Shown piece by piece: positions 1 through 64,000 of a stretch of 64,000 nt of DNA. The DNA comes from Chloroflexota bacterium (GTDB lineage: Bacteria; Chloroflexota; UBA11872; VXOZ01). The stretch's first letter is position 1; the number at the start of each line of letters is the position of its first letter. The notes under the pieces were generated by a model, which worked only from the letters and a program-made list of their open reading frames with translations, ran no database searches and had not been told where the DNA came from. The stretch is from NCBI GenBank assembly GCA_022824225.1, contig JAJEAH010000048.1:1-64000 (forward strand). The letters run 5' to 3'. The position numbers were made by a program, and so were the translations under genes.

Positions 1-747
1 GCCGTCATCGTCGATTGCGCCCATGCTCACGGCACCGAGTGGGCCGGCAAGAAAGTGGGCGGCTGGGGCGATCTGAACTCCTACAGCTTCAACCAGGCCA
101 AGAACATGACCTGCGGCGAGGGCGGACTGGCGACGACTGACAACGAGGCTCTTTGGGAACGTTGCTTCTACACGCTGGCCTGCTTTGGGCGTAAAAACGG
201 CCGCCCCTGGTATGAGCACCACGAGCTTGGGCAGGCCTACCCCATGAACGAATTCCAAGCCGCCGTCTGCCTGCCGCAACTCGAGCGGCTGGACGAACAC
301 ACGAAGCGCCGCAACCGCAACGCGGCGCACCTATCCAACTTATTGGCTGACATACCTGGCATCACCGTGCAGGAGCTTGCGCCGGAGGTAACCCAGCACG
401 GGTATCACATCTATCCCATGCGCCTGGACGCCGCGGAGTTCGGCACGGACCGCGAGACGTTCTTGGAGGCCGTGCGGGCCGAGGGCGTGAGCATGTCCAG
501 CGGCTATCCCTGGCCGCTCTACGACAATCCCATGTTCGACAAGTCCGACGGTTCTGTGAAAGGCTCTATCGGCGGTTTTCGCGCCGAGCCGTGCCCGGTC
601 ACCGAACGGCTCTGCCAAGCAGAATCCGTTTGGGTCGGCCAAAATTCACTGCTGGGCGAGCAACGGCAGATGGACGACATCGCGGCAGCGATCGCGAAAG
701 TGCAGCGCAACGTGGACCAGTTGCAGGCGGTGTTGGCAGAACGGTAA
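1..747 (+). CDS. DegT/DnrJ/EryC1/StrS-type aminotransferase, C-terminal part (5' truncated by window edge)
   Basis: Frame open from base 1 (AVIVDCAHAHGTEWAGKKVGGWGDLNSYSFNQAKNMTCGEGG), with the family's SF..K.(M/L)..GEGG PLP-site motif. Confidence 0.85.
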   Translation, partial: AVIVDCAHAHGTEWAGKKVGGWGDLNSYSFNQAKNMTCGEGGLATTDNEALWERCFYTLACFGRKNGRPWYEHHELGQAYPMNEFQAAVCLPQLERLDEHTKRRNRNAAHLSNLLADIPGITVQELAPEVTQHGYHIYPMRLDAAEFGTDRETFLEAVRAEGVSMSSGYPWPLYDNPMFDKSDGSVKGSIGGFRAEPCPVTERLCQAESVWVGQNSLLGEQRQMDDIAAAIAKVQRNVDQLQAVLAER

Positions 748-1044
748 GGGAATGCGCTGCCTGCGGGCGCAATTCTGCTCAGCAGACTCGCCCAGGCCAG
801 CGGCGCTGGCAGGCTGCTCTGGACGCTGGGCGCCGCTTGTGGTGTAAAGCTCGGCCAGGCGCGCGCCATGAAACGACCCATGGCCGCCAGCAGGTCATGG
901 AAGACCCGCTACGACCGGGAGGGAAAGCCGTGAGGTTTCGGCCTATCGAAAAAGGTACACGAGCAAGCACTTAGGTGAATCACACAACGCTTTCCACCAA
1001 GAATCCGGAAGACTCTGGAATTCGCGCAGAAAACTAGAGAGGCT

Positions 1045-2109
1045 GTGAACGTGAGCATCGCCACACACCTACCCACCGAGAAACGCGTACTGCGCGACGA
1101 GCGCACCGGCGCGGTTATCTGGCAGTTGACGAACGCGTCCTGCGTGAATCACGCGCCGTATTTTCTCAACCCCGCCTGGGCAGGCGCCAATCACGACATG
1201 CTCATCATCACGTCGTACCGCGCGGGCGCGCCCAACCTTTACGGCATCCAGTTGCCGGACGGGGAATTGACCCAACTCACCACGAGCGGCGACGTGTCGC
1301 CCTGGTCGGCGTGCGTTGCGCCCGACGGCGGCCACGTGTACTACGCCGCCGCCACCCAGTTGCGCGCCGTAGACATTGCCACGCGGGAGGAAACGGTGCT
1401 CACGAACCTGCCGCCGTCGTCCTGGCTCGGCAACTGCTCCATCAGTCCCGACGGCTCGGAGATCCTGCTGGCGGCGCAAAAGGATGGCAAGAAAGTCATC
1501 CTGGCGGTGCGCACCGACGGCGGCGGCGAACGCGTGGTGTACGCCACCGATGACTTCGTGGCGCACGCGCAGTGGAGTCCCGACGGGCGCACGGTGCTCT
1601 TTTCGTCCGACCTGCCGCGCATGTGGCTGGTGGAGGCCGACGGCACGAATCCGCGTCCGCTGCGGGCGCAGACCCGGGAGGAGTGGATCACCCACGAGGC
1701 CTGGCTCTCCGACGACGAGATCATCTTCACCTACTGGCCCCACGCGCTGAAAGCCATCCGCCGCGACGGCAGCGGCGAACGCAACGTGGCGGAGTTCAAC
1801 TGCTGGCACCCCGCGCCCCGGCGCGACAGCGGGCAGATCGTGTGCGATACCACGCTGCCCGACGTGGGACTGCAACTCATCGATCCGGCGACCGGCGCAC
1901 GCGAGGCGCTCTGCTACCCGCAGGCGTCGTCGCAGGGCTTCCAGTGGGCGGAGCCGGAACCGTACATGGGTGAAACCGCGCCGGACGACGCCTACGGCCC
2001 CCAGTGGACGCACCCTCACCCGTCATACGCCCCCGACAGCCGCGCCGTGGTTTACACGTCCGACGTATCGGGACACCCGCAGGTGTATCTGGCGTTCGTC
2101 GATGCATAG
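1045..2109 (+). CDS. Oligogalacturonate-lyase-like / TolB-like beta-propeller protein
   Basis: GTG start; repeated SPDG/YxSD beta-propeller motifs (SPDGSEILLAA, SPDGRTVLFSSD, APDSRAVVYTSD). Confidence 0.65.
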   Translation: MNVSIATHLPTEKRVLRDERTGAVIWQLTNASCVNHAPYFLNPAWAGANHDMLIITSYRAGAPNLYGIQLPDGELTQLTTSGDVSPWSACVAPDGGHVYYAAATQLRAVDIATREETVLTNLPPSSWLGNCSISPDGSEILLAAQKDGKKVILAVRTDGGGERVVYATDDFVAHAQWSPDGRTVLFSSDLPRMWLVEADGTNPRPLRAQTREEWITHEAWLSDDEIIFTYWPHALKAIRRDGSGERNVAEFNCWHPAPRRDSGQIVCDTTLPDVGLQLIDPATGAREALCYPQASSQGFQWAEPEPYMGETAPDDAYGPQWTHPHPSYAPDSRAVVYTSDVSGHPQVYLAFVDA

Positions 2110-2257
2110 CGCCTGGGAATACCAAGGTGCGAATAGCTGTGTGACACGTGCGCAGGCGAAACCATAGAATTGACAGGGCTCTAGTGGGTCTTTAGCTGTC
2201 CACGCATAGACTCCGCGTGCTGGGAAATTGCCAGCGGCGCTTCAGGCGCTCACCCCA

Positions 2258-3454
2258 TCACTGCTCGGTAAGGCGAGGAGGCTCTTCCAGCACGTTCAGG
2301 ATTGCCTCAGCGCAGTAAACTCGATTACGCCGCCTCTGCCCTACCTGGGTGACGATGCCAACCGCCTCCAGCCGGGTGATGGCGCGCTGAGCCGTGGTAA
2401 AAGCTACGGCAAGTCGGCTGGCTACACCGCTCACAGTCCAGAATGGGTTTTCTGCAAAGAGGTCAAGCGTCTTTTCCGGCAAGTGGGACCGGCCGCGGGA
2501 AAGCGCTGGTCGCCACTGCGCGAAGAGGTCGTCGATACGCTGAATTCGCTCCACGGCGTCGAGAGACTGGAGAGCAACCCCTCGTAGGAAGTAGACCAGC
2601 CATTCTTCCCATTCGCCGCGCTCGGTCACGCCGAGGAGGCGCGCGTAATATTCCTCCCGCGTGGCCTCGAAGAAGGCGCTCAGATAGAGGAGCGGACTAG
2701 GCAGCACGCCCCATTGCACGAGCAGCAGCGTGATGAGCAAGCGCCCTACCCGTCCATTGCCATCGAGGAATGGGTGAATCGCCTCGAACTGGGCATGAAC
2801 CAGAGCCAAGTGCGCCAACGGCGGCAAGGCGTCGTCGTGCAGGAATCGTTCCCAGTCGCCGAGACACGCCAAAAGCTCAGTAGGCGGAGGCGGAACATAC
2901 GTTGCATCGTCTAGCGAGCAGCCCGGCGGACCGATCCAATTCTGGCTGCGGCGGAACTCTCCGGGCGTTGCCGCCTCCCCTCGGACTCCGCTCATGAGCG
3001 CTTCGTGTAGCTCGCGTACGAGACGCAGCGACAGCGGCAACGTGTCAAGTCTTCCCAGCCCATACTCCAGGGCAGCAACGTAATTGCTTACTTCATGCAA
3101 GTCGGTGGCATTCCGGGGCGCGGTCCCGCCGGCCTCGGCAGCCAACAGTTCGCCAAGTGTCGCTTGGGTTCCCTCGATGCGGCTGGAAAGAACGGCCTCC
3201 TTACGCACAAATGGCCGGATCAAGAGATGAGGGTTGGCTAACCGTCTGCCTTCGCCGGCAAGCTGACCGATGGCACGGTCGGCGGCGGACAGGCTGAGGC
3301 TAAGCCCCTGTTCCCAAACCAGAGGCGGCGGCAGCGCGGCCGGCACGTAGGCGCGGTAGCCTCCCGGACACCTGACTACGCGACCATGCGGTACGCGCGC
3401 GGGAAAGGCAGTGGGCGACACAGCTTCCCTTATTTGCGGTTGCGAGAATACCAA
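2258..3454 (-). CDS. Fic family protein with C-terminal winged-HTH-like region
   Basis: HPFLDGNGRVGR Fic motif; N-terminal SSRIEG fits the inhibitory (S/T)xxxE(G/N) motif; C-terminal ASRLAVAFTTAQRAITRLEAVGIVTQVGQRRRNRVY resembles wHTH. TTG start in the ORF track. Confidence 0.88.
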   Translation of the reverse strand: MVFSQPQIREAVSPTAFPARVPHGRVVRCPGGYRAYVPAALPPPLVWEQGLSLSLSAADRAIGQLAGEGRRLANPHLLIRPFVRKEAVLSSRIEGTQATLGELLAAEAGGTAPRNATDLHEVSNYVAALEYGLGRLDTLPLSLRLVRELHEALMSGVRGEAATPGEFRRSQNWIGPPGCSLDDATYVPPPPTELLACLGDWERFLHDDALPPLAHLALVHAQFEAIHPFLDGNGRVGRLLITLLLVQWGVLPSPLLYLSAFFEATREEYYARLLGVTERGEWEEWLVYFLRGVALQSLDAVERIQRIDDLFAQWRPALSRGRSHLPEKTLDLFAENPFWTVSGVASRLAVAFTTAQRAITRLEAVGIVTQVGQRRRNRVYCAEAILNVLEEPPRLTEQ

Positions 3455-3566
3455 ACACTCTTATTATCACTCTAGAGGGTTTGCGCAAATAAGACAAGCT
3501 GGCTTTTCCGCTGGGGGTGCATAGCGGCCATGGCACTGGATCGATGACACGCAACCGTGTCTGCCT

Positions 3567-3956
3567 TCAAACGTGCTGGTCTACCAGGATGGGATTGCCG
3601 TCGGGATCCACCACCACGAAGCTCTCCGGCCCGGTGGTGTCCTCATCGGCCTCGTTCACGAGTTCCACGCCCTGCGCCTTGAGCTGCCGCTGCAACTCGC
3701 GCACGTCGGTGAAGCTCTCCACCGGCTGCGCCTGCCAATCCCACCCCGGATTAAAGGTGAGAATGTTCTGCTCGAACATCCCCTGAAAGAGTCCAATCGT
3801 GGTCGTGCCGTTCCGCAGAATCAACCAGTTCTGCGCCGCGTCACCCCCCACCACCTCAAACCCAAACTTCGCATAGAAGTCCCGCGAAGCCGCGATGTCC
3901 TTCACCGCCAAGCTAACCGAAAACGCCCCGAGTTCCATGAAATGCTCCTGTCGCAT
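3567..3956 (-). CDS. VOC/glyoxalase family protein
   Basis: [30 protein letters not shown] and [17 protein letters not shown] signatures. Confidence 0.85.
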
Positions 3957-4477
3957 GCTAGTCTATGTGCCTTGCATTGTACCCCACAGCGAGCAGCCAT
4001 TGACGGATAGGAGTCGCCCGCGGCGGCTACTCGTCACTGCTATGGATGTAGGCTAGCAAGCCGTTCGCCCTGAGCATCGTCGAAGGGTGAACGGCGGCGG
4101 AAGCGATTCGCGGCCTTAGACACGCTTCTCTCCGTTCACACTTCTACAGGCCTGCTATGCGCTTGTCGAAGTGCCCCGCACAAACAGAGAGATCGGCGTT
4201 CACTCTCAGTGCCTTGTGGGGCTTGACAGAGCCAGGGTGAATCCCATGAAAACCCTGTCCCTTCCTCGATGCTAAGGCGAACGGGCCCGTGAACCCCTCT
4301 GGCAAACCAAGTGAGGCCTAGCCTTCCGCGCTTTTGTTGGGGGCACGACATGTCGTGCCCCTACCATGAACTAGCGTCGGCAAGAACCGTCATGCCCGCG
4401 AACGCGGGAATCCATCTTCTCTTTGACCGGCCTTACACTATGAAAGGCAAACCAACGCATATGTGACTGATCACTCA

Positions 4478-4702
4478 CTACCGCTCGTTCATCTCATCCC
4501 GCGAAAACCGGCGCCCACCGGTGCCTATGGTCTCCCGCAACTCGCGTATCGCCGCCATCGCCTTATCAGCCTGCCGCCCGCGCTCCACGTAGTCCGTAAG
4601 CCACTGCCGAAAGAGCACCCCCAGAGTCGTCCCCTCCGCCGCAGCCCGCCGCCGCGCCGCTTCATTTAAGCCCTCGTCGGCGCTCAGGGTGATGTTCTTC
4701 AT
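4478..4702 (-). CDS. Small antitoxin-like (ribbon-helix-helix type) protein
   Basis: MKNITLSADEGLNEAARRRAAAEGTTLGVLFRQWL pattern typical of RHH/CopG-like antitoxins. Confidence 0.5.
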   Translation of the reverse strand: MKNITLSADEGLNEAARRRAAAEGTTLGVLFRQWLTDYVERGRQADKAMAAIRELRETIGTGGRRFSRDEMNER

Positions 4703-5254
4703 GCCGTCAGCCTCATCAACATGCTTGTTGTGTGCATTATACTTCTGTGAAAACAGCCTTGCGGCTGTGCGCTACTCTCGGACACGCGCAGCATAGCTTG
4801 GGATCGGCGTGATTGAGCAGCAAACGTTGGGCGTATTAGAGAGCGCTGCATTGCTACAGTGGACAAGGTATATAATAGACCCTGTAGAGTAGGAATGGTT
4901 CGCTACGAGACTGGACGAGCGATCAGGGGTGCGCCATGAAAACGCAAGAGAGACCTGCCGAGGAAATCAGCGCGCAAGACGAATCCGCTTTGCTGCGGCA
5001 CTTTGTCTTTGTCGCTATTTTTCGCAACTTTGTGAAGTCGTCGCACCGGTACCTCACCCAATCCTACGATGACTTTGGCAAGGGCTGGGAGGAGGATTTC
5101 TATGCCTGGCCAGGAAGCGCCTGGAAACGAAACGGATCGGCCATTGGCGGAATCTTCCGCAGATGAAGCCTCCGATTCCAGCTAGCAATCTATGCAACCC
5201 CTACACACATAAATCAACTGGGAGCCGCTGACAGGACTTAAAGAGGATTCCCCA

Positions 5255-5467
5255 ATGGAAAAGGACAGCACAGATCAAGAACCAAGGCAGATCAACTTGA
5301 CACGAATAATTGCGTATTCGGGAGAACCTCGTGAGCCAGGCTATACGAAAGCACTCCTTGCCAACATTCGAGAGATAAACCATTTTGGCTATCGTATAGC
5401 TGGGATTTATATGCTTCCAGGGAAAGCCCTGATTATCGGGGAACGCGTCCCGCTAGAAAGCGAATAA
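5255..5467 (+). CDS. Small hypothetical protein
   Basis: 70-aa ORF in a lower-GC segment; no recognised domain. Confidence 0.3.
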   Translation: MEKDSTDQEPRQINLTRIIAYSGEPREPGYTKALLANIREINHFGYRIAGIYMLPGKALIIGERVPLESE

Positions 5468-5855
5468 GAGAGTCCTAGCCTTCTCTAGCCTCAGGATGGT
5501 ACCGCTATTCGCCCCTCGGCAACGTATTCCTGCAAAGACGCGAGGCTACTTTGCTTTTGCCTGCAACTCGTCGTGACGTGCAATCACCGCCGTAGCGCAT
5601 TCTCTAGGTTGCAGCTAATACTTCCACGTGCCTCCACAGAGGATGACAAGAGCCTAACTCTGTCTCTCGGTCTCCTCAGACTGCGCTGTTTGTTTTCCAA
5701 ATGGCACCTGCAAAGAACCTTTGCCTAGACATACGGTCGCGCCTCGAGTCTCAGAACGCGCGAATTCAGGCTTTCGGGTTGTCATTGTCAAGCAAAAGGA
5801 ATGATAGTAAAGTGGAGTTATGGTGAGATTCTTTAACTATTATGGAGGATCTGTC

Positions 5856-6323
5856 ATGGAACACGACGCCAGAAGCGTCGCTAACGAGTTCATCCGACGT
5901 GGTAAAGACGTTGGCAAACCCCTCACGCCTTTGCAGGTTCAGAAGCTAGTGTATTTTGCTCATGCTTGGATGCTAGGTATCTACCGCCGTCCGTTGATCA
6001 ATGAGCCCTTTGAAGTTTGGAAGTACGGCCCGGTTGTGCCAGTAGTATATTACTGCCTTCGGCACTACGGCGGCGACCCAGTGACCGAAACCCTCCCAAA
6101 TCACCCCGAGGACTTTGAGGACGAGTATGATTCTGCCGAGAATGACATCATCGACCAAGTCTTTCAAATATACGGGGGCCTTAGTGGAGGGCAGCTAATC
6201 ACTCTAACCCACATGAAAGGCACGCCTTGGCATCAAGCAAAGAAGAAAGGGAATTGGTATATCCCTGACGACATGATTCGACGATTCTTCGCTGCTAAGG
6301 CGGAAGAGGCACGCCGTGAGTGA
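5856..6323 (+). CDS. Panacea (DUF4065/SocA-like) domain protein, putative antitoxin
   Basis: TPLQVQKLVYFAHAWMLGIYRRPLINEPFEVWKYGPVVPVVYYCLRHYGG is characteristic of the family; ATG at 5856 preceded by GGAGG. Confidence 0.85.
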   Translation: MEHDARSVANEFIRRGKDVGKPLTPLQVQKLVYFAHAWMLGIYRRPLINEPFEVWKYGPVVPVVYYCLRHYGGDPVTETLPNHPEDFEDEYDSAENDIIDQVFQIYGGLSGGQLITLTHMKGTPWHQAKKKGNWYIPDDMIRRFFAAKAEEARRE

Positions 6324-6726
6324 CCGCACGAAGAAGGTGCCGCCTGTTGACAGCAAAGTTGAACTTGATGACGTAAGTACGGAAGAGGCTTCCGAGTACA
6401 AGGAGCCAGCCTATGCGCAGCTTTCAAGAGAGAGCCAGTTTGAAAGAGACGAGGAGTGGCTTAATGAGTGGGCAAGGATTAAGAAGTGGTCTGTTCGCGC
6501 CGTGATTTGGGGTGGTGGTTCACTCCTCGCGATCCTGGTATTAGTTGTCTTCGCCACCGCTGTAGCTCACTTATTCATACCCCAGATCGGATGGCTTGAT
6601 GAGAAGCAGCAACTTAGGCTCGTTGCATGGTACTCATCCGTTGCGCAGGTGCTATTTCCTGTGCTCATTGTCACTAACCCTTGGTTGCTGCGTTTGCTAC
6701 CGCGCCGAAAAAAGAACGGAGATTAG
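6316..6726 (+). CDS. Small two-TM membrane protein, candidate toxin partner of the Panacea gene
   Basis: GTG start overlaps the upstream stop by 8 nt; two hydrophobic segments (VIWGGGSLLAILVLVVFATAVAHLF and VAQVLFPVLIVTNPWLLRLL). Confidence 0.6.
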   Translation: MSDRTKKVPPVDSKVELDDVSTEEASEYKEPAYAQLSRESQFERDEEWLNEWARIKKWSVRAVIWGGGSLLAILVLVVFATAVAHLFIPQIGWLDEKQQLRLVAWYSSVAQVLFPVLIVTNPWLLRLLPRRKKNGD

Positions 6727-6794
6727 CCCTCAGCTCCCGAAAGTCGCCGCAAGACATTCAAGACGGAGTTCCGTACCTTCTGGCGCTCTACACT

Positions 6795-6828
6795 AAGAAC
6801 GCCTCGTCAATATCGATAAGGCGTTCTT
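6795..6828. terminator. Intrinsic-type hairpin between convergent genes
   Basis: AAGAACGCCT - 14-nt loop - AGGCGTTCTT, perfect 10-bp stem followed by T-rich sequence. Confidence 0.6.
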
Positions 6829-6895
6829 TGCTTTGTAGTGACGGTAAGGACTGGAAAGGTCACCTAAGCTCATGCCGGGTTCACGGTAGTCGCCG

Positions 6896-9800
6896 CTACA
6901 GCCGCCGGTTGGAGATGACGGGTTCGGAGGCGAGGAGGTGGCGGAGGGTGCTGAGGTTGGGGAGATCAAGGATGTGGGTGAGGCCGTCGTCGAGGGCTTG
7001 ACGGGCGGGGCAGTGGGCCATGCCGGGGAGCCGCTCGAATTCGGCGGTGGCGAGTGTGTCGAAGAGGCGGGAGAGGGATTGAAGCTGGGAGGCGGGGAGA
7101 CGGCGGGGGTCGAGGACGGGCAGGTTTGCGAGGTCAGCCTTTTTCAGTGCAACCCAGCCTCCTCTTGTGCTAGTCCGCTGGGCCAGTATTGTCAGCAAGC
7201 CCAAGCTGGAGTTCATCCAAGCAACCAGCGCCTTCTCCATGGCCTCGGCTTCAACGGTGACGGGCCACCACACGTTTGATAGAACTCGCACTTCCGACTG
7301 CATGGCAACAATCCTGGTCGTCTCTAGCCAAAGCCTCTCCGATATAAGGAGCCGACTAGATTGTTGCCAAAGGTGTTCACCATACCCTGGCCGCTGTCCG
7401 CCTCTTGGCTTTACTAGTGGCGAAAGATAGGCGTCAGGCGAACACGTCATGGTCTTTCTTTGCTCCGTGTCGTGACCTTCAACCATAGGATAGGCTGTAA
7501 CCGAACTCGTCCTATCGAACCCATCAACCAGTCTCCGTCTGTCAGGGCCGATTTCACCAAGTTCCCGCAGTTTGCACAGCGGAATGCTGGCGGTTGACGG
7601 CTCGCCGGGGACCCAGACTTCTCCATCATCCAACAGGCGCGCGGCGCTCCTTAACACGTCGGCGCGGGCGAATTGGACGCCGAACCACTGCTTGCCGGCC
7701 AGGTCTGGTTCCGGGATGGAGACCACTTCGCCTACGTCCTGGCCGTCCACTCTCAGTAGCGCTGTGCCGGATTCTTCCAGTTCTGCCGGGGGCGTTTCGC
7801 TGACGGCCTGCGCGGCGCGGTGGGCGTCCACGATGCCGTCCGGGTTGTGCCAGAGGTTGACGAAGGTGGTGCGGGGTGAAGATGGGTGCTCGCCCCGTAT
7901 CGCGTACGGGGCAGGCTTTTCGTGTGACTCGTCACTCCGGCGGAGGCCGGAGTCCAGGGCACGCGGAGAGGATGGATTCCCGCTTGCGCGGGAATGACGG
8001 TCACTTTCTGGTGCGCGGGAATGACGGTCTGCTCCTGGATTCCGGTTTTCACCGGAATGACGGACTGCCTCTGGATTCCGGCTTTCGCCGGAATGACGGA
8101 ACGAGGCGCCGGTATGACGGGTTGATGCGCTGGCGCGGCGCGTGGCGATGAGCAGGGCTTCCGAGAGGTCGGTGCTGTCCGAGAAGTTCCAGCGTTGGGG
8201 ATCGTGGGACGCAATCACCATATCGAGGGTGAAGTCCTGCTCGATCAAGGCACGGGTCTGCGCCCAGGAGGGGCCGGTGCAGACGGTGAGCGGCAGCACC
8301 AAAGCCAGCCGTCCCTCGCCGGGGAGCAGGTTAGGCGAAACGGCCGCCACGAACGCCGCGCCGAGACCGGCGGTGGCGGAGGCCTGCCGCGACTTCAGGC
8401 GGCGCGCCAGTTCGTCCTGGAGCTTGCGCCGTTCTCCCGCCGGCAGACTGCCGAACAACAGATTGCCGCCCACGGAGCGCGTAAACGGCGGATTCATGAT
8501 CGCCAGGTCGAGCTTGGGCAGCGTGGCTTTCGCGCCTTCCGCCGTGCCGCGCGCGCCGCTGCCCGCCACCTGCGCCACGTCGCCGCTGGTCACGCCGGTT
8601 TCCTGCGGGGAGAGCGCGTGCTGCACCGGCGCTTCAGTCGTTCCCAGGAAGTCCAGCGAGCCGAGCGACACGCGCTCACTCTCCACGCCCAGGGGCATGA
8701 CGTAGAGGTTCATGCGGTCGAACTGGATGTGCGGGTTGAGCATCGCGAGGCTGGTGGCGGCGAAGTGAATGGCGGAAAGCTGCACGTCGTAGCCGTGCAG
8801 GGCTTGTTCCACCATGGCCTTGTGCAGCGCGGCGGCGCGCTTGCCCCCAGCGGCTTTGTGGCGGCGTTCCGCTTCCGCAGCCACCGCCATGAGCAGCGTC
8901 CCGGTGCCGCAGGCCAAATCGGCTACGCTGAGGGAGCCAGGAAACGTGTGGTCGCGCCAGTCAACGCCCGCCGGCCAGTTGTGAAAGACCAGCCGTGTCA
9001 GCAACGTGGCCGCGGGCACTGAGGTGTAGTACGCGCCAGTAAACTTGGCGTCGGACAAGAGGGTGTGGAAGAGCCGCCCCGAGAGGTCGTGGCCTTCCAC
9101 GTTGCGCGTCTCCGCTACTGCCTTGACCAGGGGCAGGATGACGGGCGTGCGCACGTCGGCCGGCCCGTCCTCGAGCACCGCGAGAATCTCGGCCGCCAAG
9201 GCAAAGACCGGCACGTAGTCGATGGTGTCGCAGATGAAGCGCCAGGTTTGCCGCAGGCTGGGAATGCCCTGCCGTGAGGCTTCGCGCACCGTTTTCACGT
9301 CATCGTTGACGGCGGCCAGGCGGTCCTGGAACGCCAGCGCGTTGAAAAGCGCCAGGCAACCGATGCGCAGCGCGGCGGCGCGGTTCTTCTCCTGGTCGGT
9401 TTCGGCTATGAGGTCGGCAATGCGGCGGGTGATGCGCTCGTGTTTATCAAGCCGGTACACCGCTTGCTCCAGCGCGTAGCTGATGGATTGCGCGGCGGCT
9501 TCCACCTGGTCCGTGACCTGCAACTCCAGGGGCAAGGTGCGCAGGTGGTCGGCGAGATCGGCGACGGAACCGGTCCGTATCTGGCGCGGCGCTTGCGGCG
9601 AAGCCTTGGCCATCTCGAGCAGCGTCGGCAACGTCGCCAGCCACCACTGGAGGTCAGCGGCTTTCTCCAGTTCCGCTTGGGTATCCTCCGCATGACGCAG
9701 CCGTTCGGGGTAGAGCACGCCGAGCACGGCGAGCGCCTCGGGAAAAGCGGCGCGGCGTTCCTGGAGTTGGGCCTCCAGAGAACTCTCCGAACCCTCCCAC

Positions 9801-9973
9801 TTGCACTCCAAGAGGATCAGGCCGCTGCGCAAGTTTATGCGCACGTCGGGCGCGCCTCGCCGGCTGCGGCGCTCCGCCTTGGCCGGAACGCCGCGCTGCG
9901 AAAGCAGAAGGGCCAGGTGGACGTTTACTTCCTCTTCGCGCGTAGTCTCTGTTTCTTTTGCTCTGCTTGCCAT
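6896..9973 (-). CDS. N6-adenine DNA methyltransferase with N-terminal PD-(D/E)XK-like region (type IIG-like RM enzyme)
   Basis: N-term GAPDVRINLRSGLILLECKWEG (PD..ECK); ADLACGTGTLLMAVA (motif I); LAIMNPPFTRS (NPPF motif IV); 1025 aa. Confidence 0.8.
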   Translation of the reverse strand: MASRAKETETTREEEVNVHLALLLSQRGVPAKAERRSRRGAPDVRINLRSGLILLECKWEGSESSLEAQLQERRAAFPEALAVLGVLYPERLRHAEDTQAELEKAADLQWWLATLPTLLEMAKASPQAPRQIRTGSVADLADHLRTLPLELQVTDQVEAAAQSISYALEQAVYRLDKHERITRRIADLIAETDQEKNRAAALRIGCLALFNALAFQDRLAAVNDDVKTVREASRQGIPSLRQTWRFICDTIDYVPVFALAAEILAVLEDGPADVRTPVILPLVKAVAETRNVEGHDLSGRLFHTLLSDAKFTGAYYTSVPAATLLTRLVFHNWPAGVDWRDHTFPGSLSVADLACGTGTLLMAVAAEAERRHKAAGGKRAAALHKAMVEQALHGYDVQLSAIHFAATSLAMLNPHIQFDRMNLYVMPLGVESERVSLGSLDFLGTTEAPVQHALSPQETGVTSGDVAQVAGSGARGTAEGAKATLPKLDLAIMNPPFTRSVGGNLLFGSLPAGERRKLQDELARRLKSRQASATAGLGAAFVAAVSPNLLPGEGRLALVLPLTVCTGPSWAQTRALIEQDFTLDMVIASHDPQRWNFSDSTDLSEALLIATRRASASTRHTGASFRHSGESRNPEAVRHSGENRNPGADRHSRAPESDRHSRASGNPSSPRALDSGLRRSDESHEKPAPYAIRGEHPSSPRTTFVNLWHNPDGIVDAHRAAQAVSETPPAELEESGTALLRVDGQDVGEVVSIPEPDLAGKQWFGVQFARADVLRSAARLLDDGEVWVPGEPSTASIPLCKLRELGEIGPDRRRLVDGFDRTSSVTAYPMVEGHDTEQRKTMTCSPDAYLSPLVKPRGGQRPGYGEHLWQQSSRLLISERLWLETTRIVAMQSEVRVLSNVWWPVTVEAEAMEKALVAWMNSSLGLLTILAQRTSTRGGWVALKKADLANLPVLDPRRLPASQLQSLSRLFDTLATAEFERLPGMAHCPARQALDDGLTHILDLPNLSTLRHLLASEPVISNRRL
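7921..8140. repeat. Cluster of dispersed short palindromic repeats (gattccNgcttKcgcNggaatgacgg type) inside the RM CDS
   Basis: Multiple copies of 'ggattccggctttcgccggaatgacgg' and 'ggattcccgcttgcgcgggaatgacgg' in tandem. Confidence 0.85.
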
Positions 9974-10058
9974 TGTTGGTGGTTTCCCTATTGCGCGGGG
10001 CTAAGGGTGCACGGCCTTGGTTTTTGGATTACGCAGATGTTTGCGCGTTGTGGCGCCA

Positions 10059-10125
10059 AGAGCGGGGGACAAGCCCCTGCGCTACTTCAAGGCACAGATG
10101 GATTCCCGCGTGCGCGGGAAAGACG
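10059..10125. repeat. Dispersed intergenic repeats (ggggacaagcccctgcgctac; gatggattcccgcgtgcgcgggaa)
   Basis: Near-identical to copies at 25615-25635 and 7970-8000. Confidence 0.65.
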
Positions 10126-10202
10126 GACAGGATTGGCGCCCCTGGGGGGTTTAGTAGACTTGCGATTGCGCTTGTCACAAGACCGCAATTCGCCCTCTCG
10201 CC

Positions 10203-11018
10203 CTAGCACTTCGTCTTGAACAACCGCGCCAGGTTCTCGCCGAGGATTAGTTTCTTTTCCGCTTCGGTGATTGGGGACAGGAGCACGCGGCCGAGTTGGT
10301 AGGTGGCGCAGGTCCAGGGCATATCGGAGCCGTAGAGGATCTTGTTCGCGCCGGCGAGGCGCACCATTTCGGTGAAGTCGCCGCGGTAGCCCACTGAAGC
10401 CGCGGTATCCAGGTAGACGTTCGGTTCTTCCGCCGCCACCTGCACCAGATCCAGGCTGCTCTTGGGACTGCCGCCGGCGGCGTGGGCCACGATGAAGTGG
10501 GCGCCGGGATATTCGCGGGCGATGCGGCGCAGCGTCGCGGGCGTGCCGGTGCCGTGGCTGATGAGGGGCAGGCGGTGGCGGTGGGCCAGCTCGAACGCGG
10601 GCACGTAGCCGGGGCCGTCGAAGGGATAATTGGCCGTGCCGGTATGCAGCTTGATGCCCACCGCGCCGGCATCCAAGCAGCGCTGCAACTCGTCCCGCAC
10701 CAGGTCCGCCTCGTGGGGATCGGGCACGGCGTAGGCCAGCAAGCGGCCGGGGAACTGCCGCGCCGCCGCCAGCGAGATGTCGTTGCCTTCCCGCATGTCC
10801 AGCAAGATTGCCATAGAAGAAAAGACACACGCCTGGTCCATGCCCACGCGGTCCATGGTGCGCACCATGCCCGCGGCGTCGTTGAAGGTCTGGTAGAAGA
10901 GCGCGGTGGGGCCCACGTGACAGTGGTTGTCGATGACCAGCGTGCCGTGGAGCGGCGTGCCGTCCAGGGCCTGTTCGCGAAGTGACGAGGTGGGTGCGGT
11001 GGGAGCGCCTGCTGCCAT
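10203..11018 (-). CDS. Amidohydrolase family (TIM-barrel) protein
   Basis: LVIDNHCHVGPTALF (HxH), ISHGTGTPATLRRIAREYPGAHFIVAHAAGG, ILYGSDMPW; likely start at ATG 11018. Confidence 0.8.
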   Translation of the reverse strand: MAAGAPTAPTSSLREQALDGTPLHGTLVIDNHCHVGPTALFYQTFNDAAGMVRTMDRVGMDQACVFSSMAILLDMREGNDISLAAARQFPGRLLAYAVPDPHEADLVRDELQRCLDAGAVGIKLHTGTANYPFDGPGYVPAFELAHRHRLPLISHGTGTPATLRRIAREYPGAHFIVAHAAGGSPKSSLDLVQVAAEEPNVYLDTAASVGYRGDFTEMVRLAGANKILYGSDMPWTCATYQLGRVLLSPITEAEKKLILGENLARLFKTKC

Positions 11019-11111
11019 GGGTGCCTGCCTCACGTTCGTGGTGTGTGTTGGCTCGTCGCGGGGTTGCTGGCTATGATTATACCCCGCGGCGCGGCCAAAC
11101 CGTCTGGGGTG

Positions 11112-11504
11112 GCGGCCCCCTGCGCGGGGAACGGCCTGGCTGAAGTCAACGTCGGCATACGCGCCAAAGGTGGCGGCCCCCTGCGCGGGGAACGGACGTC
11201 CGCTGCCGCCTCTGCGCCCGCCGCGTCGGCGCGGCAGTCCCATTCGCGCCGGACGACGCCCATTCCGTCATTCCGGCGAAAGCCGGAATCCAGGGCAGCC
11301 CCATGCACGCGAGGCGGCGACAAGATCAAGGTGCTGCACGGCCTGCGCGCGCAAAGCAGCCCCATGCACGCGAGGCAGTGACGCACTGCCGCCAGTGGGT
11401 CTTTGCCCCACCCCTGGCAGCCCCATGCACGCGAGGCGGCGACCTTGCTGCTCGTGCTGCTGAGCAAACGCTCAACGGCGGCCCCATGCACGAGACGCGC
11501 CGCC
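11112..11504. CRISPR. Degenerate CRISPR-like array, 7 repeat units at exact 61-bp period
   Basis: Repeat starts 11112, 11173, 11234, 11295, 11356, 11417, 11478. R1/R2 gcggccccctgcgcggggaacgg; R3 gcagtcccattcgcgccggacgacgcc; R4-R6 gcagccccatgcacgcgaggc; R7 gcggccccatgcacgagacgc. Intervening sequences all differ. Confidence 0.6.
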
Positions 11505-11762
11505 AATCCGGCTGCGCCGCCCTCTTCCCCAGCGGCACGGAGCGCACCGGCGGCGCGCGCCAAGCGGTTTGTCTGCCGCCCTCCCGCTGTGCGCCGCATT
11601 CCCGCACGGGCCAAACTATGCGTCCGGCCCGCTCCGCCATCCGGCAGTTTCCACAGCGCTGATTACCCTTCGTGGTACGATACACCGGTAAGTTCAATGC
11701 GCAGCGCATCCGCGAGTATAGCGCCAGTGGTCCCGCTGGCCGCCGCTCCCAAGAGGGATTCT

Positions 11763-12830
11763 ATGGAACGCACGAAAGACCCCTCGGAACACGCCAGAGA
11801 ACCGACGACGCCGACACCAACGCCGCCACCGACGCGCGCCGAGAACCTGCAGGAGCGCACGCTCGACGCCGGCGAGTACGTGGCATCCCTGCCGGAACGC
11901 CTGGTGCGCAGCGCTGCCGCCGGGGCCGGCGGCCTGGTGCACGAGACCTCCGAGGTCGTGCTGCCGCCGCCGATACGCCACTCGCAACTCTATCAGTCCA
12001 CCATCGGGCGCATGGTGCGCATAGTGGTGGAATTCGTAGGCGGCGTGTCAGGGCCGGAAGCGGCTGACGCGATGGCGATACAGGACCTCGCCGTGCGCAA
12101 GCTGGCCGGCAACGCGGTAGAGGTGGCGAGCGTGGTGGCCGTGGGGTGGTCGCCGCTCTGGATGCTGGCGGCGGCGGCTGACGTCACCGGCGGCACACGG
12201 GCGTATTTGGACGCTTTCGTGAAAGAACTCGAAGACTCTCACGTGCTGCCGCCGGACGCCAACGTTTCCTCCGTGGACGAACTGCTCGCCGCGCTGGGGA
12301 ACACCTCCGGCCAAATGGCCGATACAATTGACATCCCGCCGCTGGCGCTCAATGACATGCGCACGAGTTTGCAGGAATTTCGCAGCCACGCCGGGCAACT
12401 CCCCGACCCGCGCGACCTCACCCAGATATTCACGGAAATGAACCGCGCCGCGGCGGAACAGAACCGCTCGCTGTTCACGGTTTCGTCGCTCGTCGCCGCC
12501 GGAGCGGTGCAGGCGGGCATCCAGCTTGGCAACGTGCATGTCTTTTCGTTTTATCGGGGCTCGCTGAGCACAATTCGCGCGGAAGGCGTGCCGGCATATC
12601 TGCAACGCATCAGCCAACCGTACCTGGAAGCCGCCGCGCTGCACCTGCGCCCCAGCAGCAGCACCCACACCCAACGGCTCCTCCGGCGCTTTCTCACCCG
12701 GCGCTGGCGCAAACGCTCTGCCAACGAGGGCTCTCCCCCCGCAATAGAGGCGACAAAGACGGACAGGCCGGAGGAATCCCGCGCCGGCGACCCCGAGGAC
12801 GATACCACGCGCCAATCGCAAAGGCCATGA
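11763..12830 (+). CDS. Conserved hypothetical protein
   Basis: Long ORF; likely ATG at 11763 (MERTKDPSEHAREP...). Confidence 0.6.
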   Translation: MERTKDPSEHAREPTTPTPTPPPTRAENLQERTLDAGEYVASLPERLVRSAAAGAGGLVHETSEVVLPPPIRHSQLYQSTIGRMVRIVVEFVGGVSGPEAADAMAIQDLAVRKLAGNAVEVASVVAVGWSPLWMLAAAADVTGGTRAYLDAFVKELEDSHVLPPDANVSSVDELLAALGNTSGQMADTIDIPPLALNDMRTSLQEFRSHAGQLPDPRDLTQIFTEMNRAAAEQNRSLFTVSSLVAAGAVQAGIQLGNVHVFSFYRGSLSTIRAEGVPAYLQRISQPYLEAAALHLRPSSSTHTQRLLRRFLTRRWRKRSANEGSPPAIEATKTDRPEESRAGDPEDDTTRQSQRP

Positions 12831-13078
12831 GCGAAAATACCCCCACGCCCCGACCGCCGCCGGACACGATCGTGCCATACCGGCGGCGTATCTGAGACAG
12901 GCAGGCGATGTTTGGGCATAGAAAATCTACCCTTTACTGCCTCCCTTTTGCGATTCCGCCTTCTCTGCTGAGTGTTTCCCTGCGCGCAGGCAGCGGTAAA
13001 GGACATCCGGTCCGCCGCAGAGCGGGCGCGGCGGCAAGAACGAGCAAGCGGTCGCACCGATCGACAGGACACTAAGCA

Positions 13079-13849
13079 ATGCTTCTCGTACTGGACATCG
13101 GCAACACGAATATCGCCGTGGGCGCTTTCGAAGCGAGCGCGCTGAAGGGGTCCTGGCGGCTGAATACGGAAATCGGCAAGACGAGCGACGAATACGGCGT
13201 GCAAATCGTTGCGTTTATACGGCATGCCGGACTGGACGCACACCGCTGCGAAGCCGTCATCGTATCCAGCGTGGTGCCGCCGCTGGCGCGCGCCGTCAAC
13301 GATCTCTGCGTCAAGTATCTGGGGCATACGCCCGTGCTCATCGATCCCCGCGCCGTGCCCGGCGTGGCGGTGGAGATCGACCGGCCGGAGGAAGTCGGCG
13401 CCGACCGGGTGGTGAACGCGGCAGCGGCCTTCGAGCGCCACGGCGGCCCGTGCATCGTCATCGACTTCGGCACGGCTACCACCTTCGACGTAGTCTCGGC
13501 GGCGGGCAACTACACAGGCGGCGCCATCGCGCCGGGGCTGGGTCTGGCCACGGAAGCCCTGGTCGCCCATGCCTCCCGCCTCTACCGCGTTGAGTTCGTG
13601 CCGCCAAAAACGGTGGTGGGCAAGAGCACCATCCACGCCATGCAGTCCGGCATCATGCTCGGCTATCTTTCCTTGGTGGAAGGCATGATCCGCCGCTTTC
13701 ACGACGAGATTGGCGTCTGCACGGTGGTGGCAACCGGCGGTTTTGCCGGCCTCTTTGCTAAGCACACGTCGGTGATCGACGCGGTAGACGCGAACCTGAC
13801 GCTGGAAGGCCTGCGGATAGTGTACGACCGCCTGCAACGGGGCACGTAG
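13079..13849 (+). CDS. coaX: Type III pantothenate kinase
   Basis: MLLVLDIGNTNIAVGAF, VGADRVVNAAAAF, IVIDFGTATTFDVVSAAGNYTGGAIAPGL. Confidence 0.95.
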   Translation: MLLVLDIGNTNIAVGAFEASALKGSWRLNTEIGKTSDEYGVQIVAFIRHAGLDAHRCEAVIVSSVVPPLARAVNDLCVKYLGHTPVLIDPRAVPGVAVEIDRPEEVGADRVVNAAAAFERHGGPCIVIDFGTATTFDVVSAAGNYTGGAIAPGLGLATEALVAHASRLYRVEFVPPKTVVGKSTIHAMQSGIMLGYLSLVEGMIRRFHDEIGVCTVVATGGFAGLFAKHTSVIDAVDANLTLEGLRIVYDRLQRGT

Positions 13850-14173
13850 GTCGGCTCGTTTCAGTCGCTCTTGGCCCAGTACCACCGTCGCGCGCGGGGC
13901 CTTTCGCCTGCGCCGTGCCAAGCTCTGCCTTGCCCGCGGTTGCCAACCTTTGCCACGCAGAGACGGAGGTTACCCGCCCTGCGCTCTTTCTCCGCAGATT
14001 CCGCCAAGCCGTGCCGCGCCGGGACGGAAGTCTACCTGAGTGAAAGCAACGCTGCGCGCATCGATTTGGTGGGGAGTCTTGGGCCCGGCGCTCAAGTCCG
14101 CGATGCTATTCCCCGCCCGTATACTGGTGTACAGTGAGACCGGTGCCCTGAGGGAGTTGAGGGGAGCGAGCGC

Positions 14174-15382
14174 ATGAGCGTCTTGGGCGGAAAGAACATC
14201 CTGCTTGGCGTGTGCGGCAGCATTGCCGCCTTCAAGGCGGTGGCGTTGGCCAGCCAGCTCAACCAGGCCGGGGCGGCGGTCACTACTATTCTCACCAAAG
14301 ACGCCGCGCGCTTCGTTACGCCGCTTTCGTTCACGAGCGTCACGCAGCGTCCGGCCTACATCGACCTCTACACGCCCGATCCCGGCCGCATCTTGCACAT
14401 TGCCCTGGCCGAGGAGGCCGACCTGCTGGCCGTCGTGCCCGCCACCGCACACACCCTGGGCCGCATGGCGCAGGGACTGGCCGACGATCTCCTGACCTGC
14501 ACCGTTCTCAGCACACAAGCGCCGGTGCTCGTTGCTCCCGCCATGGACGGCGGCATGTTCACCAATCCCGCCACACAGCAGAATCTGGCGACTCTGCGGG
14601 AGCGGGGCGTGCACGTGGTGGAGCCGTTGGCCGGCAGGCTGGCGTCGGGTCTCGTGGCCCAGGGGCGGCTGCCGGAAGTGGATGCGCTCATCGCCGAAAT
14701 GCGCGCCGTGCTCGGCAGCGGCGGCCCACTGGCGGGCAAGACGGTGGTCGTTACCGCGGGCGGCACGCAGGAGCCGCTGGACCCCGTGCGCTACATCGGC
14801 AACCGCTCCAGCGGCAAGATGGGATTCGCCCTGGCGGAGGCGGCCAGAGACTACGGGGCGCGGGTGATACTCATCACAGGCGCCACCACCGCGCCGCCGC
14901 CCCACGGCATGGAAACAGTTTCCGCAACCACGGCCGCCGCCATGCAGGCCGCGGTCAACGAACACACCGCCCAGGCGGATGCGCTGATCATGGCCGCGGC
15001 AGTCGCCGACTACCGGCCCCAGACTGCCCAGGGCCAAAAGACGAAACGCACCGGCGATTCGCTTGCCCTTACCCTGGTTGAGAACGAGGACATTCTGGCC
15101 CAAGTCCCGCACACCCTCGTGAAAGTCGGCTTCGCCGCCGAGACCGAGCACATGATAGAGCATGCGGAGAGCAAACTCACGCGCAAGAGCGCGGACCTCA
15201 TCGTCGCCAATGATGTGTCTCGAGCCGACAGCGGCTTTGGCACGGACACGAACCAGGTGGTGATCCTGAGCAGAGATAGACCCCCGGAGTCGCTGCCGGT
15301 GCTCGCCAAGACCGAGGTCGCCGAGACCATCCTGCAACGTGTGGCAGCCCTCCTCCGGCACGGGGCCGGCCGTTCGTGCTGA
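14174..15382 (+). CDS. coaBC: Bifunctional phosphopantothenoylcysteine decarboxylase / phosphopantothenate-cysteine ligase
   Basis: LLGVCGSIAAFKA; APAMDGGMF (variant of APAMN); VTAGGTQEPLDPVRYIGNRSSGKMG. Confidence 0.95.
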   Translation: MSVLGGKNILLGVCGSIAAFKAVALASQLNQAGAAVTTILTKDAARFVTPLSFTSVTQRPAYIDLYTPDPGRILHIALAEEADLLAVVPATAHTLGRMAQGLADDLLTCTVLSTQAPVLVAPAMDGGMFTNPATQQNLATLRERGVHVVEPLAGRLASGLVAQGRLPEVDALIAEMRAVLGSGGPLAGKTVVVTAGGTQEPLDPVRYIGNRSSGKMGFALAEAARDYGARVILITGATTAPPPHGMETVSATTAAAMQAAVNEHTAQADALIMAAAVADYRPQTAQGQKTKRTGDSLALTLVENEDILAQVPHTLVKVGFAAETEHMIEHAESKLTRKSADLIVANDVSRADSGFGTDTNQVVILSRDRPPESLPVLAKTEVAETILQRVAALLRHGAGRSC

Positions 15383-15471
15383 GCGTGTCGTAGCACGTCC
15401 GACGGCGAGTTGCTTCTGGGACTGTTCAAGGTTGGTTGCGGCGGTGGGGCAAACAAGACACGGCTCTCGGC

Positions 15472-16128
15472 TTACGCGAGTTCCCGATCGAAGTGCGGCG
15501 CGCACTGCTCATCGCGCTGCCGGGCAAACGCATCGGGCACGCGCAGGTCGGCGCCGCGTGACAGCGGCGGCAGCGCGTCTGCGGAAAAATAGCCCACGTC
15601 CAGCGCTTCGCTCGTCGGGTGCGGCGTGCCGGAGACGTGGGCGCACATGAAGCCGATGCTAAAGAGTTGATACGGCGCTCGGCCGCGATACGTCCGGTTG
15701 TCGTAGATGCCGATGAGGCGCTCGGCGCGCACGCGCACGCCGGTCTCCTCCCAGAACTCGCGCTCCGCCGCGTCCGCGGCCGTCTCGCCCACTTCCACCA
15801 TGCCGCCCGGCAGCGCCCACAGCCGGTTGTCGGACCGCTGCATGAGCAGCACCCGGCCTTGCGCGTCGAAGAGCGCGCCGTAGGCTGCCACTTTCGGTGT
15901 CTGCACGCCCACGTCGCCGCGATACACCGCCTCGATCTCCGCAGCCGAACGCGTATCCGTCAGCGCGAAGAGCCGCGCCGCCAACCCCAGCACCTGTTCG
16001 TAGCGCGCAACGTCATACTCGTTGTCGTCGCGCCGCGCATAGTGAAGCCCGTTCTGCCCCAGCGCCCGCAACTGGTCGGCAACGTCCAACAAGACGCTGC
16101 CAACGTCTTCTCTGGTCTCGTTCGCCAT
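15472..16128 (-). CDS. NUDIX hydrolase with N-terminal NUDIX-associated domain
   Basis: LWALPGGMVEVGETAADAAEREFWEETGV Nudix box. Confidence 0.92.
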   Translation of the reverse strand: MANETREDVGSVLLDVADQLRALGQNGLHYARRDDNEYDVARYEQVLGLAARLFALTDTRSAAEIEAVYRGDVGVQTPKVAAYGALFDAQGRVLLMQRSDNRLWALPGGMVEVGETAADAAEREFWEETGVRVRAERLIGIYDNRTYRGRAPYQLFSIGFMCAHVSGTPHPTSEALDVGYFSADALPPLSRGADLRVPDAFARQRDEQCAPHFDRELA

Positions 16129-16135
16129 GCTGCGC

Positions 16136-16882
16136 CTATCCCAGCATTACTTGCTTGAACTTCTCCAACGTAAACGCCGGATCGGCCAGAGCTTCCAGTA
16201 GCTTGCCCTCGTCCCGGCGGACCTCAGCGGCTTTGTCGGCAACCTGGGCGGCGATTTCGGCGGGAATCTGCACCACGCCGTTGCGGTCGGCATGCAGTAA
16301 GTCGCCAGGACTAACCGCAAGCCCCGCTACTGTCACCGGCGCGGCAAACGACTCGATGGTTATTTGACCGTGGGACACGATCACGCCGGAGGCGAAGTAC
16401 TGCAGGCCCAGGGCGCGAACCTCGTTGATGTCGCGCACGGCCCCGTCGGTGATTACGCCCACGAAATCCAGGCGCGCAAGCATAGTGCACATGATTTCGC
16501 CAAAGATGGCTGCCGGCACGTCCGGCGAGGCGTCGTGGGCCACCAGGATGCGGGGCGCCGGTAGCCCCGCCGCCTGCTCCAGCGCCTCGATCCACGCCTG
16601 GCGCATGGGCGGATCACCCGCTTCGCGGTCTTTGAACGTGACGGTGTAGGCGTAGCCGACGATTTCGCCAAGTTCGGGATAGAGACACCGGATCGAACCA
16701 TCCATGTACCCGGCGCGGCGGTCGCGCGCGTCGAATTCCTCGATGGCGTTGGCGATGGTGGGGCTGTCGATAGCGCGGAGCGCGGCAAGTTGCTCCGGCG
16801 TCAGTTCTGCTACTGATGACACGAAATGCACTCTCTTTCTGCGCAATATGCATGAGTTTTGCTGGCGCGGATTCCTGCCCAA
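16136..16882 (-). CDS. RraA family protein (demethylmenaquinone methyltransferase-like / HMG aldolase-like)
   Basis: GVITDGAVRDINEVRALGLQYFASG and PGDLLHADRNGVVQIP. Confidence 0.88.
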   Translation of the reverse strand: MGRNPRQQNSCILRRKRVHFVSSVAELTPEQLAALRAIDSPTIANAIEEFDARDRRAGYMDGSIRCLYPELGEIVGYAYTVTFKDREAGDPPMRQAWIEALEQAAGLPAPRILVAHDASPDVPAAIFGEIMCTMLARLDFVGVITDGAVRDINEVRALGLQYFASGVIVSHGQITIESFAAPVTVAGLAVSPGDLLHADRNGVVQIPAEIAAQVADKAAEVRRDEGKLLEALADPAFTLEKFKQVMLG

Positions 16883-16946
16883 GGCCCAGTAGCGGCAGGC
16901 TTCGCGGCGTGGCCGCCGCAGCGACGGAGCGAGCCGCGACGTCCCG

Positions 16947-17795
16947 TTAGACCAGGCAGCCGTCTAGCAAGCGCTGCAAGCTCCCGCCGGCGATGCCCGC
17001 CCGGGCTGCGGGGTCGAGTCCCCCGTAGGATAGCGTGGTGATGGGCAGGGCGGGCTCGAAGATGGGCAGTCCAGTGCCAAATATAAACCGCTCGGCTCCC
17101 CAGCGTCCCACGAGTTCCAGGAGCGCGCTGTGGCCGCCCAGATACGAGGTCTCTACATAAAGATTCGGCGCGCGGTCCAGCAGCGGGTAGAGCACGCGGA
17201 AGTCGGCGTGGGACTGGCGCAGAAGAACTACCGGCAGGTCGGGAAACGCCTCCAGAAGCCAGGCGATGAAGTCCCAGTGGCGGGGTTCGCTGTAGTGGGC
17301 GTTATCGAAGTCGAGCAGCATGGGCACGCGCTTGGCCGCCAGCGCCGCGGCCAATGGTTCGATCACCCACGGCTCCAACACCAGCGTATGCGCCTTGGGG
17401 CATAGCCGCGCGGCACGGGCGCCGGCGTCCAGCAGGCGCGCCACCTGTGCGGTTTCGGGCGGCGTTTCGCCCGTGGCGGCAGGCATCACCACCCAGCAGG
17501 CGTCAAGACGCGGCTCGCCGGCAATGGCCTGCAGCAAGCGTTCGTTGCCGCCGGTGGGATCGTGCCACTTGGCGACGGTGTGGGTCACCAGCGCCCGGCG
17601 AATGTCATACGCGTGCAGCAATGCGAGCAGGCTCGCGACGTCCTGGGGCGCCCCCGGCGGGCGATGGGGCAGTGGGCCCAGCAGCACGTTGACGTCGAAG
17701 AGGTCGGGCCGCCCGTTACCTTCGGCCATGAAGAGATTCTCCTCTGCTGCCGCGTACCGGCAGGCCGCCAGGGCGCGGACATGGTGTTGCGGCAT
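16947..17795 (-). CDS. Amidohydrolase-like (TIM-barrel) protein
   Basis: DVNVLLGPLPHRPPG, NLYVETSYLGGHSALLELVGRWGAERFIFGTGLPI. Confidence 0.6.
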   Translation of the reverse strand: MPQHHVRALAACRYAAAEENLFMAEGNGRPDLFDVNVLLGPLPHRPPGAPQDVASLLALLHAYDIRRALVTHTVAKWHDPTGGNERLLQAIAGEPRLDACWVVMPAATGETPPETAQVARLLDAGARAARLCPKAHTLVLEPWVIEPLAAALAAKRVPMLLDFDNAHYSEPRHWDFIAWLLEAFPDLPVVLLRQSHADFRVLYPLLDRAPNLYVETSYLGGHSALLELVGRWGAERFIFGTGLPIFEPALPITTLSYGGLDPAARAGIAGGSLQRLLDGCLV

Positions 17796-17950
17796 TCTCG
17801 CGGGTTCACGCCCAACGGCACATTTGCCAATTGGCTACTGTTCTGGCGCGCGACCGTCCGGTGCGCGCCCGTGTGTTTGCGCCGTCCGGTTTGGCTAGGA
17901 GCCGCGCACGCGGCGGCAATTTCGCGTCGCCGCCAATGCGATAGAGCACG

Positions 17951-20530
17951 TTACATCTTACCGCTGTCGGGGGCGGTTTGCCTAGGGGAGCGCCTCCGGA
18001 TCGGCAATCGCCCCGCGTGCCAGAGCGTGCCGAGGAGCAGCGACAGAAGCCCCGCTGCGGTGAGCCGCAGGCCAAGAGCGAAGCCCGGGGGTGAGTACTG
18101 AAAGACTACGCGCTGCGTCTCCGCCGTGACCGGCACGGCCATGCCCAGGCCGTTGGCCGCAATGATCTCCTCCGGTTGGCCGTCCACCGTAGCCGTCCAC
18201 CCGCTGAGCGGCGTTTGCAGCCAGACCAGCAGGCCCGCGCCATCCGACCGGACGGCGAATTCCGCGCGGTGCGGGTCTTGGGCGGCAACGTCCACGCTGG
18301 AACCGGCTGCGCTCAGGCGCGGCCCCGCCGCCAGCACCGGTTCGCGCGCAAGCACGGGACGGTCCCGCGCCAGGAGCGCCAACGCGGTCTCTACGTCCGC
18401 GGCGAGCGCATATTCACCGGCGAGGAAGAACGCCGGCGCGGGGTCGGCCAGCGCATAGGTGTATACGGTGATCCGGCCGCCCGTGAGCGAAATGTGCTCC
18501 TGTGCGGCAAGGGTGAGCTGCGGGTCTGCCAACGGCTCCAGGGTCGTGACATGGCGGACGCCCAGAGCCGCGAGCGCCGGCAGGCGGCTCAGGAAGACTT
18601 CGCGCTTGGCGGCGGCATCCAACCCGGCGTCGCCGGCAAACCCGGGTGTGATGGCGCGTTCGCTGCCCACGTAACCCAGCACGGCGTCCTGCGCCGCCGT
18701 CATCAGGTTTTCATAGCCGTCCAGGCTGGGTATGCCGTGAACCACGCCGCGATTGGGCGCCAGCGCCGCGATGGGGATGCGGTACTCCAAGGCGACGCGG
18801 TCGGCGCTCGCGGGACGCCGGTCCTGCGTCTGCGCGAATTCATGGCGCAATCCGCCCAAGCGCCAGCCAAAGCTGCGCCCGGGCGTGTCGTCTGCCTGCG
18901 CGGCGGTCACCGCCGCGGGCCGGGTGGCGACCACGCTTGCGGGCGCGCTCGGCGTCAGGCCGCGATTGCCCACCAGCAGCGTGCCGGCCACGACGGCGAG
19001 GAGGAAGAGCAAGGAGAGGCTGCCGCGCTCGCCGCGGCGCAGCCAGAGCAGCGCCAGGCCCGCTCCGAGGAGCGAAAGCGCGTAGAACGGTACCAGAGGT
19101 TCATCTATGCGCAGGGAGCGGCCCGCCGCCGCGATCTCGTCCGCCATGGCATTGTAGTAGAACGCCGGGGTCTGGAGCTTGGTAGGGTCGGTCAGGATGA
19201 AGCGGTCGACATAGGCCCGGCCCGTGTCGGCAATGCGGTCAGTCAGCAATCTGAAGGCGAGCGCCGCCAGTGTGCCCCCGGCTGCCAGCAGCGCGGCGAG
19301 CGCGATGAGGGCTCTTTGCGCGTACCGCATGCCGCGCTCCACTGCCGCGCTCCCGCCCGCAAGCACGGCGTGCAAGCCGTAGGCCGCGAGGAGCGCGATG
19401 CAGGCGTTTACGGCCACAGCCGCCCGGTGGGGGTCACGGAAGAACGCGAAGCCCGGTATGAGTTGCAGCAGGCCGTAGACCGGCGTATAGCGCCCCAGCG
19501 CAAAGACTGCGGCCGCGGCAAGGGCTATGGCGAACGCGCGCACGGCGACGCCGGTCCGCCAACGGGTAAGCCCGACCACGGCCAGAACCACCGGCAGCGC
19601 GCCGACGAACAGCAGACCTTGCGCGCTGAGCACGCGGGGAATGTGAAAGTCCAGAAAGACAAATCCAAGCAGGAACGACCACGGCGGGACGGAGACGCCG
19701 CCCGCCTGAACGCCGCCCCGGGCCGACTCCGCCACCAGCGCGAGGGTGGTCAGCCAGCGCATGAGACTGATCGCCGCGCCGGTTGCCGCCGCCGTGCCCA
19801 GCGCAAGGGCGAGCGCGAGGCCGCGATAGAGGTCTTGGCGCATAACCGCCACGACGTGGGCGAGGGCGTAGACCGCCGGCAGGAGGAAGAGATAGCCAAA
19901 CACCTGGGGATGGGCTGCCAATAGGGCGAGGGCAACAATCGCGCTCATCAGCGGCCACGCCCACCAGCGCCGTTGGGTGAGCCCGTGTACGCCGAGCAGT
20001 GCGTACGGCGTGCACGCAAACAGCGGGGAGAAATTGTTGAAGTGCAGCGTACCGAGCATGAACGTGTTGAGGGCATAGACGCTTCCCGCCAGCAGAGCCG
20101 CTGCGGGGCGCAAGCCCAGGACGCGCACGAAGGCGTAGAGACCCACGGCGGCGGCGCAGAGGTGGACCGCCATGGCGGCGGCGTAGCCCATGGGCGGCGG
20201 CAGCGCGAGCAGGAACGGCCAGTGCAGCGGATAGAACCACGGATACTCGCTGAACGCGATGGGAAAGCCGCCGAGAATCTCCGAGGTCCAGAGCGGGAAG
20301 ACGCCGCCGCGCAGTTGCGCCGCCTGCCACTCGGCCCATACCTGGTTGGCCAGGATCAGGTCGCCGTTTAGCCAGTGCTCCCCCAGCACCAACAAGCGCC
20401 GGAACGGCCACAGACACAGGAGCGCCAGCACGGCTACCGCGTAGCGGTCCGACTTGCCCCGGTCGGCAAGCCGCTGCAGGAGCGCGTCCCAGTGGCGCAG
20501 GCTGCGGGTAAGTGTAGCCGGCTGTCGCAT
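17951..20530 (-). CDS. YfhO-like multi-pass membrane protein
   Basis: 859 aa, many TM segments, FPLWTSEILGGFPIAFSEYPWFYPLHW, PGFAFFRDPHRAAVAVN. Confidence 0.7.
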   Translation of the reverse strand: MRQPATLTRSLRHWDALLQRLADRGKSDRYAVAVLALLCLWPFRRLLVLGEHWLNGDLILANQVWAEWQAAQLRGGVFPLWTSEILGGFPIAFSEYPWFYPLHWPFLLALPPPMGYAAAMAVHLCAAAVGLYAFVRVLGLRPAAALLAGSVYALNTFMLGTLHFNNFSPLFACTPYALLGVHGLTQRRWWAWPLMSAIVALALLAAHPQVFGYLFLLPAVYALAHVVAVMRQDLYRGLALALALGTAAATGAAISLMRWLTTLALVAESARGGVQAGGVSVPPWSFLLGFVFLDFHIPRVLSAQGLLFVGALPVVLAVVGLTRWRTGVAVRAFAIALAAAAVFALGRYTPVYGLLQLIPGFAFFRDPHRAAVAVNACIALLAAYGLHAVLAGGSAAVERGMRYAQRALIALAALLAAGGTLAALAFRLLTDRIADTGRAYVDRFILTDPTKLQTPAFYYNAMADEIAAAGRSLRIDEPLVPFYALSLLGAGLALLWLRRGERGSLSLLFLLAVVAGTLLVGNRGLTPSAPASVVATRPAAVTAAQADDTPGRSFGWRLGGLRHEFAQTQDRRPASADRVALEYRIPIAALAPNRGVVHGIPSLDGYENLMTAAQDAVLGYVGSERAITPGFAGDAGLDAAAKREVFLSRLPALAALGVRHVTTLEPLADPQLTLAAQEHISLTGGRITVYTYALADPAPAFFLAGEYALAADVETALALLARDRPVLAREPVLAAGPRLSAAGSSVDVAAQDPHRAEFAVRSDGAGLLVWLQTPLSGWTATVDGQPEEIIAANGLGMAVPVTAETQRVVFQYSPPGFALGLRLTAAGLLSLLLGTLWHAGRLPIRRRSPRQTAPDSGKM

Positions 20531-20838
20531 ACCAGTAATTATGACACGCTGGATGCGCGGAGACCGCGTGGGAGCCCGCGCGGGTATCCCAGGTGGCGCC
20601 GCCCAGTCCGACGGACCGCGTGAGGCTCCCGCGCATCTGTGCGGGTTGCCGGACCGGCTGGGCGGGATCTCCCGCCGAAGTCCTGCCGGCTGCGCGGCCG
20701 GAGGGCCGGCGAATACGGTCAGACCGCTGTCAAGCCCGCCGCGCCGGAGCGGCTTGGCACGTTGAGGAGCGGGACGATAATGGCTTATAGTAGGATTCGG
20801 TTCCGCAAACCAGCACAGTGAATCGAGGACCCATCGCG

Positions 20839-21114
20839 ATGGGAGTGAAAGTTTACATTCCGACGCCGTATCGGCGCTTTACCGGCAATCAATCGAGGGT
20901 CGAAGTGGAAGCGGCAACGGTCGGCCAGCTTCTGCAGGAACTCGAAAGGCAATTCCCCGGCATCGGCGCGCAGATCGCCGATGAGTCTGGCGACATTCCC
21001 GGCTATCTGAACGTCTACGTGAACTCAGAGGAAGTCCGCACCCTCCAGGGCAAAGACACGGCGCTCGCCGACGGCGATGAAATCTCGGTGATTCCCGCCA
21101 TGGCCGGCGGCTGA
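20839..21114 (+). CDS. MoaD/ThiS family sulfur-carrier protein
   Basis: Small beta-grasp-like protein ending ...EISVIPAMAGG (terminal GG); ATG at 20839. Confidence 0.85.
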   Translation: MGVKVYIPTPYRRFTGNQSRVEVEAATVGQLLQELERQFPGIGAQIADESGDIPGYLNVYVNSEEVRTLQGKDTALADGDEISVIPAMAGG

Positions 21115-21446
21115 GCAGAGGCCTGTAGCTTGGGATGCGCAAGACCTGAAGCACAGCGGCTTTTTCTTCATATTCTTGTTAGCCGGCTACAGTTACCCAA
21201 AGCCGCGTGGGTTTGCCGTACGTATCCGCGCGGCATATACCAAAACGCGCAAACCGGCGGACTATTCTGACGTTCCGTCTCTTGCCAGTTTCGGCGCAGT
21301 TCTCTCGCATTGTCTCAGTCTTGGGCAGACCACTCCCACGTTGAGTTGGCGCTTCGCGCCACTTAATCTTGTCCTCGAGGTCGCCCTCGCGTGTCAGGGT
21401 CTTGGGTTCCGAGAGTAGTCGAGTGGGTTTGGGAGGTCATGGGCAC

Positions 21447-23729
21447 ATGATTGCACGGAGGGAGGGACTTGCCACTGTCCGGCTTGCCCTGCAGAAGCTG
21501 TCGCTGCGCTGGTATGCCGGAATCCGGCCCAAGCTACATGATGAAAGCCTGAGATGGGCCTTCGCCGTTGGTTGCGGGGCATTCCTGCTTGCGGCAGGTT
21601 TTGTCTTGCTCGTCGCGCAGCCAACCGTCAACTCTGTTGACGGCCCAATGTATCACAGAATTGGCTATGGCTTAGCGCAAGATTTCCGCTACAACGGGGG
21701 CGCTTATCCCTATCCGCTCTATCCCGTCTTCTTGGCGGTTGTCTATGTGCTTGGTGGAGCATACGGAGCAGTATTCCTCGCCCACGGGGTGCTGTTCGCG
21801 ATTACGGTCGGCTTAGGCTACTGGCTCGCGCGCCGGTTGGCAGGACACGCAACGGGCCTATTCGCGGCACTGCTCATTGCCCTCGATGCGACGCTGTTGG
21901 GGAATGTTGGCCTGGTCGCAACCGAGAATCTCCAGACTCCGCTGTTGTTGCTGGCGGTAGTCGTCTCGCTCTATGCGTTGCGACGCCGGGAATACCGATA
22001 CCACGTTGGCATGGGTGTGCTGTGGGGGCTTCTCACCCTGGTAAAGCCCGCGACGATACTTTGGCCGCCGTTTCTCCTGCCCGTTTACTTGCTTGGCAGC
22101 GGCCGTCTGGGCGGACGGCTTTGGCTCGCGATGGCGCTTGCCTTCGTCTTGACACTCTCGCCATGGGTTGTACGAAACCAGCTAGACACACAGGCAGCGG
22201 CTACGGGGCAATTCGAACTGCCCTTTGCGCAGGGCTATCCAACACTCCTCATCCATGTAGTGGATGAAGGGGAAACGCGCCACAACATGGCCCATCTGGA
22301 GCCGAAGCTCCTGGCGGCCGCTTCTGCTGCTGCCGCAGAGGGGATCGAGCGAGAATCCATACAGTTCGAGTTCTATACGTTGCGCTTGCTGTGGGAACGA
22401 ATAGAGCGTTCACCCATCGCGTACTTCGGTCATATTTGGGGCAACTTCACGTACTTTTGGCTTGAGCCGCCGGTGGTTTGGACTGATTCAGCCTACAATC
22501 ACGTGTCCAACTTTCCCGGCGGATACCGGGATGCGCCCGGCTTCACCTACCATGCCCGGCTGCATGCCGCTTTGGCGGTCTTGGCGTTCCTCTCCCTGAT
22601 CTTGCTCTGCCGGCAGTCACTGCTCATCGCATCGTTCGTCGCACTCCTGATGTTCTACTATGCGGCTTTCCATACCATGTATGTTGTGCTCCCTCGTTTT
22701 AGCGTGCCGGTCATGCCGTTAGTCCTCATCGGGGCAGCGGCGTTTCCCATGCTTGCCACATCCGCAATTAGGGAGATAATCCTCAAGCGAAGAGTCATCG
22801 GCAATGCGCTCCTGACGATTCCTGTGGCCGCACTCTTGGCCGCGGTTGCGGTCAATTCCTTACCCCCGCAGGCTAACGGCATCCAACAGGGCTCATTCGA
22901 GTCTGCAGACCAGGTGGACACGGTATGGTACTACGAAGATGCGGCGGATCAGAGGGATGTGCCTCCCGTAATCGCCCCATATCGGGCACGCGATGGATTC
23001 CGCTCAGCCGTTCTCAGGATTGCCGCGGATGAGCAAGGCGTTGAGAAGCGGCTGATCCAGATCGTCCCCGTGTGGTTTGACGCAACGTATCGGCTGAAAT
23101 TCGTATACCGCTTTGCCGAAGAGGCGGTGAGAAGCGCCCCCTTCTACGTTGAAGTGAGTGAGTGGGATGAGTCCAATGAAGTGTGGGAAACGAGGGTAAA
23201 AGACCTTCTGCCGGTTGTAGGTAGCAGGTGGGAAGAACAAGAGTACGAGTTCAGCGTGAGCGCAAGTGCTCACACAGTCTTGGTTGCTTTCGGGACTAGA
23301 ATCGAGCCGAGCGAAGTGTTGCTCGATAACGTACGGCTAGAATTGGCAGTATCCCCGTTGGCGCTCATTCAGAGGCCATACTTGCTAGATGATCCAGCGG
23401 AAGTCAATACAAGCAACTACTTGCCGCTGGAGAAATGGGTGGAAACACAGCCTCAAGAAAACCGATCATTCCTGCTGACGAATCCGGGAGTGGCACGGGC
23501 AAATGGCTGGCGAGGTGACGAGGGCACGTTGCAATCAACCGCATACGGGATTGGCCTCGGAATGGTTGCCCTTTGGGTTTTGATCGGCGTCCTGTTCATT
23601 CGGCTGAGGTTGCTCGAGCGGATGGCGAGGGCGAGACTGTTGGAGGTCGGGTCAGGGGCCGCCATGTTGTTTTTGGCAGTGGGCCAGGCAGCGACCTGCT
23701 ATCTACTGCTGTTTAGCAATCCAATCTAG
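21447..23729 (+). CDS. Glycosyltransferase 39/ArnT-like membrane protein with extended C-terminal extracytoplasmic domain
   Basis: N-terminal multi-TM; DGPMYHRIGYGLAQDFRYNGGAYPYPLYPVFLA; C-terminal NGIQQGSFESADQVD...NVRLE carbohydrate-binding-like region. Confidence 0.65.
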   Translation: MIARREGLATVRLALQKLSLRWYAGIRPKLHDESLRWAFAVGCGAFLLAAGFVLLVAQPTVNSVDGPMYHRIGYGLAQDFRYNGGAYPYPLYPVFLAVVYVLGGAYGAVFLAHGVLFAITVGLGYWLARRLAGHATGLFAALLIALDATLLGNVGLVATENLQTPLLLLAVVVSLYALRRREYRYHVGMGVLWGLLTLVKPATILWPPFLLPVYLLGSGRLGGRLWLAMALAFVLTLSPWVVRNQLDTQAAATGQFELPFAQGYPTLLIHVVDEGETRHNMAHLEPKLLAAASAAAAEGIERESIQFEFYTLRLLWERIERSPIAYFGHIWGNFTYFWLEPPVVWTDSAYNHVSNFPGGYRDAPGFTYHARLHAALAVLAFLSLILLCRQSLLIASFVALLMFYYAAFHTMYVVLPRFSVPVMPLVLIGAAAFPMLATSAIREIILKRRVIGNALLTIPVAALLAAVAVNSLPPQANGIQQGSFESADQVDTVWYYEDAADQRDVPPVIAPYRARDGFRSAVLRIAADEQGVEKRLIQIVPVWFDATYRLKFVYRFAEEAVRSAPFYVEVSEWDESNEVWETRVKDLLPVVGSRWEEQEYEFSVSASAHTVLVAFGTRIEPSEVLLDNVRLELAVSPLALIQRPYLLDDPAEVNTSNYLPLEKWVETQPQENRSFLLTNPGVARANGWRGDEGTLQSTAYGIGLGMVALWVLIGVLFIRLRLLERMARARLLEVGSGAAMLFLAVGQAATCYLLLFSNPI

Positions 23730-23958
23730 ACGCCTGGTCTGTCAGGCACATCGCTTTCACCGGTGTATTCCCTGGCATACTGATTCTGGGCTGCCCCTTC
23801 CCATTTCCCACGGCCTACGTGTATTGATTGGATGCGTCCCGCTGGTAACGCCGAGAAATCCCGTTGGACAGTCTCTGGGCCTTCTCCTAGAATTGCTAGT
23901 GGTAGTGTAGTCTCCTCGTTGCTCGCCATTGAAATTGCCGGAATTGAATAGCATCCTG

Positions 23959-25260
23959 ATGATTCCCCGCTACACACGTCCCGTCATGGGCAAGATCTGG
24001 TCGGAAGAGCACAAATTCGCCACCTGGCTGCAGGTGGAGATCGCGGTGTGCGAGGCTTGGACGGAGCAGGGAAAGGTTCCCGCGGCCGACATGGCGAAAT
24101 TGCGGCAGGCGCCGCAGCCCTCACTCGCGCGCATAGCCGCCATCGAAAAGGAGATCGACCACGACCTGAACGCGTTTCTCATGGCCGTGGCGGAACAACT
24201 GGGCCCGGAGAGCCGCTTTCTGCACCTGGGGCTGACCTCATATGACGTGGAAGACACCGCCACCGGCTTGCGGCTGCGGGATGCCGCCGATGTGCTGCTA
24301 GCGGAAATCGACGCCTTGAGCGAGGTGCTGGAAGAGGCCGCGGTAACATACAAAGACGTGCCGCAGATTGGGCGCACCCACGGCGTGCAGGCCGAACCGA
24401 TTTCATTCGGCTACAAGCTGCTGGTGTGGGTGGATGAGATGCGCCGGAACCGAGCGCGCCTGGAGGCGGCGCGGGCCCAGGTAGCGGTCGGCAAAGTGTC
24501 CGGCGCGGTGGGCACCCACGCCAACGTGCCGCCCGTTATCGAGGACCGCGTCTGCGCCATGCTCGGCCTCGCCGTCGCGCCCACGTCCACCCAAATCGTC
24601 CAGCGGGACCGCCACGCCGATTTCGTCACCACGCTCGCGGTGATTGGCGCCTCGCTTGAGAAATTCTCGACGGAAATCCGCAATCTCCAGCGCACGGAAG
24701 TCCTGGAGGTGGAAGAGCCGTTCGAGCCCGGGCGGGTGGGCTCGTCCGCCATGCCGCACAAGCGCAACCCCGCGCGCTGTGAGCGCATCTCCGGTCTGGC
24801 GCGCTTGCTGCGGTCCTATGCGCTGACGGCGCTGGAAAACGTGGCGCTCTGGCACGAGCGGGACATCACGAATTCCGCCCCCGAACGCGTTATTTTTCCC
24901 GACTCCTGCATTGTTCTGGATTACATGCTCAGTCTCTTTACCCGCGTGATGGCCGATCTGCGCGTGTATCCGGATAACATGGCGCGCAACCTCGGCCAAA
25001 CGGGCGGGCTCGTCTTCAGCGAGGCAGTGCTCTTGGCTCTGATCGACTGCGGTCTGACGCGCCAGCACGCCTACGCCATCGTGCAGGAACACGCTACGGC
25101 GGCATGGGAGACCGGCGGCGACTTTGGCGCGCTGCTCAAGGGCGACCCGCGAGTGCGCGAGCACCTGGACGAGGCCGCAATCGACGCCCTCTTCGACGTG
25201 CGCCACCACCTGCGCCACGTCGACGCGTCCTACAGGCGCATGGGTCTGGCCGAGAAGTAG
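23959..25260 (+). CDS. purB: Adenylosuccinate lyase
   Basis: MIPRYTRPVMGKIWSEEHKF; GSSAMPHKRNPARCERISGLAR signature. Confidence 0.96.
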   Translation: MIPRYTRPVMGKIWSEEHKFATWLQVEIAVCEAWTEQGKVPAADMAKLRQAPQPSLARIAAIEKEIDHDLNAFLMAVAEQLGPESRFLHLGLTSYDVEDTATGLRLRDAADVLLAEIDALSEVLEEAAVTYKDVPQIGRTHGVQAEPISFGYKLLVWVDEMRRNRARLEAARAQVAVGKVSGAVGTHANVPPVIEDRVCAMLGLAVAPTSTQIVQRDRHADFVTTLAVIGASLEKFSTEIRNLQRTEVLEVEEPFEPGRVGSSAMPHKRNPARCERISGLARLLRSYALTALENVALWHERDITNSAPERVIFPDSCIVLDYMLSLFTRVMADLRVYPDNMARNLGQTGGLVFSEAVLLALIDCGLTRQHAYAIVQEHATAAWETGGDFGALLKGDPRVREHLDEAAIDALFDVRHHLRHVDASYRRMGLAEK

Positions 25261-25485
25261 CCGTCCTGCCAAAGCCGCAGTTCTCCAGTAGCGCAGATTT
25301 GCAACCTGCGTTTTCGGCAGCAATTGGGTTTGGGCGGTCACGCGCTAACGCCAAACCGCCGGGTACCCACCCGCGCTGCCCTCCGCGCCAAGAGGCGAGG
25401 GACAAGCCCTAATGCTGTCGCATTAAAGAGTCACGTACGTTTGTTGGTCTCCCAAATCCTCACAAATGGATAAAAGTACACACAG

Positions 25486-25635
25486 CCGTTCGCCTTGAAC
25501 CTGTCGAAAGGTGAACGGCGGGGTAGTTGTGGCGCACTGTACTACCCGTCCATACTTCGACAGGCTCAGCACGAACGGGTAGTACAGCGATCATCAGTTT
25601 TAAGCGACAGCATTGGGGACAAGCCCCCGCGCTAC
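25486..25635. repeat. Cluster of dispersed repeats with a 13-bp inverted repeat enclosing one unit
   Basis: ccgttcgccttgaacctgtcgaaaggtgaacgg (25486-25518); CTGTACTACCCGT...ACGGGTAGTACAG (25537-25587); ggggacaagcccccgcgctac (25615-25635). Confidence 0.7.
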
Positions 25636-25668
25636 ATCTATAGGGACGGCACGAAGACAGCGCCGCGC

Positions 25669-26463
25669 CTATGCGTCGTGGGTCGCCATCTCAATGAGCG
25701 TGCAGAAGGCGCCCTGCGGATCGCACACGAACGCAAATCTGCCCACGCCCTCCACCGCCATGACGGGTGAAATTTGCTGTCCGCCCAGGCTCTGCAATTG
25801 CGCCAGCGAGTCGTCCAGGTTGGCGACGGCGAGGTAGATCGACCAATGCGGCGGCATCGGTTCCCATTCCGGCCTGATCGCCATCATGCCGGCTGCCGGT
25901 CTTTCATCGAGGCTGAACAGGTTATACTCGCCGCCGTCGCCGCTGGGCGTCATCTCCGCCGACCAGCCGAAGAGGCCCACGTAGAATTCCTGGGCCGCGG
26001 CGGTATCGTGGGTGTAGAGTTCGCACCATGCCAGTGCGCCCGGTTCGCCAAAGACCTCGGCCCCGATTTCCGTGCCCGGCTGCCACACCGAAAACGCCGC
26101 GCCGGTGGGGTCTTGCGCCACCGCCATGCGGCCGGCGTCCATGACTGCCAGCGGCTCCTGCGCCAGCGTGCCGCCCAGCTCCGTGACGCGCGCCGCCGTG
26201 GCGTCGATGTCGGCTACCGTGAAGTAGCTCTGCCACACCGGCCGGCCGCCCGTCAACTGCTTGAGCTCCTCAGGCATGTCGTACATGGCAAACACGTTGC
26301 GCTCCCGCTTTTGCAGCAGGGCATAGGTCGAGCCTTCGGGTGAGGGCGCGTCCAAGGCCTTCAGTCCGAGGAGCGTGGTGTAGAACTGCTTGGAACCGTC
26401 CAGGTCCGGCGTGCCCAGATCGGCCCAACTGAACATGCCCGGTTGATGTTGCGTTACGTCCAT
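25669..26463 (-). CDS. Two-domain VOC/glyoxalase family protein
   Basis: MFSWADLGTPDLDGSKQFYTTLLGL and LAWCELYTHDTAAAQEFYVGLFGW. Confidence 0.9.
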   Translation of the reverse strand: MDVTQHQPGMFSWADLGTPDLDGSKQFYTTLLGLKALDAPSPEGSTYALLQKRERNVFAMYDMPEELKQLTGGRPVWQSYFTVADIDATAARVTELGGTLAQEPLAVMDAGRMAVAQDPTGAAFSVWQPGTEIGAEVFGEPGALAWCELYTHDTAAAQEFYVGLFGWSAEMTPSGDGGEYNLFSLDERPAAGMMAIRPEWEPMPPHWSIYLAVANLDDSLAQLQSLGGQQISPVMAVEGVGRFAFVCDPQGAFCTLIEMATHDA

Positions 26464-26579
26464 GGTTTCCTCTGGTGCGTGCTTACGCGTTACGTCGTGT
26501 CAGCTATAGCGGCCCACACCGTCTATAGTAGAACGTGTAGGCGGAGACAGGCAATGAGACCGGAGAAGGGGGCGCAACG

Positions 26580-27470
26580 ATGGACGACGTAATCCTGGAG
26601 ACGGCGCTGCCCCTGCCCCGCTATGCCCGGGGCAAGGTGCGCGACATGTACGACGTGGGCGAGCAGTTGCTCATCGTCACCACTGATCGCATTTCGGCCT
26701 TCGACGTGGTGCTGCCCATGGGCATACCCGGCAAGGGCCGGGTGCTCAATACGCTGTCGGCGTTTTGGTTCCGGCGGTCGCGCCGCCTGATGCCCAATCA
26801 CCTCATCACCACCGACGTTGCGGACTACCCGGCGGCGCTCCAGCCCCACGGCGAGATGCTGGCGGGCCGCAGCATGCTGGTGCGGAAGGCGGAACGGATC
26901 GACGCTGAGTGCGTGGTGCGGGGCTATCTGGCCGGTTCCGGCTGGCGCGACTATGTGCGCACCGGTGCGGTTTGCGGGCACGCGCTGCCGCCGGGCCTGC
27001 TGGAAAGCCAGGAGTTGCCCGAACCCATCTTCACGCCCGCCACCAAGGCCGATTCCGGCCACGATGAGAACATCTCGCGGGAGGAGTTGGCGTCGCGCAT
27101 CGGCCCGGAGCTCGCGTCCCGCCTGGAAGCGGCCTCCCTCGCCATCTACGCGTTTGGACGCGCGGAAGCCCAGCAGGCCGGCTTGATCGTGGCCGATACG
27201 AAGTTCGAATTCGGGCTCTACCAAGGTGAACTCATCCTCATCGATGAAGCGTTCACGCCGGACTCCTCGCGCTATTGGGACATAGACATCTACGAGCCCG
27301 GCCACCCCCAGCCGAGCTACGATAAGGAATTCGTGCGCGAATGGCTGCGCGAAAGCGGCTGGGACATGGAGCCGCCGGCGCCCATGCTGCCGGACGACAT
27401 CGTCCGGAAGACCGCCGCAAAATATACGGAAGCCCTGCGCCGCATCACGGCTTTACCGCGGTCGCAGTGA
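26580..27470 (+). CDS. purC: Phosphoribosylaminoimidazole-succinocarboxamide synthase
   Basis: ARGKVRDMYDVGEQLLIVTTDRISAFDV; SRYWDIDIYEPG.PQPSYDKEFVREWL. Confidence 0.95.
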   Translation: MDDVILETALPLPRYARGKVRDMYDVGEQLLIVTTDRISAFDVVLPMGIPGKGRVLNTLSAFWFRRSRRLMPNHLITTDVADYPAALQPHGEMLAGRSMLVRKAERIDAECVVRGYLAGSGWRDYVRTGAVCGHALPPGLLESQELPEPIFTPATKADSGHDENISREELASRIGPELASRLEAASLAIYAFGRAEAQQAGLIVADTKFEFGLYQGELILIDEAFTPDSSRYWDIDIYEPGHPQPSYDKEFVREWLRESGWDMEPPAPMLPDDIVRKTAAKYTEALRRITALPRSQ

Positions 27471-27504
27471 CAGTTGGCCTAGAGATGCAGGAACGGCTGC
27501 GCGG

Positions 27505-28692
27505 CTACGACGCGGGGGCGGGACGCTCAGTGCGCCGGCAGGCCGCCGTATACACCGCCAGGTTGTGTTCGGCGATGCGCGGCCACGAAAAGCCCAGGGC
27601 AAAGCGCCGGGCGGCGTTGCCGAGACTCGCGCCCAGGGCGCGGTCGTCGTAGAGGCGGCGGAGCGCCTGGCTCAGCGCGGCGGCGTCTTCGGGCGGCGTC
27701 AGCAGCAGCGCATCGCTCTCCTGCAATTCCGGCGCGGGCTGCTTGGGATACGTGCTCACCAGCGGCAGGCTGTGGGCCATGGTTGTCAGTAAGCTCGTCC
27801 GGCGCAGCGACGCCCCGTCGGCAAACGGCAGGGCCATGGCGTCGCACGTCTGGATGGCGCGCGAGGCGTCGGTCGTTTCCAGGTAGCCGGTGCTCAGCAG
27901 GATGTCCTCAGTATCCAGCCGCAGCCGGTAGATGAGGCGCTCCAGGTGCTCCTTGTAGACCGCGTTGTACGGATCGCTCTCGCCCAAGCTGCCGCCAATG
28001 ATGAGCACCTGTACGGGGATGTCCTGGTCGCGCAGGATGCGCACCGCTTCGAAGAGGGTGTCCACGCCCTTGGTGAGATTGATGAAGCCGAAGAAGCCTA
28101 CCAGGAATGCGTTTTCCGCCACGCCGCATTCGGCCCGGAGCGCCCGCCGCCGCTCTGCGGAAATAGGCGCCACGGGCACCGCCGGGCCGACGCCGATCCG
28201 GTGTGTGGGCACGTCCGCATCCACCGTTGCCTCCCACTGCGCGCGGTCTTCGCGAGTGGTGAAGATGCACGCGTCGCTGTAGCGGCCCAGCATGTGGGTC
28301 ACCCAACGGCGCACGGGACCGGCCTTGGGAAAGAGATAGGGCGTGCGCAGGTCGTGGAACGTGGTGACGAGCGCCGGGCGGGGCGTATGGCGGCGGAGGT
28401 ACCAGGGTAGGAGGTTGACGGCGGGTTTGAGATCGAAGGCGGCGGTCTGGAATTGGATGTGGACCACGTCGATTTCCCGTTCGGCAATGATCTGCCGCGC
28501 GACTGACCAGAAGGGAAAGCCCCACGTGCCGACGACGGGATGCACGGTGGGCTCCACGCTGGCGCAATTCGAGCCGGTCAGCACTTCGCTGGCCACGTCC
28601 AGCGCGCGGAGTTCGGAGCGCAACGCCGCAGTGTAGTCGGCGATCCCGCCCTGGTTGGGCGGGTATTCCCCGGTGACGAAGAGTACGCGCAT
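27505..28692 (-). CDS. Glycosyltransferase family 4-like
   Basis: MRVLFVTGEYPPNQGGIADYTAALRSEL; FGFINLTKGVDTLFEAVRIL; likely ATG at 28692. Confidence 0.85.
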   Translation of the reverse strand: MRVLFVTGEYPPNQGGIADYTAALRSELRALDVASEVLTGSNCASVEPTVHPVVGTWGFPFWSVARQIIAEREIDVVHIQFQTAAFDLKPAVNLLPWYLRRHTPRPALVTTFHDLRTPYLFPKAGPVRRWVTHMLGRYSDACIFTTREDRAQWEATVDADVPTHRIGVGPAVPVAPISAERRRALRAECGVAENAFLVGFFGFINLTKGVDTLFEAVRILRDQDIPVQVLIIGGSLGESDPYNAVYKEHLERLIYRLRLDTEDILLSTGYLETTDASRAIQTCDAMALPFADGASLRRTSLLTTMAHSLPLVSTYPKQPAPELQESDALLLTPPEDAAALSQALRRLYDDRALGASLGNAARRFALGFSWPRIAEHNLAVYTAACRRTERPAPAS

Positions 28693-28821
28693 GTCTAGAT
28701 TTGGGAAGTCCTTCCCACTGCGCGCCGCCGGGCAGCCTGGCGGATCGCGGCGCATGGAGATTGAGCGTTTCGCGGCGCGGGCATGCCGCCGCAATGGCTG
28801 ACGTTAGCGCGCACACGTAGA

Positions 28822-30663
28822 TTATACGAGACGACGGCCCCTGCCCGGAAAGCCGGTGAGGTACCACGCGGTCACGTGAGCGAAGATATTGGCTTTCTGG
28901 CGCGTGTGTTGGTCGCCTCGCTGCACGAGGGCGCGCACGCCCTGCTGCGCCGTGTAGGCGGCGAACAACAAGCCGATGACGATCCGCAGGAGCAGCGCCG
29001 GCCAGCGGCCGCGCTCCTTGGCCAGGAACTTGTGACGGCTGTGGTGAAAGTTGAGTGCGCGGCCTATCAGGTCCTGGTCGGCGCTCCGGCTGCGCTGGTG
29101 CCGAATTCGCGCCGTCGGCACGTATGCGACCTCCCAGCCGGCTTCCCTAATCCGGCGGCACCAGTCGGTTTCTTCGAAATACATGAAGAACCGGGGATCG
29201 AAGCCGCCCACCGCCCGCAGCGCGGTTCGCCGCGCAACAAGGCAGGCGCCCACCACCCAGTCAACACGCGCGGGTTGCGTTTCGTCAAGGTCGCGGCAAT
29301 AGAATCGCCGCAGGTCGGCGGTCTCGCCCAACCACCACTGCAGCGGCGTGCTCTCCAGCAGCGTGGTGGCAAACGTGTATGCGCGGCGACAGGTGGACTG
29401 TGTGCCCCAGCCGCCGTCCGGACCGTCCGGCGCGGCGACGTGGGGCCCCAGCAGCCCGACGTGGGGTTCTTGGTCGAGGCAGTCCCGAACGGCGGCAAAG
29501 AACCCGGCCTCCACAGTCGCATCGGGATTCAAGACCACCACCGTCTCCCCGCGCGCCGCCGCCATGCCTTGGTTGGCCGCGTTCCCAAAGCCTGCGTTGG
29601 CGGCGTTGGCAATGAGGCGCACGCGGGGAAAACGCGCTCGCACCAGCGCTGCGCTGTCGTCTGCAGAAGCATTGTCCACGACGATTACTTCACCGTCGAT
29701 CCCGGCGTCTTCCAGGTCTGCGAGCACCGATGCGATGGCGTCTGCGAGCAGCCCGGCCACGTTGTAGGCAACGATGACGACTGAGACGGCGCACGCCGCG
29801 GGCGGTAGTTGGCGAAATTCCCGCCAGACCCGGGTGGTGGGGTCTTTGGTCAGCGCGGCGAGATGCCGATGCATGCGCCAATCGAAATAAGCCATGGCAG
29901 CGCTGATGGCAAGGCCTGCCCCGCCTCCGGCATAGCCCTGCCACGTGAAGAAATGTCGGTTGAAGGCCCGCAGCGGCTGCAGCACGTAATTGTGGGGCCG
30001 CACCCGGCGCCCCAGCAGCCACTGGCGGCGGGCCTCCAATTCGGCATAGCGCTCGTGCTTGGCCAGAAACTGCCGCACCGAGGCGTAGCTATAGTGAGTC
30101 AGGGTCTCCGTGAGCCGCCGGTCGGGGCCGTCCAGGGTCACGAGTTCGTGCACGAGGCGGGTGGGGTCATAGCGGCCCTTCGCGGCCTGGAACAAGCGGA
30201 GTTGGTAGTCCGGACTCCAGCCCGCGTAACGCAGCCAGCGATCTTTCAAAAGGTTCTTGCGGGGTATCCAGTAGCCCGCGACGGATTCATCGCGGGCGGC
30301 GGTCCGAATCTCCTGGGCCAGCGCGGGCGTGACGATCTCATCGGCGTCGATGAAGAGCACCCAGGGCGTCCGCACGTGGCCGAGGGCGAAGTTGCGCTGG
30401 GCGGCGAAACTCTCGAGCTTGCGTTCCAATACGCGAGCGCCGTGCCGCCGGCAGCGCTCGCGGGTCGCGTCCGTGCTGAAGTCATCCACCACCAGAATAG
30501 CGTCGGCCCAGGCGAGGGGCGTGAGGCAGGCAGCGATGGTGTCCGCCACGTTGCGAGTGAGCACGACCGCCGTAATGCCGGTAGCGGGCGCCACAGCGGC
30601 AGGAGACGCGCAACCCGCGTTGGGCGAAGTGTGGGCGGGAGAACCAGGACGTGGCGCACTCAT
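28822..30663 (-). CDS. Two-domain GT2 glycosyltransferase (GT2-GT2 fusion)
   Basis: N-term ITAVVLTRNVADTIAACL...FIDADEIVTP; C-term SVVIVAYNVAGLLADAIASVL...VLNPDATVE...FMYFEETDWCRR. Confidence 0.88.
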   Translation of the reverse strand: MSAPRPGSPAHTSPNAGCASPAAVAPATGITAVVLTRNVADTIAACLTPLAWADAILVVDDFSTDATRERCRRHGARVLERKLESFAAQRNFALGHVRTPWVLFIDADEIVTPALAQEIRTAARDESVAGYWIPRKNLLKDRWLRYAGWSPDYQLRLFQAAKGRYDPTRLVHELVTLDGPDRRLTETLTHYSYASVRQFLAKHERYAELEARRQWLLGRRVRPHNYVLQPLRAFNRHFFTWQGYAGGGAGLAISAAMAYFDWRMHRHLAALTKDPTTRVWREFRQLPPAACAVSVVIVAYNVAGLLADAIASVLADLEDAGIDGEVIVVDNASADDSAALVRARFPRVRLIANAANAGFGNAANQGMAAARGETVVVLNPDATVEAGFFAAVRDCLDQEPHVGLLGPHVAAPDGPDGGWGTQSTCRRAYTFATTLLESTPLQWWLGETADLRRFYCRDLDETQPARVDWVVGACLVARRTALRAVGGFDPRFFMYFEETDWCRRIREAGWEVAYVPTARIRHQRSRSADQDLIGRALNFHHSRHKFLAKERGRWPALLLRIVIGLLFAAYTAQQGVRALVQRGDQHTRQKANIFAHVTAWYLTGFPGRGRRLV

Positions 30664-30682
30664 GGGCGTCTCTGCGGCCAGC

Positions 30683-31666
30683 TCACGAGCGCTGCTCGCC
30701 CCGGAGCGCCAGCGCGATCACGCGCTTCCGGCTCTGCCAGCGGTCGCGGAGCAGGGCGTGAGGGTCCGGCCCCTCGGCGGCAGCAGGAGACTCGGGGGGC
30801 CGGAAGCCCGCGCGCATCCGTCTGGGGAGCATGGTAAGCAACTGCCACAGCGCGCCGAAAGCCACGATGCCGCGGGCCGCCCACTGGTAGCCGGGGCTGC
30901 AGTGCTTGGCAAACAACCGGAAGCGGCTGCGGTGCAACTCCACGAACATGCGGCCGGCCGCTTGGCCGGTGCTTTGGCCTTCATGGTGCACCACGCGGGC
31001 GTCGGGCACGTGCATGATCTGCCAGCCCGCCTGCCGCATGCGGCGGCACCAGTCCACCTCCTCGCAGTACATGAAGAACCGTTCATCCAGCAGCCCCACC
31101 CCGTCGCAGGCGGCGCGCCGTACCATCATGCACGCGCCCAGGGGGTAGTCCATGGCAAACGGCTTTTCATGCAGGCGGAACGGGTAGCGGCCGTAGAGCC
31201 GCGAATTCAGCAGGCGGTGGTTCAGGGGAAAGAAGTCGATGAGAGCCATGGCGAGGGTGGGAAAGCGAAACGCCGCGTGTTGATACCGGCCGTCGGGGTA
31301 GAGCAGCGTGGGGCCCGCCACGCCCACCTCGGGATGCGCTTCGAGGAAGACCGCCAGCGCATCGAGAGCGCCGGGAAAGATCTCCGTATCCGGGTTGAGC
31401 AGGCAGAGCAACTCGCCGGTGGCGGCCCGCAGCCCCTGGTTGGTGGCCGCGGCAAAGCCGCGGTTTTCCGTGTTGGCAATCACCTGGGCTCGAGGAAATT
31501 GCCCGCGCACGAGCGCCGCGCTGTCGTCGGCGGAGGCGTTGTCCACGACGATCACTTCCTCCGGCGGGCGCGGCTCCGCGTAGACGGATGCCAGGCAGCG
31601 CGCCAGGAGCGGCCGCACGTTGTACGAAACGATGATGACCGAAAGGCTGCTGCGGCGTGCTTGCAT
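30683..31666 (-). CDS. Glycosyltransferase family 2 (rhamnosyltransferase-like)
   Basis: SLSVIIVSYNVRPLLARCLASV, LLNPDTEIFPGALD, FMYCEEVDWCRRMRQAGW. Confidence 0.9.
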   Translation of the reverse strand: MQARRSSLSVIIVSYNVRPLLARCLASVYAEPRPPEEVIVVDNASADDSAALVRGQFPRAQVIANTENRGFAAATNQGLRAATGELLCLLNPDTEIFPGALDALAVFLEAHPEVGVAGPTLLYPDGRYQHAAFRFPTLAMALIDFFPLNHRLLNSRLYGRYPFRLHEKPFAMDYPLGACMMVRRAACDGVGLLDERFFMYCEEVDWCRRMRQAGWQIMHVPDARVVHHEGQSTGQAAGRMFVELHRSRFRLFAKHCSPGYQWAARGIVAFGALWQLLTMLPRRMRAGFRPPESPAAAEGPDPHALLRDRWQSRKRVIALALRGEQRS

Positions 31667-31952
31667 ACCGCCTGTCGCTTCTCCTAATCGGGCCGTGGGG
31701 GCGCGCGGGCCGGAAGGGCGGATGTCGCGGTGCGCGTGGGCCGCGCCGCGGAGGGAGATTCCGGTTTGCGGGACGCTCGTTCCTGCCCGGGTTGCCGCCC
31801 CAGTTCCGTCTCTCGCCCAGGCGCGCGTCCTGTCCGGCTGCGTGGGACCTGCTGATTCAATAAAACCGTCTCAGGCCCCAATCGTCAACACCGTTCCACA
31901 TAGATTACGCTCGCCGGGGAGAGCCGTGGCCATAGCCGCGCGGCCCTCTCGC

Positions 31953-33002
31953 TCAGGCGGGAGCCGCCGCCGGACTCGCCGCCGGCGTGAACGTGTATTC
32001 CTTGAATTCGTTCTCGCAAGGCTGGCCGTACGCGATGAGCATGCGGCGTTCAGCGGGGATCATGATGTAGCCGATGACGCTGTGCATGGTGGGACCGTGC
32101 TGGCAGATGGAAATGGGATCGGCGTGGGCCCGGGCGATCGCCATCGCTTGTTCCAACGAGTGAGGGCGGACCGCCGTGAGTTCCTGCAGCAGGTCGTAAC
32201 GGCCGCGGCTATTGGCCATGAACGCCTCGTTATCCGTGCGCAGGTAGGGCCGCACCCGGTCCACCAGGCAGTGGTTGCTGGCCCACAGGGCGTGGTCGTC
32301 AAGAGAGCGCACCCCGGCGACGGTGGCTGTGCGTTCCATCACCGCCGCGTTGCCGGCGGCGTCGGTGAAAACCAGGTTGTGGCCGTGGCACATGATGGGC
32401 GTGCGCTCGGCCAGCGCCAAAGCGCCCGCCACGTCGTCGGGATACTGCAGGAAGTAGCGCAGAGCGATGTTGGCGGGTATGCCGCGCTCCCAGTCATCGT
32501 CACTGTTGGGCAGGCTGCCGCCGCCGTACGTGAGGCCGGCAGCGTTGACGCCCGCGTTCATCCAGACCGTACCGGCCCACGTGACGCCGATGAAGTCATG
32601 GCCGGAGTCGGGACGGCCTTCCAGATAGACGTGAAACCGGAGGGCATCGGGGTTCACGTCGTTGGACTTGTAGTGCACTACGCCGTGGTCAGGGGTGACC
32701 AGAACGAAATTCGTGCAGTTGGGCGGTGTGCGCCCGAGTTCTTGGCAGGAGTTGTAGGCGAGCACGTCGGCGAACGGGACGCCGGCGCCGTCGGCGATGC
32801 CGTGCAGTTCCGCCAGCGCCTCCGGAAACACCGCGTCCAGATTGCGTTCCACCTGTGTTAGCACGCGCGTGCGGTGCGGCTCCGGATATCGTTCCGTTGG
32901 CACAACCATTTGCACGGCCGCCGCGACCAGGTCGGCAAAGGCCTCGCCTTGCTGCCGGCCCATCGCGTACGGCGTTCCACTAAGCGCCACCTTGCGCATC
33001 AT
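31953..33002 (-). CDS. C45 family peptidase / acyl-CoA:6-APA acyltransferase-like Ntn hydrolase
   Basis: SGTPYAMGRQQGEAFADL; ELGRTPPNCTNFVLVTPDHGVVHYKSNDVNPDAL; AGLTYGGGSLP. Confidence 0.8.
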   Translation of the reverse strand: MMRKVALSGTPYAMGRQQGEAFADLVAAAVQMVVPTERYPEPHRTRVLTQVERNLDAVFPEALAELHGIADGAGVPFADVLAYNSCQELGRTPPNCTNFVLVTPDHGVVHYKSNDVNPDALRFHVYLEGRPDSGHDFIGVTWAGTVWMNAGVNAAGLTYGGGSLPNSDDDWERGIPANIALRYFLQYPDDVAGALALAERTPIMCHGHNLVFTDAAGNAAVMERTATVAGVRSLDDHALWASNHCLVDRVRPYLRTDNEAFMANSRGRYDLLQELTAVRPHSLEQAMAIARAHADPISICQHGPTMHSVIGYIMIPAERRMLIAYGQPCENEFKEYTFTPAASPAAAPA

Positions 33003-33139
33003 GCCATCTCCTCTACGGCTACAGCCCTACTACCCCGGACCCAGGCTAGCTTACCGGACACTTGTAGTGTACCCGATAGCACGGCAGGCCGGGGATTGAC
33101 TTTGCGGAGGGACCGTTCCCGCTGAATTCGAACATGCCT

Positions 33140-34605
33140 ACAACGCTAACCGTTCGCGCTGAGCTTGCCGAATAGCAGAACAACCGTTCGCGCTGAGCTT
33201 GTCGAAGCGCCTGACCGCGCTGGAAGCAAATGGAGTCCGGTATTTCGCCTAGCCCGCAGCCGTGGCGCCTGGTTGGTGGCTGGCCTGCCGCCTGCTGCCG
33301 TTCATACTTCGACGCGCTCAGCACGAACGGCAGCAGGCTGCGCACGCGGAGGCTAGGGCTCCGGGGGTGTCAGGGGCAATCCCAGCAAGCGGCCTGGCAC
33401 GAAGTACTCGGTTGTAAGGCTCTGGAGGCGTTAGGGGCAATCATCTCATTCCCAGCAGGCTGCGTATGGGGTGGCTATGGAATGCGCCTGCCACGGGTCG
33501 TGTGTTCACTGATGTAACGTCTGCGGTAGGGCGAAAGCGGAGATGGTGTGGGTCGTTGCGCGTTGGCGGTGGGAGCGCCAAGAAGGCGTTCGCACTGAAC
33601 TCGGACACGCAGGTACCGCAGACCGTTCGCGCTGAGCTTGTCGAATAGCAGAACAAGCGTTCGCGCTGAGCTTGTCGAATAGCAAAACAACCGTTCGCGC
33701 TGAGCTTGTCGAAGCGCCTGACCGCGCTGGAAGCAAATGGAGTCCGGTATTTTGCCTAGCCCGCAGCCGTGGCGCCTGGTTGGTGGCTGGCCTCTGCCTG
33801 CTGCCGTTCATACTTCGACGCGCTCAGCACGAACGGAAGCAGGCTGCGCGTGCGGAGTCCAAGGAATGCGCGAGCGGAGCCCAAGGAATGCGCATACGGA
33901 GACATAGGAATGCGCTTGCCGAGATTGGCGTGTTTTCTCTGGGGTAGCCGCCTGTGGTAAGGGAAAAGCGGACGGTGCGCGCATGGTCACGCGTTAGTGG
34001 TGGAAGCGCCAAAAGGCCGTTCGCGCTCAGCTCGAACACGCGGGCGCCACTCACCGTTCGCGCTGAGCAACAAAACGCAGACACCGCTCAACCGTTCGCG
34101 TTGAACAACGAAATGCAAACACCACTCACCGTTCGCGTTGAGCAACAAAATGCGAACACCGCTCAACCGTTCGCGCTGAGCAACAAAATGCAGACACCGC
34201 TCAACCGTTCGCGCTGAGCAACAAAATGCGAACACCGCTGACCGTTCGCGCTGAGCAACGAAATGCAAACACCGCTTACCGTTCGCGCTGAGCTTGTCGA
34301 AGCGCCTGGCCGCGCGGGAGGGAGGCGGATCCCGGTGTGTTGCCTAGCCCGCAGCCGTGGCGCCTGGTTGGTGGCTGGGCTCCGCCTGCTTCCGTTCATA
34401 CTTCGACAAGCTCAGCACGAACGGAAGCAGGCTGCGCGTGCGGAGTCCAAGGAATGCGCATACGGAGACATGGGGCTGCGCGTACGGAGAAATGGGGCAG
34501 ATTCTTGACGAAGCCAACGAGCGCGCCTCCATGGGGCTGCGCGTACGGAGACATGGGTCTTAGCGTACGGAGCCCAAGGAATGCGCGTGCCGCGATTTGC
34601 GTGTA
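33140..34605. repeat. Composite repeat island: three 146-147-bp inverted-repeat-bounded elements, two 22-bp tandem arrays, one 37/38-bp tandem array
   Basis: Elements at 33184-33330, 33691-33836, 34279-34424; 22-bp units at 33846/33868/33890/33912 and 34434/34456/34478 and 34539/34561/34583; 37/38-bp units at 34054/34092/34129/34167/34205/34242/34279. Confidence 0.9.
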
Positions 34606-34905
34606 CTAGGATGGCGCGCCTGACCTTTCTGAAGAGTTGGTCGCTGGCGCTGGCACGGCAGGATGCGGGCAATGCCCCGTCGTCGGGGAGGGTTCGCGCG
34701 CCCTCGGCGGCTCAACCATTTTGAGGTGATGAGAATAGATAGAAGCCATGAGCAGAGACAACGGTAGCGTAGGTTCGCATCGGGCGTGCGCGCAACCTGC
34801 GCCGTTTTCCCCCACCGCCGGTTACGCTTACCCATCGCTGCAACATTGTTGGACTACTAGGCCCAAGGATTCGCCCAGAATAGCAAGACCGGCGCTGCCG
34901 GCAGC

Positions 34906-35595
34906 TTAGCTCAGCGCTTCGGGTGTGCGGTGGGTGCGGATGTACTCCAGGCTGCGGCGGTATTGGTCTTCCGTGATGAATTGCTTGGACATATAGAGAT
35001 TGAGCATCACTTCCAGGCGGAGGATGGGATAGAGGTTGTAGCCGTGGCTCTTCAAGCGCGCCTCACCGCCCTGGTCGCGGTCCACGAGCACGATGGCGTC
35101 ACGCACCACCAAGCCGGCTTCCTGCAGGATCGCTGCCGTTTCCAGGATGCTGCCGCCGGTGGTCATCAAGTCGTCTATGACCAGCACGGTCTCGCCCGGC
35201 TTGTAGCGTCCCTCGATGCGGTGCTCGCCGCCCTGGCTGCGGGCGTAGATCATGGGGACGTTGGTTGCCAGCGAAAATGCCGTGGCGAGGTGGAGACCCC
35301 CAAAGGGCACACCCGCGACCAACGTGAAGGGGTGAATCTTGGGATGCCGCATCGCTTGACCCGAGCTCGTCTCCTGGGCGATGAGTTGCGCGGCGGCGCG
35401 CAGCGAATGGGGGTTGCTGACCAGCACGCGCGGGTCGATGTAGATGGGGGAATGCACCGTGGTGCGGCCCAAGGTATAGTCGCCGAAACGTACGCCGCCC
35501 AGTTTGAAGATGTCCTCCGCCAGCCAGAGATTCGAGACAGGCTGCTCCACGTCATGCCCTTTCCACGCGGACCGGATCGTTTCCAGACACACCAT
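34906..35595 (-). CDS. pyrE: Orotate phosphoribosyltransferase-like
   Basis: VLVIDDLMTTGGSILETAAILQEAGLVVRDAIVLVDRDQGG PRPP-binding motif and OPRT context. Confidence 0.85.
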   Translation of the reverse strand: MVCLETIRSAWKGHDVEQPVSNLWLAEDIFKLGGVRFGDYTLGRTTVHSPIYIDPRVLVSNPHSLRAAAQLIAQETSSGQAMRHPKIHPFTLVAGVPFGGLHLATAFSLATNVPMIYARSQGGEHRIEGRYKPGETVLVIDDLMTTGGSILETAAILQEAGLVVRDAIVLVDRDQGGEARLKSHGYNLYPILRLEVMLNLYMSKQFITEDQYRRSLEYIRTHRTPEALS

Positions 35596-36533
35596 TATCC
35601 TTTACGGGCGTGGCGAGTGTCAATTGTCCCGCTGCCGTTCACCGGCAGGGGCGTACCGGGGGCTTCGGCGATGGCGAGATAGGAGAGGCCGCAGGGCAGA
35701 TTGCGGCGTGCCAGCCACCAGGCCTCGGCGCGGTGCACGGCCACGGCCAGCGCATTGACAGCGCCTGGCGCCGGCGGAAAGTCGCTGCGGGCGTCGCTCG
35801 ATGCGGGGCGCGGCGACAGGAGCTTGCGCAGGCCCCGCGCGACGAGGGCGGGCAGGAGAATGGACGCATAGGTCGGCGAAATGCGCACCACCCGCATGCC
35901 GGCGCCCTCGATCGTCTGCCGCAAGGCGCGTCGGGAGTAGCGCCGGTAGTGGTGGAGGGCCACGTCGTGTTCGCCAAAGAGCGCCGGATGGGCGGGCACC
36001 GTACACAGCAAGATGCCTCCGGGCCGCAGCACGCGGGCACACTGCCGGACTGCCGGCGCGTCCTCACGCAAGTGCTCGAGCATGTCGGCAACGACGATGA
36101 CGTCGAAGGAGCCATCGGCATAGGGGAGCGCCGTCGCGCTGGCCTGCGCCAAGTTGCCCAGCCGGCGTTCCGCGCAGAACGAAAGCGCTTCACGTTCCAC
36201 GTCCACACCGTGGACCTCACCCAGGGGCGCGAGCATTTCCATGACCGCGCCGGTGCCGCAGCCCACGTCCAGGACGCGCGGCGCGGCAGGCAAACGGTCG
36301 CGCATGGTCCGCACCGCCGCCTGCAGGAACAACCGCTTGGACCGGAACCACCAGTAGCGGTCTTCCATGGCGAACATCTTGGCGTATTCGTCGCGGTTCA
36401 CGTTTGGGTCTACCTCAGCGCGGAAGCGGGCGGCGGCCTGGAGCACATGGGAAAAGGGCCGGACAATACCACCTCGCCCTATGGTGTGGTACGGCGGCCC
36501 GGCGTGCACGGGAAGAGGGCCACTGCTAGACAT
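35595..36533 (-). CDS. SAM-dependent class I methyltransferase
   Basis: RVLDVGCGTGAVMEMLAPLGEVHGVDVE; FDVIVVADMLEHL. Confidence 0.9.
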   Translation of the reverse strand: MSSSGPLPVHAGPPYHTIGRGGIVRPFSHVLQAAARFRAEVDPNVNRDEYAKMFAMEDRYWWFRSKRLFLQAAVRTMRDRLPAAPRVLDVGCGTGAVMEMLAPLGEVHGVDVEREALSFCAERRLGNLAQASATALPYADGSFDVIVVADMLEHLREDAPAVRQCARVLRPGGILLCTVPAHPALFGEHDVALHHYRRYSRRALRQTIEGAGMRVVRISPTYASILLPALVARGLRKLLSPRPASSDARSDFPPAPGAVNALAVAVHRAEAWWLARRNLPCGLSYLAIAEAPGTPLPVNGSGTIDTRHARKG

Positions 36534-36706
36534 TGTACGGCAATGTACTCGTCCGGCGCGCCGGGGCCCCTCTTGCGCGTGATTGGGACAGTCACGCTAA
36601 GATAGATACGAACGCACAACCGGCATCCCATCGGCATCCCATCCACCGCGCCCCGCGCTAACCCGCCGGCGTCCGGCGCAACGACATCGAACTGAAGCGA
36701 CGACAC

Positions 36707-38263
36707 ATGAAGCACCCTTCGACACCCGTCGGTCTCTTGGGCATCGGGGCGAGCGCCGCGTCCTCCGCGGTCTTGCTGACGCTGGCCTTTCCGCCCTTCG
36801 ATCTGTGGTATCTCGCGTGGATTGCGCTGGCGCCGATGTTCGTGCCCATGGCGCTGCCCACACTGCGGCCCCGGGCGGCGCGGGCGGCGGCGTCCCTGAC
36901 CTACGTGCTCTTCATGGGCGCGTTGCTCTGGCAAGCCTTTCCGCCGGGACTCACCAGCCGCGCCTGGCGGGGCAGCGACTTTCCGCCCATTCTCTTCCTG
37001 GATTCACCGGCGTTGTTCGTCAGCGTCATCCTGCTGCCGGCGCTCTTCGTCGTCTTCTACTTCGCGCGAATCCCGGCGGGCGCGCCGCAGGCGCTGGGGC
37101 AGGCGCGTCCGTACCTCTGGCTGCTGCCGCCGGCCGTCTGGACGCTGACCGAGTACGTGCGGTACCGGCTGCAACTCGGCCACATATGGGGCAACCTCTT
37201 CACGACCCAGCATACGTTCCCGTCCGCCTTGGCCGTTACGCGCCTGGGTGGGCCGTGGTTGCTCACCTTCTGTATCGTGCTGGTCAACGTGCTCATCGCG
37301 GTAGGACTCGCCCGCGTGCTCGCCCGGCGGCCCCTGCAAGCGGCGGGCGTTGGCGCGCTGGCGTTGCCGGTGCTGGCTTGCGGTCTGCTGCTCGTCACCG
37401 CTGCGCGGACGGAGGCCGCGGCCCGGCTGCAAGCCGGCCCCGCTACCATAGAGGTCGCGTTGGTACAGACGGGACTCGACATGTCCGACTATTTTGACAC
37501 CGCTCTGTCGCAGGGCGTGCGCGATTACTACGGCCTGGCCTGGAGCGACGTGGAAACCCTCACTCGCGAGCAAGCCCAAGGCGCCGATCTGATCGTCTGG
37601 CCGGAGGCGACGGTCTGGCGCGACGTACAGGCCGACGAGGCAGCGCGGGAGCGGCTGGCGGCGTTCGCCCGCGAGATGGACGCCTATCTCTTCGCCCCGT
37701 ATTTTGTGGACACCGACCCGCGCGGGTTCCGCAATGAAGCGGTGTTGATTTCGCCGCAGGGCGACTTCCTTGGCATGTACGCCAAGAACTATCCCATCAT
37801 CTACGTCGGCGAACAGAGCGTCACCGGCGGGGAGCATCCCGTCTTTGACACGCCGCTCGGCACGTTTGCCACCATGATGGCATATGACTCCGATTTTCCC
37901 GATGTGGCGCGGACGCTGACGGCCAATGGCGCGCAACTCATCGCCGTGACCAGCCACGACTGGGTGGAAATGAGCCCGTTCCAGGTGGCGGCAAGCGTGC
38001 AGCGCGCCGCCGAGAACAACGTGACCGTGGTCAAAGCGGACTGGCGCTACGGCAGCGCGGTGATTACGCCCGGCGGCGAAGTCATTGCCAGCACCTCGGC
38101 GTTGGCACCGGCCCGCACAGTGCTGCGCGCCGCGGTACCAGTCCCGGAGAGCGCCGGCACGCCGTACACGCGCACTGGCGATTGGGCGCCGGCGCTGTGC
38201 GGCATTTTCGTCGTCGGCGCGCTGGCCGTGTCGCTGTGGCAGCCGCGGGCACGCGCAAGCTAG
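36707..38263 (+). CDS. Apolipoprotein N-acyltransferase-like (CN hydrolase) membrane protein
   Basis: N-terminal TM region (LAFPPFDLWYLAWIALAP); ADLIVWPEATVW; C-terminal nitrilase-like AAENNVTVVKADWRYGSAVITPGGEV. Confidence 0.8.
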   Translation: MKHPSTPVGLLGIGASAASSAVLLTLAFPPFDLWYLAWIALAPMFVPMALPTLRPRAARAAASLTYVLFMGALLWQAFPPGLTSRAWRGSDFPPILFLDSPALFVSVILLPALFVVFYFARIPAGAPQALGQARPYLWLLPPAVWTLTEYVRYRLQLGHIWGNLFTTQHTFPSALAVTRLGGPWLLTFCIVLVNVLIAVGLARVLARRPLQAAGVGALALPVLACGLLLVTAARTEAAARLQAGPATIEVALVQTGLDMSDYFDTALSQGVRDYYGLAWSDVETLTREQAQGADLIVWPEATVWRDVQADEAARERLAAFAREMDAYLFAPYFVDTDPRGFRNEAVLISPQGDFLGMYAKNYPIIYVGEQSVTGGEHPVFDTPLGTFATMMAYDSDFPDVARTLTANGAQLIAVTSHDWVEMSPFQVAASVQRAAENNVTVVKADWRYGSAVITPGGEVIASTSALAPARTVLRAAVPVPESAGTPYTRTGDWAPALCGIFVVGALAVSLWQPRARAS

Positions 38264-38276
38264 ACGGGAGACCGGC

Positions 38277-39413
38277 ATGGGCAACACCGCGCTCACCGGC
38301 AAGCAGAGCGACTTTCTCAAGATCGTAGCGGCGGCCGCGGGACGAGGCGACCTGGCCGCCGTGCGGCAATTCGTGGCCGACGACTCCCGTTGGGTGCGTA
38401 CTGTCGGCTCCCACGGCCGCACCATGCTGTGGGAAGCCGCGTATTGGGGCAAGCTGGAGGTGGCGGAGTTTCTCGTGGCCGCGGGCGCTGACGTGCACGC
38501 GGCGGCTTGCCACTATAGCGAGCACTATGTGGAGATTACCTGCTACTGCGTGGCCCGCGCCAAGGGACGCCACGCCGTGGCCGAATTCCTGCTGGCCCAG
38601 GAGGCGCGGGTGGACGTGCACACGGCGGCGTATTTGGGCGAGACCGGTACCGTCCGGGCGTTGCTCGCCGCCGAGCCAACGCTATTGGAAAGCACGCTGG
38701 CACAGCACGATTCTCAGCGTTCGGCGGGCCGGCGGCTCATCTTCGACCACCGGCCCAACACCTGGGCCACGCCATTGGCCTATGGGGTCAGCGGCGGCTG
38801 CGCGGAAACGGTGGCGTTCCTGTTGGCGCGGGGCGCGGCAGTGGCTCCGCTGAGCGAGCGTCTGTTGGGCATCGCGGTGGGGCGGGGCCGCCTGGACCTG
38901 GTGGAGATGCTCCTGGCCAACGGCGCCGACGCGAAGAAGCTGCCCCTGGCAGACCCCTCGCAGAATCGAGAACTAGCGGAACTGGCCGTGGCCCACGGCT
39001 ACGATGTCAATACGGGCCGTCCCGGCTGGCCGCCGCTCATCGTCGCCAGCCGGGGCGACAAAGGCGAGCATCCGGAGAAGATCCAAGCCCTGCTCGATCT
39101 TGGCGCGAACGTGAACGTGCGCGATTACAAGGGCAAGACCGCGCTCCACCGGGCCGCTACTGCCGGTTTCTTGGAAAGCATGGCGGTCTTGCTGGAGAGT
39201 GGCGCCGAAGTCGACGCGTCCGACGCAAAAGGCGAAACGCCGCTCTTCGACGCGGTCCGCGCCGGCCGTGTCGCGGCGGTGGCGCTGCTGTTGGAACGCG
39301 GCGCGGATTCGACGATGGAGAACGAAAAGGGCGACTCTGCCGCCTCACTTGCGCGGAGACTGCGCAAGCAAGAGGCACTTGAACTGGTTAGCTTGCTGGA
39401 CAATTCTGTCTAG
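38277..39413 (+). CDS. Ankyrin repeat protein
   Basis: Multiple ANK units (KTALHRAATAGFLESMAVLLESGAEVDASDAKGETPLFDAVRAGRVAAVALLLERGAD); likely ATG at 38277. Confidence 0.9.
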   Translation: MGNTALTGKQSDFLKIVAAAAGRGDLAAVRQFVADDSRWVRTVGSHGRTMLWEAAYWGKLEVAEFLVAAGADVHAAACHYSEHYVEITCYCVARAKGRHAVAEFLLAQEARVDVHTAAYLGETGTVRALLAAEPTLLESTLAQHDSQRSAGRRLIFDHRPNTWATPLAYGVSGGCAETVAFLLARGAAVAPLSERLLGIAVGRGRLDLVEMLLANGADAKKLPLADPSQNRELAELAVAHGYDVNTGRPGWPPLIVASRGDKGEHPEKIQALLDLGANVNVRDYKGKTALHRAATAGFLESMAVLLESGAEVDASDAKGETPLFDAVRAGRVAAVALLLERGADSTMENEKGDSAASLARRLRKQEALELVSLLDNSV

Positions 39414-39580
39414 CCATAGGGATGCCCTATATGGCAAGAATGTCTGGAGGTCTCTATGAGTCGTCTTCCTGATTGCTTTGCAGGCTCTTCCAGAAGACGT
39501 CTACAACACGATTCGCAATAGACTCTGCATCACTCTCTTGTTCATCGGACGGTCTATTGTGGCTGGGCTGTTCCCTAGGT

Positions 39581-40564
39581 TTATTCCGCTCTTCGGCGTG
39601 AGGATCTTCCACCTTGACCTCCTTTGAATCGCTGAAAGAACTGCGGGTTAATCTCAGGATCGAAGTAGTGCTTGCGTTTGATCCAGATGAAACCGTCCCC
39701 TTTTGAAATCAGAGCAACATCAATCGGCCCGCCCACCGTTTCATGTTCCTCAGACACTTTCCTCTTCAGCGACTGTAAACCAACCATTGCCTCCGCTACA
39801 GCGGGCAATTCACTTTTTGGCATCTCAGCAATAGTGCGAAGTACGGGTTGCGCATATTCTTCCCACTCAATTCGGTCCAGTTCCCTATATAGACTGCCCA
39901 TAGCATCTCTTAGAGCCCGGGACACATCTTCGTCCGACTCCTTAAGAGTACCAGTCAAGAGCCTAGTAAGGATATGCTCAACTATTCTCAGCAGCTTTCT
40001 ACTGTACGAAGGCTCTGCCCCATTCATGAATCCCTGGACAACTTCCTTTTGAGCGTATGGGAGGATTAAAGCCTCAATTCCTTGAATTGCTATACTCGGT
40101 TTTTCTAAACGATACATGAGTTGCCCGCGAAAGCCCAGAACTTCCAAGGATACAATTGCAGGATAGATCTCTCTTTTCCCAAATCCGGCAACGACAATGC
40201 CAGAACGCGGCCACTTTACCTCCTCTTGGTCTATCCGAAGCTTGCTGGCCTGGACATTAATGAAGCGAATGAAATCCGATGTGTAGTCTTCGATAGTTCC
40301 CTTTTCCTCTATCCCCAGATGGTCTCTATACAACTTGATCACAGTTTCCCAGGGCACTTCTCCAAGGCGAGCGTTACCGTAAATCATTATGCCCACCGGT
40401 TGATGCTGGGAGAGTGCGAATAGCTTGTTTGCTGACGTAAAGATCTTCGCAACTTCCCCATATTCGCTATCGGCAAGAGTAACAGCGCTATCAGCAGCAA
40501 GAGCTACTGCTTGCTGGTTCATCACTGCAATCTCAGCGGTCACCAAACTCTCCTTCAAGTGCAA
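39581..40564 (-). CDS. Hypothetical protein with proteasome-like (Ntn-hydrolase) N-terminal signature
   Basis: MHLKESLV|TAEIAVMNQQAVALAADSAVTLADSEYGEVAKIFTSANKLFAL; Thr with Asp at +16 and Lys at +31, as in proteasome beta/HslV. Confidence 0.55.
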   Translation of the reverse strand: MHLKESLVTAEIAVMNQQAVALAADSAVTLADSEYGEVAKIFTSANKLFALSQHQPVGIMIYGNARLGEVPWETVIKLYRDHLGIEEKGTIEDYTSDFIRFINVQASKLRIDQEEVKWPRSGIVVAGFGKREIYPAIVSLEVLGFRGQLMYRLEKPSIAIQGIEALILPYAQKEVVQGFMNGAEPSYSRKLLRIVEHILTRLLTGTLKESDEDVSRALRDAMGSLYRELDRIEWEEYAQPVLRTIAEMPKSELPAVAEAMVGLQSLKRKVSEEHETVGGPIDVALISKGDGFIWIKRKHYFDPEINPQFFQRFKGGQGGRSSRRRAE

Positions 40565-40728
40565 CTTTCGTACAACCTCGTTGCCTGGTATTGGCGCCCT
40601 TCCTCATTTGCGAACCATGGCCTAGGTTTCGTAGTACACCCAGCGGATGCCTCTCAAAGTGCGGTAGGAAATCAGGGATCGAGCGAATGTCCAGCTTTCC
40701 TTGTCATTCAGATTGAGCACATTGAAGT

Positions 40729-41490
40729 TTAGCCTAGATTCGCATCATACCGCTCCAACGCCGCCAGAATGCCGTTGTCAGCGACATCCGGCGCGATCCA
40801 GTCGGCGATCGCCTTGAGATCGGGATGGGCGTTGCCCATGGCGATGCGCAGGCCGCATTCTTGCAGGAATTCCACGTCGTTCGGGCCGTCGCCGATGCCG
40901 ATGATCTCAGCGGGGCTGATGCCGAGCAGGCGGGCGTAGCGGTGGACGGCGCTGGCCTTGGTTCCGGTCCTATGCGTGATGTCCACGCCCCATGTCTTGC
41001 CGGGCTCATACGGAAACTGCGTCACGTGCACGGGCCGGTCCGGCGCGAACAGCGCGTGAAAGCGCGGCAAATCGGCGGTCCGCACCGGCAGGACCGTTAT
41101 GCGCGTGACGCTCCAGTGGCGAATGTCGGCGGCAGAATCGATGACGGTCGTGTCGTCCACGGCGGAAAAGCCATACTCGCTACCGGCAATGGCATCTACC
41201 ACCGTGCGGGCGTCCGTAGGCTCCAAATAGACACAGTCGAGGGTCTCCAGAGTATCGGGACGGAAGATGCGGGCGCCGCCTTCGGCAACTTGCGGTTCTT
41301 TCAGGTCGAAACGAGCCGCCATATCAGCGACGTAGCGGTAGTTGCGGCTGGAGATCAGGCCCACGGGGACGCGCCGGGCCAGCGCGGCCAGACCGGACAC
41401 CACGGCGTCCGGCGGCGCCACGCCATACGGCGCAACCGTGCCATCGATGTCGCTCAGCAGGGCGCGATAGCGTGTGTCTCCGGCCTGCAT
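40729..41490 (-). CDS. HAD superfamily (Cof-like, type IIB) hydrolase
   Basis: LLSDIDGTVAPYG; IGDGPNDVEFLQECGLRIAMGNAHPDLKAIADWI. Confidence 0.88.
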   Translation of the reverse strand: MQAGDTRYRALLSDIDGTVAPYGVAPPDAVVSGLAALARRVPVGLISSRNYRYVADMAARFDLKEPQVAEGGARIFRPDTLETLDCVYLEPTDARTVVDAIAGSEYGFSAVDDTTVIDSAADIRHWSVTRITVLPVRTADLPRFHALFAPDRPVHVTQFPYEPGKTWGVDITHRTGTKASAVHRYARLLGISPAEIIGIGDGPNDVEFLQECGLRIAMGNAHPDLKAIADWIAPDVADNGILAALERYDANLG

Positions 41491-41577
41491 TAAAAGTCCT
41501 TCCGGTAGCTGCGCCGCAAATGCTGGAGTCCCGTTGCCCACTGCCCACCGCACAACGGCCCTGTCGGTCGCAATCCG

Positions 41578-42981
41578 TCAGGAGCGGGATACCGTCTGCG
41601 CCGCCTGCGCCGCCGCCTTCGCCGCCTGCGCCGCCGCGGCCACGAACCGATCGATCTCCCTCTGGCCCATGGGCGTGGAGAGCGCGCCCAGCCCCTCTTT
41701 GGAGACGATGACACCGGCGTCCATCAGGCCGCGATGCAGTCCCCGCATGCGCGCCGCTGCCGCCGGATCTTTAGGAATGCTACGGTAATTGACGATGGGC
41801 ACATCCGTCGGCGCCACCAGGATCAACGAACCCGCGCCGCTGATTTGCGCGGCCACACCTGCGTCGGCAAACGCGGCGTTGGCCCGGGCGCGCAGGTCGT
41901 CGCCCAGCGCTTCCAAGCGGTCGAATTCCTCCGGCGGCAATTGGGTCAGGGCGGCGCAGCCCGCGGTTGCCGAGAGCGGATTGCCGCTGTACGTCCCTCC
42001 TGAGGCCAGCGCCGGGGGGCCTTCCGTCGGGTCCAGCAGCGCCATGATTGCGGCGCTGCCGCCCACCGCGCCGATGGGCAGTCCGCCGCCGATGATCTTG
42101 CCGAATACGGTCAGATCGGGATCGCCGCCGTAGCGGGCCGCGCCGCCGTGATAGCTTACGCGAAAGCTGATCACCTCGTCGGAAATGAGGACGATGCCAT
42201 AGTCGCGGGTGATTTCGCGCAGGAACGCAAGAAAGTCATCCTGCGGCAGTGGAAAGCCCGAGCGGTTGCAGAGCGGATCGTAGAGCAGCGCCGCTAACTC
42301 GTGCCCGTGCCGCTCCAGCAGGCGGGTTACAGCTTCGCGGTCGTTGTACGGCAGCGTCAGCACGTCCGACTCCACCGAGTCCGCCAGCCCGCCGCTACTG
42401 GCTACGCTGTGGGGCGCGTGCGCCGGTCCCCAGGCATCCGGCTGCGACGCATAGCTCACCTGCACGTAGTCGTAGTAGCCGTGGTAGAAGCCCTCGAACT
42501 TGGCGATGCGGCTGCGGCCCGTGTACGCCCGCGCCAGCTTCACCGCCAGCATGACCGCCTCAGTCCCGGAGTTGGCAAAGCGGATTTTCTCCAGAGACGG
42601 TACCCGCTCCACCAGCAGGCGCGCGAGTTTGAGCTCAGGCTCCGCGGGCTCCGAAAAGGCCGTGCCGCGCTGCAATTGGTCTACAATCGCCTCGTTGATG
42701 AGCGGGTTGGCGTGGCCGTGAATGAGCGCAGTCATGTTGTTGAGATAGTCGATGCGCTCGACGCCTTCCACGTCGGTCAGGTAGCAGCCGCGCCCGGACT
42801 GGGCGTAGATGGGATACGGTTGATAGTAGTAGTGCAGCCGCGACGTGCCGCCCGGCATGTACTTGGCGGATTCCGCAAAGAGCTTGGCGGTCTCACTGGC
42901 AGGGGGGTGCGCCTCCTGGTCGGGCGCAACCGCAACTGTTTCGAGACTCTGCCGTTGTGCCATAGCTACCTCCTCGCACAT
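41578..42981 (-). CDS. Class III aminotransferase (glutamate-1-semialdehyde 2,1-aminomutase-like)
   Basis: FANSGTEAVMLAVKLARAYTGRSRIAKFEGFYHGYYDYV; ISDEVISFR; TVFGKIIGGGLPIGAVGG. Confidence 0.9.
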   Translation of the reverse strand: MCEEVAMAQRQSLETVAVAPDQEAHPPASETAKLFAESAKYMPGGTSRLHYYYQPYPIYAQSGRGCYLTDVEGVERIDYLNNMTALIHGHANPLINEAIVDQLQRGTAFSEPAEPELKLARLLVERVPSLEKIRFANSGTEAVMLAVKLARAYTGRSRIAKFEGFYHGYYDYVQVSYASQPDAWGPAHAPHSVASSGGLADSVESDVLTLPYNDREAVTRLLERHGHELAALLYDPLCNRSGFPLPQDDFLAFLREITRDYGIVLISDEVISFRVSYHGGAARYGGDPDLTVFGKIIGGGLPIGAVGGSAAIMALLDPTEGPPALASGGTYSGNPLSATAGCAALTQLPPEEFDRLEALGDDLRARANAAFADAGVAAQISGAGSLILVAPTDVPIVNYRSIPKDPAAAARMRGLHRGLMDAGVIVSKEGLGALSTPMGQREIDRFVAAAAQAAKAAAQAAQTVSRS

Positions 42982-43138
42982 ACGCGGCTACATGGCGATA
43001 GTATACTGGATGGGCCGGACTCACACCGGCGGCGCAGCGGCGTCTGGCCGCGATTGGGCGACTGAAACTGACCATCGCAGACCATGCGCAAGACCTGCAA
43101 GAGCTAGCCGCGACTAGCCGAGCCAAGGATTGAACAAG

Positions 43139-44659
43139 TCAATGCGCACCTCTCCTGAGAATATCCCAACGTATGCAGATGCCGTTGTCATTGGCGGCGG
43201 CACGGGCGGCGCGGCGGTGGCGGGTCTGCTGGCGGAGCGCGGCGACCGGTCGGTGCTGCTGCTGGAGGCAGGGCCCGATTACGGCCCGCGCGCCGGAAAC
43301 CGCTGGCCGCCGGAGTTGCTCCAGGGGCGGGTGGTTGCCCGCACCCACGATTGGTCGTATACCAGCGCCGCGGCCAACGGCCAACCGGATCATGTGCTCC
43401 AGCGGGCCAAGGTGGTGGGCGGCTGCTCGGCGCACAACGGCTGCATCGCGATCTGGGGCAGCCGCGCGGACTACGACGGCTGGGCGGCGGCGGGCAACAC
43501 GGGTTGGTCTGCCGCCGATGTGCTGCCGGCATTTCGGCGCGCTATGTCGCGCCTGCGCGTGCGTGAGTTCACGGCGGAGGAGACGACTCCCTTCCATGGC
43601 GCGTGCCTGGCGGCCATGATTGCATGCGGTATTCCGCTTACGGCGGACCTGAACGACCTGGAGGAAGACACGGGCGCGGCGCTGGCGCCGGTCAACATTC
43701 AGGACGACATTCGCTGGAGCACCGCCTTTGCCTACCTGGACCCGGTGCGGGAGCGAGGCGCGCTGACCGTACTGGGCGAAGCCCTCGTCGACAAGATCAT
43801 CCTACGCGGCGGGCGGGCAGTCGCTGTGGACGTGATCCACCGGGGCGCACGGCGAACCATAGAGGCGGGACAAATCGTGCTCTGCGCCGGCGCGTACGGC
43901 TCGCCCGCCGTGCTGCTGCGCTCCGGCATCGGCCCGGCGGCGGAGCTTGCCCGGCTCAACATATCCGTGGCTTTGGACCTGCCGGGCGTTGGCCGCAACC
44001 TGCACGACCACTCCGGCGTGACCATGCTGCACCACGGCACGCCGCTGTTCGACGCTCAGATGGCCGACTTCATGGCCGCGGGCAAGACCGTCTTCACCGA
44101 ACAAAGCCTCGCCAAGGCGCGCAGCCGCCACTGCCGGGAGGCGTTCGACCTGCACGTCGCGCCGGTTACTGCCGCCGCGCCGGACGCGGACGGCCGCTGG
44201 GAGATTTCGATGTATGCGGCGCACATGGCGCCGCAGTCCCGGGGCCGCCTGACGCTGCGGGACGCCAATCCCCACAGCAGTCCCGTCATCGATACCGGCT
44301 ACTTCACCGATCCCGGCGGCAATGATCTGGCGTCGCTGCTGGACGGAGTCGCGCTAACCAGGGAAATTGCCCGGACGCAGCCGCTCGCCGCGTTGATCGG
44401 TGAAGAGCGTGCGGCAACCGCCGGCATGGTGTCCGTCGAGGATCTGCGCCGCCACAGCCTCCACTACTTCCATCCGGTCGGCACGTGCAAGATGGGCCCC
44501 GCCTCAGATCCCACGGCGGTGGTGGACGCCGCTGGGAAAGTCCACGGCTTGGAGGCGCTCCACGTGATAGACGCCGCCGTCATGCCCACCGTGCCCCGCG
44601 CCAACACCAACCTGCCGACGCTGATGCTCGCGGAGCGCATCGTCGCGGGACTCAGCTAG
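43139..44659 (+). CDS. GMC family oxidoreductase
   Basis: DAVVIGGGTGGAAVAGLLAERGDRSVLLLEAG; GSPAVLLRSGIGP; YFHPVGTCKMG...HVIDAAVMP. Confidence 0.93.
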   Translation, partial: SMRTSPENIPTYADAVVIGGGTGGAAVAGLLAERGDRSVLLLEAGPDYGPRAGNRWPPELLQGRVVARTHDWSYTSAAANGQPDHVLQRAKVVGGCSAHNGCIAIWGSRADYDGWAAAGNTGWSAADVLPAFRRAMSRLRVREFTAEETTPFHGACLAAMIACGIPLTADLNDLEEDTGAALAPVNIQDDIRWSTAFAYLDPVRERGALTVLGEALVDKIILRGGRAVAVDVIHRGARRTIEAGQIVLCAGAYGSPAVLLRSGIGPAAELARLNISVALDLPGVGRNLHDHSGVTMLHHGTPLFDAQMADFMAAGKTVFTEQSLAKARSRHCREAFDLHVAPVTAAAPDADGRWEISMYAAHMAPQSRGRLTLRDANPHSSPVIDTGYFTDPGGNDLASLLDGVALTREIARTQPLAALIGEERAATAGMVSVEDLRRHSLHYFHPVGTCKMGPASDPTAVVDAAGKVHGLEALHVIDAAVMPTVPRANTNLPTLMLAERIVAGLS

Positions 44660-44825
44660 GAACACGCAGGTTGGGAATGGCGCCGTTTGGCGTTCCCGTC
44701 CACTTGCCGGCTGGACTTTGCGCACGGCGTGCCCGGAGACGGTCCAGTGCCGCGCTAGCGGCCTTGGGGGCGAAGCCAAGCGCGCGGTTTCCCCGTGCGG
44801 CACTGCTATGACGCGGCATTGCTAC

Positions 44826-45047
44826 GGCGCAGTACTGCCATGGCGAAGTACTGCCATGGCGAAGTACTTCCATGGAAGTAGGCGCTCATACGTTCGCCCT
44901 GAGCATCGTCGAAGGGTGAACGCCAGCGGCATTGGGAAACGCTCGTATCCGCCGCCTGCACGCGCCGACATCCGCGTGAACGCCGCCTTGGCCGTGAACG
45001 CTGCCTTGGCAGTGACCGCTGCCTTGGCAGTGAGCGCCGCCGCGGCA
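44826..45047. repeat. Two short tandem arrays (16 bp x3; 18 bp x4) flanking a dispersed repeat
   Basis: ggcgaagtactgccat at 44826/44842/44858; gtgaacgctgccttggca at 44976/44994/45012/45030; cgttcgccctgagcatcgtcgaagggtgaacg between them. Confidence 0.8.
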
Positions 45048-45533
45048 ATGGGAACTACCCAAAGCAGCAGCGCTAGCGCCCGCACCAGAGGTGAACGCCC
45101 GATATTGCGGGCTATACAGCTATCAGCACACGTCTCTCCGTATACTGTTTCGACAAGGGCTGCGCGAATTCCGCTCAGCGCGAACGGAGAGATGAAAGTC
45201 ACTTTCATGCCCTAGTGCGGACCTGGCAAGGCCGTGGTGAGTCCCGTGGTGTGCTGCCCCGCGCCGGGCTGACCTAGTCTCACTGTGCGGAACCACGTTC
45301 TACCCAGATTTTTCTGCATGCCATACCTCCACACCGCCACGGCCGCAAGCTGAGACCGTCTATTGGATGTCGCCAACTTGCGCCACTAGATCTTTCTTTC
45401 TCCGCCGCCAAGAAAATCTGAGAAAAGTACTGACAAATCTCCTTAGCTTGTTGTAGTGTGAAGCTAGGAGGACGGTCACTATTGCAGTATTTTCGGGCCA
45501 TTGCAAGCTTCCGATTGCACAGCGGTATTCCCC

Positions 45534-46352
45534 ATGTTCGTCCAACGGCAGACCACGAGTGAAACGACGCTACCCGGGCCTTTGATGGCCGGCTTGGGCG
45601 AGGTCCGGATACTCCATCCCCCTGGAACTTTCGCCCTGTCGCCGGCAAGCCTCATCTCTATCGAGGCGATCGTGAGGAACCAAGACCTGCTCAAGGGCAT
45701 CGGGCTGGACTGGGGCACCGGCACCGGGTGTCTAGCGATCGCAGCCGCAAGAGTCGCCAGCGTTCATCACGTAACCGGCCTGGACATCAGCGAGGCGAGC
45801 GTGGCGATCGCGCGCGAGAACGCGTCGCTGAACGCGGTTGCCGACAAGACGTCGTTCTTCGTCTCTGACTCATACGCGCCTGTGGACCGGCGCGAGCGGC
45901 AAACGCTCGCATCTCTGACCGGGTGCGTGAACTTCGTAGTCTCGAATCCCCCTGCCAGCGAACACGACGACGGCTTCGGCTTCCGACGAGAAGTGCTCAG
46001 AGGCGCGCGAACGTATCTGGCGGACGGTGGCGTTGTATTTCTCGGCGGATCGTCTCGCTACGGCCAGAGAGCGAAGCGCATATGCGACGAGATGCCTGAG
46101 TATAGCTACGGCGGAATCCTCTCCAGCACCGGTTGGATCCCCTTCGACCTTACCCGGCCCGACTACCTGCGCTATATGCGCCAGTACGCTGCCGAGGAGG
46201 ATCGCGGCGGTCTGACCTACCGCTTCCAATGCAACGCCGTACATGCGGGAGAGCCTATCGACGCGCGGCGCGCCCTTTCGCTCTTCTTTGCGGCCGGGCT
46301 CATGCCGTACATGGACTGGGAAATGCACCTGTTCACGTACGGCGGAAAGTAG
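45534..46352 (+). CDS. HemK-like class I methyltransferase
   Basis: GLDWGTGTGCLAIAAARVASVHHVTGLDIS; FVVSNPPAS. Confidence 0.8.
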   Translation: MFVQRQTTSETTLPGPLMAGLGEVRILHPPGTFALSPASLISIEAIVRNQDLLKGIGLDWGTGTGCLAIAAARVASVHHVTGLDISEASVAIARENASLNAVADKTSFFVSDSYAPVDRRERQTLASLTGCVNFVVSNPPASEHDDGFGFRREVLRGARTYLADGGVVFLGGSSRYGQRAKRICDEMPEYSYGGILSSTGWIPFDLTRPDYLRYMRQYAAEEDRGGLTYRFQCNAVHAGEPIDARRALSLFFAAGLMPYMDWEMHLFTYGGK

Positions 46353-46594
46353 GCGGGCCCGCATTCCGGCAGCGCGGTTTCCGGTTACGGCGGGTTGGGC
46401 CCGGCTAAGCAGCCCGCGCTTGATCCCCTGGATAGGGTCTTAAGGAAGCCTGTGGCCGCCAAGCGGTTGCACGCCCCGTAACGGCCGGACGACAGCGTTT
46501 GCTTTAGAGCAGGCCATGGGTTAGATTAGCCACGACGTGCGAGGGTCTTCTGCGGGTTTGGGGTGGATGTGGCTATGCCCTTGAGGAGAGCACC

Positions 46595-47403
46595 GTGAGA
46601 GTAGACCGCGGCCAGTTCATGGATCAGGGGTTTCTGGTCTTACGCAATCTCATTCCGCCGGACAGACTCGCTGCCATGCGCGCCAGTTGCGAGACCATGC
46701 TGGAGCGGCAGAAGCTGAATTGGGCGCGGGAGCGCGGGCCGGACGACCCGCCGGGCGGCGAGTACGAGACGTCTCGCCAACCCCGCGTCACGTTGGCGCG
46801 TCCGGGCCTCATCGACGCCAAGACCGCCAATGTCGTGGAGGGGTTCTGGGTCGCCGACGAGACCCTGGAGATCGCCAGCCAACTCCTCTGCGAACCGGAG
46901 CCGTGCATTAGCGAAATGATGATGATGTGCAATCCCGTCCGCGACCGGCCCGGCGGCACAGGCTGGCACCGGGACGTTCATCCGGCGGACATGGCCCCGC
47001 TGGACGCGCTCACGGCGGAGGCCATGAAAAACGGCCCGCGCTACACGCAGTGGAACGTGCCGCTCTACGACGATAGCGTGCTGTGGGTCCTACCCGGCAG
47101 CCACCGCCGCAGCACCGACTAGGAACGCGCCGAATTGTTGCAAGACCGCGCCGGGGCCGTCACCGGCGGCATTGAACGCCGGTGATGGCGTGATATAACA
47201 ACTACCTGAACCACACCGGCAGCAACTATACCGCCAAGACGCGGCGCGCCCTGCTCGGCGGCCATGCCATTTACGGCGCCTACCCGGAGCTTGGCTTTGC
47301 CGAACATTTGGCGCCGTGGGCGCGTGCGGCGCGCGGCTTCATAGAGCAATGGCAGCGCTCCAGTAATCGCGAGCCGGCTGCCCGTTCGCCGCCGGTTGCT
47401 TGA
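46595..47403 (+). pseudogene. Phytanoyl-CoA dioxygenase (PhyH) family, disrupted
   Basis: Intact N-terminal part (LRNLIPPDRLAAMRASCE...GGTGWHRDVHP...WNVPLYDDSVLWVLPGSHRRSTD) ends at TAG 47120-47122; homologous-looking continuation ERAELLQ in the same frame, then NYLNHTGSNYTAKTRRALLGGHAIYGAYPELGFAEHL in a shifted frame. Confidence 0.75.
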
Positions 47404-47592
47404 ACAATCGGAAACCTTGCCCTGTATCTCCTTCTTGTATTACCCTCTTGTGGCATTCGCAAGCAGATTCGCAACAGACAGCGAAACCGAGGCCGATTTC
47501 GGTGGGTGGGTAGGTTATACGGGTGGGCAGGTATAATTGAAGCAGTAAGTCGGATGAAGAAACGAGAACAAAGTGATGAATGCAGCATCTCA

Positions 47593-49251
47593 ATGAGGAG
47601 GTCTTCTGTGATTGGCCGGATACGACGTAGTATTACGGTAGCCTTAGCCCTTGCGGCGCTCATGGTCGCCGTTTCCTGTAGTGTGCGCGTGATCGAGCCG
47701 CCGCCGGATCCGGCGGAGGATTCCGCCGCATTTACGCAGTATTTCGTGGAACAGGCGATTGCGTTCTACGAGGCGAACGGACTGCAAGCGACCATCGACT
47801 TCTACAACACGATGGAGAGCGTGAATGGCGCGTGGTACGTTTTCATCTCGGACGAGAACGACATCATGCGCGCCCATGCCGCCGTGCCGGCCAACGTGGG
47901 GTTGCATGCCGATCAGATTTTGGGGCCGGGCGGATACCCCGCGGGAACACAGGTAGCCGCGGCGGCCACTGCAGAGGGCGCCTGGACTACCTACACCTAT
48001 ATAAATCCGGCAACGGAGGCATTTCAGACGAAGCACTCGTGGGTGGTGCGGCATGACGGTCTGGTCTTTGGCTCCGGTTGGTATGAGGATGGACCGTCGA
48101 AAGATGACCCGGCGGCCTATACACAGGAGTTCGTGGCCCAGGCGGTCCGGCTGTATGAGGCTGTTGGGTTAGCAGACACGGTAGCGTACTACAACACGCC
48201 GGACAGCATTGACGGTCAATGGTACGTCTTCGTCTTCGATGAAAACGACACCATGCTCGCCCATGCCGCCGTGCCGGCGAACGTGGGACTCCACGCCGAC
48301 CAGATTTTGGGGCCGGGCGGCTATCCCGCGGGCGCGCAGGTAGTGGCGGCGGCGGCTGACGAAGGCGCGTGGACGGACTACGCGTACGTCAACCCATCAA
48401 CCGGCGCATTCGAATCTAAGCACTCGTGGGTGGTGCGGCACGAAGGGCTCGTCTTCGGCTCGGGCTGGTATGAAGACGGCGCGTCGAAGTCCGATCCGGC
48501 GGCGTACACCCAGGCATTCGTGGCGCAGGCTATGCGGCTCTACGACGCCGTTGGGCGCGAAGACGCATTTGCCTATTACAACTCGCCGGAAAGCGTAGAC
48601 GAGGACTGGTACGTCTTCATCGTGGATGAAGACGAAAACACCATCGTGCACCCCACCCGTCCTGAATTGAGAGGCACTTCCCCGAAGACACGCGTTGACG
48701 TGCGCGGCAAGGCGTATGGCGAGGAGCTCGTTCTCGCGACGGCGGACGGCATCTGGGTAGACTACTATTTCCTCAATCCCGCAACCGGCTATGAGGAGCA
48801 GAAACACGCTTGGGCGGTCAAGCACGATGGCCTGATCTTCGTCTCCGGTTGGTACGTGCGTGCCGAGGCGGAGGACGATGCAACGTATACCCAGTCCTTC
48901 GTGCACCGCGCCATCCAGCGGTACGACGCGCAAGGTCGCGAAGCCGCCCTCGAGTTCTTTAGCTCAGAGCAGAGCGTGCAGGGCCAGTGGTACGTGTTCG
49001 TGCTCGACGAGAACCAAGTCACTATCGCCCACCCCAATCCGGAGCACATCGGCCGCACCCGTGAGCAACGCATCGACACGCGCGGCTACGACTACGGCGC
49101 GGAGTTCCTGACCGCGACCGCGGAAGGCAAGTGGGTTGACTACGAGTTCCAGGACCCGGAGGCCGACCAAGAACGCCTGAAGCACACGTGGATCATCCAG
49201 CACGACGGGCTTTACTTTGGCTCGGGCTGGTATGAAGACGTAGGCGAATAA
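47593..49251 (+). CDS. Secreted/lipoprotein-like protein with four tandem Cache-like domains
   Basis: SITVALALAALMVAVSCS signal with lipobox-like Cys; four ~127-aa repeats each with WYVFI.DEN....H and GSGWYED motifs. Confidence 0.8.
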   Translation: MRRSSVIGRIRRSITVALALAALMVAVSCSVRVIEPPPDPAEDSAAFTQYFVEQAIAFYEANGLQATIDFYNTMESVNGAWYVFISDENDIMRAHAAVPANVGLHADQILGPGGYPAGTQVAAAATAEGAWTTYTYINPATEAFQTKHSWVVRHDGLVFGSGWYEDGPSKDDPAAYTQEFVAQAVRLYEAVGLADTVAYYNTPDSIDGQWYVFVFDENDTMLAHAAVPANVGLHADQILGPGGYPAGAQVVAAAADEGAWTDYAYVNPSTGAFESKHSWVVRHEGLVFGSGWYEDGASKSDPAAYTQAFVAQAMRLYDAVGREDAFAYYNSPESVDEDWYVFIVDEDENTIVHPTRPELRGTSPKTRVDVRGKAYGEELVLATADGIWVDYYFLNPATGYEEQKHAWAVKHDGLIFVSGWYVRAEAEDDATYTQSFVHRAIQRYDAQGREAALEFFSSEQSVQGQWYVFVLDENQVTIAHPNPEHIGRTREQRIDTRGYDYGAEFLTATAEGKWVDYEFQDPEADQERLKHTWIIQHDGLYFGSGWYEDVGE

Positions 49252-49303
49252 GGGGGGAGACGCGGCGCAAGGAACCGCCTGTGTACAAAAAGGGCCACGT
49301 GAA

Positions 49304-49338
49304 ACGCGCGGCGGGCGCAGCAAGCGCCTGCCGCGCGT
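49304..49338 (+). terminator. Strong GC-rich hairpin downstream of the Cache protein gene
   Basis: ACGCGCGGCGGGCGC-agcaa-GCGCCTGCCGCGCGT, 15-bp stem with one G.T. Confidence 0.55.
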
Positions 49339-49698
49339 CCTCTTGCTGCCGCCTCAACGGACGCGAGTGGCGGCTATGCGCTTGCTGTTGTTTCCATCGG
49401 ACGGTGCGAAATTCTATTCTTGGCGCATATCTGGGAAAAGTCTGGGGGCGCTGCAGGAGCGGAGTCCTGAGGGAGCGGCGCGACCTTGCAGCGCCGGGCT
49501 GCGCGGCAGTCCGCGCCGGCCGCGGCCGCCACCCGCCAAACTCTCGTGTGCAGCGTAGAGGGGGATTAGTAGATTTGGGCTCAGGCTATAGAGATGCGAG
49601 TGTCAACATGTAAAGCCACTTCCCGACATGTCATTTTTGTGTTGTAGAAGGCGGTGAGACGGGGAGGGGGTGAAGAGGTAGCGCGAAGGGTGTATCGA

Positions 49699-49970
49699 AT
49701 GTCATTCCGAACGGAGCACAGCGCAGTGAGGAGTCTAAGGAGCCGCGCCAAGCGGGCGGCACGTTGCGGGGGCGCTAGATTCCTCGCAGGGCTCGGAATG
49801 ACAAAAGACAGGGAACGCACAGCCATGCCACGCCGAACGCAGCACGCGCCCACGCCAAACCGAACGCTGCACCCCCAATGTCATTCTGAGGAGCGTAGCG
49901 ACGAAGAATCTCGTGTGCAGGGGATTCTCAGATTCCGCGAACCCTGTTCGACGCTGCACTCGGCATGACA
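49699..49970. repeat. Dispersed non-coding repeats (gtcattccgaacggagc...agattcctcgc..ggaatgac; gtcattctgaggagcgtagcgacgaagaatctcg)
   Basis: Inverted 'gtcattcc ... ggaatgac' ends and the common gtcattctgaggagcgwagcgac element. Confidence 0.6.
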
Positions 49971-50179
49971 AAGAACGTGGCCCCGTGACGATGTCAAGTC
50001 TATATCTACTGATTCCCGCGTAGAGAATGAGCGCGCAGTCCGGTTGCCTTCGCTATAATGGGCCGTAACCCACGCGCAAACGGCGCGTAACGGATTCGGC
50101 TTGGCACAGTTGTCGCAGCCAAGAGCACGACCCTTGGCTCGCGGGCAGCGGCAGAGATCGCGGAGAAAGGGGAGCGGAA

Positions 50180-51454
50180 ATGGCTGAAGGGCTACGGGCC
50201 GGAGTTGGGCGCGCGACCATAACGCCGCCGATGGGGACGTGGCTGTGCGGTTTCGGCGGGCGCGAACACGGGTGCGACGCTATCCTCGACGACCTCTACG
50301 TCACGAGTCTCGTGCTGGCCAATGACGACACCACGCTCGCCGTCGTGACCTGCGACGTCTGCGGCCTGCCGTCCCAGCAGGTAGCCGCGCTGCGCAAGCT
50401 CGTTGCCGAGCAGACCGGCATTCCTGCCGCTCATGTGCTTGTCAATACCTCACACACGCATTCCGGCCCGTTCACGAGCATTCACGACGACATGTCGAGC
50501 CACGAGCGGGCGTATTCCACCAACCTTGTGCACACGCTGGCCGGTACCGTGAATGTGGCGCACAGCAATCTGGAGGCGTGCCGCATTACCCATGGCGCGG
50601 GCAGCGTTGCCGTGAACGTCAATCGCCGCGAGATGCAGGCGGCCGGCGGCATGATACTCGGCGAAAACGCGCGCGGGGCGCTGGATACTACCGTGCAGAT
50701 GCTGCGCGTGGATACGGACGAAGGCGAACCCCTGGCGGCGCTCATTCACTATGCGTGCCATCCCGTGGTGCTCACGCCGCCCAGCCATGCCGTGTCCGCT
50801 GACTTCGTGGGCGTGGCGCGGGGATTGTTCGAAGCGGCCAGCGGCGCGACCATGCTCTTCCTGCAGGGCGCGTGCGGCAACATCAACCCCATCGGCCAAC
50901 GCGCGGGCATCGACATGCAGGAGCGCCAGTGGGGTGTGGGCAGCGCCCTGGGCGCAGAGGCGCTCAAAGTCTATTCACTGAGCGGCCTGCGCACGGCTTT
51001 CGGGGACAACGAACCCCTGGCGCCGGTGCTGGGCGCCGCGCAGGAAACACTGGAACTGGACTTGCACACGCCCAATGAACGACCCTCAGGCGTCAGCCGC
51101 CGCACGGCCGCTCTCCGCTACTGGACGCCGCCCCTCGTCGGCAGCGACCGGGTGGAGTTTGAAGTGCAGGCGCTCCGCGTCGGCGACGTGGCGCTGGTCG
51201 GCGGCGCCGGTGAGGTCTTCATCGAAATTGCGCAAGGGGTGCAGGAACGCTCGCCCTTTGCCCACACCATGTACCTGGGCTACACGAACGGCGACATCGG
51301 CTACGTGCCCACCGCCGCCGCCTATCCCGAAGGCGGCTACGAGGTGGAAACCGCCCACTTCCACTACGGCCTCCCCGCCGCCGTGGCGCCGGAAAGCGCC
51401 GGCCGCGTGGTGGACGCGAGCGTGGCGGCATTGGAATCACTGAGTGCAAGCTAG
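50180..51454 (+). CDS. Neutral/alkaline ceramidase N-terminal-domain-like protein
   Basis: AGVGRATITPPMGTWLCGFGGREHGCDAILDDLYVTSLVL; VNTSHTHSGPF. Confidence 0.82.
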   Translation: MAEGLRAGVGRATITPPMGTWLCGFGGREHGCDAILDDLYVTSLVLANDDTTLAVVTCDVCGLPSQQVAALRKLVAEQTGIPAAHVLVNTSHTHSGPFTSIHDDMSSHERAYSTNLVHTLAGTVNVAHSNLEACRITHGAGSVAVNVNRREMQAAGGMILGENARGALDTTVQMLRVDTDEGEPLAALIHYACHPVVLTPPSHAVSADFVGVARGLFEAASGATMLFLQGACGNINPIGQRAGIDMQERQWGVGSALGAEALKVYSLSGLRTAFGDNEPLAPVLGAAQETLELDLHTPNERPSGVSRRTAALRYWTPPLVGSDRVEFEVQALRVGDVALVGGAGEVFIEIAQGVQERSPFAHTMYLGYTNGDIGYVPTAAAYPEGGYEVETAHFHYGLPAAVAPESAGRVVDASVAALESLSAS

Positions 51455-51506
51455 GTGACACAGCGCGGATCGTTGCGGCAGCAATAGCAGTCATCTGAGG
51501 TAGGCA

Positions 51507-52343
51507 ATGTTCACTCTTGGCGTCATGACCGATGAAATCTCACAAGACTTTGCCCATGCGCTCGACGTGATCGAGGAGTTTGGCGTGCGCACGGTCGAAC
51601 TCCACGCTATGTGGGATAAGAACATCTGCGACCTGGACAGCCATGAGCTGACCCGGGTGCTGCGCATGGTGCGCGCACGCGACCTCACCGTGTGCGACAT
51701 CGCCTCGCTCTTCCTGCGGTGTCCCATCGACGATTTGGACGCCTACAACGAGCACGTCAAGATACTGGAACGGTCCATTCAGATTGCGCCGTTGTTCGAT
51801 TGCCAACTTGTGCGCTGCTTCTCGTTCTGGCGGGAAGACGACCTGGACACGCACTGGGATACGATACTCGAACGGCTGGAACTGCCGGTGCGCATGGCGG
51901 AGTCTGCCGGTGTGACGCTGGCGTTCGAGAACGTGCGCTCGTGCAATATCGGCACCGGCGCGGAAACCGCGCGTCTGATGGAGACCATTGATTCACCAAA
52001 CCTGCGCGTGATCTGGGACCCCGGCAACGCCTACGTGTCCGGCGAGGCGCGGCCCTATCCCGACGGCTACGAAGCCGTAAAGCCGTGGATCGTGCACGTA
52101 CACGTCAAGGACGCTGTGCTGAGCCCGGAGGGGGAATCGGTTTGGCAGCCCATTGGCGCGGGCAAGGTGGACTACGCCGGTCAGATGAAGGCGCTGGCGG
52201 AGGACGGCTACGACGGGGTGGTCTCATTGGAGACCCATTATTACCCCGAGGGCGGCACCCGCGAGCAGGGCAGCCGCGAGTCGTTTGCCGGCCTGCAGGC
52301 CATCCTGGCGGAACAGGGCATCGTGCCGAGAGAGATGGTCTAG
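51507..52343 (+). CDS. Sugar phosphate isomerase/epimerase (xylose isomerase-like TIM barrel)
   Basis: GVMTDEISQDFAHALDVIEEFGVRTVELH; LRVIWDPGNAYVSGE; IVHVHVKDAV. Confidence 0.88.
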   Translation: MFTLGVMTDEISQDFAHALDVIEEFGVRTVELHAMWDKNICDLDSHELTRVLRMVRARDLTVCDIASLFLRCPIDDLDAYNEHVKILERSIQIAPLFDCQLVRCFSFWREDDLDTHWDTILERLELPVRMAESAGVTLAFENVRSCNIGTGAETARLMETIDSPNLRVIWDPGNAYVSGEARPYPDGYEAVKPWIVHVHVKDAVLSPEGESVWQPIGAGKVDYAGQMKALAEDGYDGVVSLETHYYPEGGTREQGSRESFAGLQAILAEQGIVPREMV

Positions 52344-52845
52344 CGCTCGTTTGCGCAGCGTTCACGACCGCTCCAGCCTTCTCCCTCCGCAGAGGGAGTT
52401 TCACCTGTGCTGCCATGCGCGACACACTGTCAAACGGGATTGCGGTTAAGAAGATACCGGCTTGCTCAGAAGACTATCCCGCCTCTTGGTGGGCTGGCCA
52501 TGTATCTCCGGTAGCGCAGGTCTGTAACCTGCGTCTGTCTTCGGTCGCTCATATGCCTGTATAGCTTGCTTGCCGCTGGGAGGCATGTCCCTAGCCGCTT
52601 TACCACGCCGCAACGACCCGGGGGCGATGAAACATGCCCGTCCCATCTCACCGACACGTCGCAACCGGGGACGTGCCCGCCGGATGCGATTCGCAGATGC
52701 GCCGAACTGCGGCACTTCCCAACGCTTCTCCACGTGAGGTCCGGCCACCATCCCGGACACTGCCCGCCGGCCGTCAAGCACGCGCGAGAGGCGCGTTTTC
52801 GCTACAATAGAGGCGAATAGCATCTGCAATCCAGGGGAGCGCGCG

Positions 52846-54240
52846 ATGGGCACAACGGTCGGGACTGCCAACCTAACGCTAGACGAGCAATTCACGCGGC
52901 AATTCGCCGGTTCGGCCGCGCGCTTCCAGGACGCCGTAGACATCTTTCCCAACGGCGCTACCCACGACGGCCGTGCCCAGAAGCCGTTTCCCCTCTATAT
53001 CGAGCGCGCGCAGGGCGCGCACAAATGGGACGTGGACGGCAATCGCTTCATCGACTTTCTCGTGGGCCACGGCGCGCTCCTGCTGGGCCACGGCCATCCC
53101 GCCATCGTCGAGGCTGTGAACGCGCAGATGCAGCGCGGCACGCACTACGGCGCGGCCCATGAACGCGAAGTAGAGTGGGGCCGCTGGGTGCAGCGGCTGA
53201 TTCCGGCTGCTGAGCGCGTGCGCTTCACCAGTTCCGGCACCGAGGCCACGCTGATGGCCCTGCGGCTGGCGCGGGTGTTCACGGGCAAGAACAAGGTCGT
53301 CAAGTTCGAGCACCACTTCCACGGCTGGCATGACTACGTCGTGGTGGAAGGGCCGCCGGAGCCGCCGCCCGCCGGGGTGCCGGCCGGCACTGCCGACACC
53401 ATGGTCGTGCTGCCGGTGCACGATCTCGAGCGCCTGGAAGCCGTGCTGCGGGACGATTCCGATGTTGCCGCCGTCATCATGGAACCCACCGGCGCCGGCT
53501 ACGCCACCTATCCCCTGGACCCCGATTTTCTCGCGGGGGTGCGCAAGCTCACGCTCGATTACGGTGTGGTGCTCGTCATGGATGAAGTCATCACCGGCTT
53601 TCGCTGCTCGCCGGGGGGCGCGCAGGCGGCCACCGGCGTCATTCCCGACCTTACCAGCCTGGCGAAGATCCTGGCCGGCGGGCTGCCCGGCGGTGCCGTG
53701 GCGGGACGCGCCGACATCATGGCTCACCTCGCCTACAGCGACGAGCCGGGGTGGAACGCCCGCAAGAAAGTCCGCCACCAGGGCACGTTCAATGCCAATC
53801 CCCTTTCGGCAACCGCGGGGTCAACCGCCTTGGCCATCGTGGCCGAGGGCTGGCCGGCGCGCCACGTGAACGACCTCGCCGCTCTGCTGCGCGCCGAGCT
53901 CAATCAGGTCATGGACGCCCACGGCTTGAGCGGCTGCGTCTACGGCACGTACTCCATGTTCCACATTCTGCTCAGCAACCCCCACAACCCGCGCGAGAAA
54001 ATCTCGCCGGCGGACATTGGCGCCGCGGGCCAGCCGCCTTTCATCGCCATGCGCGACGCCGACGCCGCGCTGTTCGGCAAGTTCAAGCGCGGCCTGCAGG
54101 TGCACGGCGTTGACCTCATGGGCGACGGCGGCATGCTCTCCACGGCGCACACTGAAGAAGATGTGCGCGAGGCCGCGGCGGCGTTCGACCGCACCATCGA
54201 CCTGCTGAAGCAGGAGGGTACGATCCCTGGTGTGCGGTAG
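52846..54240 (+). CDS. Class III aminotransferase (glutamate-1-semialdehyde aminomutase-like)
   Basis: FTSSGTEATLMALRLARVFTGKNKVVKFEHHFHGWHDYV; LVMDEVITGFR; LTSLAKILAGGLPGGAVAG. Confidence 0.92.
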   Translation: MGTTVGTANLTLDEQFTRQFAGSAARFQDAVDIFPNGATHDGRAQKPFPLYIERAQGAHKWDVDGNRFIDFLVGHGALLLGHGHPAIVEAVNAQMQRGTHYGAAHEREVEWGRWVQRLIPAAERVRFTSSGTEATLMALRLARVFTGKNKVVKFEHHFHGWHDYVVVEGPPEPPPAGVPAGTADTMVVLPVHDLERLEAVLRDDSDVAAVIMEPTGAGYATYPLDPDFLAGVRKLTLDYGVVLVMDEVITGFRCSPGGAQAATGVIPDLTSLAKILAGGLPGGAVAGRADIMAHLAYSDEPGWNARKKVRHQGTFNANPLSATAGSTALAIVAEGWPARHVNDLAALLRAELNQVMDAHGLSGCVYGTYSMFHILLSNPHNPREKISPADIGAAGQPPFIAMRDADAALFGKFKRGLQVHGVDLMGDGGMLSTAHTEEDVREAAAAFDRTIDLLKQEGTIPGVR

Positions 54241-54341
54241 CTTTAGGGAGCTACACCATGTGCGCAACTGCAGTTGACGCGGGAGGAGGCAAGTGCCTCT
54301 GATGAGAGCTGGGGTAAGCAACCCGGGGAAGGGAGCAAGTC

Positions 54342-54579
54342 ATGGCAGTCTTTGACACCCATAAGGCGTTTGAGACCTTGACGAGCGGAGGCTTCAGCGA
54401 TCGATGCCCAAGCGCGGGCGCTGCTTAGCGCTATGGGCGAATCCCGTGAGTCCTTAGCTACTAAGGCAGACCTACGAGAACTGGAGTTGCGGGTACGGCC
54501 GCATTTGGGAGCCTATGTGTTCGCTGCGGCCGGCTTGGTGATAGCCGTGCTCATCGCCTATATGGAGCTACGTGGATAG
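54342..54579 (+). pseudogene. Remnant of a DUF1640/CCDC90-like coiled-coil membrane protein
   Basis: MAVFDTHKAFETLTSGGFSD then +1 frameshift, DAQARALLSAMGESRESLATKADLRELELRVRPHLGAYVFAAAGLVIAVLIAYMELRG*; 238 nt total (not divisible by 3). Confidence 0.6.
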
Positions 54580-54664
54580 CGAATGACGATTATCTTGACT
54601 AAGCCCTGAGCGTCCATCTTGGTGCGCTTTCAATGCCGGTGTGCAGTATTGGGGAGAACAGTAA

Positions 54665-55654
54665 GTGAACCCTACCGCCAACGAACCGTCCTACGGTGGA
54701 CCCGACCAGGAGATCTTCAAGCACGCGTTCACCGATCCGCTGAGCCCGTGCGAGCAGGTCTATCCGCCGCTGGCTACGCTTGACGACATTCATGCGATGA
54801 ACTCGTCGGTGGCGATGCCGGTGGACCGCTTCTTCACCGCCTACGCGGACTTGCAGATCGTGGGGGCGGACTCGCTGGCGCTCGACGGCGGCGATACCCA
54901 CTTGCTGCGCCTCACTTACACCCTGGGCGGAGACACGTTCCACGCCCATGCCTATGCGCCCGCCCACCCGCAGACCGCGCGTCCCGCCGCGCTGGTCACG
55001 CCGGGAAGCGGCCTCAATTGCTCGGAGGGCATCTACCGCAACGACCCGGAGAGCTACCACTACGGCATCGTGGAGGCGCTGGGCGACGCCTGCAACACCT
55101 ACGTCTTTATCAAGCCCAATGAGGACTGCCTGGCGTTCCACAATGGATCAGGCAAACTCAACATAAACTTCTTCGTCAACTGGCTGCTGAACCGGGCCCA
55201 GTCATTTTCCGCCGCGTACATCGTGGGCGCTATGGCCGTCACGAAATACTTGCAGGGGCGGCACGACGCCGTGGTGCTCGCCGGGCTTTCTCAGGGCGGC
55301 GGCGCGACCTTGCTCACCGCCTTACAGTCGCAGCCCACGGCCGCCGTGATCGCCTCCGGCTTCTCGGTAATCATGGACCGCATCCAGTGGTCGGGGCACA
55401 ACCAGATCATCATTCCCGGCATCGGCCAGGCCTATAGCAACGAGAACGTGCGGGAAAAGATCAAGGCGTCGCCGACGCAGTTCCTCTTTACCTACGGTAA
55501 ACAGGAAAGCGTCATCTACCGCCTCGAGGCGGAAGAGCACTATAGCTGCGACTTCCTCGCGGAATGCCCCAACGTGCGCTGCGAGTCCCACCACGAGGGC
55601 CACATCTTCCACGTGGGGATCACGAGCGACTTCCTGCGGGGGTTTGGGTTATAG
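54665..55654 (+). CDS. Alpha/beta hydrolase family protein
   Basis: VVLAGLSQGGGATLLTAL (GxSxG); PAALVTPGSGLNCSEGIYRND. Confidence 0.75.
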   Translation: MNPTANEPSYGGPDQEIFKHAFTDPLSPCEQVYPPLATLDDIHAMNSSVAMPVDRFFTAYADLQIVGADSLALDGGDTHLLRLTYTLGGDTFHAHAYAPAHPQTARPAALVTPGSGLNCSEGIYRNDPESYHYGIVEALGDACNTYVFIKPNEDCLAFHNGSGKLNINFFVNWLLNRAQSFSAAYIVGAMAVTKYLQGRHDAVVLAGLSQGGGATLLTALQSQPTAAVIASGFSVIMDRIQWSGHNQIIIPGIGQAYSNENVREKIKASPTQFLFTYGKQESVIYRLEAEEHYSCDFLAECPNVRCESHHEGHIFHVGITSDFLRGFGL

Positions 55655-55773
55655 AGGGTGCGTTCGGCCTCCGGCAGTTGAGGTTGCGGCCTACCTCTAG
55701 CATGTCTCGTAGAATCACGTTGCTATGGCGTCTCCGGTTAGATGGGTGGAAATCTCTGTGCGAATGAACGGCC

Positions 55774-57726
55774 ATGGGTAACGGAGAGCACTACACCGAC
55801 GAGTGGACGCCGCTCAATCCCGTCATCTTGGAGGCGTACCGCCCGCCGTCGGACGTAGTGGTCGCGGCGGCCTGCGCGCCCCGGCAGGCCATGGTGGGCA
55901 CGTGGCAGCGCGTCGCGCTGCGGCTGACCCTGGGGCGGGACGGGTTGCGCCGGGGCGATTCGTTGGCGGTGCAGTCCGCGACGCGGGGTTTGCAGTCGTG
56001 GCCGTCCCTGCAGGTCCTGATGCCTGCCGAGGCGGGGTATACAAGCGCCGCGGCGGCCTCCGGCCGGCGCGTAACCTGCACGCTCAGCGGGCAGCACGTG
56101 CGCGTGACCGCCCTGGATGCGCTCCCCGCCGGTGATACGATTGTGCTCACCTACGGCGACCGGCGCGCCGGCGGACCCGGCATCCGCATGACCCTCGCAG
56201 CCCTCCGCCAGTGGTTCCGCGTGCTCTACGAGCCGGGTGACGGGTCCGGCGCCCGCGAGGTGTCAGCCGACCCGCCCTATCTCGACCTCCTACCGGCTGC
56301 GCCGCACCGTCTGGACGTCTTAGCGCCCAGCCGGGCGCGCCGCGGTGAGCCCTTTGATCTCGTGGTCAAGGCCGTCGATGAACACGGCAACACCGCCGCT
56401 CCGTTGGCGCAGCCCGCGGTCATTTCTCCGGTCAACGGAACCGACTGTCCCCCCGAAATTGCATTGTCCACCGGCGGGCGCGCCGCCGGGCGCGCCGCCA
56501 TCGTGCTGAAGGAAGACATGCCCCCTGTTGGGAGGGTGCGTCTCGTGGTGCGGCATCCCGCCGTGCCTGCAGCGGGGCGCGGCACGCCGCTGGAAGCGCT
56601 GCCCGCCCACGACGATTCCGATCTCGTCTTCTGGGGCGACTTACATGCCCACACGTCCCACGGCCATGCCTACGGTGAGATCGAAGACCTGTACCACTAC
56701 GCCAGTGATGAAGCGCGCCTGGACTTTGTGGCGCACGTGGAGCACTACACCCGCGCCGGTGAGTGGCTGCACCCGTGGTGGCGGCGGCGCTATCCCGATT
56801 GTCAAACGGTCGTGGACTTCGTCGAGCGCTCCTGGCAGGAGCGGCTGGCACTGGCGCGGCAGTTTGACGATCCGGGCCGGTTCGCACCGCTACTGGGCTT
56901 CGAATGGGCCCACGACACGGGGCATCTCAACGGCTTCTTTCCCGGTCTGGACGCGCCGCCGGTCTACCCAACGAGCTTTCGCGATCCGGCTATGACGCCC
57001 GCCCATCTCAATGAGTTGCTCGCCGGTCACGAGTGGTTCGGCGTGCCCCACCACACCGCGTTTCCGCTGGGCCGGGGCACGTTGGGCGGCTTCAGGTGGG
57101 AGCTTTTCGACCCGGAGACCATGCCGTGCGTGGAGATCGCCTCCAAGCAGGGCAATGGCGAGTATTTCGGCGCGCCGAACGCCGCCCTGCCCATGGGCGT
57201 GGGCGGCACGGTGCGCGAGGGTCTGGCGCGCGGCCTGCGCTTCGGCTTTGTGGGCGCGACCGACACGAATATCGCCCGCCCGGGCTCGTTCACCGCTCAG
57301 GAGAAACGCCAGCGGCTACCGGGGTTGACGGCTGTATTCGCGCCTGCGCTGGAGCGCAGAGCAATCTACGATGCCATCCGCCAACGCCGCTGCTATGCCA
57401 CCCTGGGCGGCAGACCCATCCTGCGCTTCGGCATCAACGGCGCGTTCATGGGCGAGTCCCTGCGCTTGCCCCAGGCCGACACCGTGAAGCACATTGTATG
57501 TGATGTTGCCGGTTCGGCGGAACTCGCCCGCGTGGAGGTCATCAAGAACGGCGCGCCGTTCTTTCAATTCGTCACCACCGATACCGGCGCCCACAACCGC
57601 ACCCACGACTACCGCGAAGAGTTCCCCGACACCACCCCCAGCCAACCCGGCGACTACTACTACCTGCGCGTCCAGCAACACGACGGCGCCCTCGCCTGGT
57701 CCAGCCCGATCTGGATCGACCTCTAA
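55774..57726 (+). CDS. DUF3604/PHP-like metal-dependent hydrolase
   Basis: DLVFWGDLHAHTSHGHAYGEIEDLYHYASDEARLDFVAHVEHY; AIYDAIRQRRCYATLGGRPILRF. Confidence 0.8.
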   Translation: MGNGEHYTDEWTPLNPVILEAYRPPSDVVVAAACAPRQAMVGTWQRVALRLTLGRDGLRRGDSLAVQSATRGLQSWPSLQVLMPAEAGYTSAAAASGRRVTCTLSGQHVRVTALDALPAGDTIVLTYGDRRAGGPGIRMTLAALRQWFRVLYEPGDGSGAREVSADPPYLDLLPAAPHRLDVLAPSRARRGEPFDLVVKAVDEHGNTAAPLAQPAVISPVNGTDCPPEIALSTGGRAAGRAAIVLKEDMPPVGRVRLVVRHPAVPAAGRGTPLEALPAHDDSDLVFWGDLHAHTSHGHAYGEIEDLYHYASDEARLDFVAHVEHYTRAGEWLHPWWRRRYPDCQTVVDFVERSWQERLALARQFDDPGRFAPLLGFEWAHDTGHLNGFFPGLDAPPVYPTSFRDPAMTPAHLNELLAGHEWFGVPHHTAFPLGRGTLGGFRWELFDPETMPCVEIASKQGNGEYFGAPNAALPMGVGGTVREGLARGLRFGFVGATDTNIARPGSFTAQEKRQRLPGLTAVFAPALERRAIYDAIRQRRCYATLGGRPILRFGINGAFMGESLRLPQADTVKHIVCDVAGSAELARVEVIKNGAPFFQFVTTDTGAHNRTHDYREEFPDTTPSQPGDYYYLRVQQHDGALAWSSPIWIDL

Positions 57727-57829
57727 TGTGGACTATTCTCAAGGCCGGCTGTAAAGTAGCTTGAAAAGCCCACACGAACTGTCCGGAAAATCGCCAATTT
57801 TGCCGGCAGCTAGATACATACATTCTCTG

Positions 57830-58435
57830 ATGGCGATAGCGCAAAATACAGTTGACGTCACCAATTTCAATCGACAAGCGCGCCTACCGTATGATTTGCG
57901 GCTTCAGGACTTTCAGATGGCCATGCAGGATGTCTATGACTTCTTGTATGACGTGAATTCGCATCTTAGCGGAAGAGGACTGCAGCGGCTCGACGACATG
58001 CTGCGCCCCGCGATACTGTCTGGGGCCCTATCTGACATGCTGACGGCCAGTCTCGCAAAGCACTCCCGTGTACTTACGGAAAACCAATACCACAACGGAC
58101 ACCCAGACCTCGTCGTGCAAGGAGTCTACCCCCATAATGCGGTTAAGGCCGGAGCAGAAGGCGTGGAAGTCAAGACGACGCGGAAGGCTGGAGGAGCCGT
58201 GGATACGCACGGGGCGCGCGAACAGTGGATGTGCGTCTTCGTCTACCGCGTGGATACGGAGTCCGAGCCCGCGATTGAACGCGAGCCTCTGACCTTCGCC
58301 GAGGTCTATCTGGGACACGTCAAAATCGAGGACTTCCGCCGGAATCCCCGTAGCGAGCTTGGCACTCGTACCGCGACACTCCACAAGAACGGCATTCAGA
58401 AACTCCGCCAGTGTTGGGTCTATCGTCTGGACTGA
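57830..58435 (+). CDS. Putative type II restriction endonuclease (PD-(D/E)XK-like)
   Basis: HPDLVVQGVYPHNAVKAGAEGVEVKTTRKAGG fits PD...ExK; convergent with and overlapping an adjacent DNA methyltransferase. Confidence 0.6.
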   Translation: MAIAQNTVDVTNFNRQARLPYDLRLQDFQMAMQDVYDFLYDVNSHLSGRGLQRLDDMLRPAILSGALSDMLTASLAKHSRVLTENQYHNGHPDLVVQGVYPHNAVKAGAEGVEVKTTRKAGGAVDTHGAREQWMCVFVYRVDTESEPAIEREPLTFAEVYLGHVKIEDFRRNPRSELGTRTATLHKNGIQKLRQCWVYRLD

Positions 58436-59625
58436 TCTCCTTTTGGAGTGAACCGGATCAGCTTTGGAATCGCGGAACTCGCCATCTCGAAATAGCGGTC
58501 ATCTTTCTCTACGCCAATGCTTGCATAGCCTACGGCCTCCGCGGCGGCCAGGGTTGATCCTGAGCCAGCAAACGGATCGAGAATGACTCCCTCGCCGAGG
58601 GGAAGTGCCGAACGCACCAGTTGGCGCAAGAAGGATTGTGGTTTCAGGCTGGGGTGCGGCGCCAACTCCCGCTCGGCCTTCCTTGTGGGCGAAGAAGGAA
58701 TCACGTCTCCAAACGGCTTTTCTTGAGACTGTCGGCGGAAGCCACCGGTCCGCCACTGCCGCAGGTTGTCTTGGACTCTTCCCTCGATCGGCTTACGGTA
58801 CACGAGCCACGGCTCCCACATCGAACGCGGCATCACGCTCACTTCGGAGAACTCATCGTGAGCCGCTTTCGGCCGGTCGCCGCCCCGCATCGTCATGGTG
58901 AGCCGCACTATCTCCCCCCTCCGCTCCAGCCCCGCCTCCGCCAGCGCCCCTGACACCAGATACGACACAAGGGGATTGGACGCCACGATGACGTGGGCTC
59001 CCGGAACGAGCCTGGGCAGCAGTAGGCGGGCCCACACGTAGAAGAAGGTCCTGATGTCCTTGAGTTGCTCGTCGTTGAGCGTCGTAAACCGAGGCACTGG
59101 GGAGCGCACGTGACCGTCAAAAGACGGCGGAATCCGCCAGACGCCACCCCTGCCTCTACGCAGCTTGGCTTGTTGCTCGTCTGTATACTCGTGGAGACCG
59201 TATGGCGGGTCCGTAATGACTGCATGAATGCTGTTTGCGGGTTGCTGCTCCAGCCAGTCGAAGCAATCGGCGTGATGGAGCGTTGCGCGGCCAAAGGTGA
59301 GCGGAGCTTGGGGCGTTGCCATCGGCGGCATCGGACGCTGTAGCGCTGGCGCCGAATCTTGACGTAGGGTGTACACCCCCCGCTCTTCCCGCGTAAACAA
59401 CTGCGGCGTATTCAGGCGAAGGTAGGAGCGAACGGAGGATTCCTTAACCGGCCCAACGACCTGAGAGACTCGGTCCCCAATCTCCTTGGCCGTTAGTCCC
59501 TTAGACGTAAGGGACATGACCTGAATGATGCCGTCCCTGACTTGCCCGGGCGCGCGTCTGTTCTCATTCTCTGCCATCGTGTCTTGAGTATGGACGTCTG
59601 GACGTCTTTTGTCAAGTGAGGCCAT
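58420..59625 (-). CDS. Site-specific DNA methyltransferase (N4C/N6A, beta-like motif order) with N-terminal HTH-like region
   Basis: AVITDPPYGLHEY (motif IV) precedes ILDPFAGSGSTLAAAEAVGYASIGVEKD (motif I). Confidence 0.88.
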   Translation of the reverse strand: MASLDKRRPDVHTQDTMAENENRRAPGQVRDGIIQVMSLTSKGLTAKEIGDRVSQVVGPVKESSVRSYLRLNTPQLFTREERGVYTLRQDSAPALQRPMPPMATPQAPLTFGRATLHHADCFDWLEQQPANSIHAVITDPPYGLHEYTDEQQAKLRRGRGGVWRIPPSFDGHVRSPVPRFTTLNDEQLKDIRTFFYVWARLLLPRLVPGAHVIVASNPLVSYLVSGALAEAGLERRGEIVRLTMTMRGGDRPKAAHDEFSEVSVMPRSMWEPWLVYRKPIEGRVQDNLRQWRTGGFRRQSQEKPFGDVIPSSPTRKAERELAPHPSLKPQSFLRQLVRSALPLGEGVILDPFAGSGSTLAAAEAVGYASIGVEKDDRYFEMASSAIPKLIRFTPKGDQSRR

Positions 59626-59667
59626 TAGGTCGAGTGCGGGAGTTGCGCCGCCAGAATTGCATAGGAG

Positions 59668-60558
59668 TTAGAGGATATCGACAAGCGTCTCCAGGGCCAC
59701 GAAAACGAAGAACACCGCCGAAAGGGAGCTATTCACATGGAAGAAGGCGGTGTTGACGCGGGAGAGGTCGCGGGGATTGACGAGCAGGTGTTCCCAGATG
59801 AGCAGCCCAGCCACGGCCGCGATGCCGAGCCAGTAGAAGAGCCCCAGACCAAGGAGCGCGCCCACCGCTGCCAGGCAGAGCACGGTGGCGGTGTGGGAGA
59901 GGGCGGAGAAGACTAGCGCACGCGGGATGCCGAAACGCGCGGGCACGGAGTAGAGGCCCTCTTTCAGGTCGATTTCGTAGTCTTGGCAGGCGTAGATCAT
60001 GTCGAAACCCGCCATCCAGGTTACTACCGCCGCGCCCAGGAGCACTGTGCTCCACGCGAATTCGCCCGTAACCGCAATCCAGCCACCCATGGGCGCCATG
60101 GAGCCGGAGACGCCGAGCGCAAAGTGGCTGAGCCACGTGAACCGCTTGGTGTAGGAGTAGAAGACCAGCCAGAATATCGCCACCGGCGAGAGCAGCACGC
60201 AGAGCCAATTGAGCATGGCCGCCGCAAACACCATGAGCGCCAGGTTAGCGATGCTCGCGCCCCACATGAACTGCGGGGAGAGGATGCCCTGCGGCAAGGC
60301 GCGAATCGCCGTGCGGGGATTGCGGCTGTCCAGGTGGCGGTCGATGATGCGGTTGAGCGACATGGCAGCGGTTCGACCGGTTGTCATGGCCACCGTTACC
60401 CAGATGAATTGCCACAGCGTCGGCAAGCCTCCCGCCGCCAGCAGCATGGCCAGGTAGGCGAACGGCAAGGTGAAAGCCGCGTGCTCGATCTTGATGGCTT
60501 CCAAGAAGACCGGCACCTTGCGGATTACCGCTCCCACAGACGAAGGCGTGGCGCTCAT
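59668..60558 (-). CDS. UbiA-family prenyltransferase (4-hydroxybenzoate polyprenyltransferase-like)
   Basis: AAMSLNRIIDRHLDSRNPRTAIRALPQG; CQDYEIDLKEGLYSVPARFG. Confidence 0.92.
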   Translation of the reverse strand: MSATPSSVGAVIRKVPVFLEAIKIEHAAFTLPFAYLAMLLAAGGLPTLWQFIWVTVAMTTGRTAAMSLNRIIDRHLDSRNPRTAIRALPQGILSPQFMWGASIANLALMVFAAAMLNWLCVLLSPVAIFWLVFYSYTKRFTWLSHFALGVSGSMAPMGGWIAVTGEFAWSTVLLGAAVVTWMAGFDMIYACQDYEIDLKEGLYSVPARFGIPRALVFSALSHTATVLCLAAVGALLGLGLFYWLGIAAVAGLLIWEHLLVNPRDLSRVNTAFFHVNSSLSAVFFVFVALETLVDIL

Positions 60559-60591
60559 GTGATTTCTCTGCTCTTGGCAGCCTGACTGCGG

Positions 60592-61179
60592 CTATTCGCG
60601 GGGCAGCATTTCCGCGAGCAGTGTCTCCATGGTGGCGATGGGCAGGGGGCCAATGAATTTGGCGGCTATGGTACCGTCGGGCGCGATGAAATAGGTTTCC
60701 GGGATGCCGGAGACACCGTACTCGATGGCGATCTTGCCGTTGGGGTCGGGTCCGCTGGGGTAGGTCTGCCCGTAGGCCTTGCGGAACTGCGCCGCCGACT
60801 CTTCGCTATCCCACAGGTTGATGCCCAGCACCACCACGCCCCGGTCCTGGTGGCGGACGTGGGTCTCTTCCAGCGCGGGGGCTTCCGCCCGGCACGGGGC
60901 GCACCACGAGGCCCAGAAGTTGATGACCACGGCTTGCCCGCGCAGGTCGCTGAGCCGCACCACGCGGCCGTCGCTCAACGTCAAGGTAAAGTCCGGCGCG
61001 GGACGGTTGTCCTGGCGGATGAGGGTGGGTTCCAGGTTTACGCCCGGCTCGAAGCCCGCCAGTTGCCCGCTCTGGGAGAGCACATAGTAGAACAGCGCCA
61101 GCAGACCGGCCATCATCGCCACCAGGAGCGGTATGAGCACGTACCGCAGGGGTATGGTGCGCGGGGCCGCACTGCTCAC
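60592..61179 (-). CDS. TlpA/ResA/DsbE-like thioredoxin-fold protein
   Basis: VINFWASWCAPCRAEAPALEE; YGVSGIPETYFIAPDGTIAAKFIGP. Confidence 0.92.
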   Translation of the reverse strand: MSSAAPRTIPLRYVLIPLLVAMMAGLLALFYYVLSQSGQLAGFEPGVNLEPTLIRQDNRPAPDFTLTLSDGRVVRLSDLRGQAVVINFWASWCAPCRAEAPALEETHVRHQDRGVVVLGINLWDSEESAAQFRKAYGQTYPSGPDPNGKIAIEYGVSGIPETYFIAPDGTIAAKFIGPLPIATMETLLAEMLPRE

Positions 61180-61979
61180 TGCACCATGCTCCAGACATGC
61201 TCGATCAGGTACGTAAGATCATCGCCGCGAAAGCGCACGGTGCGCCCGTCCAGCCGCTCCTGCGACGCGGAATCGAAGACGCTGCGGTCCCACACGTGGG
61301 TATCCGTCACGGTAACGTCGATTTCGTGGGGCGGTCGCACGGGCCAGGGCACGGGCAGCGGGGAGCTTGACAACGCGTCTCGCACCCCGGCGCTCACGTC
61401 CTCACGCACCGTGGCGGGAATGCGCAGCTTGGCGGCCTGAAAGCCGAATCCCCACTTGGCTATGCACGTGCGCACGTCTGGCAGCAGCGCTTCCGCTTCG
61501 GCGCAGGCGTGGTTGTCACCGCTCACGAACGCCACAGGCACGTTGTGCGCGCCGCAGAGGGCGGCGTGGATGCCGATAGTGCCCAGGTCGCGGCCGTCCA
61601 CGCGGATACGCTGCACACCCGGCGCGAGCGTTTGGCACAGCACCCCGCCCCACGTCCCGGCCCGGGCGGGATGGCCCAGGAGGATTGCCGCGTCGGCGCC
61701 GGCCAGTTCGGCAAAGCGCGCCTGCTGCTGTTCACCAAACACGTAGATTGCGCCGGGGTGCAGCCGGTCTTCGTGAAACGGCGTCAGGCCGGTAGCGTCG
61801 TGCACGACGACTTCCCGTGCGCCGGCCTGTTGCGCGCCGGTTACGGCGGCCTCGATCTCGCGCGCCATGAGCGTGCGCGCCTCCTCGAACAGAAAGGGCG
61901 CTTCGCCCTGGGGGTCAACCTGGTTGCGGTGCACCACCCCGGCAGTACCGGCCAAGAGGCCAATGATGACGACTTTCAT
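61176..61979 (-). CDS. M55/DppA-like protein (apparent pseudoenzyme)
   Basis: Overall M55-like layout (GAREVVVHDATG; AAILLGHPARAGTWGGVL; RIRVDGRDLGTIGIHAALCGAHNVPVAFVSGDNHACAEAEALLP); overlaps the TlpA-like gene by 4 nt; ATG 61979. Confidence 0.75.
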   Translation of the reverse strand: MKVVIIGLLAGTAGVVHRNQVDPQGEAPFLFEEARTLMAREIEAAVTGAQQAGAREVVVHDATGLTPFHEDRLHPGAIYVFGEQQQARFAELAGADAAILLGHPARAGTWGGVLCQTLAPGVQRIRVDGRDLGTIGIHAALCGAHNVPVAFVSGDNHACAEAEALLPDVRTCIAKWGFGFQAAKLRIPATVREDVSAGVRDALSSSPLPVPWPVRPPHEIDVTVTDTHVWDRSVFDSASQERLDGRTVRFRGDDLTYLIEHVWSMVQ

Positions 61980-62163
61980 CGCGACGATCCCTGGTGGCTG
62001 CCGAGCGCCGGCCCAATTCGGCCCAAGGGCGCGGGTGCAGTCGCAATGGTACGCACAGGCGCAAGAGCGCAAGCGGAATAGAGAGCGCAGCCGCCGCAGT
62101 TGCGCTGGCGGCAAACACTGGGGAGCAGGTGGACCGGACTACGCATGCGATCAGCCTGCGCCG

Positions 62164-63396
62164 CTACATCGTCGGCCCGATGCGGTGCGGGGCGAACTCG
62201 CGGTGGCCCAGAATCTCGGTGGCCGTTAGCAGGCCGTTTACCGTAGCCAGGGAGAGATCGAAGAGCTCCTCGCCCAGGTCGCGGATACTGGCGGCGCCTT
62301 CCAGCACCGGCACGCCGGAAAAGTCGATATTGTCCTGCATTTTTGCCACAGTTTGCGGATTGGCACAGACTTTGATGACAGGCGCCACCGGATTGCCCAG
62401 GGGCGAGCCGCGGCCGGTGGTGAAAATGCAGAGCTGCGCGCCGCCGGCCACCATGCCGGTCACCGATTCCGAGTCGTAGCCCGGCGTATCCATCACCACC
62501 AGGCCCTTCTTGGTGGGGTATTCGGCATAGCCGACCACCTCTTCCAGCACGCTGGTGCCGCCCTTGTAGATGCAGCCCAGTGACTTCTCCTCGATGGTGG
62601 TCAGGCCGCCTTGGATATTCCCCGGCGCCGGATTCGCGCCTCGAATATCGACCCCCATGTTGAGGGCGTCCTCTTCGGCCTTGCGCACCACGCCGAGCAG
62701 TTGCTCGCCGATGGCCGGTTCGCGGGCGCGCTGGGCAAAGATGTGCTCGGCGCCGATGAATTCCGCCGCCTCGCTAATCATCACCGTGCCGCCGGCCTCC
62801 ACGACCATGTCGGAGACCACGCCGACGATGGGATTGCTTGCCAGGCCGCTGGTAGTGTCGGAGCCGCCGCACTCCGTAGCGAGTACCAGTTCGGAGAGGG
62901 GAAACTCCTCGCGCTGCATGGTGGAAAGCTTGGCTTGCAGCTTCTGCGCCATTTGCGCGCCTTCCTGGATGGTCCGGATCGAGCCGCCGGCCTCTTGGAT
63001 CACGATGAGTTCCACCGGCTTGCCCGTTTTGGCAATGCCCTCGGCGATGAGGGGCGCTTCGGCAGTCTCGCAGCCCAGGCCCACGACGATAGCCGCGCCC
63101 ACGTTCGGATTGCTGCCGGTGCCGACCATGGTGCGCACGAAGAGGTCCGCATCCGGGCCGAGTTGGCCGCAGCCGTATTGGTGGATCGCGGTCACGGCAC
63201 CGGGCACGAGTTCGGTTATGCGTTGGCCTACGGTAGACGAACAGATTACCGAAGGCAGGATTGCCAGGTGGTTTCGCACTCCCACGCGGCAATCGGGCCG
63301 GCGGTAGCCTTGAAATGTCTCTGCGCGTGCCACAGTATTCACCCCTCCTCCGGTCGCGTACGGTGACAAAATCGGCCTGCGCGGCGTTTGTTTCAT
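62164..63396 (-). CDS. UxaA family (altronate/galactarate dehydratase-like) hydrolase
   Basis: GYRRPDCRVGVRNHLAILPSVICSST; HQYGCGQLGPDAD; LATECGGSDTTSGLASNPIVG; MDTPGYDSESVTGMVAGGAQLCIFTTGRGSPLG. Confidence 0.92.
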   Translation of the reverse strand: MKQTPRRPILSPYATGGGVNTVARAETFQGYRRPDCRVGVRNHLAILPSVICSSTVGQRITELVPGAVTAIHQYGCGQLGPDADLFVRTMVGTGSNPNVGAAIVVGLGCETAEAPLIAEGIAKTGKPVELIVIQEAGGSIRTIQEGAQMAQKLQAKLSTMQREEFPLSELVLATECGGSDTTSGLASNPIVGVVSDMVVEAGGTVMISEAAEFIGAEHIFAQRAREPAIGEQLLGVVRKAEEDALNMGVDIRGANPAPGNIQGGLTTIEEKSLGCIYKGGTSVLEEVVGYAEYPTKKGLVVMDTPGYDSESVTGMVAGGAQLCIFTTGRGSPLGNPVAPVIKVCANPQTVAKMQDNIDFSGVPVLEGAASIRDLGEELFDLSLATVNGLLTATEILGHREFAPHRIGPTM

Positions 63397-63429
63397 TCGT
63401 ATTGTACTCTTCTCGTCGATTCAGTGTTT

Positions 63430-63455
63430 CCGCCTGACGGCGCGCCGTCAGGCGG
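63430..63455. promoter_or_regulatory. 26-bp perfect palindrome upstream of the UxaA-family gene
   Basis: CCGCCTGACGGCGCGCCGTCAGGCGG. Confidence 0.6.
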
Positions 63456-63643
63456 TGCCCGCAGCCGCGGTGCGCCGCGCCGGTACAGGGCATCGCCGCG
63501 CCGGACCGCGACGCAGGTGTGCCAGCGGCGGGAACGGCGCCGGGCGCGCCGGGTTGGCGGCGGTTGCGCGACGGTAGAGTCCTGCACGGCGGAGCGGCAA
63601 TTAAGCAAAAAAGCCCTTGCTTCTTGCACGAAATGAGGGTAAG

Positions 63644-63682
63644 TTGACATTGATGAGCGTGTAGCGTACCGTGATTCACGGT
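63644..63682 (+). promoter_or_regulatory. Candidate groEL promoter/operator
   Basis: TTGACA at 63644-63649 and perfect palindrome ACCGTGA-t-TCACGGT at 63668-63682, about 130 bp before the ATG. Confidence 0.4.
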
Positions 63683-63811
63683 GCGCTTGCACATTTTTGC
63701 TGAACATTGTGAAAGACATAATTGGCGACCCGGCACGCGTAGCGGCAAGGCAATGGCAGACGCCGCCGGGCGCTTCACACCTTAGTTGACGGTAAAGAGG
63801 AGCTGTTTTAG

Positions 63812-64000
63812 ATGCCCAAACACGTAATCTTCAGTGAAGATGCGCGGGAGGCCCTGATGTCGGGGATAGCCATGGTGGCGGCTACGGTGTCAGCCACTCT
63901 GGGTCCAAAGGGCCGCAACGTGGCGTTGAGTGAACGGGAGAAGTTGCCCATCGTCACCCACGACGGCGTGACGGTCGCCAAAGAGATCGAGCTTGAGGAC
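63812..64000 (+). CDS. groEL: 60 kDa chaperonin GroEL, N-terminal part (truncated by window edge)
   Basis: [41 protein letters not shown]...[20 protein letters not shown]-like RBS upstream. Confidence 0.95.

What the first reader, a model, noticed from the sequence alone, without database searches (positions are those of the whole stretch)
11112..11504. Cas-less, degenerate CRISPR-like array with exact 61-bp period and two in-phase repeat subfamilies
Seven units begin at 11112, 11173, 11234, 11295, 11356, 11417 and 11478, exactly 61 bp apart. R1/R2 are gcggccccctgcgcggggaacgg, with a CCCC...GGGGAAC stem. R4-R6 are gcagccccatgcacgcgaggc. R3 and R7 look like diverged members. The ~33-bp intervals are all different. 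A 61-bp period (28-29 bp repeat plus 32-33 bp spacer) and the GCGCGGGGAAC core match type I-E arrays. 61 is not a multiple of 3, so this is not a coding repeat. No cas gene lies in the window. Two repeat subfamilies in one phase suggest a decaying or repurposed array, or one maintained in trans.
Basis: partly seen in the sequence, partly recalled or inferred. Interest (0 to 1): 0.78.

Follow-up and report, generated by a model that had tools for sequence, protein, structure and literature searches.

The report
Broken leftover CRISPR-like repeat array
A short, perfectly spaced row of seven imperfect DNA repeats in an uncultured Chloroflexota genome is most likely the dead remnant of a bacterial immune-memory (CRISPR) array, left in a genome that has lost most of its CRISPR genes.

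Summary
Seven related units lie exactly 61 bp apart at 11108-11504. R1=R2 over 27 nt, and R4/R5/R6 share an identical 21-nt core. R3 and R7 are diverged but in phase, and five of six intervals are unrelated unique sequence. No other stretch of the window has such equal spacing. The units fill a hypervariable gap between two conserved divergent promoters and are absent from five congeners.

The geometry matches the type I-E ruler of this lineage. A congener (G002) has an I-E cas locus and a 38-repeat array with a 61-bp period (28+33). The window's own genome keeps an intact-looking cas3 beside two I-E array fragments, but no Cas1, Cas6e or Cas7e was found.

The array fails several I-E tests: its repeats match only 10-17 of 28 positions of the host/congener repeats, hairpins are weak, there is room for at most ~25 bp of leader, and spacers match nothing except interval 3, a dispersed chromosomal repeat. 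Simple decay of the canonical repeat cannot give identical diverged blocks.

Best reading: an orphan, probably inert array built by an I-E-type Cas1-Cas2, either with a divergent repeat or by ectopic seeding. A non-CRISPR phased repeat is not excluded. Modest interest.

The parts
11108..11134 (+). Repeat R1, GGTGGCGGCCCCCTGCGCGGGGAACGG
   Evidence: 27/27 identical to R2
11169..11195 (+). Repeat R2, identical to R1
11233..11260 (+). Repeat R3, diverged. At the 7 columns where R1 and R4 differ it carries the R4 base at 4 and the R1 base at 3
   Evidence: 71% to R4
11261..11293 (+). Interval 3: a dispersed chromosomal repeat (CATTCCGTCATTCCGGCGAAAGCCGGAATCCAG); 31/33 nt identical to a copy at 8071-8101
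   Evidence: dozens of copies in the genome
11294..11321 (+). Repeat R4, GGCAGCCCCATGCACGCGAGGCGGCGAC
   Evidence: identical to R6
11355..11382 (+). Repeat R5
   Evidence: 89% to R4 over 28 nt, core identical
11416..11443 (+). Repeat R6
   Evidence: identical to R4
11477..11504 (+). Repeat R7, diverged end repeat
   Evidence: 82% to R4
11139..11171 (+). Interval 1 (33 nt in the 28+33 frame)
   Evidence: unique; no phage, plasmid or viral-contig match
11200..11232 (+). Interval 2
   Evidence: unique
11322..11354 (+). Interval 4
   Evidence: unique
11383..11415 (+). Interval 5
   Evidence: unique
11444..11476 (+). Interval 6
   Evidence: unique
11083..11665 (.). Strain-specific filler between two conserved divergent promoters; contains the array
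   Evidence: absent or replaced by other filler in five congeners
10203..11019 (-). Left neighbour: amidohydrolase (PF04909), conserved in the genus
11763..12830 (+). Right neighbour: conserved gene without a Pfam family

Best explanation
The locus is an orphan CRISPR array: seven repeats of about 28 nt and six intervals of 33 nt, laid down by a type I-E Cas1-Cas2 integrase, which sets the 61-bp ruler in this lineage. The repeat was divergent. The array is now very probably inert, because it has no leader, no Cascade (Cas6e, Cas7e) or Cas1 in the genome, weak repeat hairpins and eroding repeats. Shown: the geometry, the non-homologous intervals, the lineage's 61-bp I-E arrays, the eroded I-E system elsewhere in the genome, and absence from congeners. 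Inferred: that Cas1-Cas2 built it, its direction (+ strand, R1 leader-proximal), and its inertness.
For: Exact 61-bp spacing across all six steps with non-homologous intervals, the only such place in the window. The congener G002 array has 38 repeats, all but one step 61 bp, and other genomes of the class also have 61-bp I-E arrays. The own genome has an 865-aa Cas3 (HD+helicase) followed by 61-bp-spaced I-E repeat remnants. On the + strand the window repeats align with class I-E repeats better than column-shuffled controls (P=0.014); R4 core CCCCATGCACGCGAGG vs G002 CCCCGTGCACGCGGGG is 14/16. The array is inserted DNA relative to five congeners.
Against: Repeats are only 10-17/28 identical to host or congener I-E repeats, and R1, R3 and R7 alone do not beat controls. 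Hairpins are no better than shuffles. At most ~25 bp lies between the conserved amidohydrolase -10 and R1, so there is no leader. Intervals have no protospacer match. Interval 3 is a dispersed chromosomal repeat whose homology runs 3 nt into R4. A distant genome carries a dispersed non-CRISPR element resembling R1/R4.
Confidence: 0.66

Rival explanations
1. A non-CRISPR phased repeat: GC-rich palindrome-like sites, for example regulatory or structural elements between two divergent promoters, or a mosaic of dispersed elements that happens to keep a 61-bp step.
For: Lies directly between divergent promoters. The same gap holds other dispersed repeats in congeners. Interval 3 is a dispersed repeat. 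R1/R4-like sequence is a dispersed element in G049. Repeat-to-I-E similarity is weak.
Against: Six equal steps to the base with non-homologous intervals need a ruler; mosaics and operators do not give this. R1 and R4 motifs occur nowhere else in the genome or in 398 relatives except the distant G049 family. Not conserved in congeners.
Confidence: 0.26
2. Simple decay: an ordinary array with the host I-E repeat that lost its function and drifted.
For: The genome has lost Cas1, Cas6e and Cas7e and has a second, milder array relic on C47.
Against: R4=R6 and R1=R2 exactly while both blocks differ from the canonical repeat at 11 or more of 28 positions; independent drift cannot produce identical copies. 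The C47 relic repeats are still close to canonical.
Confidence: 0.05
3. A live array served by Cas proteins in trans.
For: Homogeneous repeat blocks and unique intervals; an intact-looking Cas3 is in the genome.
Against: No Cas1, Cas6e or Cas7e in a 95%-complete assembly, no leader, weak hairpins, and interval 3 would target many chromosomal sites.
Confidence: 0.03

Closest known systems
Type I-E CRISPR array of congener G002 (L047 11771-14041)
   Same: 61-bp period, 28-nt repeat, 33-nt spacers, GC-rich repeat with a CCCC...GGGG core, same genus
   Different: 38 near-identical repeats GGTTCCCCCGTGCACGCGGGGATAGACC with a strong hairpin, and Cas6e, Cas7e and Cas3 in the same locus; the window array has none of these and only 13-17/28 identical repeats
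Degenerate I-E array beside orphan cas3 in the same genome (L061 7087-7932)
   Same: 61-bp pairs of repeats, eroded, without Cas1, Cas6e or Cas7e in the genome
   Different: Its repeats remain close to canonical GGTTCCCCCGCANACGCGGGGATAGACC; it is split by about 600 bp containing a phage-like gene
Orphan CRISPR arrays (reviewed in PMC8616872)
   Same: Array without adjacent cas genes, often a sign of system degeneration; self-matching spacers are linked with loss
   Different: Usually keep the repeat of a known system and a leader; here the repeat matches no array found
Dispersed GC-rich element of genome G049 (GGCAGCCCCATGCGCGGGGAATGG)
   Same: 21/24 identical to R1, and the first 13 nt identical to R4
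   Different: Scattered single copies and an 87-bp tandem with conserved intervals in a distant family of the phylum; no 61-bp array

Membership tests
Type I-E CRISPR array | Direct repeats of 28-29 nt with unique spacers of 32-33 nt, regular period near 61 bp | tested here: met
   six steps of 61 bp, intervals not homologous to each other; interval 3 is a dispersed repeat
Type I-E CRISPR array | Near-identical repeats along the array | tested here: not met
   R1/R2 vs R4-R6 15/22; R3 and R7 diverged
Type I-E CRISPR array | Repeat related to I-E repeats of the lineage | tested here: inconclusive
   P=0.014 jointly; R4/R5 P=0.02/0.004, R1 0.11, R3 0.96, R7 0.35
Type I-E CRISPR array | Stable hairpin in the repeat for Cas6e | tested here: not met
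   z-scores 0.65, 0.52, -0.11, -1.10 against -2.18 and -3.79 for canonical repeats
Type I-E CRISPR array | Leader next to the first repeat | tested here: not met
   only about 25 bp between a promoter element conserved in congeners and R1
Type I-E CRISPR array | Spacers matching phages or mobile elements | tested here: inconclusive
   no match in phages, plasmids or viral contigs; collections may not hold sponge phages
Type I-E CRISPR-Cas system | cas genes in the genome | tested here: not met
   Cas1, Cas6e and Cas7e absent; one Cas3 present on C47; Cas2, Cas5e, Cas8e and Cas11 not searched
Type I-E CRISPR array | Transcription and crRNA processing | not testable with these tools
   needs small-RNA reads

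The most novel reading that the evidence does not exclude
A natural ectopic ('neo-CRISPR') array: the lineage's I-E Cas1-Cas2 inserted prespacers at a non-CRISPR site between two promoters, copying a local 28-bp sequence as the repeat, including a spacer taken from the cell's own dispersed repeat, before most of the cas genes were lost. This would explain the exact 61-bp ruler, the missing leader, repeats unlike the host repeat, and homogeneous blocks.
Probability: 0.15. Interest if true: 0.6.

Novelty: new member of a known kind. Interest (0 to 1): 0.3.

Why it matters
If it is an ectopically seeded array, it would be a natural example of new CRISPR loci arising outside canonical sites. As a plain relic, it documents step-wise loss of a type I-E system in an uncultured Chloroflexota lineage, with a self-matching spacer in the remnant, and warns array finders that period alone is stronger evidence than repeat sequence here.

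Tried and rejected
Coding repeat: 61 is not a multiple of 3, and the gap is not conserved. Orthologous intergenic DNA: rejected, absent from five congeners. Repeat as a dispersed element in the own genome: rejected; R1 hits at 3 mismatches are near control level and R4 occurs only here. Match of R4-R5 to genome G063: lies in another gene on the minus strand (18 nt exact) and is judged chance given the size of the search. Anti-cas spacers: no spacer matches the I-E cas loci fetched. Rfam: no useful match, but the true I-E arrays give none either, so it is uninformative. Exact R4 21-mer in 85,488 genomes: none. R1 and R4 repeats in viral contigs: none.

Full report
The observation. Seven units begin at 11108 and recur every 61 bp to 11477. 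R1 and R2 are identical over 27 nt. R4 and R6 are identical over 28 nt and R5 shares their 21-nt core. R3 and R7 are 71% and 82% identical to R4. All seven are related in phase: R1/R4 match at 15 of 22 columns, a level reached by 9e-5 of the window's 22-mers. At the seven columns where R1 and R4 differ, R3 carries the R1 base at three and the R4 base at four, so R3 is intermediate in sequence as well as position. The interval parts are not homologous (4-14 matches of 30). No other part of the window has a 12-mer repeated three times at one equal spacing between 40 and 100 bp.

The setting. The array lies between a divergent pair of genes, an amidohydrolase (PF04909) and a conserved gene of no Pfam family. 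The genome is a 3.37-Mb, 95%-complete assembly in 87 contigs. Named matches to the amidohydrolase are Chloroflexi/Chloroflexota MAGs, some of which appear to come from sponge metagenomes (inference from isolate names). In five congeners the gene pair is kept, but the stretch between the two promoters is short or filled with other repeats. The array is therefore strain-specific inserted DNA. The promoter element GATTATAC, shared with congeners, ends about 25 bp before R1, so no leader fits.

The CRISPR comparison. Six genomes of the class have a Cas6e, one in the same genus. The arrays near these genes have 28-nt repeats and a 61-bp period, with occasional 62 or 63. The congener G002 repeat is GGTTCCCCCGTGCACGCGGGGATAGACC. 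The window's own genome carries near-canonical I-E repeats on contig C47: a partial one, then 61-bp pairs at L061 7148/7209 and 7845/7906. They follow an 865-aa Cas3 with HD and helicase domains and are interrupted by a gene of the Phage_VG64 family. Cas1, Cas6e and Cas7e are absent from the assembly. The genome thus holds a broken I-E system, which makes a second relic plausible.

What does not fit. The window repeats match the G002 repeat at 13-17 of 28 positions and the host's own repeat at 10-14. A joint profile test on the + strand gives P=0.014, and single repeats give P from 0.004 to 0.96. Hairpins are no stronger than in shuffled sequence, unlike the canonical repeats. Because R4-R6 are identical in their core and R1=R2, while both blocks are far from canonical, plain drift of a canonical array is not an explanation: the copies must have been made from already divergent repeats. 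A distant genome, G049, has a dispersed element, GGCAGCCCCATGCGCGGGGAATGG, that resembles both R1 and R4 but is not in a 61-bp array. It shows that sequence resemblance of such GC-rich motifs is weak evidence either way.

The intervals. Intervals 1, 2, 4, 5 and 6 match nothing in phages or plasmids beyond chance, and exact 20-mers have no hit in 2.9 million viral contigs. None matches the cas loci fetched. Interval 3 is a chromosomal dispersed repeat, TCATTCCGGCGAAAGCCGGAATCCAG with flanks, with dozens of copies in the genome; 31 of 33 nt match a copy at 8071-8101. Its homology continues 3 nt into R4 in some copies, so insertion rather than spacer capture is not excluded. If it was a spacer, it would have been strongly self-matching. 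Incomplete systems have been suggested to arise from self-targeting (PMC8616872), but a causal link here is inference.

Verdict. The exact ruler with non-homologous intervals is best explained by a Cas1-Cas2 integrase of the I-E kind known in this lineage; the array is very probably dead. Whether it came from a divergent I-E array or from ectopic insertion at a non-CRISPR site is open (the latter estimated at 0.15; ectopic integration by Cas1-Cas2 is recalled from general knowledge, and a literature search did not return the source). A non-CRISPR phased repeat keeps about a quarter of the probability. CRISPR-Cas has been reported in sponge Chloroflexi of the Caldilineae and SAR202 (PMC6306507).

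Noticed in passing
L061 4342-7932 (own genome, contig C47): Intact-looking 865-aa Cas3 followed by fragments of a type I-E array, interrupted by a Phage_VG64-family gene; no Cas1, Cas6e or Cas7e in the genome.
   Followed up: yes
window 7973-8101: Several copies of the dispersed repeat (TCATTCCGGCGAAAGCCGGAATCC type), partly with a 36-bp period, lie inside the 1025-aa reading frame 6896-9973 (-) and are read as RHSGESRNP-like peptides.
   Followed up: partly
L088 and L089 (genome G049): Dispersed GC-rich element GGCAGCCCC[A/T]TGCGCGGGGAATGG, nine copies in the genome, three in an 87-bp tandem.
   Followed up: partly
window 33622-34293: Tandem repeats of 34 and 38 bp containing ACCGTTCGCGCTGAGC.
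   Followed up: no
window 47833-48635: Tandem duplication with a 387-bp unit (2.1 copies, 76% match), a multiple of 3.
   Followed up: no
L017 648-1438 (congener G002): The same gap between the divergent genes is filled with other dispersed repeats in a congener, so it looks like a hot spot for inserted repeats.
   Followed up: partly
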